Assembly (NCBI GenBank): GCA_016748015.1
Contig: JAAOMT010000620.1
Location: forward strand, 421,246-485,245
DNA length: 64,000 nucleotides
Reading direction: 5' to 3'
From: Geosiphon pyriformis
Lineage: Eukaryota; Glomeromycota; Glomeromycetes; Archaeosporales; Geosiphonaceae
Positions 1 to 64,000 of this stretch are shown here, piece by piece. The position numbers and the translations under genes are program-made. Below the pieces are notes generated by a model. That model searched no databases, was not told the origin of the DNA, and saw only the letters and a list, made by a program, of their open reading frames with translations. How positions within the stretch are numbered: the first letter of the stretch is position 1; every line of letters begins with the position of its first letter.

Positions 1-1700
1 ACATGTTTTAAAAATAAAAAAAATTCCAGACCAACTTATCTCAGTCTGTTTTTTGTTTAAAAATAAACTTTCACTTACAATTTTAAGTTTGTATACTGGT
101 ATTTTTATTAAAACCAAGTTTAATTAAATATTAAAAATCAATTTTTTTATTGTTAAAGCAATTAATTCAAATTTTTTTGTGGTTTTAAATAGAAATTTCA
201 ATAATAACAGATTTAAAAAAAATGTGAATTTTAAGTTTTATTTAGATTTAGAATTAGTTAATTTGTTTAGTAGACATTTTTTAACCAAAATTTTTACTTG
301 GTATAATTTTAAAAGAATAAAAAAAGTTATTAATTATGTTTTTATGAATTAAAACTTGTTGTTTATAATTGTTAATTATAGAATTACTTTTATATTTAAC
401 TTTTTTTATTATTAATTATAGAACAGTTATAGTTTTAATTAAGCTAAATAGTCTTTTATATATTTACTTAAATAGTATTTACAAATAAGTAAATAAAAAT
501 TATTAAAAATTTAGAATTAAAAATACAGATATTGTTAAGTAAGCTTATTTCAAATATTGGTTTAGTAAATTTAAGTGCTTAAAAAACAAACAATTATTGA
601 AGTTTTTTAAATTAAAATTATTGGTTGCCAAAATAGTAAAAAAATCAAATTTAGGTAATAAATCTGAATTTAATAATTTTATTATAAAATAATTAGTTAT
701 TAATAATAAGAAAACTTTTAAATTAATAATATAGTACAAAATAGTATAAAATCAATAAATATTATTAAATATTTGTTAATAATTAAAAAAAAGTATAGAA
801 AATTTAAGTACTATGAATCAAAAACTGCCAAAAATACTTTTATTAAAAAAAAATTAACTCATACATAAAAAATTTTAGCTTTAACAAAAAATATATAATT
901 AGAAGTGTTTTAAAGCAGTCTTTTTATAAGATAGTTTTTAACTACTTGGTAATTAAAAAAATTTTTGGTCTTAAAGTTTAATAAAGTAAAGCTTAATATT
1001 GATAAAATTATAGAAAAATAAACAAAAAACCATATTATACTTTCAAGATTGTCTAATTTGTGGTTTTATTAATATGTTTTCTTAAATTATATAAATAATA
1101 ATACTTTTTCTAAAATAATATTAAAAATTAGCATGAATAATTTAGTTTTGGTTATTAATAATCTGTTTAATAACAAAACTGCTAATTTTTTTGATATATT
1201 AAATAAACTTTAAAAACATTATAATAATATAATAATAGAATGTTTTTTGATTTTGCTAAATTTTTGTTTTGCTTTTAATAATATCTTAGCTTTTTAAAAA
1301 AAAACCAAAGTTTTAATGATTTCCAAATTTTATAAATAGAATAAAGTCTTAATAAATATTTATTAAGCTTAAAAATAAGTTTTTTTAAATATTTAAAACT
1401 GTTTTTACTTATTAGTTAATTTTAATAAAAAAATATTATTATTAACCAAAAAAAATTATAATATTTATAAAACCAATTTAATTGATTTTTATTTGGCTAT
1501 ACTGTTTTTAAAACTAGTAATTTACTTGTTTAAATTAATAATTAAACTTATTTTTTTTTAATTATTTAAATTAATATTAATATTATTTAAAAAAAATTAT
1601 ATTTGTAAACATTAAAATTTGTTTTATTTTTTTAAAACTTAAATTAAGTATATCTAATTTACTTATTGATTTGCTTAAAAGCTTTAATTAATTTAAAAAT
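1..1700 (+). mobile_element. Fossil LINE, endonuclease and RT parts
   Basis: This AT-rich stretch holds no open gene, but it can be aligned by eye to the younger LINE at 12410-19212. Positions about 240-430 correspond to the end of the endonuclease: a broken frame reads LVN then TWYN then INYVF, matching LVN, TWSN and IDYLF in the younger copy. Positions about 890-1180 align to younger-copy 15660-15960, just upstream of and into the RT, including the NLPNGKAAG segment, here readable as NLFNNKTAN. Differences are mostly C-to-T and G-to-A. The left end lies outside the window and the right limit is vague. No function is expected. Confidence 0.7.
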
Positions 1701-2173
1701 AAATACAAACTTATTTTTTAAATATTCATGATTTTGAAAATAATTTATTAATTATAATTAATTATAACAAATTATATTAAATGTAAATTATAAATATGTT
1801 TATATGTTTATAATAAATAAGTATTAATAGATTACTTTAATAAAATAAAAGCATTAAATATCTTTAATTTAAAAAAAAATTATTTTTATTGTATAATTTG
1901 TTATATAATTTATATTTAATATATAATAATTGTATTTATAAAAATAGTTGGTAATTAAATTAATTAATATTTAGTAAATTAAATAATTTATTTCAAATTT
2001 AAAGTATGTATATATTTATAAATATGACTCAAAGGACATTTAATGATTGGCAGAAAACAGATCAAAGATACCAAAATAAAAGTTCCATGATCATTGTTTA
2101 GATTGAAACAAACAGTCTTGACCATTGTCAGTTTCACTTTATTTACTACGGCCAAGATTTATCAGCACGCAAA
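1701..2173. other. AT-rich spacer and upstream region of the MRG gene
   Basis: Positions 1701-2020 are almost pure A/T with no readable frame. Composition changes abruptly near 2020, about 150 bases before the ATG at 2174, so this last part probably holds the promoter and 5' leader. I see no unambiguous TATA box or other named site. Confidence 0.4.
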
Positions 2174-4390
2174 ATGTCAAATCAACAAATTGAGCAGAAC
2201 GAACTCCTCTTTCATGAAAAAGAGGATGTATTATGTTTTCACGGTCCTTTACTTTACGAGGCTAGAGTCCTAAAAGCTGAGATATGGAATCCAGGTGATT
2301 CAGAAACTGGGGACACAGGTCCCCATTATTACATCCACTACAAAGGATGGAAATCATCTTATGATGAGTGGGTGGCAAACGCTAGGGTGTTAAAATATAA
2401 TCAGGATAATCTCGAGGAGCAAGCACGATTGAAAGAAAAGCATAATCAATCTAAAAAGAGAAAGAGCGCAAAGATTACACCTCCAAAAGCTGTGGCTCAG
2501 GAAGATCCTTTAACAAGAGAAAAGCCATCTACATTGGGGGCCTCATCCAAAATCACAAAACCAGTCGCCAATACCAGTAAAAGAAGTACCATTGTGGAAA
2601 ATAAGTTATCGGAAAGTTCGCCGGTATCAAAAAGTGGAAGAAGCTTGAAACCCACCGAAAAGAAAGAAGAAATCAAAAAGGATGAAAGCAAAAGTAAAAA
2701 GGGAAAGGAAGATGTTAAAAAAGAGGCGGCTAAAAATGAAGATATAAAGAGCAAAAAGGGAAAAGATAGTCCCCCAGAGGCTGTTGGAGTTCACGAAAAG
2801 GGAGAAGAAAGGTCAGAAGACAAGATGGACATTGATCTACTGGATGTTACTGAAGAGTATAAAGCTGAAAATACGGCCGAATCCCAAGATTTTATGGAGA
2901 TATCTCAACCACAAGAGCAAGATGGATTGGGTAGTACACAAGACCGCGCTGGCAAAAGAAAATTTGCCGAAGTTGATAAAACCCCCAAGGTTTAGGATTT
3001 GAAATCTTTCAAATGACTATTATAAAATTCTCATTATTTATTTGGACATTTATAGTTCAATTTGCCATCAGAGACAGAGGCACTTTTTCGAACTCGTCCT
3101 GAAATCGAAATTGGCATCCCTGAATCCCTCCAAATTAAATTGGTTGATGACTGGGAAACTATTGCTAAACTTGGTTTGGTATGCATAAACTACATGTTGA
3201 TATTATTGATGAGAAACGAATAATTTCGTTAATATTTAGAAATATTTCACATTCGAATAATCTGTTCATGTTTACAAATCCGCAGAGGAGAGAGCTTCCT
3301 CGACCTATCACATTTAATGAGATCCTCGGAAGATGGGTTGAATATCAACGTAAGCAAGATTCACAAGAGGAAGAGAATCAGAAGAAAGAAGAGCCAATTC
3401 AAAGCAACATTGAAAATTCTACATGTGAAGAAGCTAGCTCCAAATTAAATATGGAAGCAGATGATGCTGAAAATAAAGATCAAGATTCTGAATTTGATTC
3501 TTTGGCACCTAAACCAACAGCAAATGGTGAAGGCAACCAAGAAGTAGGAGTTTTGACACCAGTTAAGGATACCAACCTTGAGGCTGAGTCAGCTCCACAA
3601 TTCGAAGCTGAATCAGATGGCCAAAGAATCAATGAAATCGAAGCTGAGTTAAAACCGATTGCTGATGCCACTCTAGATCTCACAATTGCGGCTCCGAACA
3701 ATCAGAAGATAGTAACCTCGGCTGATAACGGCCCATCATCTGCTATACCCCACGAACCCTCAGATATATACCATGAGGTGGTCGAGGGTCTTAAGAAGTA
3801 TTTTGAAAGAACTTTAAGACACACTCTACTATACAACTCTGAAAGACCTATACTAACTGAGCTACTTAAGACCAAACCAAACCAATCTTTTGGGGATATA
3901 TTTGGTGCTGAACACATGTTACGGCTTTTTGTAAAATTACCCGAATTTCTTGCTCATACCGAGATCGAATATGATTGTGTGCAAGAGCTAACCTTCCGGA
4001 TCACTCAAATCATGGCATTTCTAAATATGGGAATTCATGAGTTTTTCGATCCATCTCCCACCCAAATCACTTTCTTGGTATCTCCCTCTAAAAAACCAAG
4101 AATCAATCCTCCACAACCACGAAGATCAGCCGCTTCCTGGAAAAATCAGCCTGGCTTGACCTGTGCAAATTGTGGAACCCAGGATACACCTGGTTGGCGT
4201 GTAGGAAGCACTCAAGATGAGAAGCTTTGTAACGGTATTTACTTGTCCAACATTGGTTATTTTTCCCATTATATTATTGATTCCAAATTAAACACTTTTT
4301 CACTTAGCATGTGGACTTTATTATGCCAAACACCGTATTCAACGACCCTCTAATTTATGGGGATTGATTCGAAGTAAGCGAAAAGCTTAA
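2174..4390 (+). CDS. Eaf3/MRG15-like chromo-MRG protein with GATA zinc finger
   Basis: Proposed exons are 2174-2989, 3056-3178, 3286-4234 and 4308-4390 (656 aa); all introns are GT..AG. Residues about 18-79 form an MRG15-type chromo barrel (FHGPLLYEA, HYKGW, DEWV). A Lys/Glu/Ser-rich linker follows. The MRG domain starts near residue 287 (IGIPESL, LVDDWE), is interrupted by an acidic insert of about 130 residues (339-471), and resumes at 473-578 (HEVVEGLKKYF, LLYNSERP, MLRLFVKLPE). Residues 606-631 form a GATA finger, C-X2-C-X18-C-X2-C, completed across the last intron (LCN|ACGLYYAKHR), followed by a basic tail. Known Eaf3/MRG15 proteins bind methylated H3K36 and serve in NuA4 and Rpd3S complexes. 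The GATA finger is not part of the usual architecture and implies direct DNA binding (inference). The first donor, GTTTAG, is non-consensus. Confidence 0.88.
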
Positions 4391-5200
4391 CCCGACATTA
4401 GGCTTCCTAGATAGCAATTATTTTTACTCGCTTTACAATTTGCCATTTTGCTGAAATTAAAATTAAGAAATTCAAGACAAAATCATACACGTCTCGAGTG
4501 GGTGCGTTAAGTATCTCCTTTATATTTATACATAATAAAGATGATAATATCGGGAAAATAAATTATACCTAGCTTTATAGACCACTTAACATGATTTACC
4601 GCTACATTAAATCTACAGATTCTTAATCAAGGGAGTAGGCTTCCGCGTTGGCCTAAACTGACTCATTTTTAAGTAAGAATGTTACAAGCATTATTATATC
4701 TTTATTAAGTTCTACTTTGTATTGGGCCAGTGGAATACTTAAATTGTAATGAATATACCACACAATTTAAAAGTTTGCTTGTATATTCCTTTAAGTAATT
4801 ATGCGTGCTTTGTAAATTAAATGTTATTGTTTATTTTTGAATACAAAACTTAAGTATTAATTTAGTTTCATAATTCTTATAAAATCATTTAATAATAAAA
4901 CATTAAAAAAAAATTAAAAAAAGTATAACTCAATAAATAGAATACAATACAAAAAACTAATATTTATTAAAAAATATTGTAATTTTAATTTTGCTTTTTT
5001 ATACTTTACAATTGGTTAAACATTTTTATTTAATTAAAATTGGCGTAATATAATAAGTAAAAAAGTTTGTAATTATATTGTTTAATTATGTTTACATAAT
5101 AAATAGCTTAATTAAAATTTTACTAAATTTTGCAAATAATTATTAATTAATATAATAATATGTGTAAAAATTAATTATTATCAACATTTTATTTTGTAAA
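4391..5200. other. 3' flank of the MRG gene, then AT-rich spacer
   Basis: About 450 bases after the stop keep gene-like composition and probably include the 3' UTR. From about 4860 the sequence becomes nearly pure A/T. No ORF, RNA gene or repeat was recognised. Confidence 0.4.
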
Positions 5201-6239
5201 ACTAATTAAACCAAAAATTAATATTAAACCAAAATATTTAAATTTTTTATAAACAAATTATATTAAAATTTAAAATAATAATAATATAAAAAAACTTATT
5301 TTTTAAAAAAATGTATTTTAAAATAAATATTTTAATTTAAATAAAAAATAACAACCAAAATAAAATTAAACTTAATTTTATTTAATATAATAAATAATAA
5401 TAAAATAAAGTAAATACAAATACTAATAAAGTTATATAATATTATTTTTTATTTTTATAAATAAGACTTAAATACTATTTAAAACAATATATCAAACTAA
5501 GTAATCTAAATTAAATGTAAATCATGTGCTGTTTATACATAATCAGTTATTTAAGTCAATTAAAACAACACTATAATCTTATATTAATATTAACAATATT
5601 ATTAATATCTGAGAAAAATAAACAAAATTTATGTATATTAAAACAAATACCAAAATTTTTATCCAATTCAAACAATTTTACAACACTATTAGAAAGCAAA
5701 AATAGCAAATTAATAATAATAAAAAGTAAAGAATCATTACAAAAAATCAAAATATTTTTTTCTAATAAAATTCTATATTTAATATATATTGACTAAATTT
5801 TTTTTGATAAATTTTTTTTATATTATAAACAAAATATACAATCTTATTAACAGTAATTTTAATATTTTCAAACACTACAAAAGTCTTTAAATACCAATCT
5901 CTAAATACAAAATTTTTATTTAATATAATATATAATATAATATTTAATATATTAATTAAAAACAACTAAGAAACATAAGAATTAAACTGATAAAAACCCA
6001 ATATAAACTCTTATAATTTGGCATAAAATTTTAATATACAATAATAAACAGCAAAATCCACAACACAAAAAAATAATAATCTGAAAGTTTAATTTTTTTA
6101 CAATATAAATATAAAATACTAGAATACTTTTTATTAAATTTTTTTTTATAAACAGCTATAAATAAATACTAATACAAAAATTTTATGAAATATATTGCAA
6201 ATCTGCTATTCTACTACTTATAAATTCAATTGTCATGTA
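5201..6239. other. G-poor A-rich relic, unidentified
   Basis: The plus strand here keeps C but has almost no G, unlike the T- and G-rich fossil gypsy to its right. A 90-codon open stretch at 5524-5796 (+) resembles no family I know. The one-sided loss suggests an old element whose remaining information lies on one strand. No function can be assigned. Confidence 0.35.
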
Positions 6240-8142
6240 AAAATTAAGGTGCTATATTAAAAACAATTAGATTAATCAATATTTTTTAACATAATTTTAT
6301 TTATAACTATTATTATAAGTAAATTTTTTGAGTAGATATTAATAATTTTTATAACTTAATACTTAAATTTACTATTAAAAATTTTAAAAATTTTTTGAAA
6401 AATTTATATAGAAGTTTTTTGTATAATAAATAAAAATTTACTTAATAATAATTAATTAAAAAATTGTAAATTTTTTTAGTTTAATAACTGATTTATTTTG
6501 GTATTCACATCTTTTTAATAAGTAATTCTAGTTTTTTGATTATATTCATACTTTTTTTTGGCATTTTTTATTAAGTAATTTTTAATGTTATAATTTTATC
6601 ATTTTTTTATAATTAATTAGTAATTCAATTAATATAATGTTTTTAGATTTATTAATAAATAAATAAAATAGAAATTTTTATTGAATAATTTAATTAATTT
6701 GTAATTATTAATAAAATAAAAGTAATTAGACTAATCTTAAAGTAAGCTTGTTTGTTGTTATGCTTAAACAATTAATTAATAAATTGATGTTTTTTTTTTA
6801 TTTTTACTACTTTTATTATATATAAATAAATTTTTATAATATAAGATTTTTAAAATTTTTACAATTACTTTAAATTTTTACTGAAATTTTTGGCATTTCT
6901 AAAATTTTTGGTATTTTTGCCAGTTTTTTACAATTTTTAAAATTTTTAAAATTTCTAAAATTTTTAATATTATTTTTTTTTTAATATTAAGCTTTTGTAA
7001 AATTTCTTAAGTTTTTTTTTGAATCAATTTGTCTATTTTTTTTATTATAGTCTTAGAAATTTCTGTTTTTAGCTTTTTAAATTGTAAGTTGGTCATTTGT
7101 TCTAATTGGTTTGCTATTAAGTTTTTTATAGTTAAATATAATAATATTTTATTGTATTTATAAAAAATTGTATATAGTCAATAGATTATTTTCAAGTAGA
7201 TTATTAAGTTGTTTTTCTTAATAAAATGTTCTATTTATTGTATTATTTTTTTGTTAAACACTTATTTGAAATTATTAGTATATATTATCTAAATTTTTAG
7301 TTTTTGTTTTAAGTAGTAATAGTAATATGTTATTGAAAACTGTTTTTTTAGCTTTTTTAGTCTTTTTTTATTAATTTTTTAGCTAAATACTTATTATTAA
7401 ATTTTTGAAAGTTTTTTTATTTTTTTAACAAGTTTTTTTATGTATTTATTCTCTTGTTTTAGAGTTTTATTGTATAGTATTTTCTTAGTTGTTCTGTTTT
7501 TATAAATATTTTTATAACGAATTTTTTGTCTATTGACTGTTATTTTTATGTTCAAGTTTTTGGTCTTCAATATTTAAAATAATTATTGTGTTATTATATG
7601 TATTTTGTCTATTATTTTTATTTTCTGTTTTATTTATTATGTATTAGTTATATTTATAATAATTTTTTGGTTTTATAATTTATTAATTTTAATGATAATA
7701 ATTGGTTTTAAATCTTGTAAAATTTTATTTAATTTAATTAGTAATTTTTATGCTTTTAATTAGAATGTGTTGAAATTTGCTAATGTTTTATTATAATATA
7801 ATTTTAATCAATTTTTATATACTGCTTAGTCAAAATTTTGTTTTTAGTCTTAATTTATATGATCTATTTTTCAGTATTTTTTTAATGTAAAATAGTTCAT
7901 TTTATTGTTTTTCTGCTTTTACATAATATAAAAATACTTTGTTTTCAATCTTAAATTTAGCTAATTTGTTTAACAACTAACTATTATGTCTTTTTTTTTG
8001 TTTTTTTTAATATAATTAGCTGCTTTTTTTTTGGTTTTCAAGGTTTTTATTAAGTTATATATTCGTTTTAATAATATTATTTAAAATGTCTTTTGTTATT
8101 AGTTTTATTAAATATATTACTATTTTTTTTTCTATTGGTAAT
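6240..8142 (-). mobile_element. Fossil gypsy copy A, part 1: LTR, 3' ORF and integrase end
   Basis: The sequence is collinear with gypsy C at 55977-58340 on the same strand. The internal part begins near 6970 (matching C from about 57020). Positions about 7150-7700 match C's extra 3' ORF region. Positions about 7690-8100 match the end of the integrase ORF, including the segment AATGATAATAATTGGTTT shared with C at 57844. About 6240-6970 should be the degraded LTR, but its limits are uncertain. No usable reading frame survives. The copy resumes at 11575 after a hAT insertion. Confidence 0.7.
8135..8142. repeat. Left target-site duplication of the hAT
   Basis: TTGGTAAT is repeated exactly at 11575-11582 and flanks the inverted ends of the hAT element. 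Confidence 0.85.
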
Positions 8143-11100
8143 TAAAATTCTGATTGAACTAAATTAAATTAAACTTTGAGTATTGTTTAAGTTCAGTTTG
8201 AATTATAAACCAAATTTAAACCAAACCAATTTTTCAAAGTAAATTTGGTTTGAACTTTTTTGACAAATTTAAGTTTGATTTAAGTTTGGTTTAAAGTTTA
8301 TAAACTTGTTTAAGTTTAATAAAATTAAAAAATATATAACTTGTATTATTTGTTTATTAATTATTACTTTGTTTAATTACTATAATTAATTAAAGAGATA
8401 TATAAAACTATGTATATATAACAACTCTACTTTCCAACTTATTAAAATAAATTTATTGTTAGTATTATTTAATGTTACTGAAAATTTAAAATCCAAAATA
8501 ATAGAATTTGATAATCCAAATAGTTCAAATATTAATATATTTGGTAAACATGATTTTCAAAGTGAAATATAAAGCTATTATGATAAGTTTAAATGGACAA
8601 AAAAAAACAGCCAAATATATGGTCTTAAAATGTGTATATAAATTATTTTTTTGCAAAACTATGAATATTACCAAACTTTTATGGTATTATTTAAAAGCTT
8701 TTTACCAGAAGTATATGTTATAACAGAAAAATATAATAAGAAAAAACAAAATGTTTAGAAAGATTGTAAGTTAATTAAAAAAATGGTTTGATAAGTGAGA
8801 TTGCTATTTTTTTTTATAATTTTTGGCCAATTTAATTAAAAACTGCTTTAGTTTTCTGTAGTAACTGTTATTAATATTGATAATAAAAAACTTCATAACA
8901 TAATTACTATTTGGTTTATCAACTGTTAACAACCATTTTTTACAATGAAAAACTCTAAATTAATCAAAATATTTTAATATTTGAACACCACTTTTCAACT
9001 TGTTTGTGTTAATACAATTAAGAATAAAATTATAGAACTCTATATCTTAAGTAGATAAAAATTAAGAGTAAGTACTATCTTTATTATGAAATATTTTTTT
9101 TCTTTTACTTATACTTATAATGTGATAGGCATACTTAAGTATTATCAAGTTCAATTTTTTTTTTACATTAGATCTCTGAACATTTTTCAATAATAAAGTC
9201 TTTGTTTTTATTATTGTTTATTATATTAATAACAATTGAAATCTTCAACAAACAATAATTGATTTTGGATTAATAAGTAGATAATATAATGGAATAAATA
9301 TTGTGAATAGATTTTTTAAAGTATTAAAAAATTATAGAATTACATCAAAAATATGTATATATATTTTTGCATAAATTTGAATTAGTCAATAACTAATAAT
9401 GAAATTGGCATATTATATAGCATATTAGTATTATTTAAGACTTAAAATTATCATAATGCTCATATTATTGAAAATTGCATTTTCTTAATGTTGGTTTAAG
9501 TTGGTTTTTATTATTGCTTCAGAGCTGAATTTTCAGTATTAGTATTATCTAAAGCTTAGAGTTACTATAGTGTTCATATTATTGAAAATTACATTTTCTC
9601 AATGTTGACTTAAGTTGATTTTTATTATTGCCTTAGAGCTGAATTTTTGGCATTAGTATCATTTAAGGCTTAAAGTTATCACAGTGCTCATATTATTAAA
9701 AACTGCATTTTTTTAATATTAGCTTAAGTGGTTTTTATCATTGTTTTAAGCCAAATCTTCAGCCAAAAAAATTAAGAAAAAAGTTTAAAAAAGAGTTACA
9801 CTTACCTTTTTTTTATATGAATTTATTATTAATTTTATTAGTTATAATCTAATTTTTTTTTGACAGCTTTTTGCTATTATTCTTGATAATATTATAAATA
9901 ATAGTACTTTTATAAAAAAGTTAATAAGAAAATTAAAAGAAAAAAACATTTAATAGAACTCAAAAAACCTTTGATTTTGATATTTTGATTATATTTTAAA
10001 CTTAGCAATACAAGTGGTTTTAGATAAAATAAAGAATGATGTTTTCAAAATATTTGTTAAAAACCCAAACCAAATATATTTATCTGAAATTTTTTTAATA
10101 TAAACTTTGTATAAATTAAAAATTAAAAAACTTAACTTTGTAATTTGTATCTTATCTTAATGTTTTGAGCTCTTTGAACATACTTGTAATACATGTCAAA
10201 TTAAATACCATAAACTTATTTTGAATTGTCTCATCTAATAGAATTTTACTTATAATATAATTAAGAATAGGTTATCTTTTAAATTGGCAAGTTATTTATT
10301 TCTAATTTCATATAATTTAAATACAAAAATTCTAACTCTAAATTTATAACATTAAACACTTTTATTAACAGTCATATTGATCTCTATTAATATGCTATTT
10401 TATATGATTAGTAAACTATCTTTAATAAAATTGCTAAATTTCTTAAATTATTTAAGAATATTATAATTAAAATATCAACCAGTTTAAATAATACTGCCTT
10501 TTCAATTATTTCCTTCTTTAATATTATTTTTAATTACATTAAAAATATAATTAATAATAATAAATTTGGTAAAATATTATAATTTTAATTGTATTTATTT
10601 AGTTATTTATTTAACATATTTAATATTAAATCTATTATTTATTACAGCAGTTAAAACAGCAAAAAAAAAGTTAATTAAATATTACTTTAAAACAAATATA
10701 ATTGTAATGCTCTGTACTGTATTAGATCCAAGAAAAAAATTCTATTATTTTACAAAAAGGGAATTTTCGAATAATAATATTAATAAAACAAAAAATTGTA
10801 AGTTATTAATTTATTTAAATAGTTTTATTTTCCAACTCTTACACAATAAATAAATCTTTAAAATACATATTCTTTTAAAACAAAGTATATACTAAACATT
10901 ATACTAATATCAAATAACAGTTTTTTGTTAAATAACAATTTTAATAATACCATAGCATTAGTTACACAATCCATATTAAAGACAAACTTTAACAATAATA
11001 AGAAAAAATAACTTGACAAAATTAATTGTTATATCTCTGAAAATATGGCCAATAGAGAAATAAATATAATAACATGATAGAAGATATATTATAAAAAATA

Positions 11101-11574
11101 TTTATCTAAATTAACATTTTATTAATAATTTAATATTTAAACATATTAAACACAATTTTTTTGTTTTGCATATATGATTCATAATTATTTAGCAGTTTAA
11201 GAATTATTTGTTGCTTTTAAACATGTTTTTTCTGTAGATAAAAATATAATTACAGATATAAAGTCTTGCTTAGTGCCTAAAACTATAAGAGCAGTATAGT
11301 GTTTTCGATTATAAATATAGAGACTATTAAAAAAAATTAAATAATAATATAATATAATATAATGTCTTTAATAATTAAATCTATATATGTTCATGAACTT
11401 TGAACTAAACTTGAACCAAACTTGTTGTATGTATTTGGATTTAGTTTAAATTCAGTAATTTTAAGTCTAATTTAAGTTCAAATTCAAAATTTTGCCAAAT
11501 TTTTTGTTTAAGTTTGGTTTAGTTTAATAATTTAATTGAACTTGAATTAAATCAAACCAAACATTAGAACTTTA
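8143..11574 (+). mobile_element. Degenerate hAT DNA transposon
   Basis: The 3432-bp element is bounded by an exact 8-bp duplication TTGGTAAT (8135-8142 and 11575-11582), the size expected for hAT. Its ends are short inverted repeats: TAAAATTCTGAT on the left against TAAAGTTCTAAT (reverse complement of the right end). Just inside both ends are arrays of AAACTTGAACCAAACTTG-like words. The plus strand reads VLDPRKKFYYF at about 10716-10748, a hAT transposase signature, and at 11165-11314 a broken hATC dimerisation region (NYLAV, VFSV, ITD, PKTIRA). It is inserted in fossil gypsy A, whose sequence continues on both sides. Confidence 0.88.
10566..11314 (+). pseudogene. hAT transposase C-terminal half, decayed
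   Basis: Two recognisable blocks survive. The first ends a 95-codon open stretch and carries the LDPR motif typical of the hAT catalytic region. The second, 11165-11314, matches the hATC dimerisation domain (NYLAV, VFSV, KTIRAV) but has TAA and TAG stops where Gln codons are expected in the consensus. The N-terminal part, expected between about 8450 and 10500, cannot be traced; a BED finger was looked for but not found convincingly. The protein would have cut and pasted the element; it is now dead. Confidence 0.75.
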
Positions 11575-11582
11575 TTGGTAAT
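11575..11582. repeat. Right target-site duplication of the hAT
   Basis: Exact copy of TTGGTAAT at 8135-8142. Confidence 0.85.
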
Positions 11583-12409
11583 ATTACTATTTTGTTATAT
11601 ATTAGTTCAAATAATATGATTTAAATAGTATCTTGCTTTATTGTTTAATAATCAAATAATATTAATAATATAAATATGTCTTATTTTTCTTGGTTTTTTT
11701 AACTAATTTTAGTTAATATTTTATATAATATTCTATAGAATTTTTTAATTAAGCTATTTGTTTATAAATAATATAGTAATAACAATAGTTTTTTGACTTT
11801 AAATCTTTGGCTTAATTTTATTAATATTCTGTTTACAAAATAGATTTTTTAATTAAATAATAATTTTTTTAAATATTTATATTAATATATTAACTCTTAA
11901 TAAATAAATTTAGCTATTAATTTTGCATTAGCTTTTTATATAACTTTAGTTTCTGACTATTTGGTAAAATAATTTATGACAATAGTAATATATTAGTTAT
12001 TTTTAGTTATTATTAATAATGGTCTTATTAAGTTAATTTCAATTTTATCAAATAGTTGTTCAATTTTAATTGATTTTAATAGTTTATTTATTTTTATTTA
12101 TTTTTTTTTGACAAGTATTACAGTTTTGTATATAATATTTTATATTTAAATATATTATTGGCCAATAATATAACTGTTTAATTTTTTTAATGTTAAATTC
12201 TAATTAAATTATTTTGTTGTTAGGTCTAAATACATATTAAACAATATTGTTTTTTTTGTTTTTTTACTATTTTTAATAAGCTGTTTGAATTTTGTTAATT
12301 CTTTTAATATAATATATTTTAGTAATTAATATAATATTTAACCTGTTGATAAATTTTATTTTGTTTATTTTAAGATAATTTTTTTTTAAACTGTTTAGTA
12401 GTAATATAA
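11583..12409 (-). mobile_element. Fossil gypsy copy A, part 2: integrase core
   Basis: The sequence continues the alignment to gypsy C from about 58340 to 59150 exactly where part 1 stopped, proving that the hAT interrupts one copy. Shared landmarks are the stretch around 11805 (matching C 58560) and TTGGCCAATA at about 12160 (matching C 58914). All coding sense is lost. The segment ends at a LINE insertion. Confidence 0.75.
12396..12409. repeat. Left target-site duplication of the LINE
   Basis: TAGTAGTAATATAA occurs here and again at 19213-19226, on either side of the LINE. Length (14 bp) fits target-primed reverse transcription. Confidence 0.85.
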
Positions 12410-12488
12410 AACTTCTTTCTCTTCTTTGTCCCAAATTCCTAAAAAAGAGTCATAATTTGAAAAAAGTTTTTTCTGTTATTTTATACTG

Positions 12489-14387
12489 TTGTTCAACACT
12501 TTACAAGAAACAAATCCTTTTGTTGTTGATCTGGTTGCTCCCATGAGTGGTACTGGTGCTAAAAAAAAGTCAACCAGAATTCTAACTTCTGGTTTAGTTG
12601 GTAGTGGTTCAAGTCATAAAATCAAGAAACCTTCTGGTGGTGCTAAGCTATCAAGTAATGATGCGACTCTCAAAGATAGTGGGTCTGGTTAAGTAGTTGG
12701 GTAGTTTAATAGCATGGACACTAATGGAGAGGCTTCTGATGGTGAAAGAGTATCTGATTCCAAGATGAATACACCTCAAGCCAAGCATTTCAATAATGGT
12801 GTGATTATTGGCTCCCCTTTTGGCTCTATTAATTATGACATGGAGGAGGAAAAAGAGGTTTCTTTTCCTTTCTGTAAGTCTTTCTCTTTGGATAAGGTGT
12901 GGATCAATCCCAAAATCATTAAAATTCAGGTGGAAGTAGCTGTGAAAAAATCTTTCACTTTAGACATTGATTTTTCGGTTGTAGAAAAGAAATTGGCAAC
13001 AGCCAAAACTCAGGTCATAAGAAAATTATTTTCAGGAATCAATGGTTTTGAGGGGGCCACTACCCCCTCAAAATTTGAAGGGATCATCAGATCAACATTT
13101 ACTTTGTCAGAAAGCATGGAAAAGACCGTGTCATTGGCCAGAGAAAATAACATTATAGTGAACAGCGATTTTAAGAGACAAGGAATTTGCTCAGATCAGG
13201 ACATAGTCATCAAGGAAATTCCCATAGATATGCCAAAAAAAATGATCATCACTGCAGTATCTGAGTTTGGACAAATTAAGTCAATCAAAATTCAACTTAT
13301 TGGTTTATAGTAGAAGACTATGGTAAAATTTGCCAAATTAGAACAGGCTGTGTCTTTGGCTGCTAAGTAGTTTTTTCTAATTGGTAAGAACTCGGTTCGT
13401 GTGGCTATGGCAGTAGGTAATCGTAAAACTTGGGCATCTAGGAATCAGTTCAGGGCATTTTTGTTTACTTTGCCAGTGAGGATGACTGTCCATAATCTCA
13501 GTGATCTATTAGATGGGGCTGGTGGTAAAACTTACATAATCAACTATTCTTTGGAAACTGGAAATAGATTTTGCTGTGTTGTGGTTGGCTTTGTATCTGA
13601 CAAATCATTGGAGTCTGCTTTTCACACAGAACCAATTCTTGGTGGTGTAAGGCTTTCTTGGGCTAGATTGGATCTGGTTCGGTGTGAGCGGTGTGGGAAA
13701 TTTGGCCACTCTGCTTTGGAGTGTAATGCTGAGGTCACTTCTACTTTTGTGTCCTCTAAGTCTTTTAAAAGAGTTGTCTCTAATGAAAACCGCCTCTAGT
13801 TAGCCCATTTGTATGTAAAAAAAAGTGTGCCTATTTCTCGTTCAGTTGCTTTTGGTGGCAAATTATAGGCCCAAGTAGTCTCTTTTACACTCTCATCTAA
13901 TAATCTTCACTTTGGTTTTGATCTTGGTTTTGACTTCTTCTCTTCTGGTGCTTCAAGTGTGATTGGTTCCTCCTCTCATATGGTTTCTGCTAGTATATCT
14001 TTAGAGGCTCATCTTGCTTCTTTGGAGCATTTTGTGGAGCTTCTTGTGGATAAAGTGTCTGATATTGTAAGCAAACTTGAAAATTTGGTCTTGGTGCCCC
14101 CAGCTCTTACCTTCTCTTTTCAGAATATGGTGGTCCCAGTTGTGGCAAATATGGAGATTAATTCGGACATAACTCTGGATGATCCTAAGCTAATACTTCT
14201 TCTCTCCTCTTTGGTTTCCTCTAGTACTTCAGAATTAGGTTCAAGTAGTTCAAAAATTTTGACCTCAAAAGTGGGCTGTTTGGAGTCAAAATTGATGGCC
14301 CTCGAGGCTTCGGTTTGTTCAGTTTTGGAGAAATTAGATCAAATGTGTACTGGCTTGGATTCTGCAGTTTTTTTTTATCTCAATTAG
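12489..14387 (+). pseudogene. LINE ORF1, nucleic-acid-binding protein, broken
   Basis: The open pieces are 12489-12692, 12714-13310, 13401-13799 and 13959-14387, separated by in-frame TAA/TAG stops or short unreadable gaps. The third piece ends in a gag-like CCHC knuckle, C-X2-C-X4-H-X4-C (CERCGKFGHSALEC), at about 13683-13726. A Ser/Leu-rich, probably helical C-terminal region follows. In LINEs this protein coats the element RNA. A much more decayed relative lies at 54629-55976. The true start codon is uncertain because the first piece follows the 5' leader directly. Confidence 0.75.
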
Positions 14388-14389
14388 TA

Positions 14390-17300
14390 GTTTTGTGTGG
14401 AAGATTGCTACATGCAACATTAAAGAGATGAACAATCCTGCTAAGCAAGCTGATGTCATTTGTTGGCATAAAGAAATGGACAATATGATCTCAATAATTA
14501 CTGAAACAAAATTAAAGGGTAGAATTTGTCCTTGAATTGCTGATAAATTTCCTGAAGTACATGTATTCATCTTTGGTCTGAATTCTGATTATTTAGGTTT
14601 TGGTGTGGCAATAGTTATGAATGTTGCTTTAGTAAAACATGTATGCAAGATCTCTGAGGTACCCAGTCATCTTCTTTCTGTTAGACTGCTTTTTAAAAAT
14701 AAACCCTCGGTTTCTGTTTTGAGTCTGTATGCTGGTGCTTTACTGTTAACATGCTTTTCACAAGCAAGTGATGTGAACGCCTTGATTTCTAAGACTGTGA
14801 ACGAATCTTCTTTTGTGATTTTGGGTGGTGATTTTAATGAGAATGACTCTCGCAAGAGTGCTAGCTTCAAGAAGTGTGGTAGCTTGGGCTTGGTCAACTC
14901 TCTCATTGATAATAATTTTCTAAGGGCTTCAACATGGAGCAATTCTAGAGGTGTGGCAAAGACAATAGATTATTTATTTGTTTCTTCCAATTTGGTTAAT
15001 ACAATAGTGGATCGTGGTATTTTAGATGTTAGTGAATTCTTTGATACTGATCACCAATCTATTTCTGTATCGGTCAGTTTGGGTGGTTTGCTGGACACAC
15101 ATCTATGTTCACTTTGTAAACAGGCCAACAAGGACTGTTGAAAGTATAACTTCAAAAATGCTGACAATGCTTTATAGTTAAAATTCAAGGAGGTGATGAT
15201 AATGAATGCTGCTATGTTTTCTGATAATTTCGTGGCTGCCAATAAGCTTTCGGATTTGGATGCCATGTGAGATGTTATTTGTAAGATAATGTGCTTTTCA
15301 GCAGATGAAGTTTTCAAAAAAAAATGGTTTAAAAAATATGATGGAGTTTTCACCAAGAGTTTGTCCAAGTTCCACAAGCTGGAACTTCTGGTATCTAAAT
15401 TGGTTAGGGCCTTCCATTCGGTTAATAATGACAATTTTGTCTCATTGCTCAATACTTGGGAGTCACTTGATTCTGACAATGCAGTCGTGATTAGGTCTCT
15501 CTTTCTCTCTGGTTCATCTTTTAATAACATTCATTCAGCTCTGTCCAAAGTCAGAAAATCTTATTGTGCTTCAAAGTTGTCAGAATCTAAATGAGCCGAG
15601 GAATCACAAATCAGATCTGCTATTGAGAAGAAGATGGAGAGCTTTGTGTCTAACAAGGGTCACACTATCAGAAGTGTTTTGAAAAGATCTTTTCACAAGG
15701 TGGTCTTGGATTATTTGGTCATAGGTAATGAGCTAATTTTGGAACCAGACCCTGTCAAATCTAAAGTGAATGAGATTATGGAAGGTTGGACTCAAAAACG
15801 TGGTATAGTTTTTGATATCCCGGAAGACTAGTCTTGTTAATATTAGCCTTTGGACCATGTTTTTGATGGTGCTTTTTTTGATGTCATGAGCTGTATGAGT
15901 TTTGATGAGCTGTTTGGTGTGATCTCAAACCTGCCTAATGGCAAAGCTGCTGGTTTGTCAGGCATTTCCAATGAATTTTGGAAGCATTATGACATTTTGG
16001 TTCTTGGTATGCTCTTAGTGCTCATTAACTCTTGTCTTTCTGGTAAATCTGTGTCTGAAGTCTGGAAGGAGGCTTGAGTTTCGATGATTCTCAAACCTTA
16101 TGATTGGAAAGGCATACTCACGAACACTTGTCTTATTGCTTTAATTAAAATGGCTTGGAAAATTCTGTCCAAAATTCTCTCCAATAAGATTTCTTTGGCT
16201 TGTAGCAAGTTTGATGTTCTTCATGAAGACAATTTTTCAGTGCTCAAAGGCACTACGACTCAGTTTCTCATTTTTGCAATTGGTTCAGTGGTTAAGGATG
16301 CTCTTGAGAAGAACTGGAAGCTCTGGCTGGTTTTGCAAGACATGCGAAAGACATATGACTTAGTTGGTTGAGATCATCTTAAGAAGAGTTTAATTAGAAT
16401 CAAAATGTGTAACAAGTTTATTTGGTTTTTTGGGGGTATTCATGGCAGTTGTACCAACCGAGTAATGACTGATTTTGAGTTGACAGATGGTTATTGTGTA
16501 CATGATGGCTTGGACCAGGGAGAGGTGTTTTTACCTCTTCTTTGGGATATATTTTATGATCCTCTTTTGTGTAAAGTCAAGAGACAGGAAAGTGTGTGTG
16601 ATTACAGGCTGAATTCTCATTTTGTTGCTAAGACAGGCCGTGTGGAGTCTCAAGCTGGGTCAACATCTTTTTTTGCTGCTGGTGCTTTCGTGGATAATAT
16701 GATCTGGATTGGTAGCAGTCAGGTTGCGACACAATACATTCTTAATATTGCCAGCGAGTTTTTTCGGATCAATGACATTTCTATCAACAATGATAAGACA
16801 GTGGCCATTCCCATCAACTGCAAAGTTGCAAATCCTTCTTTATTGATCAGTGATGCTCCTATTTTGGTGGCCAAAAAAGGGAAATCTCATTGTTACTTGG
16901 GCATTTTTCTCTCAACTGAGGGCTTGTCACGACCCAATTTGGCCAAAGCTTATTTAGATGTCTAATTTTTTGCCAATCTTGTGCTGAGGAAAGCTATCTC
17001 TGACAAACAGTTTTCATATCTGGTTTCAGTGGTTTTTCATCCTATTATCAGTTATAGAACTCAATTTAGCTTTGTCCCTCTTAGTGTTTATAGTAAATAA
17101 GATGCCTTGATTTGCAAAGGCCTCAAATTCAAAGCTGGACTGCCCCGGAATTTCCCTAATGATGCATTTCATCACCTATCTCTTTATGGTTTAAAAACTT
17201 TTGAGCAAATTCAAGCTGAATACAAGTCGGCTTCTGTGATGTGTTTTGCCAATTCTGGTGGAATTTTGGGGTGTCTGTTTCTTCATAGGGCTCATAATTT

Positions 17301-19071
17301 ACAGGTTTTAAGCTAGCACTCTATTTATCCTTTGGTATTCCCGGCTCGTCTGAAAATTAGTCTTACAAACAATTTTTTAGCAGGTGTCATTCATATATTT
17401 AGAGATTGCAGTTTATCTTTAAGCGATGCTGGACCCAGTGCATTCTGGTTTTATAATGGTACTCTCATGTCTTTGGTGCTTGGTGAGTCAAATTTCTCCA
17501 AATGTCTCCCTTCACTTCAACAGTATGGTATTGCCTTTGTGGAACAATTATGTGGCTGTGAAAGTAGTGTTCTTGAGTGGGTGATCTTTAAGTGTTGGAA
17601 AAAACTGGATCCACGTGGCCCCATTCCTGAGTGGTTCGTCTTGTCTATTAAATTTCTGGATAATACAGTAGCTTCTTCTGTGTGAAATCCATCATTGGGT
17701 GATGCTGATGCCTCTAGTGTTTTGAATTCCATTGAGTTTGGTTTGGTTTGTGATCACTTATCTGGTCTGGGTGCTGGCTGCATCTCAGTGTACACAGACA
17801 GTTCTTTGTCTGGCTTGGGGTCTGTTAACATGAGGTCTGGTGCGGCGGTTTTCTTTGATGACATTAACATGGGTATGGGAGTCAAGGTTTTAAGTTTGAT
17901 GTTATCTACACTAGCAGAATTGCAGGTGATAGCACTTGTCCTTGAGTGCATTCCAGTGTCTAGTAGTGTTAATTTGTTTTCGGACAGTCAGGTGGCATTG
18001 AATGCTTGTAGATCTGAATTAAGTGTGTTTCATCCAGATTTCCGCACTTGCTATTGAGTGGAGCGCCATTATATTGTAAATCTTGTATGCTCGAAGAGGT
18101 TGAAAATCACCTGGCATAAAGTTAAGGACCATTCTGGTAATTTTGGCAATGACCATGTTGATGAGCTGGCTGGCCATGCTGCTTCCTCTAATTTGATTCT
18201 TTCTCTCCAGTTGGATGAAAGATACATCTTGGCTGGTAGTAATATTGTTTCAGATAATTCTAAACATTTTGTTTGCAATGTTTTTTATTCTATTTATTGT
18301 CTGTGCTGGAAGTATGGTTCAAGCACCAATGTTGTTACTCAAGATTTGTTGGTGGACATTGATTGGTGGAGGTCTGCCTCTGTCTGGTATTCTGATTTGC
18401 ATATGGCTGCTGGTCCTACTAGTAAACACACTGCTGGCATTTGCACATATTTCATGAAAGCTTTACATTACAGACTGCCTGTCGCTGTTCGCAAACACTT
18501 TTATGATAGAGGTTACCCAAGTGTGATCTGCTTATTTTGTGGCTGTGTGGAGGTCTCTGACCATGTTTTTTCCTGTGATGCTGATGCTGCTATTTGTGTT
18601 TGTCTTCTGAAAAACTATGCAACAATTTGGGAGAATATTTCCAGCCTTCATCATTCCATTTCTAGTGTATTACAATTTTTGTTCTCTTGTGTTTTGAACA
18701 CTTCATTCCGTATTGCCTTGTGCAAAGAATTTGTTTTTAAGAAGTGGTTTTATGAAGCAGTCTCTATGTTTGGTGATTCTAAGAGTGCTGGTGTGAAGGT
18801 TGTGACCTTTGTGTGTGCTCTGTGTCTCACTTTTAGGGATGAGATTTGGTCAGTTTATGCTAAGTATTGAGCCTTTATAGAAAAGCATAATTTGATCCCT
18901 CGTGATGGTTCTTTGCCTGATTCTAAATCTGGCCTATCTTTTGTTTACTCTGCTGGGGTTATCAGATTGCTGAGTATTGATGTAGCCTTAGGTATTAGTT
19001 TTGGTTTTCGTAGGTTCAGTTTGTTTATTTCTAATGCTTTTGATGCAGTTTCTGTTAGTATAAGTGCTTAA
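14390..19071 (+). pseudogene. LINE ORF2: endonuclease, reverse transcriptase, RNase H, broken
   Basis: An APE-type endonuclease lies at about 14395-15110 (GGDFNEND; TDHQSIS). RT lies at about 15850-16970 (NLPNGKAAG; LQDMRKTYD). Its expected FADD box reads FVDN at about 16691, so one catalytic Asp has become Asn. RNase H lies at about 17700-18190 (YTDSSLSG, LAELQ, FSDSQ, NDHVDELAG). A C-terminal Cys/His finger is at about 18530-18585 (CLFCG, DHVFSC). More than a dozen in-frame stops break the frame, most placed where Trp, Gln or Arg would be expected. The protein would nick target DNA and copy element RNA into it; this copy cannot. Confidence 0.85.
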
Positions 19072-19072
19072 T

Positions 19073-19212
19073 GTTGTCTTAATTGGCCTGAGTGGCTGGT
19101 CACGTGTAGAAAAATGCATAATTCACACCTAATTTAGATCAATTATTTGATGTATTTTATTAGGTAGCATTTGGACTTTACTTAATAAATGTGTTAAAAA
19201 AAATAAAAAAAA
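19073..19212 (+). other. LINE 3' UTR with conserved end and A-rich tail
   Basis: The segment near 19094-19128, containing GTCACGTGTAGAAAA and CACACCTAA, is shared with the ORF1-only element (minus strand, about 37975-38020) and with the fossil LINE end at about 43660-43705. It ends in A-rich sequence at 19193-19212. The shared 3' end is probably the site its RT recognises (inference). Confidence 0.7.
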
Positions 19213-19226
19213 TAGTAGTAATATAA
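19213..19226. repeat. Right target-site duplication of the LINE
   Basis: TAGTAGTAATATAA, exact copy of 12396-12409. Confidence 0.85.
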
Positions 19227-22084
19227 TAAGCTAATTATTAATAATTTTTATTGTTTATTTTGTTGTTTTTGTTGTTGTTTTTATTTTTTTAGTTGTTTTA
19301 TTTATAATAAACTATTAGTATTTCTATTTTTTTTTCTTATTTATAATGTATTTTATATTTAAACAATAAAAAAACAGTTTTCTATTTAGAAGTTTTATTA
19401 TTAGCTAGTTTTTTTTGGCTAGTAACGTTAATTTTTTATAATTAGTATAGATATTAAATTCTTAATATAAATATTTTTTCTATTTAATTATGGTTTAATA
19501 AATTATTAAGTATTTTAATATTAGAATTTTATAATTTTTTTTATTAAACTTAAATTTTTATTAACATATATTATTGAATGTTTTTTATTATTATTCTTTG
19601 TAATAATACTGCTTTTAATGTTAATTTAGAAGCATTAATAACAATTATAAATCTCTTATTATAATTTGAATATATTAAAACTAAGACTTATATAAGTTTT
19701 ATTGTTGTATATTTATCCACTTATATTACATATCTTTGACTTAAAGTTGGTGTAATTTCTAAGAAGTTTTGTATAAATTGTTAATAGTATTTAGCTAATT
19801 TTAAAAAGTTTTTAAGTTTTATTAAATTCTTTAATATTGAAAAGTTTTTTATTTTTTTAATTTTATTCAGATCTATTTTGATGTCTTCTTTTTTAATTAT
19901 ATATTTCAAGAATTTAAGTTCTGTTTTTTCAAAAAAACATTTGTTTATATTTAGTTTTAATTCAATATGTCTTAATCTTTTAAATATTTGTTGTAAATAA
20001 TAAAAATATTTATTAAATGTTTTTGAAAATACATTAATATTATTCAGATAAACAACTACTAATTTTAATAGTATACTAAAATAAACAATTTTCATTAGTT
20101 ATTAAAATATAGCAGATATATTAGTAAGTTAAATAATATTACTTCGAATTAAAAATTTTTTTCTTTTATTGTAAATGTTATTTTTTTTTTTTTGAATTTA
20201 TGGCTACTTATCAACAACTATTGTCTAAATTCAATATAAAAAATTATTTCTTTTTTCTAAATAAGTTAAACAATTCCTGGATTTATGAAATTAGATAACT
20301 ATTACTATATATAATACTGTTGAGCTTTTAATAATCTACATAAAACCAAATTTTGCTATTTTTTTGGTATTAATACTATTGGTAATAATTATAAATTAAT
20401 AAACAGTTAGATTAATCTTCTGTTTAATATTTAATTAATCTTTTTTCTAATAATATTATGACTAGTTAATAATATTTTGTATGTTTTTTATTTAATTAGT
20501 ATTTACTTACAAAGATATTAATATATTGTTTAATCAATAACTAAAGTTATATTCTTTGTAATTAATTCAGATTTTTTAAGTTTATTTGTTTTAATTATTT
20601 TGGTTAAAGCAAATAATATTTATTTTTTTGGGTTCAAATTTATAATATAAAGTTTACATATCTGTATAGTTAATTAAAATCTAATATATTGGTTGGCAAT
20701 TGGTTTTTAATTTCTGAACTTAAATATTTAATAATAATATTTGCTAGTATTTTTATATAGTTTTTAATATTGTTAAAAATTGAAATTTTTATATTTTTAT
20801 AATTCTTTGCTAATAAGTATAAGTTAATAATAATAATAGTTTTATTTTGATATTTTTTAGATTCTGCTTTAAAAATTTATAGCTGATTTTTAATTTTTTA
20901 AAGTATTTTCAATAAATATTTATAATATGACAAAATAGAAACATTGTAATTTGTAAAAATAATTTTTTCTAATCTGTAGTTTTTTTGTTATGTTAACAAG
21001 TATATTAATTATTTTTATTAATCTAAATCTTTTAATATCTTTAATAATTATTTCTAATTTTTTTTTGTTCTTATTAATATTAATTTTACTATTTTAATTA
21101 AAAACAAAAATATAGTCTGTATTATTTTTTTTTGGTTTTATTTTATAAGTTTTGTCTGAATTATTTTGTAATATAATAATAATAGTTTTTATATATTTTA
21201 TATTAATTATTTTTTTTTGCCTTAATTTTTTTTTAGCTAAACTAAATTTTAATGTTAATTAAATTATAATAGTTGTCAAGATTCTTAATGTTAATTTTAA
21301 ATCTATATTAGTAAATAAATAAAGTTCTAAATTATAAAAACTTGTCTTAAATATCTAAGGTCAAATTTAGTATTTATTTTATATGTTCTTTTAAACATAA
21401 TATTTTTATTGTTTTTATTAAATTATTTCAGTTTTTGTTTCTTTAATAAATTAAAAAACATAATATATTGTTTAGTTTTAGAAATAGTATTTGAATTTAT
21501 ATTAAATTTAAAAGTGGTGTTTGAATTAAAATTAAGCTCTAATTTTAATTTACTAATTTTATGAATTGGCTTATTAATTTTTAAGATAAAATAAATAATA
21601 CATAATAATAGATTATAAACAAAATTACATTTATTACAATATTTGAATTGGTTATTAAAATTAACAAGTTGTTGTTTTTGCTCTTTTTGAGTAAGTACTA
21701 ATAACTAGTAATACTTATTAAATTCTATTAAATTGTTAAGTATTATAAAAGATAAATCTTAAACCAATTTTTTTTTCTTAATATTTTTGATTATATGAAT
21801 TTTTTTGAATAATATTATTATATTTGACAGTTATTATTCTTCATATTTTGTTTTGTTATATAAACAACTGTTTAATTGATTAAAAACATAATTATAAATG
21901 GGTTATAATAGTGTTTTTTTTATATTCAGTTATAAATAAAAATTGTGTATTAACATAATTTATTATATAGTCTTTTTTTTAAGATATTATTTTATATTTT
22001 TTATTTAAAAAAGTTTTTTTGTATGTTATTGTCTTATTTTTTTTGTTTTTTAGATAGTTAAATTATTTAAAAATGTTTAAATAA
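19227..22084 (-). mobile_element. Fossil gypsy copy A, part 3: RNase H, RT and dUTPase-like region
   Basis: Gypsy A continues after the LINE and follows gypsy C from about 59150 to 62000. The open stretch 19781-20095 (-) is an RT fragment: VVVYLNN stands where YLDD is expected, followed by CFFEKTELKFL, matching C's CFFGKTKLKFL. Positions about 21080-21330 follow C's dUTPase-like region, and about 21640 follows the Cys-rich part. No PR or gag region of this copy is seen before the LTR at 22085, so copy A ends early, probably cut by the neighbouring element. Confidence 0.72.
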
Positions 22085-22990
22085 TATTATTGAAATTTTT
22101 TTTACTTTTTTTAATATTATTAATGCTATTTTATTATTAATTCTGTTGTTAATAAAAATTAATAAACTTCCAATAATTTAGTTTTTTTTTTAAAGTATTT
22201 TTTTATATTAATGATAAAATAACCAATTTCATGTCAATTATTTATATAGTTATTTTGTGGTAAAAGTTAATTTTTTTACCAAAAAAATTTATTTGTAAGT
22301 TTTTTAAAATATATGTAGTTATTTTACTATAAAAATTAACTTTTTTACAGGAACTCTTAACTGTAAACTATTTAATATTATAAAATAAAAATAAAAAAAT
22401 GTGTTTTTAAGAAAATTATTTTAAATTTAGGCCTAAAAATTACTAATAGTTACTAAAATTAATAGCTAATTAATTTCAAAATTTTAGTATAAAATAATTA
22501 TTTTTAAAGCAAAATAATTAAAAAATTTATGTTTTTTAAGTAAGTTTTATTTAAGTTGATTTGTAAAAATAATATTTACTAAAAAATATTAAAAAAGATA
22601 TTAGTTCTAATTAAGATATCTAATAAAAGTTTAATTCTAAATAAATTATATTTTTTCAAAAAAAGCTCTTCTTTGATATAACTTATTATAGTATTATTCT
22701 ATAATTTAACACTTTTTTTTTCTAATATTTTGGTAAATTAAAAATATATTTTGTTAAACTACAAATTGTTTTTGTAAACTATTAATTATTTTAATGAATT
22801 GTTAAATATTTTATCAAATTATTCAATATTTTGGCAAATTTTGAATGTTATATAGTTTAAAATATTATATAATTTAATTATTACAACTTAAGTATATTTG
22901 TGTTCTGTATAAATTAAGTTATTAATTAATTAATAATTCAGATAATTTGTTTTGTTTTTGTGAAATTATTTTTAAATTATAAGGGAATAA
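22085..22990 (-). repeat. Left (3') LTR of gypsy B, heavily mutated
   Basis: It aligns along its length to 30120-31000. It begins TATTATTG where the right LTR begins TGTTACTG. Shared landmarks include ATAACCAATTTCATG and the AGGCCT segment at 22430. Differences are mostly G-to-A and C-to-T. Its right limit is uncertain: similarity is clear to about 22944. Confidence 0.7.
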
Positions 22991-22999
22991 CTAGTAAAA

Positions 23000-24250
23000 T
23001 TAAATTAAGTGTTCAAGTTGGAAGGTTGTTCAATGACAACTATTGGCTCTAAGTTTTGGGGAATATCTTTGGGATTGACTAAAAGGGAATGTGTACCAAT
23101 TTGTGGAATTAATGGTTCAGGATTGTTTCTGGAATAATAGTGTTTTAATCAATCTCCATGTGCAACTTTTGCTAAAATTTTGTCATCAAGTCTTAACTTG
23201 TATGATCCATTGCCTAGTATTTTATGAATAAAGAATGGTCTATCCCATTTATTTTCAAATTTTCTACTCCATTGTTTTTCAGCTTTAGTTCTGTGCAGGA
23301 GAACTTTGTTTCCAACTTTAAAATCATTGGTAACTAGAGGCAATTTGTTGTCATGCCATTTTTTTTGTTGAGTTTGGGAGTATTCAATATGAGTGGCTGC
23401 TGTTTGTTGTTTTCCTTTTAACGTGTTGATAAGTGTGTAGGCTCTTCGTTGAAGTGTTTCCTGAAAATTGTTTTCATCAATTGGTTGTGCTGGGTATGTT
23501 TCTACTGTGAAACTAATTGGTAACGTTGCTGTCCTTCCATAAGTTAAATCAAATGATGTGTGTTTTGTGGTATCTTGTTTTAGTGTTTTGTATGCTAGTA
23601 ACATTGATGGAATAAAAATATCCCATTCTTGCTCAAAATCAGTTGAAACTTTGGCTAATGACTCATACAATGTTTTGCTAAAATGTTCCACAAGTCTGTT
23701 TGTTTGTGGATGGTAGGGCAAAGACAAAGGTCTTTTGACATTGAATTGTTCACAAATTTTTTGTATCAAGTTGTTCACAAAATGTGTCTCTTAATCGGAT
23801 AAAAGTTCAATTGGACATCCATGTCTACAAATAATGTCTTCATAGATGAAATTTGCTATTGATTTTACATCTGCTCGTTAAATGGCTCTGGCTTTGGGCT
23901 ATTTAGTAAGATAGTCTACTGCTACTGCAATATAACGGTTTTTTTGAGTGGTAATAGATAGTGGTCCGACTAAATTGATACCAACTCGGTCAAAGGGTTG
24001 TTCAACTTTGATTAGATTTAATGGTTTAGTAGGGTGTGTTCTTTTTCTTCTTTGACAACTATCACAAGATTCGACATATTCATAAATGTCTTTTCTTATT
24101 CAAAGCCAAAAGTAGTATTCTAGTGTTTTTTGGGTGGTGCTGTCTTTTCCAAAGTGTGCTAATGAAAGATCTGAGTGCATGTTGTATAATATAGTCTCTT
24201 TTTCCTGTTCTTGTATTAATCTGAGTGGTTTGTTTGAGTTTTTGAAATTT
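23000..24250 (-). pseudogene. Gypsy B integrase
   Basis: On the minus strand an H2C2 zinc-binding region (near 24180-24040, ending CDSCQRRK) precedes the catalytic core. The first core Asp is Asn (INLVGPL), the second lies in LLSD and the Glu in NRLVE. The open piece 23149-23778 holds the end of the core and the C-terminal region (VGNKVLLHRTK, WDRPFFIHKI). In-frame stops lie in the core (after LLSD and after LTK). The enzyme would insert element DNA; the lost Asp and the stops make it dead. Gypsy C carries all three acidic residues. Confidence 0.8.
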
Positions 24251-24429
24251 CAATGATAAATAATGTTGTTGTGTAGAAAATATTGTTTGGCTTGTTGTTG
24301 TAGTTGATGTTTTTTATCTGGAGACCAATCTGTTGAGATTGTTAATGTTTCCAAATATTGTTTGAGATTGTTGTAGTTTTCCAAATTCATTGTTTGTTGG
24401 CTGTTTTGGTTGGTTAAGTTGAGTATTGG

Positions 24430-25640
24430 TTTTTGTGTTTTCTAATCTTGTCTCATTCTGGAAAGACAGTCAACATTGGTGTGGAGTTTTCCTGGTTTGT
24501 GATGTACTATGTATCAATAGTTTGCTAAAAATTCTGTCCATTGGATTTATTTTGCATTCAGCTGAGTATTTTTATTCTGAAGCCATTTGAGTCCAATATT
24601 ATCAGTGATAATATCGAATTTTTTAGACCTAAGATAAAGGTTGAAGTGGTATAGGGCCCAGATTATGGCTGCTGTTTCTAATTCTGTGGCAGAGTAGTTT
24701 TTCTCAGCTGGTTTTAATGTTCTACTAGCATAAGCAATTACTCGCTCATTTCCGTTGTCATCTAATTGTGATAAGATGGCACCAAAGGCAGTATAAGAGG
24801 CATCTGTTGTTAATCGAAATCAGTTGCTGAAATCTGGGTAGGCAAGAATTGGAGCTGTCGTTAGTTTTTCTTTGAGAATTTCAAATGCATTTTGGCATTC
24901 AGCAGTCCATTTGTATTCGACGTTTTTGGTGGTAAGCTGGTTGAGAGATTTTGCGATTTCTGAGAATTTTTTAATAAACTTCCGATAGTAGGAGGCTAAC
25001 CCTATGAATCCTCTTAGTTCTGTAGTGTTTCGAGAAGTTTTGAAGTTTTTGACAGCGCTGATTTTTCCAGGATCTGGTTTGATTCTATCTTTATTAACGA
25101 TATGACTAAGGAAGGCCAAGCTTGTTTTTCTAAAGTAGCATTTTTCGATGTTGAGTTTTAGTCCTGCTTTTTGTAATCATTAAAAAACTTCTTGCAGGTG
25201 TTTTAAGTGTAATTCAAACAATAGAGAATAAACATCAGTATTGTCAAGATAAACAACTACTGATTTCCAAAGAAGCTCTTGATACATAACATTCATTAAT
25301 CTCTGAAACATTGCTGGTGCATTGCATAATCCGAAGGGCATTACATTAAACTCATAATTTCTGCTTTGGGTGGTGAATGTTGCTTTGGGGTGATCTTTGG
25401 GATCCATAGCAACTTGCCAGTAACCACTTTCTAAATCTAGTGTTGAAAAGTATTTGGATTTTCCAAGGGCATCTAACATGTCATTAATTTGGGGAAGGGG
25501 GTAAGCATCTTCAATTGTAACATTGTTGAGTTGTCTATAGTCAACACAAAATCGTATCTTTCCATTTTTCTTTTTAATTAGCACTACAAGTAAAGTTCAA
25601 GAACTTATAGAGGGTTGGATGAGCTCATTGTTAAGCATTT
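24430..25640 (-). pseudogene. Gypsy B reverse transcriptase and RNase H
   Basis: The open piece 25180-25584 holds the RT core: FCVDYRQLN, TLDLESGYWQ and MPFGLCNAP. The YLDD box reads YLDN (about 25240-25251). Piece 24820-25119 carries the thumb region (HIVNKDRIKPDPGKI) and connection. RNase H follows at about 24500-24830 (TTDASYTAFGAIL, ATELE). Stops separate the pieces. Asp-to-Asn in the catalytic box fits a single G-to-A change and disables polymerisation. Confidence 0.82.
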
Positions 25641-25683
25641 GTTGTACTTCTTTTTGGATGAATTGGTGGCTTTTTGGAGCAAC

Positions 25684-26440
25684 TCAATATGCTTGTTGTT
25701 TTCTTGGTTTGGCATCTCCTGTATAAATTTGGTGTTGGACCAAATTGGTTTTTCCTAAGTCATTGTTGTTTTTGGCAAAGATATTAGCAAATTCTGCAAT
25801 TAGCTTTTTGAGCTGGTTTTGTTGTTGTGGTTCAAGTTGTCCCATGTTGATTCGAGATAGTTTTTCCATAACAACATGGTAGTTTTCAGAGCTAGGGTTT
25901 AGGTTGATTTCTGGTAGTGAATGTCCAATGATTTCCGAAAAATTGGGAACTGTCTGGAGTAGTTCTTGTTGAAAGATGTTACTGTGAATGACTCTAATTT
26001 CTAAGTTATTTAATAGAACTATGGGGTAATTGTTAGGATTGTAAAAAGTAACTCGGACTTTTTTTGTTCCTTCTGGAATATAAATGTTTGGGATCAAAAT
26101 ATTATGTTCCAAGCAGACTTGTTTATTGGACTCAAAAATTTGTTGTGTGGTTGTTGGCTTTGGGCAGATGTAGATTTCTGGATGTTCTCCAAAGGGTGAG
26201 ATGGTAATTGGTTGTGGAAGTCTGAGAATCTGGTGGGATTCGTTCTGTGTGTTAAGAGCTATATTAACTGGAACTGTGAATTGTTCAGTTGAACCAAAAC
26301 CTTGGGTTTCTCTATTACTTTTTCCTAATTGTTCTTTTTGATTGACTAGTTGCAAACCTGAAATATTGATTAGGAGTAGGTAAATAGCTTGGGCAATTTT
26401 TTCAGCATGGTTGATCTTGAATAATTTGTCAGTTTCATTT
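25684..26440 (-). pseudogene. Gypsy B segment between dUTPase-like domain and RT
   Basis: This open stretch joins the dUTPase-like domain to RT. The first part lacks recognised motifs (PQPITISPFGEHPEIYI, VRVTFYNPNNYP). The end (QQNQLKKLIAEFANIFAKNN) resembles the pre-RT region common to gypsy pol. A matching region exists in gypsy C at about 60480-61090. I cannot assign a function to the first part, which could extend the dUTPase-like fold or form its own small domain. Confidence 0.55.
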
Positions 26441-27594
26441 TAAAGCATTACTGTAATATCTCCCATATATTCAGCATTGATTATTTCTTCTCTGACATTA
26501 ATTCTTTTGTTTGCCAGAGAAGACCGGAAGGCAATTTGAACCATTGCTCCTGGTGGAATTTTGAGTGCAATTTTGAGGTTGATTTTTGTGAGAGATTTGG
26601 GTTTAAGAACAAGAATATTCTTGTCTGAATATCTTAGGTCATATTCAGCATCAATTTCATGTGCTTTTTCGGGTTTTATTCCTTGTCCGTTGTTGTTAAA
26701 GTATTTGAATTGTAAGGCAGGTTGACTTTCGATAAGATAAATAGGTGTTGTTTTAATTTTTTTTGTTGCTTCAAGTTCTCCAAATTCAATTTCGTTTTCA
26801 TCATTTTTACTGGGCAGGAGAATGCTAAGAGCATAGCATTCAGGGCACCATTGCTCATCACAGAGCATTATGCATTCTTCACACAATTTAACGTTTATTT
26901 GCTCTAGCCATTGAGTTTGAGCTTCTTTGGTCGGGTAAGTGTAACTGGCAATTTGGTGATATACTTCTACTTCATCTTCGTAGTTGTATCCAGCAATTTT
27001 AAAGGTGTATACAATGTATTCTGATTCTTTCATTTGACGAACATTTTCTTGAGTGGCTTTGTTGATTAAAGCCATTGCTAAGTCAAAAATCATTTTGGCA
27101 TCATGAGGGTAATGGTACAGTTTATTGAGAATACTGTTATATGCTGCATCAAAGGGTGTTCCTCTTTTTACTTTTTCTGAAATTGATAAAGCATATTGGC
27201 AGGTCTGATTGCAGACTCCTCCTCTCATTGCTACATCAATCCAATTACATTCTTCTGGTAGCATATCTCCACAAGTCAAACAAGAGGTGTTATCCCATTT
27301 TCCATTTCTTTTTATTAGATGGCTCCATCATTCTCTATGGCAAGCCTTGTAGTAATAACAAGTATAATTTTCATATTCTTCTTCAGGTGAAATGCAGGCT
27401 TCCATTGAGAAGAGTTTCTTGTAGCAGTCCTTGTATTTGAGTGGAATGTAAGGGCATTGTTTTCGTGGTTTTGGTTTTGAATAGGGGACATTCCATCTGG
27501 TTGTCACTGGTTCTTCTGTTTCAAGAGAATCATTTGTTGAAAAGTACTGTTGTTCAGTTTCATCAGCCCAATTGGAGGTTAATCCAAGTGTCAT
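26440..27594 (-). pseudogene. Gypsy B Cys-rich region and dUTPase-like domain
   Basis: The first half is Cys-rich: CLTCGDMLPEEC and CNQTC, then CEECIMLCDEQWCPEC at about 26830-26885, a zinc-ribbon-like pattern. The second half follows the dUTPase motif order: AEYDLRYS (motif 1), FRSSLANK (motif 2), IINAEYMGDI (motif 3, 26458-26487) and AEKIAQA (motif 4). Trimeric dUTPases carry Asp where this motif 3 has Asn; gypsy C has Asn at the same place. The domain may therefore bind nucleotide or RNA, or act structurally, without hydrolysis (inference). It sits between protease and RT, in frame with pol. Confidence 0.7.
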
Positions 27595-28218
27595 AAATGT
27601 TTCAATAATGGGCTTTTCTTCTTCTAGTTCAAATTCAAAAGCTGGGGCTTTTTCAGAGTGTTTGTTGAATGTACCACAAGTGGCAGGTACCCAGGCATGT
27701 TGTCTTTGGTAGGAGATTGTTAACTCTTATGTCTCCCAATTCAGATTAGCATTGGCTTTTTGAAGCCAATCATTTCTGATAAAAGCTTGGTACTGGGGTG
27801 CGTCTATTACAAGAACTTTGACTGGAATAGTGATTCCATCAAGAGTGAACAGAAAATTGTCAATTTCACTTACTGAAGTCTTTTTCATGCCATCAGCAGT
27901 AATGATTACTGTTTGAGCTGGTCGGTCGACATTTTTCTTTAACTATTGCATTAACAGGTAGGTAATAATGCTTCCAGCAGATCCACTGTCTAAGATCAAG
28001 CAAATTGCCTTTTCTTCGACTTCTGCTTCAGTGTACATAGCAGTAATTGCTTTTTGTTTGTTGGCGGCTGCATTGCTGAGCAGAAATAGTAACTCATTTG
28101 CTTCAAACTCAAAAAAAAATATGTCTAAAAGGTTGGCGTTTTCAGTAATTTTGGTTGGTGGAATTGTAGTAGGAGTATAGGAAGGGTTTTGTTGTCGTGC
28201 TGCAACTTTACCTTCCAA
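27595..28218 (-). pseudogene. Gypsy B retropepsin
   Basis: The open piece 27943-28218 contains LILDSGSAGSIIT, the DSG active-site motif of aspartic proteases of retroelements, at about 27969-27995. Downstream the frame continues with VDRPAQTVIITADG and PVKVLVIDAPQYQAF, typical of the second half of gypsy protease domains. One stop separates the two halves. The enzyme would cut the Gag-Pol polyprotein. Confidence 0.75.
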
Positions 28219-28289
28219 GAGTGCAGTATGGTGAAAATTCTGTTTTTCAGATATTGTAAGATAGCTAGGTTGAGTATGATAATGGGTGG

Positions 28290-29862
28290 GTCTTGGTTGA
28301 ATTGAATTTTGGGAAACTAATTGGTTGTTTGAATTGATTCTATTGTTGTTTATTTGGTATCAGTTTTGTGGTGTAAATTGATTTTGCAGGATTAATCTTT
28401 GAGCAGGCACTTGATAATGTTATGTGGGTGGTTGTTGGTATTGCTGTTGAATTGGCTGTGGGGCAGACTAATAATAGTTACTTTGATATTGGGATCTTGG
28501 TGGATAGTAAGCTGGTGGTGGTGGTTAATAATAAGATTGCTGTGGTGGAGGGTAACATTGATTACTCTTATTTTGTTGGTCTCGTTGTAGCTTTCTGCAA
28601 TCTCTTTTCCAGTGGCCAGAAATTCTACAGTAATGGCAACTTTGAGACTGGTTATTAGAGAATGATGTGAAGTTGTTTTGATTCTGTCTTTGGGGTGGTT
28701 GATATCTTTGGGGTTGCTGTTGTTGTTGGTTGGTGAAATAGTTTTTGACTTTCTTTGCGAGTTGGTCAATTTTCTCTTCAGCTGCTGAACTGGTTTCTCC
28801 AATGGCTAAGTTCACGAGTTTTGTACAATTGGCTTCTTCCATGGCTATTTCATATCTTTTTGTATGCTGAATGACAGAGTTTAAATTTTCTGGGACATGT
28901 GGGCAAACCTTTTTAATCAGTTTATCCTTTAGACCAGCAATGAATTGATCCAAGATTTGAGCATCGGAATAATAATTGTTTGTTTTGAGTTGGCAAATTT
29001 GTCTAAGAAGTTTGTTGAATTTCCCAATATAAGTCATAACAGATTCAGAGGATTCTTGTTTGATATTGTGAAACCGATTTTGAAGGGTAATGGAGGTATT
29101 ATTGTTGGTGAACTGTTCAAGGAAGGCTGCTTTGAAAGTATCTCAATCATTGAATGAAGTGGCCAAGTTTTCAAACCATTCTCCTGCTGTTCTTTTGAGA
29201 AAGTAGGGAATTGTTCTTAACATTCTGGCAGCATTCCATCTATTTGCATCTCCAGCTTTAGTAACTTGGTCAAGCCATTCTTGGGAACTGGTCTCAATGT
29301 CTTCTCCATTAAATTCAGAGATTTTTGTGATGTATGCTGTTATTTTGTTTTCTTTGTTTTCACTGTCTATTGATTCTTCTTCAGTTATTTCAGAGTTGTT
29401 TTTTTCGTTTGCTGCTGTCTCAGAGTGTTCACTTTGATTTTCAGCTAGAAAATCAAGAAGATTGGAACTAGTTTGAAGGGGTTTTTGCTGTCTGGTAGGA
29501 TTTTTGAATGATGTAAAATCTTCTGGTCTTGCAAATCAATTTAAGGGTGAATTAGGTGTTTGTGCTTGTGCAAGTAAAACTGAAAAAGGTGTGATAGTAA
29601 GTGGAAGTTTTGAACTGGTTCCTTGTTCAGGTGTTTGTAAGTGTTTGGCAGTTGTTTTTGGTAGTATTGGGATATTTGGGGTGGTTTTTGAGTATTGCTT
29701 CAATTTTTGTTTGCCTTTGTTGCTTGTTTCTGTCTCTGATTCAAAATCAATGAAGTATTGAGACTGCACTGGATATGTTTCTTCACAGTACTTGATAATG
29801 TTAAAATTTAGTTCTTGAAAGTAAGTGGCAAGTGTTTCATTGTTAAGGTCTTCAGTTTTCAA
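28290..29862 (-). pseudogene. Gypsy B gag
   Basis: The first open piece (29536-29862) is hydrophilic and disordered. The middle holds a capsid-like helical region (RTAGEWFENLA, then ESVMTYIGKFNKLLRQI in 28525-29037). A CCHC knuckle, CHYCRISGHWKRDC, lies at about 28600-28641 and is followed by a Gln/Pro/Tyr-rich tail. Two or more in-frame stops interrupt it. Gag would form the virus-like particle and package RNA. The first Met is tentative. Confidence 0.75.
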
Positions 29863-30107
29863 CTGTGAATAGTGTGCTAAATTATTGTAAAAGTTGCTTC
29901 TAACTTCTAAGATATTGTAATTTCCAAAAAGATAATTGTTGATGTGGTTTTCAATATATTGGTATACTGATTTCTTAACAACTTCAATTCCGTCTGGAAT
30001 GTTGAATCTTTGCTTGCAGTGGGTGTAAATTGATTGGTACTACTCTAGAGTTGTTGCGTCTAATGTGGTTGTCACTTTGAAGTTGTTTTGCTGTGTTATT
30101 TTCGTGG

Positions 30108-30119
30108 AAGAGCACTAAA
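30108..30119 (-). other. Candidate primer-binding site of gypsy B
   Basis: Directly next to the 5' LTR the minus strand reads TTTAGTGCTCTT. It lacks the TGG expected for a tRNA 3' end. The same word borders the LTR of fossil copy A2 (40891-40902). A near-complement lies inside each LTR, so self-priming is possible. Confidence 0.4.
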
Positions 30120-31108
30120 TGTTACTGAAGGTTTTTGGTCTCTTTTCTTAAACATTGTTGATGTCTGTTTGCTGTGGATTCCCGTTTTCTGGATGTGGTT
30201 GAACCTCCAGTAACTGAATTTATCTTCAAATTATCTCTTATAATTTGAACTGCTGGACTTATAAGTGGAATAACCAATTTCATGCCAGTTACTTTGTATA
30301 GTTATGTTGTAGTAAATGTCAACTTTTTCCCAGGAATTGCTTGTCTGGAAGCTCACTAAAAATGTATAGTTACTTTGCTGTGAAAGTCAACTTTTCTATA
30401 AGAATTCTCATCTGTAGGCTACCCAAAATGATTTATAATAAGAAAAAAAAAAGAATAAGAGAAATGTAAAAGAAAAAATAAAACTGATGATTTATGGAAA
30501 TTGTTTTGGATCCAGGCCTGGAAGTGCTTTAACAGTTTACCGAAATTGGCAGCTAGTCAATTTCAAACTGTTAGTAGGAATTGGTTAATTTCAAAGGAAA
30601 TAATTTAAGAATTTGGCTTTTCAAATTATTTGATATTTATTTGTCTTTTGGGTGTAAAGGATTATTCTAATTGTTTTTAATCTGAAGTAAGATACATTTT
30701 CTCGAAGAGAGACACTCTTCTTTTATACAACTTGTCATAATACTATTCTATGAACTTGAACTTTGCTATTTTCTACAATATCGCTGAACTAAAGATACAT
30801 TTCGGCAAACTACAAATTATTTCTGTAAACTATTAGATATTTTGGTAAACTATCAATTATTTCAGCAAATTTTTACAAATTTTGGTGAACTTTTTGAATG
30901 TTACATAGTTCGGAATATTGCATGATTGATCATCACAATTAGGTTACATTTGTGTTATATACAAATTAGGTTATTAATTAAATAATAATTTCGGACATTT
31001 TGCTAATGTAATAAGTGATAATTTGAAACAATAATATATGTTAATTAATGATGGGAATTATAATGATAATTTCATGTTAAATAATATCTCTAATTTTGTC
31101 TGGTAACA
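30120..31108 (-). repeat. Right (5') LTR of gypsy B
   Basis: On the plus strand it begins TGTTACTGAAGG and ends TCTGGTAACA, so it has TG..CA ends with TGTTAC/GTAACA inverted tips like gypsy C (TGTTAT..GGTAACA). It is about 989 bp and only lightly mutated. Confidence 0.75.
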
Positions 31109-31129
31109 ATGTTTCCCTTGACAAAATTC

Positions 31130-31487
31130 TATTTCTTTTACATTTCTTTTATTTTTCTTTTCTTTTTTTATTACAATCATTAGGGTAGCCTACAGACAAG
31201 ATTCCTGTAAAAAAGTTGACTTTCACAGCAAAGTAATTACACATTTTTAGTGAGCTTCTAGATGAGCAATTCCTGGGAAAGAGTTGACATTTACTACAAC
31301 GTAACTACATAAAATAACTGGCATGGAATTGGTCATTCCACTTATAAGTCCAGCAAGTTCAAATTATAGAAGATAATTTGAAGATAAATTCAGTTATTGG
31401 AGGTTCAACTACTTCTAAAAAACGTGAATTTGCAACCAACAGACATTTACAATATTCAAAAAAAGAGGCCAAAAACCTCCGGTAACA
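31130..31487 (+). repeat. Inverted LTR fragment
   Basis: The reverse complement matches the first about 360 bp of the B LTR (30120-30480) closely, ending GGTAACA at 31487. It lies head-to-head with that LTR across about 650 bp, giving a large inverted repeat. It is the remains of another copy in the opposite orientation; the other end is missing. Confidence 0.75.
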
Positions 31488-34136
31488 ACAGCTACAGTAA
31501 TATATTAATTTTTTTTAAAGATAATTAAAAAAAGTCCAATCAAATTGATTTTTATTCTATTAAATAAATTTTCAATTGAAATAGATCAAAATAATTCTGT
31601 TATTTTGGCTTTTTTTTTGGCAAGAGTTATAATTGTAAATGTATTTAAAGATATTTTTATATATTATGGCCAATAGTATAAATTAATTGTTTTTCTAAAA
31701 TAGTATCTTTGTTAAAATGTTTTATAATTAAATTAAAATATATATTAAATAAGATAATTTTTTTCTCTGTATTTTTTATAACTTGTTATAATATAGTGTA
31801 GTTTTAATGTTTTTATTAGTATAAATATTTATTGTAAATGAAATAGTTTTAGATTTGTTTTTAGATAATACTTTGTTTTTATTGAAATAGTTTTTCTTTA
31901 AACTGAAGTATTGACAAATATTAATATAATTATTGATAAATAAGTATGTCTATTAACAAGAAATTAAGTTTAAGTTATTCTTAACAAGCTGTTAGTATTG
32001 GTGTTTTTGGTTTTTTTTATAATAAACTTTATAAGAGAATTGTTACAAATAAGTATTCTATTTACATTTTTTTTTAATTAGAATTTACTAAGTAATTATA
32101 TTAATTCTTTATAATTTGTATATAAGTCAAATAATTGGTAAAAATAATATTTCTAGTTTTGAACAGCTTAATAAATAATAAAACATTCTAAATCTGTAAT
32201 ATTATATATTTTTTTGGCTATACTAATATTATAGTTGGTATAAATAATAAAATATTTATGATTATTAAACTCAATTTATAATAAAACTACTTTTAAAATA
32301 TTTTTTAATATATTAGTGGCTATAATAAACTGTTTTATAAAATCTGAATACATTAAAATTAGAGTTTTGATTAGTTGATATTTAAAATAGTTAAAATTTT
32401 TTGTTAATTTGTTCTTTATATATGTAAAACATGTTTTAATAACAAATAATAAAAAAATTTAGCAATATTTAAAAAATTTTTAATAAATTGGCAATAGTAT
32501 CTAGTAAGTTTTAAAAAAATTTTTAGTTTTTAAAAGTTAATTGAAACAAAAAAATTTTTAACTTTCTGAACTTTGTTTAAATCTGGCTTTATTTTATTTT
32601 TTTTAATAATATGTTTTAAGAATTTAAGCTTAGTTTTTCCAAAAAAATATTTATTAGAATTGAGTTTAAGTTTTGTATTTTAAAAACAGTTAAAAACTTG
32701 TTAAAAATAAAATAGATAATTATCAAATATCTTTGAAAATTTATTAGTATTATTTAAATAAACAATAATTAATTTTTATAAAATTTCTTTGTATATAATA
32801 TTCATTAAATATTAAAAGATAACTAGAACATTATAGAATTCAAAAAACATTATATTAAATTTAAAATTTTTATCTTATATAATAAAAGCAGTTTTTTCTT
32901 TGTTAATAAAATTTATTTTAATTTATTTATATCTACTGGCTCAATTTAGTAACAAAAACTATTTTTTATTTTTTAAATTATCTAAAATTTCTTAAATAAA
33001 AAAACTAAATAACTATCTTCTTAAATTATATTGTTAAGTTTTTAATAGTTAATACAGAAAAATATTTCTTGGTAATTAGAATAACTAATAAGAATCATAA
33101 ACTTAAAAATTTTTTAATTAAATTATTATTTAATATTTCTTGTATTTCTTGCTTAATTAAGTTATCTTTATCTGAAATAATTTGATAAATTTATTGTTTA
33201 ATAAGTTTAATATTTTCTGTATTAATTTTATGTTTTACAATATTAATGTATTTAAATTTATTTTTATTGGCAAAAACATTAACATATTAATTTAATAAAA
33301 TTTTAAGTTGTATTTGCTAAAAATACTTAAATTTTTAAGATTGAGTTTATTAATTTTTTTTGGAATAAACAGATAATTTTTTTTTAGTATGTTCTATATT
33401 TGAGAAATAATATTACAGAATAAAAATAGTTGTGCAAAATTAGAAATAAATTGGAGTTTTTTTGGTTCTTAAAAAATTATAGTTATAAAACCAATAAAAG
33501 TTTTTTTAAGAATTTTAATTATATTGTCTGTTGGATTGTATATAGGAATTTTAAATTATTTATAAACTTTAACAAATATATAAAAATTTACAATATTAAT
33601 TAAGTAACAAATATTTGGAATAACTTTAAACAATAAAACTTGGTTTTGAATTTTTTATCTAACTTTCATAATATACTAATAATAAAATAAGATTAAAATT
33701 ACAGTATTAATATAGATAAGTTTTACTTTATTATTAATTTTTTTATATAATTGATTTATATATTTCTTCTTCTATTAGATCTGAATTTTTGAATTTTTTT
33801 AACAGTAAGACAACTTTTTTTGAGTGTTTATTAAAGTTAGTTAAAAAATTTTAACAAGAAGCAAAAAATGGTTTAAGTAATTTTTTCTTGAAATTTAATA
33901 ATATAAGATTTATTTAAATTGTTTTAAAGCATTATTATAATATTTTTTTTAAAAATCAATTTTTTTGTTTGCAAAACTAGAACAAAATACAATTTAAATC
34001 ATAATATTAATAGAAATTTTTAGAGTTGATTTAAGATCTATTTTTATAAAAAAATAAAAAACAATAATTACAAAAAATTGTTTAAAGTATTTTAAATTAA
34101 ATTTAACATTGTTTATATATGCTTTTTTTGAGCATA

Positions 34137-34170
<34 letters not shown>

Positions 34171-37100
34171 CTATTTCAGTTTTAATTTTTTAGAAAAGTT
34201 AAGATAGATAAAGTATTGTTTAATTTTAGTAATTATATTTGGCTCTTAAAATAAAATGTTTTTTGTGTTTAATTTATACTTTTTTTTAAACTTCTCAAGT
34301 TTAAAAATTAAATAAAGTGTTTAAGATAATAAATTGAATAAAAAATTATATTTATTGCAATATTAAAAATAACAAGAAATTAAATAATAATTACATAATT
34401 TTATGTTAAAATTAATCAGTCTTTGCTTTTGTTTTTTTTTAATAAAAACAAACTCTTAATAGTATTTCTAAAATATTTTAAGATTATTTATAAAAAAATC
34501 ATTTGTTTTTTTTATGATTACAGAAGTATTCTTAATAATATGTATTTTTTTAACTGTTATATTTTTTTATTTTCTTGTAACTATTTTCCAAATTTTATTT
34601 TTATTATAAAGATACAAGTTTAATTAGTCGATTACTTAATTATAAACAATAGTAAATAGAGTTTTTTTGTATGTTTAATTATTAATTAAGATAATATATT
34701 AACACAATTTATTACAGATTTTTTTTTATCAAAAATATTGTTTTATAGTCTTTTATATAACAAAATTTCTCTACAAGCAAGACATGATATGTTATTTTAT
34801 TTGCCTTATTATTTTAGATGTCTAAATTATTTTAATATATATGTATAACAGTAATATTTAGTTATAATTAGTTATATTGGATTGTTTCTAATACATATAT
34901 TTATTAATAATAATTTTTTTATATAATTAACACAGATTAATTTAAATAATATAATTAATTTTTTTAATTTAATAATACATAAACTGAAATTAATATTTGT
35001 AGCTTTTTTTTAATTCTTTCTTTGTTTTTTTTTTTTCAAGTAAGTAGTAATAGTAGCTTTGTGTTAAAATTATTAACCCAAAAAATTTGATATATTTTTA
35101 AAATAAATTATACTACAGATTTTTTGAATTTAATAAAAGATTATTCTGGAATTATTGTTTTAAAATATTAACAAATAGCAGATACTTAAGTATATTAATT
35201 ATAAAATATAATTTAAAACTCCTGAATGTTTTAATTTAAAGTAATATAAGCTTTAATTAACTAATTATTATTAACTAAAGCTTAGTATTAAATTGCTTTT
35301 ATGATAAAAACTTTGATAAAAATTTTATTTTATTTATTTTGAAAAAAAAATTATTAATTTTTTTTATTAAAGTTTTAATATTTTTATTAATAATAATTAT
35401 TTTAACAATATTAATATAATTTACTCAATGATTTAATTGATTTATGTGTTGTTTTGTAATTATGTTATTAATTAATTTACTATTAAATATTAATTTAATA
35501 TTTAACTATTCTATTTTAGTATTAGTATATATTATTGTAATAAGTTTGTTTTAATTAATAGTAGTTTTATTAAAGAAATTAAGAACATTTAAGTTGTTAA
35601 TATTAAATAAAAATATAGTTGCAAATATTTTATCTACAGTAATTATAGCCAAAAAATTATATTAAAAATAACTTAGTTGTTAAAAAAAAGATTATTAGAT
35701 TTAATTGTAACTTTTTTTTAAAGTACAGTATTACTAAAGTTCTAAGTTTTAGAAAAACCAAAATAAGCAATTTGGTTTAAATAACTTGTTAGTAAGACTT
35801 AAAATAGTAAGTTGTTGTAATTTATATTTTAGACTAATACTAATATAGATTGTAATTAATTTTTATTATTGTTTTTTTATATTTGATTATAGTTAATAAC
35901 TTAAAGTCTTGAATTACTGTATTAAGAAATATAATACTAAAGTTAAGGCAGTACTATTGTTTAAGAATGTTAATAATAATTTTGTAGTAATTAGAATAAG
36001 TATTGTAATTGTTGATATTGTGAAAATAAGTAGTAATATTCTATTAATTAAATATATTTTAAGTGTAATTAGTATTGGTTTTCTTAATATATTTTTTTTT
36101 AATAATCTCTGGTAATATATTTTGGTTTCTAAAAATAATAACAATTACAGAAATTTTGCTTTTATAGTTGTTGTTATTGTTAATATTATTGTTGTTATTA
36201 ATATTACAAACAATTATTATCTTTTTAATATTGTAGAAACTAATAAATTCTCGAATTTTTGGCAAAAAATTTCTCAATTTTTTGAGTTAATTTTTTACTT
36301 AATTAAGTTAGATTTGCATTAATATTGGAAGTTTTATTTATAATTAAGTTAACAGCTTATATATAATTGGTTTTTTGTTTTATTGATTCAAAGTTATAAA
36401 CAAGTATTATTGTATTTTGTAAATTTTTAAGATGAAATTTACTGATCAAAGTATATTTTTTTTTAATTTCTTAATAAATTGATTCAGAATTTGTTCTAAA
36501 GTATAGTAGTTTTTTTCAATTGTTTAAATTTGGCAAAAAATTTAATTTAATTATTTAAAATAAGTAATGACTACTTTATAATTTTTTTGTTTTATTATAT
36601 TAAATTAATTTTGTAATTAGGTCAAAATATTTAGATTACTGTTATTCATATAAATTAAAAAAAATAATAATTAAATAAAAATAAAAAATAGGTACAGAAA
36701 AAAAAAATTTTAAATTTTAAAATTTTAGAAATTTACTTAGCAAAAATCACAAGATTTTAAGATTTCAGAATATTAAATAGAAAGAATAAAAAAATTTCAA
36801 AAAATCTTGTATAATAAAAATTATATATATATAATAATAATATTAAAGAGAAAAAAACAAATAAGTAGTTAGAAACAAAAATTTCTAATTTAATTTTTTC
36901 TTTATTATTCTATTTTAAAAATTAGTTTTTTATAATTTGAAATAGATTTATATCTATTTAATAAACATATTATATACTTTACTATACATACCATTATAGT
37001 TGTTTAATTAAATACTTATTATTCTTATTTATTAGTTCTTATATTAATAAACTTTAATACTTAATTACATTAAAACAATAGTTTTTAAATATAGTTATTA

Positions 37101-37890
37101 ATAAAATACTAATTTTTTCTTTCTCTTTATTGTTTTATTTTATTTTTATTATTGATTGTATTTTGTATATACTAATTAATTAAAAGATTAAGCACTAAGA
37201 TTATTAATGTTAAAAATAATCTGGTAAAAAACTCATAAAACAAGAATAAAAACTTAAGAATAACTTATCAGAAAAGCATAACTACCAAATTAAATTAGAA
37301 AAAAAAATTCAAAAAAACAATACAAAGAACTCAAAACCAAAATTTTTAGATTATATAAATATTTAGAATTTTATTATTATTAACCAATTAGTACCAAGTT
37401 ATAAGTTTTAATTATTAAAACCAAAACCCAATTTTTTTATTTGTAATATTATAAAAATATTGAAAAAAGATGAGTTTAAAGACAGTAAAATCAGTTAGCT
37501 TTTTATTAAAATTTTCATATTATAAGTCAGCAGTTTTAATTAAGAAGAAAAACAAGACTTGAATTATTTTGATATTATTCTAATTGTTAATAATAATTGT
37601 TTTTTGGTTTTTGCAATCTAAGTATAAGTATTTTTTTAAATTTTTTTTTCTAATTTAGTAATATTTTTATAAATCATAATAAATATAATAAAAGATTGTT
37701 TAGTTAATAATAATAAAAAACTGGTAAAAATATTTTTGGTTTTTTAGTTAAACTTAATATTAATTATTTTTATTTATTAGTTGTTACAATAGATTAAAAC
37801 AGCAATGTTTTTTTTAAAAAGATAGTTGTTAATTTAGTTAGTGGTTGTAACAGTTGTTGTTTTTAAGTAGAAGTATTTTAAAAAGTACTG
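31488..37890 (-). mobile_element. Fossil gypsy copy A2, integrase to gag
   Basis: This copy is collinear with gypsy C from about 58750 to the window end. TGGCCAATAGTATAAATT at about 31668 matches C at 58914. The segment at about 36270-36420 matches C's gag around 63590-63740. No frame survives. It lacks the integrase C-terminus, the extra 3' ORF and the left LTR: it is cut at 31488 by the inverted LTR fragment. An (ATT)n run lies at about 34137-34170. Positions about 36660-37890 should be gag sequence not present in C within this window, and I cannot verify them. Confidence 0.7.
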
Positions 37891-37904
37891 TTTATTTTTA
37901 TTTT

Positions 37905-40190
37905 TTTTATTTAACGAGTGAGACCCAAATACAACCTAAAACTATAATACCACAGAAGAGATTATATTATAGGTGTAAATTATGCGTTTTCTACATGTGA
38001 TCAGACACTCGGCCCAATCAAGGACTCACTATGCTGAATTAAAAATAGGTGAGAATAATCCCAATCCACGAATTCTCTCAATGATACCATTCAGATTCCT
38101 AGAGTCAAAAATAAACTCACTAAAAAACAATCTAGTAGATTCAATATTGCTCTTGGTTTCAGTACCAGACATTCGCCACAAAGCAATAACATGCTCAATA
38201 GTGTCCTCACTTAAAAAGGAAAGCTTAGCAGCCAATATACTATCATAATCCATATTACCAAAGTCAACCTCAGATCTAAGACAAGCAAAGTCCTTAGAAA
38301 CTCCAACCATGAAACTAGCAAAATTGTTAGCAGCACTTTTCATGGAAATAATATCTTTCTTGATCTGAACAGTCTTAACAGCATTATTATCAAGAAGACG
38401 AGACACCAAAGCAACCAAAAAACCAACAGGCTCAACAATAGACTTAACCAGAGCAGCCAAATCCAAAATCTGCTTTTCCAAAGAATCTAATCTAGAACCA
38501 ACAGCAGGATCAGCAGCAGAAACAACCAAAGGAGCCACCAAAGAAGCCACCAAAGGAAGAAACTCAGAAAGACCAGAAGGAGCAGCAATCTTGGCATATG
38601 AAGCAGAACCCACAAAATAAGACTTGAAAACCTTGGGAACCTTGGACGTGAAAGATGGAGAAATCTTGCAATCTGCAGCCAGATGGCCTATTTCTTAACA
38701 CCTAAAGCAATACCAGCAGCCAGGAGTTTCTCACCAGATACGGCATTTCCTTAGAGTACCAGTCTTGACTATAGCAGAATCCAAATCGTTTTGAGAGTCA
38801 AATGTAACCAAAGCAAATTGGGAACAATGACCAGAATCAGGAAACCAAGGGATGAAGCATGTTCACCCACCAACTCGAGAAATCATATCACTAATTTTAA
38901 AAGCTGTGCAGCCAGAAGGAAGATTGACCAACTTGGTCTTGAACCTATTATGAGACAGAATGGCCTCATTCTGATTAATAACTGAAAGGATCTTAACACT
39001 ATTTTTGTCCACTAGAATTGACCAATGATTGAAAGCAGCAGCAGCAGCATCCAATTCCTTAAAGTAAACAACCATGTACTGCCAAACACCAGCAGGCTTC
39101 AGCACAACACGGACAACTTTACCAAATACACCAAGAACCATCTTAATATTAGCAGCTGATACACCCAAAGATATATTACACAGTGCAACAGTGGCAGAAG
39201 AGGAACCAGATTCAGAAACCACCAAAAACTTGACAATTTTGAGAGTGGCCAAATGAACAAAGCTTGTAAGCTCAACCAGAAATACAGTTTCTAAAGACTG
39301 TTGAGAAGCAAACTTCACACAGAAAAGCTTCACATTGTCTTTTAAAACAGATTTAGCACCCAAAAAACCATGTACAGACTGAAAAACAGCCTTAACATGA
39401 GCCAATTTGATCTTAAAAGTAACACCAAATACCAGAGTAGAGGCTACCCACTCAGCAAACCTTTGACAACTAGTAATAGTTTCCCAAACACCACTAGAAG
39501 TAGCACCAGAAACTAGAGGAGGAGATGATTCAGTTTCCATTTGATCAGCCCAGTTCCCAAGAACAGGTAACTCAACAAAAGGAGATTGTTTTGCTTCTAA
39601 AACCAGCGATGATCTGCTAGAAGATACCATATTTGGCAACACAGCTAGTGGTTGATCTTGGCTCATCTTAGACAATGTGCTGGATGATGCTATAGAGATC
39701 TTATCTAAGATCTCATTAGGAACCACAAAGGGGTTTGGTGTAACAATAGCAGAAACAAGCAACTGCTCCTATTTTTCTGAACTTTTGGTCTTTTTGACCA
39801 TTTTTTTTGAAGAAGCAGTGCTAGCAACACCAAGTGTTGAATCTATGGAAGAGAAAACCAGCTTATTTACTGGTCTATTATTAAAAACTTTTGGGCTCTT
39901 GGTTGGAGTGGAGACAACACTGGGACTAACCCAAGTGTGTTTCTTTGAGAGAACTTTGACTGGTGAGAAACCAGCCAAAGATGAGGAAATTGCTTCAGTG
40001 GCTACCAAAGGCAGCTTATCACGATTACTGAGTAAAGGCTTCTAAAACATTTTGTCTAGTTGTTTCTATAACAGAGAAAGCTCTTCTGATTGAAATTTTA
40101 TTAGATATCTCAGGACAAATATCAGGTGCAGCTTTTTTACTCTTTGCTCTGGTCATGGTCATAAAATTAAGGAGACAAAAAGCTTTTTTA
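37905..40190 (-). mobile_element. ORF1-only LINE derivative
   Basis: On the minus strand ORF1 (40157 to 38029) is followed at once by a LINE 3' end: the segment at about 37975-38020 matches the conserved 3' UTR of the LINE at 12410-19212 (GATCACATGTAGAAAA), and an A-rich tail lies at 37883-37905. No endonuclease or RT is present. It interrupts fossil gypsy A2, whose gag resumes at about 40250. It is lightly mutated, so a recent arrival. It probably moves using RT supplied by a full LINE (inference). No clean target duplication was found because both junctions are T-rich. Confidence 0.72.
38029..40157 (-). pseudogene. LINE-type ORF1 protein with CCHC knuckle, broken
   Basis: Reading from 40157 (MTMTRAKSKK) the pieces are 40157 to about 40023, then 40008-39769, 39762-38863 and 38613-38029, with few stops between. 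The long piece has a conserved central region (WASTLVFGVTFKIKL, ISDMISRVGG). A CCHC knuckle (CFRCQEIGHLAADC, with the Gln codon turned to TAG) lies at about 38670-38720. The C-terminal piece has Val/Leu/Ala-rich helices that could be coiled-coil. Some starts inside it are not ATG because the frame simply continues from upstream. The product would bind element RNA. Confidence 0.68.
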
Positions 40191-40890
40191 TTTTTTTTTA
40201 TTTTTTTTTTATTTTTATTTTTTTAGTGTTTATTACAAGAGTAAAATTTTCAAATAATGTTTTATATTCTTTTAATAATTTAATTCAGAGATTTTTGTTG
40301 AAATTCCAAGAATAAAAATTTTTAAAAGTTTTTGAGGTTTTAAACTATAAACTAGTAAATTGATTGAATAATATTCTATTTTTTAAAGTTTAATAATATA
40401 ATAAGATTATTAATAATAGAATTTTAATTTTTTACTAATTGTAATTTGTAATTTTTTTGTATAAACTGTTATTAAATATTTCTTTTTATATTGAATTCTG
40501 ATTTTTCAAAAGTGGGTTTTGAGTTGTAATTTTTTTGTAATTGTAAATATTAATTTTAAATGTATATTTCAATTTTTTGTTAATAAGGAAAAAAATTTCT
40601 GCTATTGTTTTCTTAGTAATAAAAATTAAATATAAAAGTAAATTTTAGTGAATTTGTACTTTAAATTTTTTAGTATTTGCAATTTTGTTTAAATAATAAT
40701 TAATTTTAGTGTATACATAATAAAAAAATTACTTTTAGCTATGAATGTTTTTTTTGGTATTCTTAAATCTTCTTGAAAATATTGATATAAAACTTTTTTA
40801 AAAGATAAGTAATCTTTTTCAATAATTTTAATGATTACTATTTTGTAAGTTTTCTGAGTATTCTATTTTTGTAAATTTTATAATTTTACA
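40191..40890 (-). mobile_element. Fossil gypsy A2, start of gag and leader
   Basis: After the LINE derivative, gypsy A2 resumes: AATTCAGAGATTTTTGTTG at about 40282 matches the gag of gypsy B at about 29313. The rest up to 40890 is unreadable leader sequence. Confidence 0.55.
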
Positions 40891-40902
40891 AAGAGCACTA
40901 AA
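40891..40902 (-). other. Candidate primer-binding site of gypsy A2
   Basis: The plus strand reads AAGAGCACTAAA directly before the LTR, identical to the site beside the gypsy B LTR. Inside the LTR, TTTAGTACTT at 40939-40948 is nearly its complement. Confidence 0.4.
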
Positions 40903-41803
40903 TATTATGAATAAACTTAATAGAATATAATTATAATATTTAGTACTTATAATTTAATAATAAAAGCTAAGTAGTTTCTGAATAAATTAGTTTTAGTTAT
41001 AATTGAATTTATTAGTCTTTGAAAGTTTTTTTGTTTTAAGTTTTATCTGTTAAGTTTTTTTGTTATAAGACACAAAAATATAAATTCAGTAATTATGTTG
41101 TTATAATTATGTATTCTTCTAAACTAGTTAAGCACAATTATTAAGATTTAATATTGTTTTTTTGCTTTTCTAGTAAGTTAATAAGATAAAATTAATATTT
41201 AATACTTAGAAAAAGCTTTTTTTTTATCAGATTATTATAAAGTCAATATTGTTATTTTACAAGAGAAAAAAATAAAATAAAAATAAAATAAAAATAAAAT
41301 AAAAATAAAATAAATAAATAAAATAAAATAAAAATTAGTATTTTATCAATTATTGTGATCAAAAATAATTGATTTAAGCTGTTAAAGTTCTAAAAATATT
41401 TATGCTAATAATATTTAGTTAAAAACAAAAATAAAAAAACAATTAATTAGATTTTACAATTAGAATATTAGAATTATGTACTTGTAGATTAGATAATAAT
41501 ATTTTATTAAAATAATAGAAAATATAAAAAAAAATAAGATAAAAAAGTTATTAAACTAAAAAAAAGATATTAAAATATATTTAATTCTTGTTTGTTTTGT
41601 TTTTTTTTATTTACTAAAATCATTTGTTTTTATATATATTTTCTAATAAAATAAGATTGTTTTTTAATTGTTTATTATTATTAACTATTATTAACTATTT
41701 TAATTATTGTTTTATTTTTTTTTATTATAACTAGTTATTTTATATTTTTATGTAATAATCATATTTTTTAACATTTTTAATTAGTTTTTTTATTTGAATA
41801 ACA
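40903..41803 (-). repeat. Right (5') LTR of fossil gypsy A2
   Basis: It starts TATTATGAATAAAC where gypsy C's LTR starts TGTTATGGGTAAAC, and ends TTGAATAACA where C ends CTCAGGTAACA. An AAAAT-rich run at 41263-41335 stands where C has a GAAAAAAAAAG run, showing G-to-A change. Confidence 0.72.
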
Positions 41804-43540
41804 ATATTAATTAATTATTTATTTTTTTATTTTTTCTATAAATAATAGTAAATGAAATTTAAAATTGGATTTTAAAAAAAATATATTATATATAAAGTAA
41901 ACAAAAATTAGAAAAAAAACTTATTTAACAATTATAATAAAAAAATTTTATTATATTTATATTATTATTTAGCAATCTAAATTAAAAAATTTACAAAAAA
42001 ACTTAAAATATTAAACATATCAAAAAAATTTATAATATTATTATTAAAAAATAATAGTTAAAATTTTTTATAAAAAATATAATTTTTATTATTAAAATTT
42101 AAAAACTTTTATTAATAATTAAAAACAAAATTAACTTTAATAATATTAAATATAAACATTAAAATTTTTAATAATAATATTTAACTTAAAATTAGTTTTT
42201 TATAAAAAATAAAACTTATATTTTTATTAATTCTATTGTATTAATATTAATTAGAATGCTTAATTTTAATTAATTATAAACAATATTTTATTTTGTTTTA
42301 AGCAATAATAATAACACATTTATTAAATTTAATTAATTTTTAATATATTGTTTAATAAATTTTAGTTAATTATTAATAATTTTAAATAAAACAAATTATG
42401 TTTTTATATTTTTGTTTAAATAACTTATTAAATTATAAAAATTAAATAAATAAAATAGAAATTAAAATTTTTTTTTGTTTTTTAAAATATTATTGTTTTA
42501 AAAATACTTAAAAAACAATAATTAAAAATATTTTTTATATAAATAAGTTTTATTTTAATGTTTAATGTTATTGTAAAGATTAAAATAATTTATGTAAAAA
42601 TTTTATTTTAATTATTATATAGTTTTATTAAATTTAAATTAATTATTAAAAATAATATTAAGTTTTTTTTGTTAAAAATTTACATATTAACTTTTTTTTT
42701 TTATTACTTTTAAAATTATAAGATTTGTTGTAATTTTTATTGTTTTTTATAATGTGTTTTTGAATATTTTTAAAATTTTTAATAAATTTATTAGCATTAA
42801 ATTAAAGTATATTAATTTATAATAATAATATTGTTATTTTAAAAATTTTAAAACTTTTAATATGTTTTTGTTTGTTAATTAATTTTGATAAAAAATATTG
42901 TTAAATTTTTATTTATTAATTAAAAAAAAATTATTTTTATCATATATTTAAAATTAAGTTAGTTAAATTTTTTTTGGTTATATTGTTTTTGAAATTAATA
43001 ATATATTTGTTTATATTTATAATTAAACTTGTTTTAATTTTTAATTTTTAAATTTAATTATATATTATTGTTATTTTTAAGTTTAAAAAGTTTTTAATAT
43101 TGTAATTATTAAGATAAATACTTTAAAAAAAATTGTATTTAATAAAAAATTTTAAAATATTAGTATTTTTATAGTTTAACTTATTTGATTTTAGCTATAA
43201 AATTATTTTTTTTAATTTATTAAAAGGTTTTTTAACTTTTTTGTTACATATAAATTATTATATTGGTTTAATTTTTTATATTAAAACTGTTAACTTTTTA
43301 AATTTGTATAATTTAATTATTATATATTAATAAAATATTTGGTTTTAAATTTAAAATTTGCTATTAAACCAATTAACTTTCTAATAATATTAATTATTTT
43401 ATGATTATTTATTAAAAATATTTTAATTTTGAATATATATATAATTTTAATAATAATAAAATAAAAAATATAATTATATGATTATTTTATAATAAATATG
43501 TAATTTTAAAATTAAAAATTGTATTAAGAAAACTAAATTG
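41804..43540 (+). mobile_element. AT-only sequence, probably fossil LINE body
   Basis: Almost pure A/T. It leads without a break into a LINE 3' end at 43600-43800. Part of it (about 42960-43030) resembles the fossil LINE at about 1495-1550. I can trace no reading frame. Confidence 0.4.
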
Positions 43541-43756
43541 TTTTTAAGTAAGTTTATTTTTAATTCTAAAAATTTGAATAGTATTATTAAGAAACTTGGT
43601 AAGCTGAATTTTTTTCTAGTTTTTTTTGGTTTAGTTTAGTTAGTGCTTTGATTGACTTAGTTGGTTACATATAGAAAATACATGATTAACATCTAATTTA
43701 AGTTATTTAGTTTGGCATATTGTATTAAATAATTTTTTGGCACACTTTGTTAAAAC

Positions 43757-43800
<44 letters not shown>
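43541..43800 (+). mobile_element. Fossil LINE 3' end with (TAA)n tail
   Basis: Positions about 43660-43710 (GGTTACATATAGAAAA, ACATCTAATTT) align to the 3' UTR of the younger LINE, and the end (TTTGTTAAAACA) to its TGTGTTAAAA junction. A pure (TAA)n run at about 43757-43799 is its tail or grew from it. Confidence 0.68.
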
Positions 43801-43802
<2 letters not shown>

Positions 43803-44990
43803 TTAAAAATAATATTTTAAGTAAAAATAATATTTTTAATAAAATAATTGTTTATAAAACTTTAATATTAATAAAAATGTTAAATATGTAATTTAATTTC
43901 TTATAACAAAAATTTAAGTTAGATAATTTGTAAAATAAATACTTTAAAATTTTTAATTAATAAAATATAATCTTAATATAAGTTTAAATAGTTGGTTATG
44001 TATTAAACTCATATAATTTTTGTTTATAAGTAATATAAGTATAATAATTTAATAAATAATAAAAAAATGAAAACAAAAAAAATTGTTTAATTTATGATTT
44101 AATTTTACAAAACAATTATTGTATAAATTATTTGTATATTTTAAATATATTTTTACTAATAAATTGACAATATAAATAAAAAATTTAAAGAAATATTTTT
44201 TAAAACTGAAAAATTATAACTTTAGAATACTTGTTATTTTATGAAACTCAAAAATATTTAATTAATTAGAATTTTTAACAAAACAATTAATCTTAATTTT
44301 GGTTTGTAAAAAAACACAGTTAATAAACAAATAATAAGAATGTTTTTATAATAGTTTAATAATAATTATTTGTAAATTATTAATAAAATAGATAATTACA
44401 ATTATAAATATTTTTTAAATAAAAATATACAAAAAAATTAATTGTTGAAAAAAATAAAAAAATAATTTATAATTTATATTATACAAAACTAAAATTATTC
44501 AAAACAAATAAATAAAGATAACACTGATAAAAACATTTAAATTTAATAATAAACAAATAACTTAAGTATGTTTTAATTTATATATATTTAAAATAAACAC
44601 AGTAATAAAATATACAATTTATAAACATCAATTTTTGAAAATCTTATTGATTTTTAATGTTTATGTTTACAAACCAAAAAAACGAAAAATTTACAACAAA
44701 AAAGCTTACATATTTTGAATTTTTGCAAGAGAGAAATATTGAATAAAACTGAATTATTAAGATTAATAAATATATAAACTTATAAAATTTTCAACAACAC
44801 TTTTGCATATTCAACAAAAATTTCTTACTTTATATAAAAAAACTTCTTACGTTGTATTACGAAGGCTATCATCAAATATAAAATCGGGTATTAAAATTTA
44901 AATATTTAATTCTAAACAAAACCAAATTATTATTTGTACAATTTGTTTATTTGAAATAATTCAATTTTTTTTTGATAAATTACTTTAAAG
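43801..44990. other. AT-rich spacer
   Basis: Strongly A-rich with few G. No ORF, repeat or RNA gene was recognised. Confidence 0.35.
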
Positions 44991-46540
44991 TTACAATTTC
45001 TTTAAAACTTCTATCTAATTGAATTTTCGGCTGAGGTGCTCAATAATATTTTTATCCACAGTTTAAAAATCACAATTTAAAAATCACATTTTTTAAAAGA
45101 GCTTGAAAAATAAATAGCACAAGTTCAAAATTAAAATTTTCAAAATTTTTGATTTCGCAATTTACAACTGTTCCTGAAGCTATAAGACCACCAATATCAT
45201 TTTCTCTCGATATGTAATTTTTTGGTCAGTTTATATTCATTTTAGTTTTAAATAACCAATGTCATCATCTCATGCAGTTTCGCTTAGTAATTGTCGTTTA
45301 TTAATGGTTTCAAAGATTCGAATTCTCATTCCTTATTAAATCATTTAAAATATAATTTTTTTTGTGGTTCCTATTATATTCAAGGGAAAAAAAATGAAAA
45401 TACCAGTATCTCGTACCACTAAATCTTTGAGAAGCACTGGTAACTCCGGACTTAGTCAAAAGATATATACCCTCGACTAGGTCCGGAACCACCGGAACTG
45501 CAAATTTTGGTTGGAAGAAAATTTCCAAAGGGAAGAGTGAGGATGTCGAGTAAAAATACTCTGCCCACGAGTGATTTCCAAAAATACAAAAAATTATTTA
45601 AAACTGTAAATTATTTTGGCCTTTGCATTTTTTGCGGAAGAGGAATCCGGTTTGATTAAAATAAATGAAGGTTGGATTCAAATGTTTGAAAGCATGATTA
45701 AAATTTAAATCTCAATAACCACTCCAATTTCTGATAACGAGCCTTAACACTGAAAGAATTTTACATTTTTCTGTTGAGTGGCATGAGCTCCGGGGGTCAA
45801 AGCCTCATTAAAATGATGAATCGAGAATTTTTTCTTTCGACATCAAAAGTTAAAGAGGTAATAAGTAAAAAGGACAAGAGCCTGCTTGAAAATTTGAACA
45901 ACATATATTCGAGAAATTGGGTGTCTGTTTAAACGAATAATCCTATTTTAGAAGCTTCTTTTGAGTTTACAAAGAGCCTCGATTAGAATTCGAAATTGAC
46001 ATCAATAATAGGAAAAAAAAAATCAAACAAGCCAGAATATTGTGATTACTGTTTGCCGTTTTTATGCTAGATTAAATCACCAGGAATTTACAATTGGTCT
46101 TCACAAGCTTGAATTCATTTCTTTCACACTTTTAAAAGACTTTAGCAAATTTGAATTAACTTTTGATGCAATGAGAAAAAAATACATGAAAAGTTATATG
46201 AAAGGGGACTTGAATTATATTATTATTTAATTACTTGCCATTAAGTTGGATTTGATTGTCACAGAAAAGCTTTCAATAAGAAGGCAACCAACAAAAGATA
46301 AAACTTGAAATTAAAGCGGCGGACGTTTTGTGTTTCAAAACTTCTATAAAATAGCATCTAATGGATTGTCGAACCACACGTGCGATCGTGGATGTTGACG
46401 AATATTATTATTCGTCGATAAAAGTCGCAAATTTTTGCTTCAGCAAAATTAGACACTGGTTCTTTCAACAATATCATTTCAGACCTGCTGCTCAAAGACG
46501 CTGCTGCTATTACCTGTAGAATTTGAAAATTCGTAAATTT
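44991..46540. other. Unique-looking intergenic DNA downstream of the SET gene
   Basis: Composition is gene-like but I find no convincing gene. A 49-codon ATG ORF at 45783-45932 (+) and open stretches at 45310-45528 (-) and 46042-46230 (+) resemble nothing I know; the 46042 stretch lacks an ATG start. This could be a decayed gene, an unrecognised non-coding RNA or regulatory DNA. Confidence 0.35.
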
Positions 46541-49124
46541 TTAATCGACCTCAATTTTAATTTCAACATGGTCTTCGAAGCCGTCTTCGAATTCATCATC
46601 GTCATTATAATCATCAGCGTCTTCGTCGTTTGTTCCGATTGAAGACGAAGTGTTGGTTGTTTGTCCATTAGATTTTGTTCTAGCCTTTTTCTGACGATCT
46701 GGACTAGTCAATAATTCTCCAATTTCCTGGACACCCTCGGTTCTTTTTCTTTTTTGAGAATTTAGAACTTCTTCATCCTCCTGGTCTTCATCTTCGCTAC
46801 TTTCGTCATCCTGAAACTCTTGTTCTTCACTTCCATCACTTTTTTGTCCAGTTTCAGCTCCCCAGTGACCTCTATCTACTTCGCCTCCATAATAAACAAA
46901 TAATTCTTCACCCTTTAATATATCTCTTTTAGTCCAACAAATAACCTGATTAACTTCATTACCCTCCAAAAAAACCATATTCCCAAATGGATCTTCGTTC
47001 ATAAAATGAAAAGGACAAAATATTTTTCCATTTGGATCGGTAAACGGTTCTCCCTTGGCATCAGTAGCATCAAGAATTGTATGACGATATCTCATTGAAT
47101 AATGTGAGGCTTTCCCCACGTTATCCTTGTAAAGATCAAATTCATGTTCCAAAGTTGGCACTCCAAAGTAAAATCCAAGTGGAGTGGTCATAGGGAGATT
47201 TCTCGTTGCAAATAAACCACGCCCTGCATTTGGAATTGTAGATGTACGAACTTCAACAATGTCACTCAACTTACTAGGAACACCTGTTAAATCAAGCCCA
47301 TTTAGAATTTCTTCTGGATTTGCTGCTTGAACTATTGCACTATTTTTGGTTACTCTAATTTTTTTTTCACTATAATCAACTGCCTCTCGTGCTTTAGTTC
47401 TCAAAGAAAATGGTGTCTGTGGTGTATCGGTCTTTTTGGCAGAAGATTTGGGGGTGTAAAGGTCTTTTAGTGGGGTAAGTTCTTTCTGAACCCCAGCACG
47501 CATGGGATATACACAAAGTATTCCTTTAGTTTTACATCTTGTGCAAGAAGGTAACTTCATATCACACCCCCTTAGTTCAGGACCACAACGTCTACATCTT
47601 AAATGTTTTTCGTTGCTTGCTCCTACACTCAAAACAACCGCTCGTGGACTTTTAATAAGTTCAGTACCTGTTTAAAGTATTAAAATCAGACGAATTTTAA
47701 TGAATTGGTTAATCCAAACATTTGCAGAAAGTATTTTTAATAATTACCAGGCTTAGATTTTTTTGTCTTTCCAAAACATAAGGGCCAATCGTGTTCCGTT
47801 AATCGTTTCATCCATTTATTGTAGGTGGCAATAGCATCATCAAGATCTCCAGGTATGAAAGAGAGCTTATAAAAAGAGGTAGTAGCCCCGTCCTGCTTAA
47901 TAGGTATAAAGTACTTGTCCGCATTTGTGGTCAGGCAGGCACTAGCAGAATTTTTTGGAGTCTATCAACATAGAACAACGCAATAATTCCCATACAATAA
48001 GCCACAACAAAATTAATTTTCAACATGATAATTTTAGATATATTTTAAGAGTTTATATATATATAATTAAAAAAAGATTATAACTTATTATATTCATGCA
48101 AATAGGAATTATATAAGGTAAACCTAATTTGATTACAATAACGCACCTGACCCATAAAACATCTGGGTAAACCCTCGCGTGCGCTCATCTCTGCGTCCTT
48201 GGCTAAAGCTCGAGTAATAAGTTCAGTACGTGGCAAAATATGTGAAGGTGCTTCTAATAAAGTTCTGAGAAGCATTTGTTGCTGATTGTGCCACCTGGGA
48301 CGAACTATTTGCTGTGGTAGTCTGTAACGTACACGAGGTCGTAAAGAGAACTTATGTCTTGGACCTTCATCACTATCTTCATCATTCTGGTCTAGGTCTT
48401 TTATTTCTGGATCATTGGGTATTCCTTTAGGAAATACTATTTTTATAAAATTGCCTATATGAACATTATCGTCTTTTGATATATTAGTCTTGACGAGATC
48501 CAATAGTTTAAATCCTTTGGCGGCCGCTAGCTCTTGCATACACGCATAAAAATAAGATAAAGTCTTTTGTTCGTAAATATCTCGAAATACATCACGAGAA
48601 ATTTTGGAGATACACGGATAGAGGATATAAACGTTTCTGTCAGAATTAAACTTTGAGGTACAATTCTTTAGGAATCTCTGAAGAACGTCGCGTGCACTTG
48701 CCCAATCTCTATGTGAATGTTCTAATACAGTTCTGATCATATTAATAAAATCCTGATCGATTTCTATTGAAGTGTTGGAACTTTGGGACCCATTTTGTGG
48801 TGAAAGAATTGAAAGAAGGGTATTTCGAATGCGTTCTGCTCTATCGGGAGGTGCACACTCTGGATTAGGGGAAATTGTGAGCAGTTTCTCGACCAATGCA
48901 AGTCGTGAATTCTCATCGAGTTCCTGAAGCCTCTGAATAGCGCCTGCAAAAACATTTAACGGTAAGGGTGACAATGCCTTTATAACTATATCTTTGACGA
49001 TATCCTCCCAAGCTTGCTCCAAACTTAAACCAGCTGCTAGTTTCGGCCGAATACGAGGTTCCAGCCATTTCTTTAACACCTCCGACAATTCTTGCTCTTT
49101 TTTCTTGCCAGACAGCTTTGTCAT
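46541..49124 (-). CDS. Zn(II)2Cys6 cluster plus SET domain protein
   Basis: Proposed exons on the minus strand are 49124-48147, 47961-47748 and 47667-46541 (772 aa), with introns of 185 and 80 bp, both GT..AG. An upstream in-frame TTG at 49154 is not a likely start. The N-terminal 330 residues are helical and of a family I do not recognise (LKKWLEPRIRPKLAAGLSLE). Residues 422-449 form a fungal C6 cluster, C-X2-C-X6-C-X6-C-X2-C-X6-C, classically DNA-binding. Residues about 534-659 form a SET domain: NAGRGLF, FHFMNEDPFGN in the place of the NHS box, and GEELFVYYGG. A Glu/Asp-rich tail with Lys/Arg patches ends the protein. A sequence-targeted nuclear lysine methyltransferase is inferred; substrate and activity are unknown. 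It is divergent from the gene at 50122. Confidence 0.85.
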
Positions 49125-50121
49125 TACCCTAATATTGTGATTTTCGAGGACCAATGGTATTTTTTAATATAAGAAGTGGTAGGTCAACAGAATGCGAGAT
49201 CGAATCTCTCCTTAAGGCCTTTTTCTTTTTTTTGTTGAGTTTATGTATGTTGGGATTTAATTTTTATGATTACCCTTTCTGGGTGTTTTTATTGGGAAGG
49301 GTCTGTAGATCATCAACTATCAAAATCATTCGAGTTTCAACTTTTTTTAGCTTTTGACATTAAAAATTTTGCACTGCATTTAGCGTTTATTTAATTTATT
49401 TCCCAATTTTTAATTAATTTTTATAATTAATTTACTGTAGTTTTATCTATAGTTTGGATAAAAAGTAAAAAATTAAATATACATGAATAAATACACATAT
49501 AATTTGAATTAAATTTTGTATTTTTCATAATTTTTAATATTTGATTATTTGATTAATTTTAAAGAATATATTATTACGTTTATTTTGCTTATTATTTATA
49601 AGAATTTTTTGTATTTATTCTAGTTTTTACTTAAAAATGATTTTTTGTTTGTTTTTTACAATTTTATAAATAAATTTTTTTGGAAAATTTATTTAATAAC
49701 ATGTGAAATTAAAAATATTAATTAATATGATATATCTTCTTTTAATATTTAAAATTATTATATATGAATATTTTTTTGAAATGATAATATTTTGAAAAAA
49801 AATTTAAATGTTAATTACTTCAATAATTCCTGTATAAAAACTTTATTAATTTAAATTCCAAATTTCCCATAAATGCGTTTCATAAATCAGAAATTAAACA
49901 GGTCATTGATTGGAAGATTTCATTTTTCGAAATATTTTTTATGATCGGATTGACTTTTAATCAGTTTAACGACTAAAAGTAGTAAAACCTTCAAGTTTCT
50001 TACCCAATATGTAACTGTTGTGAACCATTGGTTCAACCTGAATATATATCAGTTTTTCAAGGAAAATGCAGACACGATCCCTTAGTCTGAAGCTAACATC
50101 CAATTTCCAAGCAATATATTA
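49125..50121. promoter_or_regulatory. Shared upstream region of two divergent genes
   Basis: About 1 kb lies between the starts of the SET gene (-) and the acidic-protein gene (+). Positions about 49380-49860 are AT-rich; both edges are more mixed and probably hold the promoters. No specific site could be named. Confidence 0.4.
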
Positions 50122-51241
50122 ATGGCGACCACACAACCCGATGCTGGCTCGAAAAATTGGCTCAAAGAGAGGGCTGCCATTTGTAAGTTCTGCCCATATT
50201 TGCACAATTCCTTCCACTTGCATAGTCTCCACCGAATTCAACACGAAAACCAAAATCTTGCGTAATGATTTTTACAAGCGCTATCAACGCATAATATACG
50301 TTCACTTACAACTAGCCGCGGCTCATAGACGACAAAAGACTGACCCAGCCGTAGCTCGGCTTATAGAAAAGGCAGATCAATTGCATAAAGAACGCACACA
50401 AAGACATTTACGTGAACCTGTCGAAGAGACAGACGAGAAGATGGAGGCTGGAGCTGATGCCCTTGTCAACGCAGTAATTGATGAGGGTTAGTTTCTTTTG
50501 ATTCTTCTCTTTGGAATACCCTTTTTTATGCTTGTTCCTTAAACTAATTAAAACGATAATCAAAGAGACAGACGGGGAAGATATTGACGCAATAGTAAAT
50601 GTACCACCTCCGGAGGAAATTGTTGTCAAAGGTAATTGAGCTATCTGATCTTGATTATAAAACAATATTATCTTAATTCTTATAAATTATAGGATTTTTA
50701 ATGATTTTTTGCTCTTAATTAAGTCGCACCGAAACCATCCGTTAAAGAATTCACTAGTAATTCGGGCCATGGCAAAGAGACAAGCGAAGAGGTGTACCGT
50801 TCCTTTATGGAGACTGTTCTACAACAGACTTTAACGACTGACAATTCCCTCGAGTTAAATTTTGATTTGAAACCTGAAGATATAGTGAAAGATGAAACAG
50901 ATGAAGAAGGTAGGACATCATACTAGACAAATTAATAATTTTCTTCGGGAGGCTTACATTTATCTTCCCTTTATTATTTCTCAAAGAAATCGAGGAAGAA
51001 TTTCAAGATAACAGTCAAGAGAGTCAAAATGAAACCGAAGATGGAGAAATAAAATCATTATCTGATGAAATGGAAAAATTCGAAGGTAAATTTGATTTAA
51101 TTTTGGGCTTTGAATTTCTGCCTGATGTGATTAATCTTAAATTTTTAAAAATTCTTTTTCATTAAAGAAACAGAGGATAAAAAACACCAGCAAGCACCGA
51201 AGTTAGAGGAAGAAGACCGAGATGCTAATTCAACAGAATAA
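50122..51241 (+). CDS. Acidic protein of unknown function, six exons
   Basis: Proposed exons are 50122-50182, 50226-50486, 50566-50631, 50724-50909, 50987-51085 and 51168-51241 (248 aa). All five introns are GT..AG and phase 1. The N-terminal half is basic and helical (WLKERAAIF, DFYKRYQRIIYVHLQLAAAHRR). The rest is very Glu/Asp-rich, each exon ending near DEE or EKFE and the next starting ET or EI. I recognise no domain. Intron 1 is short (43 bp). If it is retained, the frame from ATG 50141 stays open into exon 2 with a different N-terminus, so the start needs transcript evidence. A nuclear or chaperone-like acidic protein is possible but unsupported. Confidence 0.68.
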
Positions 51242-52055
51242 TGATAGCATTTTGCTTGAGATTTGTTTGACTTTCTTTATTAGAAATTGAGTTAAATTAT
51301 TCCTATCAATAATACTAGACAACTCTTTGCTTTTTCATAGATTGGGGGCATTGCTCGCTATTGTTTAACTTATTCACACATACGTTTCTTCTCTTTCTTA
51401 GTTGGGAGACTAATATGACAGCAGGATTATCTATGATTAATTATTTCGATTTGATAACATTTGTCATCATAAAAATCTCATTTTCCCCCTTTTCCCATTA
51501 CTCTCTTAATTTCTTGTTAGTATCATTTGATATCATTTAATTTCAATATCTAATAGGTCTCAATGAATTTGACCAAAAGAGAACGAGTTTCCATTATCTG
51601 AGTTCAAAAGCATTCATCAAGAAAGCAATGATAGTGTGAATTTATAATTTTGAGGTATTAATCCCTTCGATTAAGGATCATTACACATTCTGTCTTTTTT
51701 TGTTAATTCGATCAAGACTTTAAAAGCTTAATGATTGAACTTTTAAGCTAAACTTATAAGGATCAGTCTTTCCAGCAATTAGAAAACAAACATCGCTCTT
51801 CAAACAAAATATGAAATGAAGCCCTTTTGAATTGGGCAATACAAAATCACTGAAAAGAAAAAGAAAAAATTTTTAGGTTTTAAACTAACTTTTTAACAAC
51901 TTTTATTTTGCAAATATTACTCAAAGAAAAATTACTATCGTTTTTGTCTTGCTAACACAAAATATCTAAATTCTGGAAGTTATAGATTTCCTTAACATTA
52001 TTTCTTTAAATCTATGAGATTTATTCCACCTTTAGATTTTTTACCTATTCTCTCA
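51242..52055. other. Spacer between convergent genes
   Basis: This holds the 3' ends of both neighbouring genes, with gene-like composition. No ORF, RNA gene or repeat was recognised. Confidence 0.4.
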
Positions 52056-52743
52056 TCAGTAACGTTCACCACGGCTAGATCCTCCTTCACCAAATCCTGC
52101 GCCACCGAATCCTCCACCGCTACTTGATCCTTCGCCATATCTTCCACCACCACCACCACCACCGAATCTCCCACTTTGCCCACTGAATCCGCCAGCACGA
52201 GGGCCACCATAGCTGCTGCCACCACCACCACCACCACCACCACCACCGCTCATCTGTGCAGTGCCACGTTCTGATTCTGGTGGACCTTGGGCACTACATT
52301 TAAAGCAGCTTGAGCGGGAGGCGTAGTTATAAAAACTACAGCTAGGACATATCCAGTCGCCTGGTGCTATTTCTCGATCTTTTGGGACGGCCTTACATCC
52401 AAAACAATCAGAGCGATTGGCAAAGTTATGGGTTCCACATTCGGTACAGGTCCAGTCACCGGGACGCTTGCGGTCATAAAGGTGTCGTTTCAAAACTTGA
52501 GGCTTCAATTAAAATTCATAAGTTAATTTCAAGCAAGGAACTAGGCAAGGACGACGCACAAAAAATTCCTCCGTTTTATAAAATATCTCTCATACATACC
52601 ACCACAACACTCGGTACAAGACTTGGTCTGGTGTGTATAAATTGAGCTGAAGAACTCTGTGGCTGAAAGCCTTTGCTAATAAGAAATCGGCTAGCAAACG
52701 TACTAGAAAGACGCGTTTGTACTTTTATTATTGTTTTGATCAT
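52056..52743 (-). CDS. RanBP2-type zinc finger protein, probably mitochondrial
   Basis: Proposed exons on the minus strand are 52743-52600 and 52502-52056 (196 aa), with a 97-bp GT..AG intron in phase 0. Residues 1-48 have no acidic residue, several Arg/Lys and many Ser/Thr (MIKTIIKVQTRLSS...FIHTRPS), as in mitochondrial presequences. Two RanBP2 fingers follow, W-X-C-X2-C-X10-C-X2-C, at residues 65-84 and 98-117. The tail from about 125 is Gly-rich with scattered Arg/Ser/Tyr. Fingers of this kind with Asn/Arg in the loop often bind single-stranded RNA. A mitochondrial RNA-binding role is inferred; without exon 1 it would look like a nuclear RNA-binding protein. Confidence 0.82.
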
Positions 52744-54129
52744 AATTTCCCTCCTGTAAACGAAAAAGAGAACAATAAAGGAGTTTTTTTTTATAGGATG
52801 GGATATTGAACCGCACCTACTGTTTAAATATTTCTTTGATAAAGTGCCAAAGGAAAAGTTTTTTTGTATCTACCAATCAATCACCAGAATTGAGTGATTT
52901 TAAAGCTAAAATATTACTCATGATGACAATGGGAACGATTCAGATAGTTTAGTTAATCAACTTTTTGAGAAAAAAAAGGCAAAAAAAATTATATATACAT
53001 CATATTAATAAATTAAAAAATCATTATCTTTAATGTTAATGTTTTTTTTATGTTATGTAACTAATAAAATATTTACTATTAAAGAATATATATCTAAATT
53101 TTGATTTTATTTAAATAATTATTTATTGTATAAAACAAAATAATTATATTATAAGTGTAATTAGTTATAATTCATGTAATATTTATTTATTATATTTGTA
53201 ATTTTATTATTTATTTTATTTATTTAAAACTTTAATACATGTACTTTTTTTTATGATAAATTTACTTTGAAAATCCAAATTTTTTTTTATAATTAATGCC
53301 ACTTTAAAATTAGCAAATCTTGATTAATATTTTAAAATTAATTAACTACTAATTTTAATAATAATTTAATTAATTCTAAATTTAAACAAATAATGTTTTT
53401 TTTATTAAAGCATTTTATTTTTTATATTTTTTTATATTATTAAAGAGTCTATAATCAAAATTTTTTATAAAAAAATTTATAGTTAAAAATTTTTGTAAAA
53501 GAATTAATTTTACTATAAAGTAATTATATTAAATAATTAACATAAATAATTTAAAATATAAAAAGTAAATAAATTAACTTATTAAAAATTTAACAGTTTT
53601 TATTAACAATAAATTAATAACAAATTAATATTAATAATATTAAAAAAAAATAAACAAAAGTTTTGAGTTTTTTTAAAACTTTAATAGAATAAAAATTTAT
53701 TTAAAGTAGTAATTATTTTTAATACAACAATTTTAAAGTATAAATTTAATATTTTAAATGAAATTATAGTTTTAAAAAAATTTAATATATTATTTTAAAA
53801 AAAAACCAAAAAATTAAAATTATAAAATATTTAAATATTTATTTTTAAGAATTTGATTATAATATTATAAAGTTTTATAAAAAAACATTTTATTAACTTA
53901 TAATTTTTACTTGAAAAACAAAAAAAAACTTTATAAATTAGCAAAACAATTTACAATAAACTATTATAAGTAATTATATAAATTATTAACTTATAAATTA
54001 ATATTAAAATTTGATAATATAATCTAAAGATTTTTGTTAATATAAAAACTTTAATAATTGAGTTTTTTTATAATAAACAAAGATTTAATTATAATAATTA
54101 ACAATACTTTGTGTTTTATCTACTTAATA
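52744..54129. other. Upstream region of the RanBP2 gene, then AT-rich spacer
   Basis: The first about 230 bases have gene-like composition and probably hold the promoter. From about 52980 the sequence is nearly pure A/T with no traceable element. Confidence 0.4.
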
Positions 54130-54560
54130 TAATAATTAATTTATTTTAATATTTTTTATTTTTTAGTAAATAATTTAACTATTAATAAGTTAATTTTATA
54201 CTTATTCTTGTATTTTTTATTAAATAATTTTTAATATTATAATTTTAATATTTTTATAATTAATTAATTTAAATAACAACAAAATAAAAAAATAAAAATA
54301 AAAATAAAAGAAATAATAAATAAAAAATTAGTATTTTATTAATAATTATAATTATAAATTATTATTTTAGTATTATTAAATTCTTTAATAAATGCTATTA
54401 ATATTTATAAATAATAATTTATATATTTTAATAATTTTAATAAATAAGTTACTTGTAATAATTATTGTAACTTTTATTAAAAAATATTTACTTTAAATAC
54501 TAGATTACTAATTTTTAAATTGAATTAATTATTTAAATTAATAACTGTTTTTTTTGCTTT
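54130..54560 (-). repeat. Fossil gypsy LTR fragment
   Basis: The AAAAT-rich run near 54280-54320 followed by AATTAGTATTTTATTAATAA matches the same part of the LTRs at 41263-41360 and 56365-56440. Limits are uncertain. Confidence 0.45.
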
Positions 54561-55976
54561 TAATATTGTTATTATATATATATAAATTCTTATAATATAA
54601 AATTTTTAAAAAAAAGTTTTTTATTTTTTTGCTATTTTTTTTTAATATTTTTTTAACTAATAATTTTTTTGTTATAAACTTGAAAACTGTTTTAGACAAT
54701 AGTATATTTAAGAAAAAAGCACTCAAAAAAGCTTTTTATGATCTTGTTGATGACTTTTTTTTCCAAAAAAAGAAGATTATTTTCAATAATATTAAACATT
54801 TTAGTAATAAAAAAAATATCTTCTTGGTCAAGCTTAGTCTTAGTAGTAGTATGTATTCAGATATAAACAGTAAATCTAATAATAGTAAAAACAGTAGTTT
54901 TATAACTGGTATTAATAGTGAGTTTTTTTTTGGTTTAGCTATTATTATTTCTAAGACTAAAAAAGTGGTTTTTGGTATAATTTGTGACTTTTTTCTTGAT
55001 TTTAATATGGAAAAAAAAGTAGAATCTCTTCTATCTCTCTTTAATATCTTATTAAACAGAAAATAAATTGATTTCAAAATAGTAAAAACTCCAATAGAAG
55101 TGTTGATCAGAAAATTTTTTGTCTTAAATATTAATTTTTTAACTATAAAAGACAAATTAGTAATGACAAAAACTCAGCTTATTAGGAAGATTTTTGCATT
55201 AATTAATGGTTTTAGAAGAACTACTACTTTCTCAAAATTTGAAAAGATTATTAAATCAACATTTATATTAGAAAAAAGCATAAAAAAAGCCATTTTATTA
55301 AATGAAAAAAAAGGTATTATTATAAACAACAATATCAAAAAACAAAAAATACATTTAGATTAGACTGTAATAATTAAAAAAATTTTATAAATATGCTAAA
55401 AAAAATAATTGTTACAGCTTTTTCTAAATTTGGTCAAATAATGTTAATTTAATTGCAATTAATTAGGCTATGACAAAAGACTGTAATAGAATTTGCTAAA
55501 TTGGTTTAAGCAGATTAATTAGTAGTTAAATAATTATTCTTAATTAGAAAAAATTCAGTATATATAACAAAGGCCATAGGAGATTGCAATATTTAAATGT
55601 CTAAAAATCAATTTAGAGCACTTTTATTTATTTTTTTTATAGAAACAACTATTTATAATCTTGATGCTTTATTAAAAAAAGCTGGTAAGAAAACTTGTAT
55701 TATAAATTAATCATTTAAAAATGACAATAAAATTTATTATGCTGTAATTAATTTTAAAACAAATAAAAAATTAAAGTTTGCCTTTTATACAGAGTTAATT
55801 TTTGATGAAGTAAAACTTTTTTAGACTAAAATAGATTTGGCTTAATGTAAAAAATATAAGCAGTTTGAATATTTAGTTCTTAAATATAATGCTTTAAGTG
55901 CTTCTATTTTTTCTCTAAAAATCTATAAAAAAGTTGTTTTAAATAAAAATCATTTTCAATTAGCCAAATTATATGC
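54561..55976 (+). pseudogene. Fossil LINE ORF1
   Basis: Open stretches 54629-55066 and 55100-55363 align to ORF1 of the younger LINE (12714-13310): TKTQLIRKIFALINGF against AKTQVIRKLFSGINGF, and FSKFEKIIKSTFIL against PSKFEGIIRSTFTL. Beyond 55363 the match continues, broken by stops, through the knuckle region (near 55845-55900, Cys codons lost) to 55976, where gypsy C is inserted. Compared with the younger copy, G-to-A and C-to-T changes dominate; Arg, Gly and Pro become Lys, Ser, Ile or Leu. Confidence 0.8.
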
Positions 55977-57004
55977 TGTTATGGGTAAACTTGGTGAGTA
56001 TGGGAAATGGTAACGTTTGGTGCTCTCAATTATTGATGATGCATCTTCCGCATAATTCTGTTGGCTTAGTCTTGATTATCAGTCTTTGAAAATCTATTCC
56101 TGGATGTGATTTTACCTATTGAATTCTTTGGTTATAAGGCACAAAGTTTGTCTTTCATTGATTACAACATTTTCCATAAATGTGAGCTTTCTTCTTTGAG
56201 CTAACAAGCACAGTCATTAGAGTCTGGCATTGTCTTTTTGCCCTTCTGGTAAGCTAACAAAATAATGTTAATATCCAAAACTTAGGGAGAGCTTCCCTCT
56301 TTTACCAGACTATCATGAAGTTTATTTCCAGACAGTCAATTTTACTATGTTGTCGCTCCACAAAAAATAAGAAAAAAAAAGAAAAAAAAAGAAAAAAAAA
56401 AAGAAAAGATAAATTAGTATTGTTAATTGCCATAATCAAAAGTGATTGATCTAAATTATTAATTGTTTAAGGTGGTTATGCTAAGAGCATCTGTCCTAGA
56501 ATAAAGATATGAGACAAGGATTAATTCATGTAAATTCCACAAAGTTTGAGAACATAAATTCATGATTCTGATTTTTTTAATAATTGGTTTATTTCAGAAG
56601 ATGAAATAGGGAAGATAATAAATGATGAAGAGGTAAGGAAATTTGATTCTTGTCTAGAGGTTCATATCTATTTGTCCTTTTTTCTACCTTCTACTACTAC
56701 TTGCTTTTATATATTCTTTTGGTTTTACAGGATTGCTTTTAATTGTTTCGCTATCACTAGCTATTGCTTTGTTATTTCTGTTATTGCTTCATTTTTCTAT
56801 GTTATCACTAGTTATCCTATGTTATAACACGTTATCTAACATTATTACATGTTATTCTGTATTATCCTACGTTATAACATGTTATTCTATGTTATAATGC
56901 ATTATCCAATGTTATTGTGCACTATTCTGTATTATGTCACATTTTGGTCATGTTTTGGTCACGTTTCTTCATAACTTTGGATTGGTTTTTCTACTCAGGT
57001 AACA
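55977..57004 (-). repeat. 3' LTR of gypsy C
   Basis: On the plus strand it begins TGTTATGGGTAAAC and ends CTCAGGTAACA (1028 bp). A pyrimidine run CCCTCTTTTTTT (57009-57020) follows at once, fitting the polypurine tract of a minus-strand element. It contains a GAAAAAAAAAG run (56370-56405) and a tandem ATGTTAT-type array (56795-56930). Confidence 0.8.
56795..56930 (+). repeat. Degenerate tandem repeat inside the gypsy C LTR
   Basis: Imperfect copies of a roughly 11-14-base unit such as CTATGTTATAACACG, CATGTTATTCTG and CTACGTTATAACATG follow one another about ten times. Several copies contain the self-complementary core GTTATAAC. Confidence 0.6.
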
Positions 57005-57835
57005 TTATCCCTCTTTTTTTAGAATTGAGCTTCTGTGAAATCATATGTATCTGTTCCTATGTCTTTATTTGTGTAATGTTCAATGATTGTGTTGAGTATT
57101 GTTTTTTATAGGTCTTTAAACTGTTGATTGGTAATTCGTCCTATATTGTTAACTGTTATTGTCTTTATTGATCCATACAACAGTACGTTTGGACAATGTT
57201 AGAAAGCGGCGTGTAGTCGGTATGCTGCTTTGTAATATAGAGTCAAGTTGTTTTTCCCTATGAACTTTTCTACTTATTGTATTGCTTCTTTGTTGAACGT
57301 TTTCTAGCTAAGGTTTTTGTATGGTGTTTTCAAATCAAGCTGTTCTTCAATTTTGTAGAACCAATATGCTAGAGGAAGTCTTTCTTTTCATTCCTGGGCG
57401 TTGTCAAGTGTCTACTCTCCTGTTTTGGGAAGTTTGGTCTCACGAGCTAAAGCTTTTTTTATTTCTTTAAGCTCAGGGACCAAGTATCTTCTTTTGTAAT
57501 CTTTTTCTTGTTCTTTGCCTCTTTTTTCTCCACCTTCTGCCCAAAGGCAATTTTTCCTTCAACATTGCTTTTTGAGTAATGGGTAAAGGAGAGAACGTTT
57601 AGTTCTAATTGAACTCTCATCCTTCTCTCTCCTGCTCTTATCTTTGTACTGTATTTCTTTTTTATCAATTGTTATTTTTATCTGAGCAGAAAATTTTTGA
57701 ATTGTTTCAAATAATTGTTTAGATAATTTTAAAATTTGATCTGAAAGGTCCATGTTGAAATTTCTATCATTTCTTGCTGCTTTTTGGATGCTATATATAT
57801 TTGAATTCTCCAATTTAATTTGCTGTCCATTGTCT
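57005..57835 (-). pseudogene. Extra ORF after integrase in gypsy C
   Basis: Pol ends near 57835 on the minus strand. A second frame overlaps its end and runs about 270 codons to near 57010 with several stops. Its first part, 57559-57813, is Lys/Glu-rich and probably helical (LSDQILKLSKQLFETIQKF). The later part is more conserved-looking (WFYKIEEQLDLKTPYKNL, LTLYYKAAYRLHAAF, NVLLYGSIKTITVNNI). I recognise no family and see no clear membrane segment, so it does not look like an envelope gene. The same stretch is preserved as a DNA alignment in fossil copy A (about 7150-7700). Gypsy B lacks it. Confidence 0.5.
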
Positions 57836-59030
57836 ATATTTCAATGATAATAATTGGTTTCAGATCTCGTGGTATATCTTCTGGTCTGATTAATGAAATT
57901 TGTGTTCCTAGTTGAGATACTGATAACGATGATTCCTGTTTTGCATGATAAATTTTTAACCAATTTCCATGTGCTACTTTCTTTAAAATTCTGTCTTCCA
58001 ATCATAGTTTGTAAGCTCCATTTCCTAAAGCTTCGTGTATGTGGAATGGACCATCCCACTTTGGGTTGAACTTTCCACTCCACTGTTTCTCAGCTTTTGT
58101 ACAATGTAATAGTACTTAGTCTCCAATCTTGAATTCCATTGGTTGTTCAGGCAGACAATTGTCATGTCTTTTTTTTTACCATTTTTGAGCATTACTAATA
58201 TTATCAACTGCTGTTCTTCAATTGTTTTCTAACGTTTCCATTAACTGGTATGTTCTTTGGTGTAAGGTAGCTTCAAAATTCTTTTTGGTAATTGTTTCTG
58301 TTGGATAGGACAATATTTTTCATTTGATAGGTAATGTCACTTTTCTTTCATAGACTAGTTCGAATGGTGTGAATTGTGTCATATTTTGTTTTAGTGTTTG
58401 ATATGCAAAGAGTATTGAAGGTATGAATAAGTCTCATTCTTGTTTGTTCTCTTGACTTATTTTTGCTACTGCTTTACAAAGTGTTTAGTTAAATTATTCT
58501 ACCAGTCCATTTGTTTGTGAGTGGTATGGTAATGATAGAGGATATTTTATACCAAACCGTTGGCTTAATTCTGTTAGTGTATTATTGATGAAATGTGTTC
58601 TTTGGTCGGATAGCAATTCTTTTGGACATCCATGTCTGCAAATTAGATCTTGGTGTACAAATTCAGCTACTGTTTTGGCATCAGCTACTTGGATTGCTCT
58701 AGCTTCTGGCCATTTTGTAAGATAGTCTACAGCTACAGCAATGTACTGATTTTCTTTAGATGTAATTGAAAGAGGACCAACCAAATCAATCCTAATTCTA
58801 TCAAATGGATTTCCAACTGGAATGAGTTGAAGTGGTTTTGTTAATCTTGCTCCTCCTCTTTGCTGACATGTGTCACAATTGAGCATGTATTCGAAAATGT
58901 CTTTGTACATCATTGGCCAATAGTATAAATTTAGTGTTCTTTCGAGAGTAGCATCTTTGTTAAAGTGTTCTAACATCGGATCTGAGTGCATGCTATATAA
59001 TATAGTTTTTCTTTCACTGTTCTTGATTAG
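57836..59030 (-). pseudogene. Gypsy C integrase
   Basis: The open piece 58494-58991 starts in the H2C2 zinc region (LEHFNKD, CDTCQQRG) and runs through the core. The three acidic residues are present: IDLVGPL, LLSDQRTHF and NGLVE. A stop follows, and the C-terminal region continues in pieces 58025-58207 and 57841-58083 in shifted or broken frames. The fold would join element DNA to the target; here stops prevent a full protein. No chromodomain was recognised. Confidence 0.8.
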
Positions 59031-59284
59031 TCATTGTGGGGTGGGGTGGTTTCGGCGTTCTCATTAATATAGTTGGTTGTCTTGAATAAAATAATTTCAG
59101 GCTTGTTTTCATATGGTACTTTGTTCCTGTTGAGATAATATCTTCTTGAAACATAGTGTCGATAGGTACTAATATAGTTGTTGATAAGTAAGTGTGTTTA
59201 TGGGTCTGAGATTAGGTTTGTGACATCCTCAACAAACTGTCAGCATTGGTGTTTTTGGATCTTTCCTTGTAATAAACTTTGAGT

Positions 59285-60480
59285 GAGAATTGTTATAGAT
59301 AAGTACTCCATCTTGCATATTTTTCTTCTAGTTGTGGATTGTTGAGTAACCAAATAAGTCCTTTGTGGTCAGTATATAAGTCAAATGATTGATTGAGATA
59401 ATGTTTCCAAGTCTGTATGGCCCAATAAATGGCAAAACATTCCAGATCTGTTGTGCTGTAATTTTTTTCTGCTGGACTTGTGTTACAATTGGCATAGGCA
59501 ACTGGATGTTCTCTATTGTCTGGTCCTATCTGTAATAAGACTACTCTTAGAGCATTTTTTGAGACATCTGTAGCAACAATAAACTGTTTAGTAAAATCCA
59601 GGTAAATTAGAATTGGAAATGTGATCAATCACTGCTTGAGATAGTCAAATGCCTTCTGTTAATCTTCTTTCCACAAGTACAGTACATATTTGGACAACAA
59701 ATAATGGAGTGGTTTTGCGATGTTCAAGAAATCTTTGACAAATTGACAATAATATCTTGCCAATCCTAAAAATCCTCATAATTTTTTGAAGTTGATTGGG
59801 GCTGGAAAATCCTTGACTTTTTGGACCTTATCTGGATCAAATTTGATTCCATCTTTGCCAATTACATGTCCTAGAAATTTTAACTTGGTTTTTCCAAAGA
59901 AGCATTTATCGGGGTTGAGTTTTAATTTGGCATTACGAAGACGTTCAAAGACTTGTTGCAGATAGAGCAAATAATCATCAAACATTTTAGAGAAGACATT
60001 GGTGTTGTTTAGATATACTACAACTGATTTCCACAGGATTCCTTTGTATACAATATTTATGAGGTGTTGGAACATGATGAGAGTATTGCAAAGTCCAAAA
60101 GACATTATGTTAAACTCAAAGTTTTTGTCTCAAGTGGTGAATGCTGTTTTTTTTTTGTCTTTGGGATCCATTTCAACTTGCCAGTAACCACTTGCTAAAT
60201 CTAATAACGAAAACCATTTTTTTTTCTCTAGACTGTCCAGAATTTCCTGAATGAGGGGAGTGAGATAACTATTTTCTCACATAATGCTGTTTAGTTTTCT
60301 GTAATCTACGCAGAATTGCACTTTTCCGTTTTTCTTGGTGACCAAGACTACTGAAGAGGACCAAGGGCTTAACAATTCTTTGATTAGACTGTTATCAAGC
60401 ATCCGTTGCACTTCTTGCTTAATTAGGTTATCACCAAATGGAAGTACACAGTAAGCTCATTGCTTAATCGGTCGAGTGTC
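59285..60480 (-). pseudogene. Gypsy C reverse transcriptase and RNase H
   Basis: RT lies at about 59776-60420: MSFGLCNTLIMFQHL, then YLNN where YLDD is expected (about 60000-60025), then GHVIGKDGIKFDPDKV. RNase H is the open piece 59293-59628 (ATDVSKNALRVVLLQ, TTDLECFAIYWAIQTW, YTDHKGLIWLL). Both catalytic Asp residues of the RT box are Asn, which fits two G-to-A changes; the fossil copy A has the same YLNN. Confidence 0.8.
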
Positions 60481-61087
60481 TCCTGTATCAATCTAGTGCT
60501 TTATGATGTCAGTGTGTTCAAACTCATTTTTACTGGCAAAGACATCAGCATACTGATTCAGAAGAATTTTGAGTTGCATTTGTTGCAGGGTACTTAAGTT
60601 TCCTAAATTCAATTTATTGATCTCTTCTGATGTGAACAAGTAACTTTCTTTTGGCAAATTCTATACTTGTGAGGTAATGTCACAAAATAAGAATAATTGT
60701 GCAAAATCTGGAATGGACTGGAGTTTTTCAGGATTCTAAATATCTGCAGATATAGAACTGATAAGAGTTTTTGGGAATTTCAATGACATCTTCTGTCAGG
60801 TTGTGGATGGAGATTTTGAAGTGTTTATGAGCTTTGGCCAGTAGGTATAGATTAGCAACATTGGCTAGGGAACAGATTTTGGGACTGGCTTCAAATAACA
60901 GGGCTTGATCTTGGATCTTTCAATTTACCTTGAGGATGTATTGTCAGTATGGGAGAATGGAGATGACAGTGTTAGTGTAGATAAATTCTACCTGGTTACT
61001 GTTTTCTTTCATAAAATTAACTGGTACATTTCCTCTTCCACTTGATCCAAACCTGTTGATTTCTCAGGCAGTAAGGCCTAATTTTTT
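60481..61087 (-). pseudogene. Gypsy C linker between dUTPase-like domain and RT
   Basis: No long open stretch remains. Its position and some DNA similarity correspond to gypsy B 25640-26440. The function of this segment is unknown. Confidence 0.45.
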
Positions 61088-62302
61088 TCAGGTTGTTACT
61101 GAGGTCAATTGAAGTATTTTGACTAGAGATAGAAAGATAGCTTGGGCAAACTTTTCTTGTGATTCTATTTTGTAGGGTCTGTTCAAATTGTTCTGTAGCA
61201 TTATGATAATGTTCCCCATGTAACCAGCATTAATGATTTCTCTTTTTACATTGATTCCTTTCTTGGCTAGATTAGATTGAAAGGCAACTTGTACTATTGT
61301 ACTAACAAGAATTTCTAACGCTATCTTAAGATCTATTTTTACAAAGGAATGTGGGGCTATAATGATGGGTAATTGTCTGGGGTATTGTAGATCAAAACTG
61401 GCATTGGTGTCATGCACTCTTTCGAAGCAGATTCTTTTCTCATTGTCACTGTACCATTTTAGCTCTAGTTCTTTGGATAGGTCAGGATATGCGAGATACT
61501 GTTTTGTTTTAGTATTCTTAGTTAGATTTTGAAATAACATGTCCTCAGTAATCAATACCTTTTTTTCTTCAGGCTCAAGTAGTTTGGTGATTGGAATCAG
61601 TATTCTTGAAGGTGAATTGAACATGAAATCACATTTGTTGCAGTACTGAAAGTGACAGGAGATTAAACAGTGATTGCACAGCTTGGTATTCAAATCGGCC
61701 AACTTTTGCTCTTGTTCTTCGCGAGTTGGGGCCAATTTCTAATATTGGTTCTGAAATGCATCTGGGTTATCTGTGAAGAAATTATCTGTGGGGTAGTCAG
61801 GTCCATTATATTTGGGCATCCAAGGATTGTTTTTGATTTCTCATATTTCTTCGGGCGTGGCACTTTTGGCTTTGGTGCTTGCCATTTTCCAGATTTTATG
61901 GTCATTGTATGGATAACCATCCAGCCTGTTGAGTGCTCATTTCCAAGCATCCTCAATGGAGGTTCTCTTTTGTACCCAATTGTTGATTAATATGGTGTAT
62001 TAACAAGTCTTGTTACATGTTTTTTCTCTGCCAGGCACATTATTTCAGAGTCTTTCATTAGGCAAGATCTTGTCACATGTGAGGTATGGTATGTTGTCCT
62101 ACTTGTCTTGTCATTTTGGTCGTCCAAATCTTTTTAGTACACAAGATCTGCAGTAGTATTTGGTGATAGTGGGCCATTTTTTATTGTCTTCAATACATGC
62201 ATTCATAGTGGATAGCTTCTTTCCACAATCAACACATATTAGTCTTGGAAGTTGGTAAAATAGATTTCTTTGGTCTGAATTTATGTATCTTATTGATAAC
62301 AA
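61088..62302 (-). pseudogene. Gypsy C Cys-rich region and dUTPase-like domain
   Basis: Piece 62111-62302 has CVDCGKKLSTMNAC and CRSC. Piece 61088-61735 starts with CNHCLISCHFQYCNKC, then gives the dUTPase motif order: NASFDLQYP (motif 1), FQSNLAKKGI (motif 2), IINAGYMGNI (motif 3, 61211-61240) and QEKFAQAIF (motif 4). As in gypsy B, motif 3 has Asn where active dUTPases have Asp. Conservation of the whole block in two divergent elements argues that it is a standing part of this lineage. Confidence 0.7.
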
Positions 62303-62341
62303 TTGGGGCTTTTTTTCAGCTCTGTCTTTTCCTTTTTCTTC

Positions 62342-63022
62342 TCAGGTTGGTATTGGAGGTAGTTCAGTTTGATAATCATCTGCCCATAAAACCTGATAGG
62401 TCTCAATAGTTGGTAGCAGTGGTGTGTTTTCAAATTCAATTAGGAGTTCCTTGATACATTGGGTTTTAAAGTGTCTGCATATAGCTGGAACTTGGGCATG
62501 CTGTCTATTGAATGTGAGTTGAAGTTCTTGGGTGTTCCAGTCAAGAGTAACATTGGCTTTTAACAACCAATTATTTCCTACTAGAGCTTGATATTGAGTA
62601 GCTTCTATGACAAGTATTTTGGTAGAGATCTGGATTCTATCAATCTTAAAGGGGAAGTTGTCAATTTCTTCTATCAGGGTTTTTGTGTTTTTATCCACCA
62701 TAATAATTCAAGCAGTAGCAGCATAGTCTACTCGGTGACCTAGTTGGTCTATGAGCTGCTTCATGATTATGCTACCAGCTGATCCGCTATCCAGGATTAA
62801 CTTAATGTTTATTTCTCCGACTCTGACATCAGTGTATAGGGCCTTTATTGGTTTATTCTGATTGATGGCTGCTCCACTAAAAAAGCTATGGGTGTTCAAA
62901 TTATCAATGTCAAAAGAAAATATGGCAGCTAGGGTGGTGTTCTCAGTAATAGTGGCTGGTGGGATATTGTTTTTTGTTTGCTTAGAAGGTTGGGAGATTT
63001 GTTCTACATCCCTTCCTTCCAC
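62342..63022 (-). pseudogene. Gypsy C retropepsin
   Basis: LILDSGSAGSIIMKQLIDQL lies in the piece 62708-63022, the DSG active site. Piece 62342-62701 continues the domain (IQISTKILVIEATQYQALVG, NNWLLKANVTLDWN). One stop separates them. It would process the Gag-Pol polyprotein. Confidence 0.75.
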
Positions 63023-64000
63023 AGGTGTAGATTTATTAAAACTCTGGTCTTCTGTGAGACTAAGATAGAAAGCTTAATTCAGGTATCTGGTTGGTACTGG
63101 TCAAGATTGGACAGGACCGTGAGAGATTGGTCAAGACAGTCTACTGCTGGTTTGTGCCTAATTGTTGTTGGGATTTCTCCATCTCTGATTATAGTCTATA
63201 GCTTGAAGTCTGGGCTGACTGTAAGGGGGAGTTTGATAGTGGGGGATTGCTTATGTCATTGGTGGTAGTTGATAATAATTCTGGGGCAGTGGTTGAGTAT
63301 ACAGAACTTGTTGTGCATATTGGGGCAGTTGATTTTAAGGTATGGAATATTGGAATATTATGCTTTACTGATATCTTGGTTGCTGGTATTGGTTTTCTTG
63401 ATTTTGGTTCATGATCTTCTTTTTGTAGTTCTGCACAATGTGTTCAGGTTTCTGGCAGTAGTAACAGTTGTGGGGATCAGTTCTCCAGGGTTGTTGCTAT
63501 TGCTGACAGTTTTGTTGCTACAGGTATCTGTTGTTGTTATTTTCTCTCCATTGTGATAGTTGATAGGTTTCTGTAGTTCCAGCTAAGAATCCCTCAATTT
63601 TCTGAGTTAGTTTTTTACTCAATTGAGTTATCTTTGTGTTAATGTTAGAGGTTCTATTAATGGCTAAATTGATGGCTTGGGTATGGTTTGCTTCTTGTTC
63701 TATGAACTCAAAATCGTGAGCGAAAGTGATGGTGTCTTGTAAATTGGTTGGATAGCAGGGTCTTATGGATCTTAGAATACTATTTCACAATCCTTTAATA
63801 AATTGATTAAGAACTTGCACCGTGGTGTAATAGTTCTTTTTGATAGCTAATATTTGACGAAAAATTTGATTAAATCATCTGAAATAAGTAGTTACTGCTT
63901 CGTGATCTTTTTGTTTAATTATGCTGAATTGATTCTGCAATCAGATTAACGTATTGAAATCACAAAAGTATCATAGAAAGGCGAGCTTAAAGGTATTAAA
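63023..64000 (-). pseudogene. Gypsy C gag, partial
   Basis: The minus strand carries a CCHC knuckle near 63440-63480 in which the last Cys is Tyr (CYYCQKPEHIVQNY), fitting G-to-A. Upstream pieces toward 64000 resemble the gag capsid region of gypsy B and match fossil A2 at about 36250-36660. Frames are broken. The gag start lies beyond the window. Confidence 0.65.

Follow-up and report, generated by a model that had tools for sequence, protein, structure and literature searches.

Known Eaf3 complexes and GATA-type fingers

Eaf3/MRG15 proteins are common to chromatin complexes of opposing activity, and separate transcription factors are usually credited with targeting these complexes to particular genes. 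In Rpd3S, the Eaf3 chromodomain is reported to read H3K36me3 and its G83-W88 loop to contact DNA (PMC10432269). Eaf3 is also found in the TINTIN module of NuA4; yeast TINTIN is reported to bind nucleosomes weakly and without H3K36me3 specificity, and NuA4 to be recruited through Tra1 (PMC9643008). GATA-type fingers have been reported as well. Earlier work describes a human complex of SIN3B, PHF12, MRG15, and GATAD1 (PMC8143632, PMC9309374), and a yeast Rpd3L complex containing the GATA-like Ash1, whose finger has an X20 loop and binds YTGAT (PMC5311114). The same source gives the canonical GATA finger an X17 loop and the signature T-(P/S)-(L/V)-W-R-(R/K), and reports that the X18 finger of WC-2 binds DNA at YCGAT (PMC5311114).

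Here, we have analyzed a window of Geosiphon pyriformis DNA (the whole stretch of 64,000 nucleotides) in which a sequence-only reading had proposed a fusion of an Eaf3/MRG15 protein with a GATA zinc finger. The explanation that we favor as a whole, with moderate confidence, is that of a Glomeromycotina Eaf3 subunit with an added finger that would contact DNA and would have come from a bromodomain protein. Among the literature matches listed, which covered few subscription papers, we found no published description of an MRG-GATA fusion. The domain combination is already present in public database records, some of them named EAF3; it is the architecture for which no description was found.

A gene joining a chromo barrel, an MRG domain, and a zinc finger

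The gene occupies positions 2174-4390 of the window on the forward strand. Its spliced model has four exons and encodes a protein of 656 residues, with an N-terminal chromo barrel, an MRG domain broken by a disordered insert, and a GATA-like finger at the C terminus. Its features are as follows.

2174..2989, + strand: exon 1, with the start codon, the chromo barrel, and a charged disordered linker
2210-2437, + strand: chromo barrel (residues 13-88), within exon 1
2990..3055, + strand: intron 1, 66 nt, GT..AG, at a position shared with the paralog on contig C377
3056..3178, + strand: exon 2, in which the MRG domain begins (FNLPSETEALF..LVDDWETIAKLGL)
3179..3285, + strand: intron 2, 107 nt, GT..AG
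3286..4234, + strand: exon 3, with the remainder of MRG-N, the insert, MRG-C, a linker, and the first 24 residues of the finger
to 3354, + strand: end of MRG-N, in exon 3
3355-3747, + strand: disordered insert in the MRG domain, about 130 residues, in exon 3
3748-4050, + strand: MRG-C, in exon 3
4162-4234, + strand: first part of the finger, in exon 3
4235..4307, + strand: intron 3, 73 nt, GT..AG, phase 1, inside the finger (Ala codon of LCN|ACG)
4308..4390, + strand: exon 4, with the second half of the finger (ACGLYYAKHRIQRPSNLW), the tail GLIRSKRKA, and the stop codon (included in 4390)

The finger, described earlier as complete, is indeed a C-X2-C-X18-C-X2-C motif spanning C606-C631 of the 656-residue model (encoded by 4162-4234 and 4308-4312), and the last intron splits it at LCN|ACG, as had been claimed. 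The sequence-only reading had suggested a domain search for all three parts on one protein. On the spliced 656 residues, each of them exceeded its Pfam-A cut-off: MSL3_chromo-like with 59.9 bits (cut-off 28), MRG with 131.2 bits in two stretches (cut-off 22.8), and GATA with 48.6 bits (cut-off 26.8). Their placement on a single gene is also borne out by an independent NCBI record (P0001; G9A89_022460, 653 aa), which lists MRG, chromo-type, and GATA domains; its exon 3 begins at an acceptor 9 nt downstream of that in the spliced model, so that RRE is lost. NCBIfam assigned no family to P0001, P0005, P0014, P0067, or P0008.

The folding alignment took in 38 of the 167 proteins retrieved (see below), and the AF2 pLDDT was 92-98 per 10-residue block over residues 11-90, the chromo barrel. 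Fold comparisons suggest that the predicted chromo and MRG parts match the MRG15/Eaf3-type fold. The domains are predicted to fold separately. Because the fold comparisons covered the chromo and MRG parts, with no GATA chain among the best 50 matches of either, the finger's fold is supported by its sequence matches and by the AF2 confidence. Y28, Y56, W59, and Y63, which we take from the MRG15/Eaf3 literature to be the aromatic cage residues, are all present in the window protein, and 12 of 13 fused rows have an aromatic residue at all four positions. G58 and K60 correspond to residues of the Eaf3 G83-W88 loop, in a motif read by eye.

A second copy and the constraint on the finger

A search of the 124.7-Mb Geosiphon genome revealed a second fused copy on contig C377 (L023), with identical architecture, four exons, and the same intron positions. 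Exon parts of the two genes are 68.5-90.5% identical, introns 60.6-73.8%, and flanks 44.1 and 52.7%; the overall dS is 0.78. By the Nei-Gojobori method applied to this single gene pair, dN/dS is lowest in the finger region (0.013, with 15 synonymous differences and 1 non-synonymous difference in 54 codons), followed by MRG-C (0.073), chromo (0.090), and MRG-N (0.449, inflated because synonymous changes are scarce there). Within the 27 codons of exon 4 there are 8 synonymous and no non-synonymous differences, leaving 27 of 27 residues identical. Since the finger exons are conserved at the protein level and the introns and flanks have drifted more, exon 4 is coding and strongly constrained. The finger is thus the most constrained part of the protein, under very strong purifying selection between the Geosiphon copies.

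When the window was translated in all six frames, the motif of the first finger half appeared a single time, and no generic C-X2-C-X16-19-C-X2-C motif was found unspliced. We reject the finger as a chance match or artifact, since the motif is unique in the window, the paralog keeps the architecture, and the finger is constrained when introns and flanks have drifted. The earlier argument that the fusion is not a chance neighborhood is upheld by the same paralog, which keeps both exons and introns, and these sequence comparisons confirm the predicted fused gene as genuine.

Two observations on the pair concern other parts of the genes. MRG-N (window 3095-3354 against L023) has a dS of 0.20, compared with 0.58-1.06 in the other parts, which may reflect gene conversion or constraint on the DNA. 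Intron 3 of the C377 copy (L023 4562-4642) has 81 nt, is in frame, and is free of stops, so that its retention would add 27 residues inside the finger and would not end the protein.

Finger class, probable source, and likely contact

The window finger has an X18 loop and reads TPGWRV, with G at the canonical L/V before W and V at the canonical R/K after WR. In GATA-1 numbering, the canonical L17 and R20 are presumably G and V/A here, and the usual L37 is Lys. We rejected a canonical GATA factor finger on the X18 loop and the TPGWR signature, though the four-cysteine site is present and the Pfam GATA score is above its cut-off. The signature defines a class: G precedes W in 15 of 17 fingers, A or V follows WR in all 17, and the fingers end in RPxxLW (W in 16/16, L in 15/16). 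After RP, the window protein has 13 residues and some relatives have fewer; its tail GLIRSKRKA is shorter and less basic in several of them.

The closest fingers outside Eaf3, among the retrieved matches, are those of bromodomain proteins of Ambispora, Entrophospora, and Basidiobolus. The finger stretch is 72-84% identical in P0008-P0010 (against the window) and P0069 (against P0005), and P0067 has 55% identity over a longer stretch. Gigasporaceae have further close fingers, on PF12024 proteins or on partial ones, and another lies on contig C362 of Geosiphon, where bromodomain exons are followed by the same split GATA-like finger (L027, about 1490-3830); PF12024 was not found at this last locus. 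The phase-1 intron at LCN|ACG is common to the window gene (contig C394), the C377 copy, and the C362 gene. Eighteen other Geosiphon finger sequences comprise six unbroken and twelve broken elsewhere, none at the LCN|ACG site, the second fingers of L011 and L020 being broken only a few bases from it. Six gene models leave the finger right after LCN/LCS, both Eaf3-type (P0024, P0025, P0063, P0064) and bromodomain-type (P0080, P0081); this fits a conserved intron, as seen in protein models rather than in DNA.

In a finger tree of 37 rows (without near-copies, partial models, or the L015 and L018 fingers of Geosiphon), Eaf3 and bromodomain fingers grouped together (91/100), apart from transcription-factor fingers save for one long-branch row; this tree is weak by itself because it has 52 columns and its bootstrap had not settled. 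The bromodomain form is also present in Basidiobolus, outside Glomeromycotina, and is hence the likelier donor, and from this we infer a transfer from the bromodomain protein to Eaf3. The shared finger suggests exon copying: most likely, finger, exons, and intron would have been copied together before the living Glomeromycotina diverged.

What does the finger contact? It had been proposed to pick GATA sites. DNA contact is plausible, but a canonical GATA preference is at odds with the X18 loop, the G and V positions, and the short tail. We lean, modestly, toward a finger that contacts DNA, and give a protein partner appreciably less weight. The finger could instead be a protein-interaction or histone-binding module that tethers Eaf3 to another subunit, the bromodomain protein using the same module for the same partner. 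This is a serious alternative, if clearly the less probable one: the G of TPGW, the A/V after WR, and RPxxLW differ from transcription-factor fingers, one finger class sits on two different chromatin readers, and one fused protein (P0022) has kept the cysteines and RPxxLW and lost R and N. Against it, the class retains, along with the zinc site, the R of WR (16/17), the N of LCN (16/17), and the L of CGL (16/16), which are usual DNA-contact positions. In addition, DNA binding is reported for WC-2, whose finger also has an X18 loop (PMC5311114).

Distribution and probable origin of the fusion

From a search space of about 5.8 billion proteins we retrieved 167 and scored their domains with local profiles; one search scored 8000 candidates only, and one query region favored finger-bearing proteins. 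MRG domains are present in 151 of the 167, and 20 proteins, every one from Glomeromycotina, carry both MRG and finger. They represent 12 species in 10 genera: Geosiphon, Ambispora, Paraglomus, Diversispora, Acaulospora, Cetraspora, Dentiscutata, Funneliformis, Rhizophagus (R. irregularis and R. clarus), and Entrophospora (two species), where the genera other than Geosiphon are placed in Glomeromycotina on our assumption. The whole finger is found in at least one model in 11 of the 12 species; Dentiscutata has only its end in frame. The finger is absent from all 117 MRG proteins that are not named as Glomeromycotina, a set that includes unnamed metagenome proteins, in agreement with the earlier statement that known Eaf3/MRG15 proteins lack such a domain. 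The fusion is no peculiarity of the window gene, and its presence in 10 genera led us to reject a Geosiphon-only event.

Glomeromycotina also have 14 MRG proteins without a finger, six of unfused types (C346-like and C308) and eight that look like fused models cut short or frame-shifted. We treated these eight as incomplete gene models, a real short isoform being possible. P0026, P0028, and P0029 are close to fused Rhizophagus models and yet end at DFLK, and 5 of the 20 fused proteins hold only part of the finger in the model (P0017, P0024, P0025, P0063, P0064). Such partial and truncated models make isoforms lacking a working finger possible. One Entrophospora fused copy, P0022, has a decayed finger (SPDWHAG..LCSICALYY) that retains the four cysteines and RPxxLW but lacks the TPxWR arginine and the LCN asparagine, both of which are retained in another Entrophospora copy, P0032.

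These models could be taken to mean that the cells mainly make a short, fingerless Eaf3, the fused form being minor or splice-regulated. P0023 and P0026-P0029 do end at DFLK, before the finger (P0027 being judged from its last 40 residues), and the linker before the finger differs between P0014 and P0015. We nevertheless consider this highly improbable, given that the finger is the part of the protein with the strongest constraint between the Geosiphon copies, that exon 3 of the Geosiphon gene is continuous between MRG and the finger, and that whole-finger models exist in 11 species. A wrongful joining of two adjoining genes by annotation can be all but dismissed, as MRG-C and the first half of the finger share one stop-free exon, the fused arrangement recurs in the Geosiphon paralog and in other genera, and the NCBI model agrees.

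Geosiphon has two fused and three unfused MRG genes, the latter on contigs C346, C308, and C320 (L024, L025, and L026). The view that the fused genes are its only MRG genes is therefore rejected: C346 and C308 are unfused MRG15-type genes; the C320 gene, whose model is rough, diverges further from the other MRG genes and is, we guess, MSL3-like. C346-type unfused proteins are also found in Gigaspora, Ambispora, Diversispora, and Acaulospora. The NCBI model of C346 (P0084) starts at an internal ATG, by which part of the chromo barrel is lost.

An MRG tree was built with the finger removed. It included 12 fused proteins (11 retrieved ones and the spliced window model replacing P0001), six unfused Glomeromycotina types (C346 as the spliced model replacing P0084), and 21 of the 117 others; the fused proteins P0015, P0017, P0018, P0024, P0025, P0031, P0063, and P0064 were omitted. 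Among fungal Eaf3 proteins, the 12 fused ones group in a single clade (100/96) that has no clear sister. Five C346-type unfused Glomeromycotina proteins form a separate clade (100/100), with Geosiphon C308 apart. Since the fused proteins group together even without the finger, a single old origin is likely. Most simply, the two parts would have fused once in the Glomeromycotina stem and been retained since, with possible loss elsewhere.

Surroundings of the gene in the window

The fused gene lies in an island of its own, at about 2.0-4.7 kb. Other islands, at 16-31 kb and 58-62 kb, hold retroelement-like pieces between blocks of about 7-20% G+C, with an integrase above cut-off at 58.5-59.0 kb, dUTPase above cut-off at 26.4-27.3 and 61.1-61.7 kb, and weaker matches to reverse transcriptase and RNase H that fall short of the cut-off. 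On the reverse strand, 46544-47671 is one open frame with a SET domain (PF00856, above cut-off) preceded on its N-terminal side by a stretch with six cysteines that resembles fungal Zn2Cys6 (PF00172, 18.2 bits, below the cut-off of 21). This frame may be a second case in the window of a DNA-binding motif joined to a chromatin domain. The window has no Rfam match, and a tRNA scan on a bacterial setting found none in it.

Proposed function and comparison with known systems

In the mechanism that we propose, the chromo barrel would read methylated H3K36, the MRG domain would anchor the protein in deacetylase complexes of the Sin3/Rpd3S type and acetyltransferase complexes of the NuA4/TINTIN type, and the finger would add a second contact, most likely with DNA beside the marked nucleosome. 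We infer the predicted NuA4/Rpd3S membership from the domains, the fold match, and the Sin3 and Eaf7 genes, for both of which the Geosiphon genome has matches. A search for the Set2 SRI domain gave no match, and its positive controls were likewise silent, so that the result carries no weight.

A finger-bearing Eaf3 retained across a lineage of plant symbionts offers a naturally occurring, testable example of a reader that might supply its own targeting, and the bromodomain protein with the same finger provides a matched pair for binding comparison. A bolder scenario, which we regard as rather unlikely, is that in AM fungi and Geosiphon two readers, Eaf3 for H3K36 methylation and a bromodomain protein, probably BRD7/9-like, for acetyl-lysine, share one finger that Eaf3 acquired from the bromodomain protein by exon copying in the stem of the group, and that both maybe recognize one DNA motif. 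If both fingers read one motif, deacetylase/acetyltransferase and remodeling complexes could be aimed at common sites without separate transcription factors. This would amount to a built-in targeting code in plant symbionts.

The fused protein resembles several known systems in part. With Eaf3/MRG15 (MORF4L1; Rpd3S/SIN3S, NuA4/TIP60) it has in common the chromo barrel with its cage positions and the predicted MRG fold; it differs by the zinc finger added at its C terminus and by a long insert within the MRG domain, the latter in Geosiphon and Ambispora. With the fingers of bromodomain proteins, some of which have PF12024, it shares the RPxxLW end and the TPGWR signature, but in those proteins the reader is a bromodomain and there is no chromo or MRG domain. 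With fungal X18 fingers of the WC-2/NsdD type it shares the X18 loop of C-X2-C-X18-C-X2-C. Geosiphon fingers of that look (C386, C381) read (S/T)PEWR.GPxG..(S/T)LCNACGLR and break after GLR, whereas the fused finger reads TPGWR..LCN|ACGLYY, with its intron before ACG, and lacks their signature. Finally, Ash1 in Rpd3L and GATAD1 in the SIN3B-PHF12-MRG15 complex also bring a GATA-type finger into a Sin3 deacetylase complex, but they do so on a separate subunit; in the Glomeromycotina fused protein, the finger is on the MRG subunit itself.
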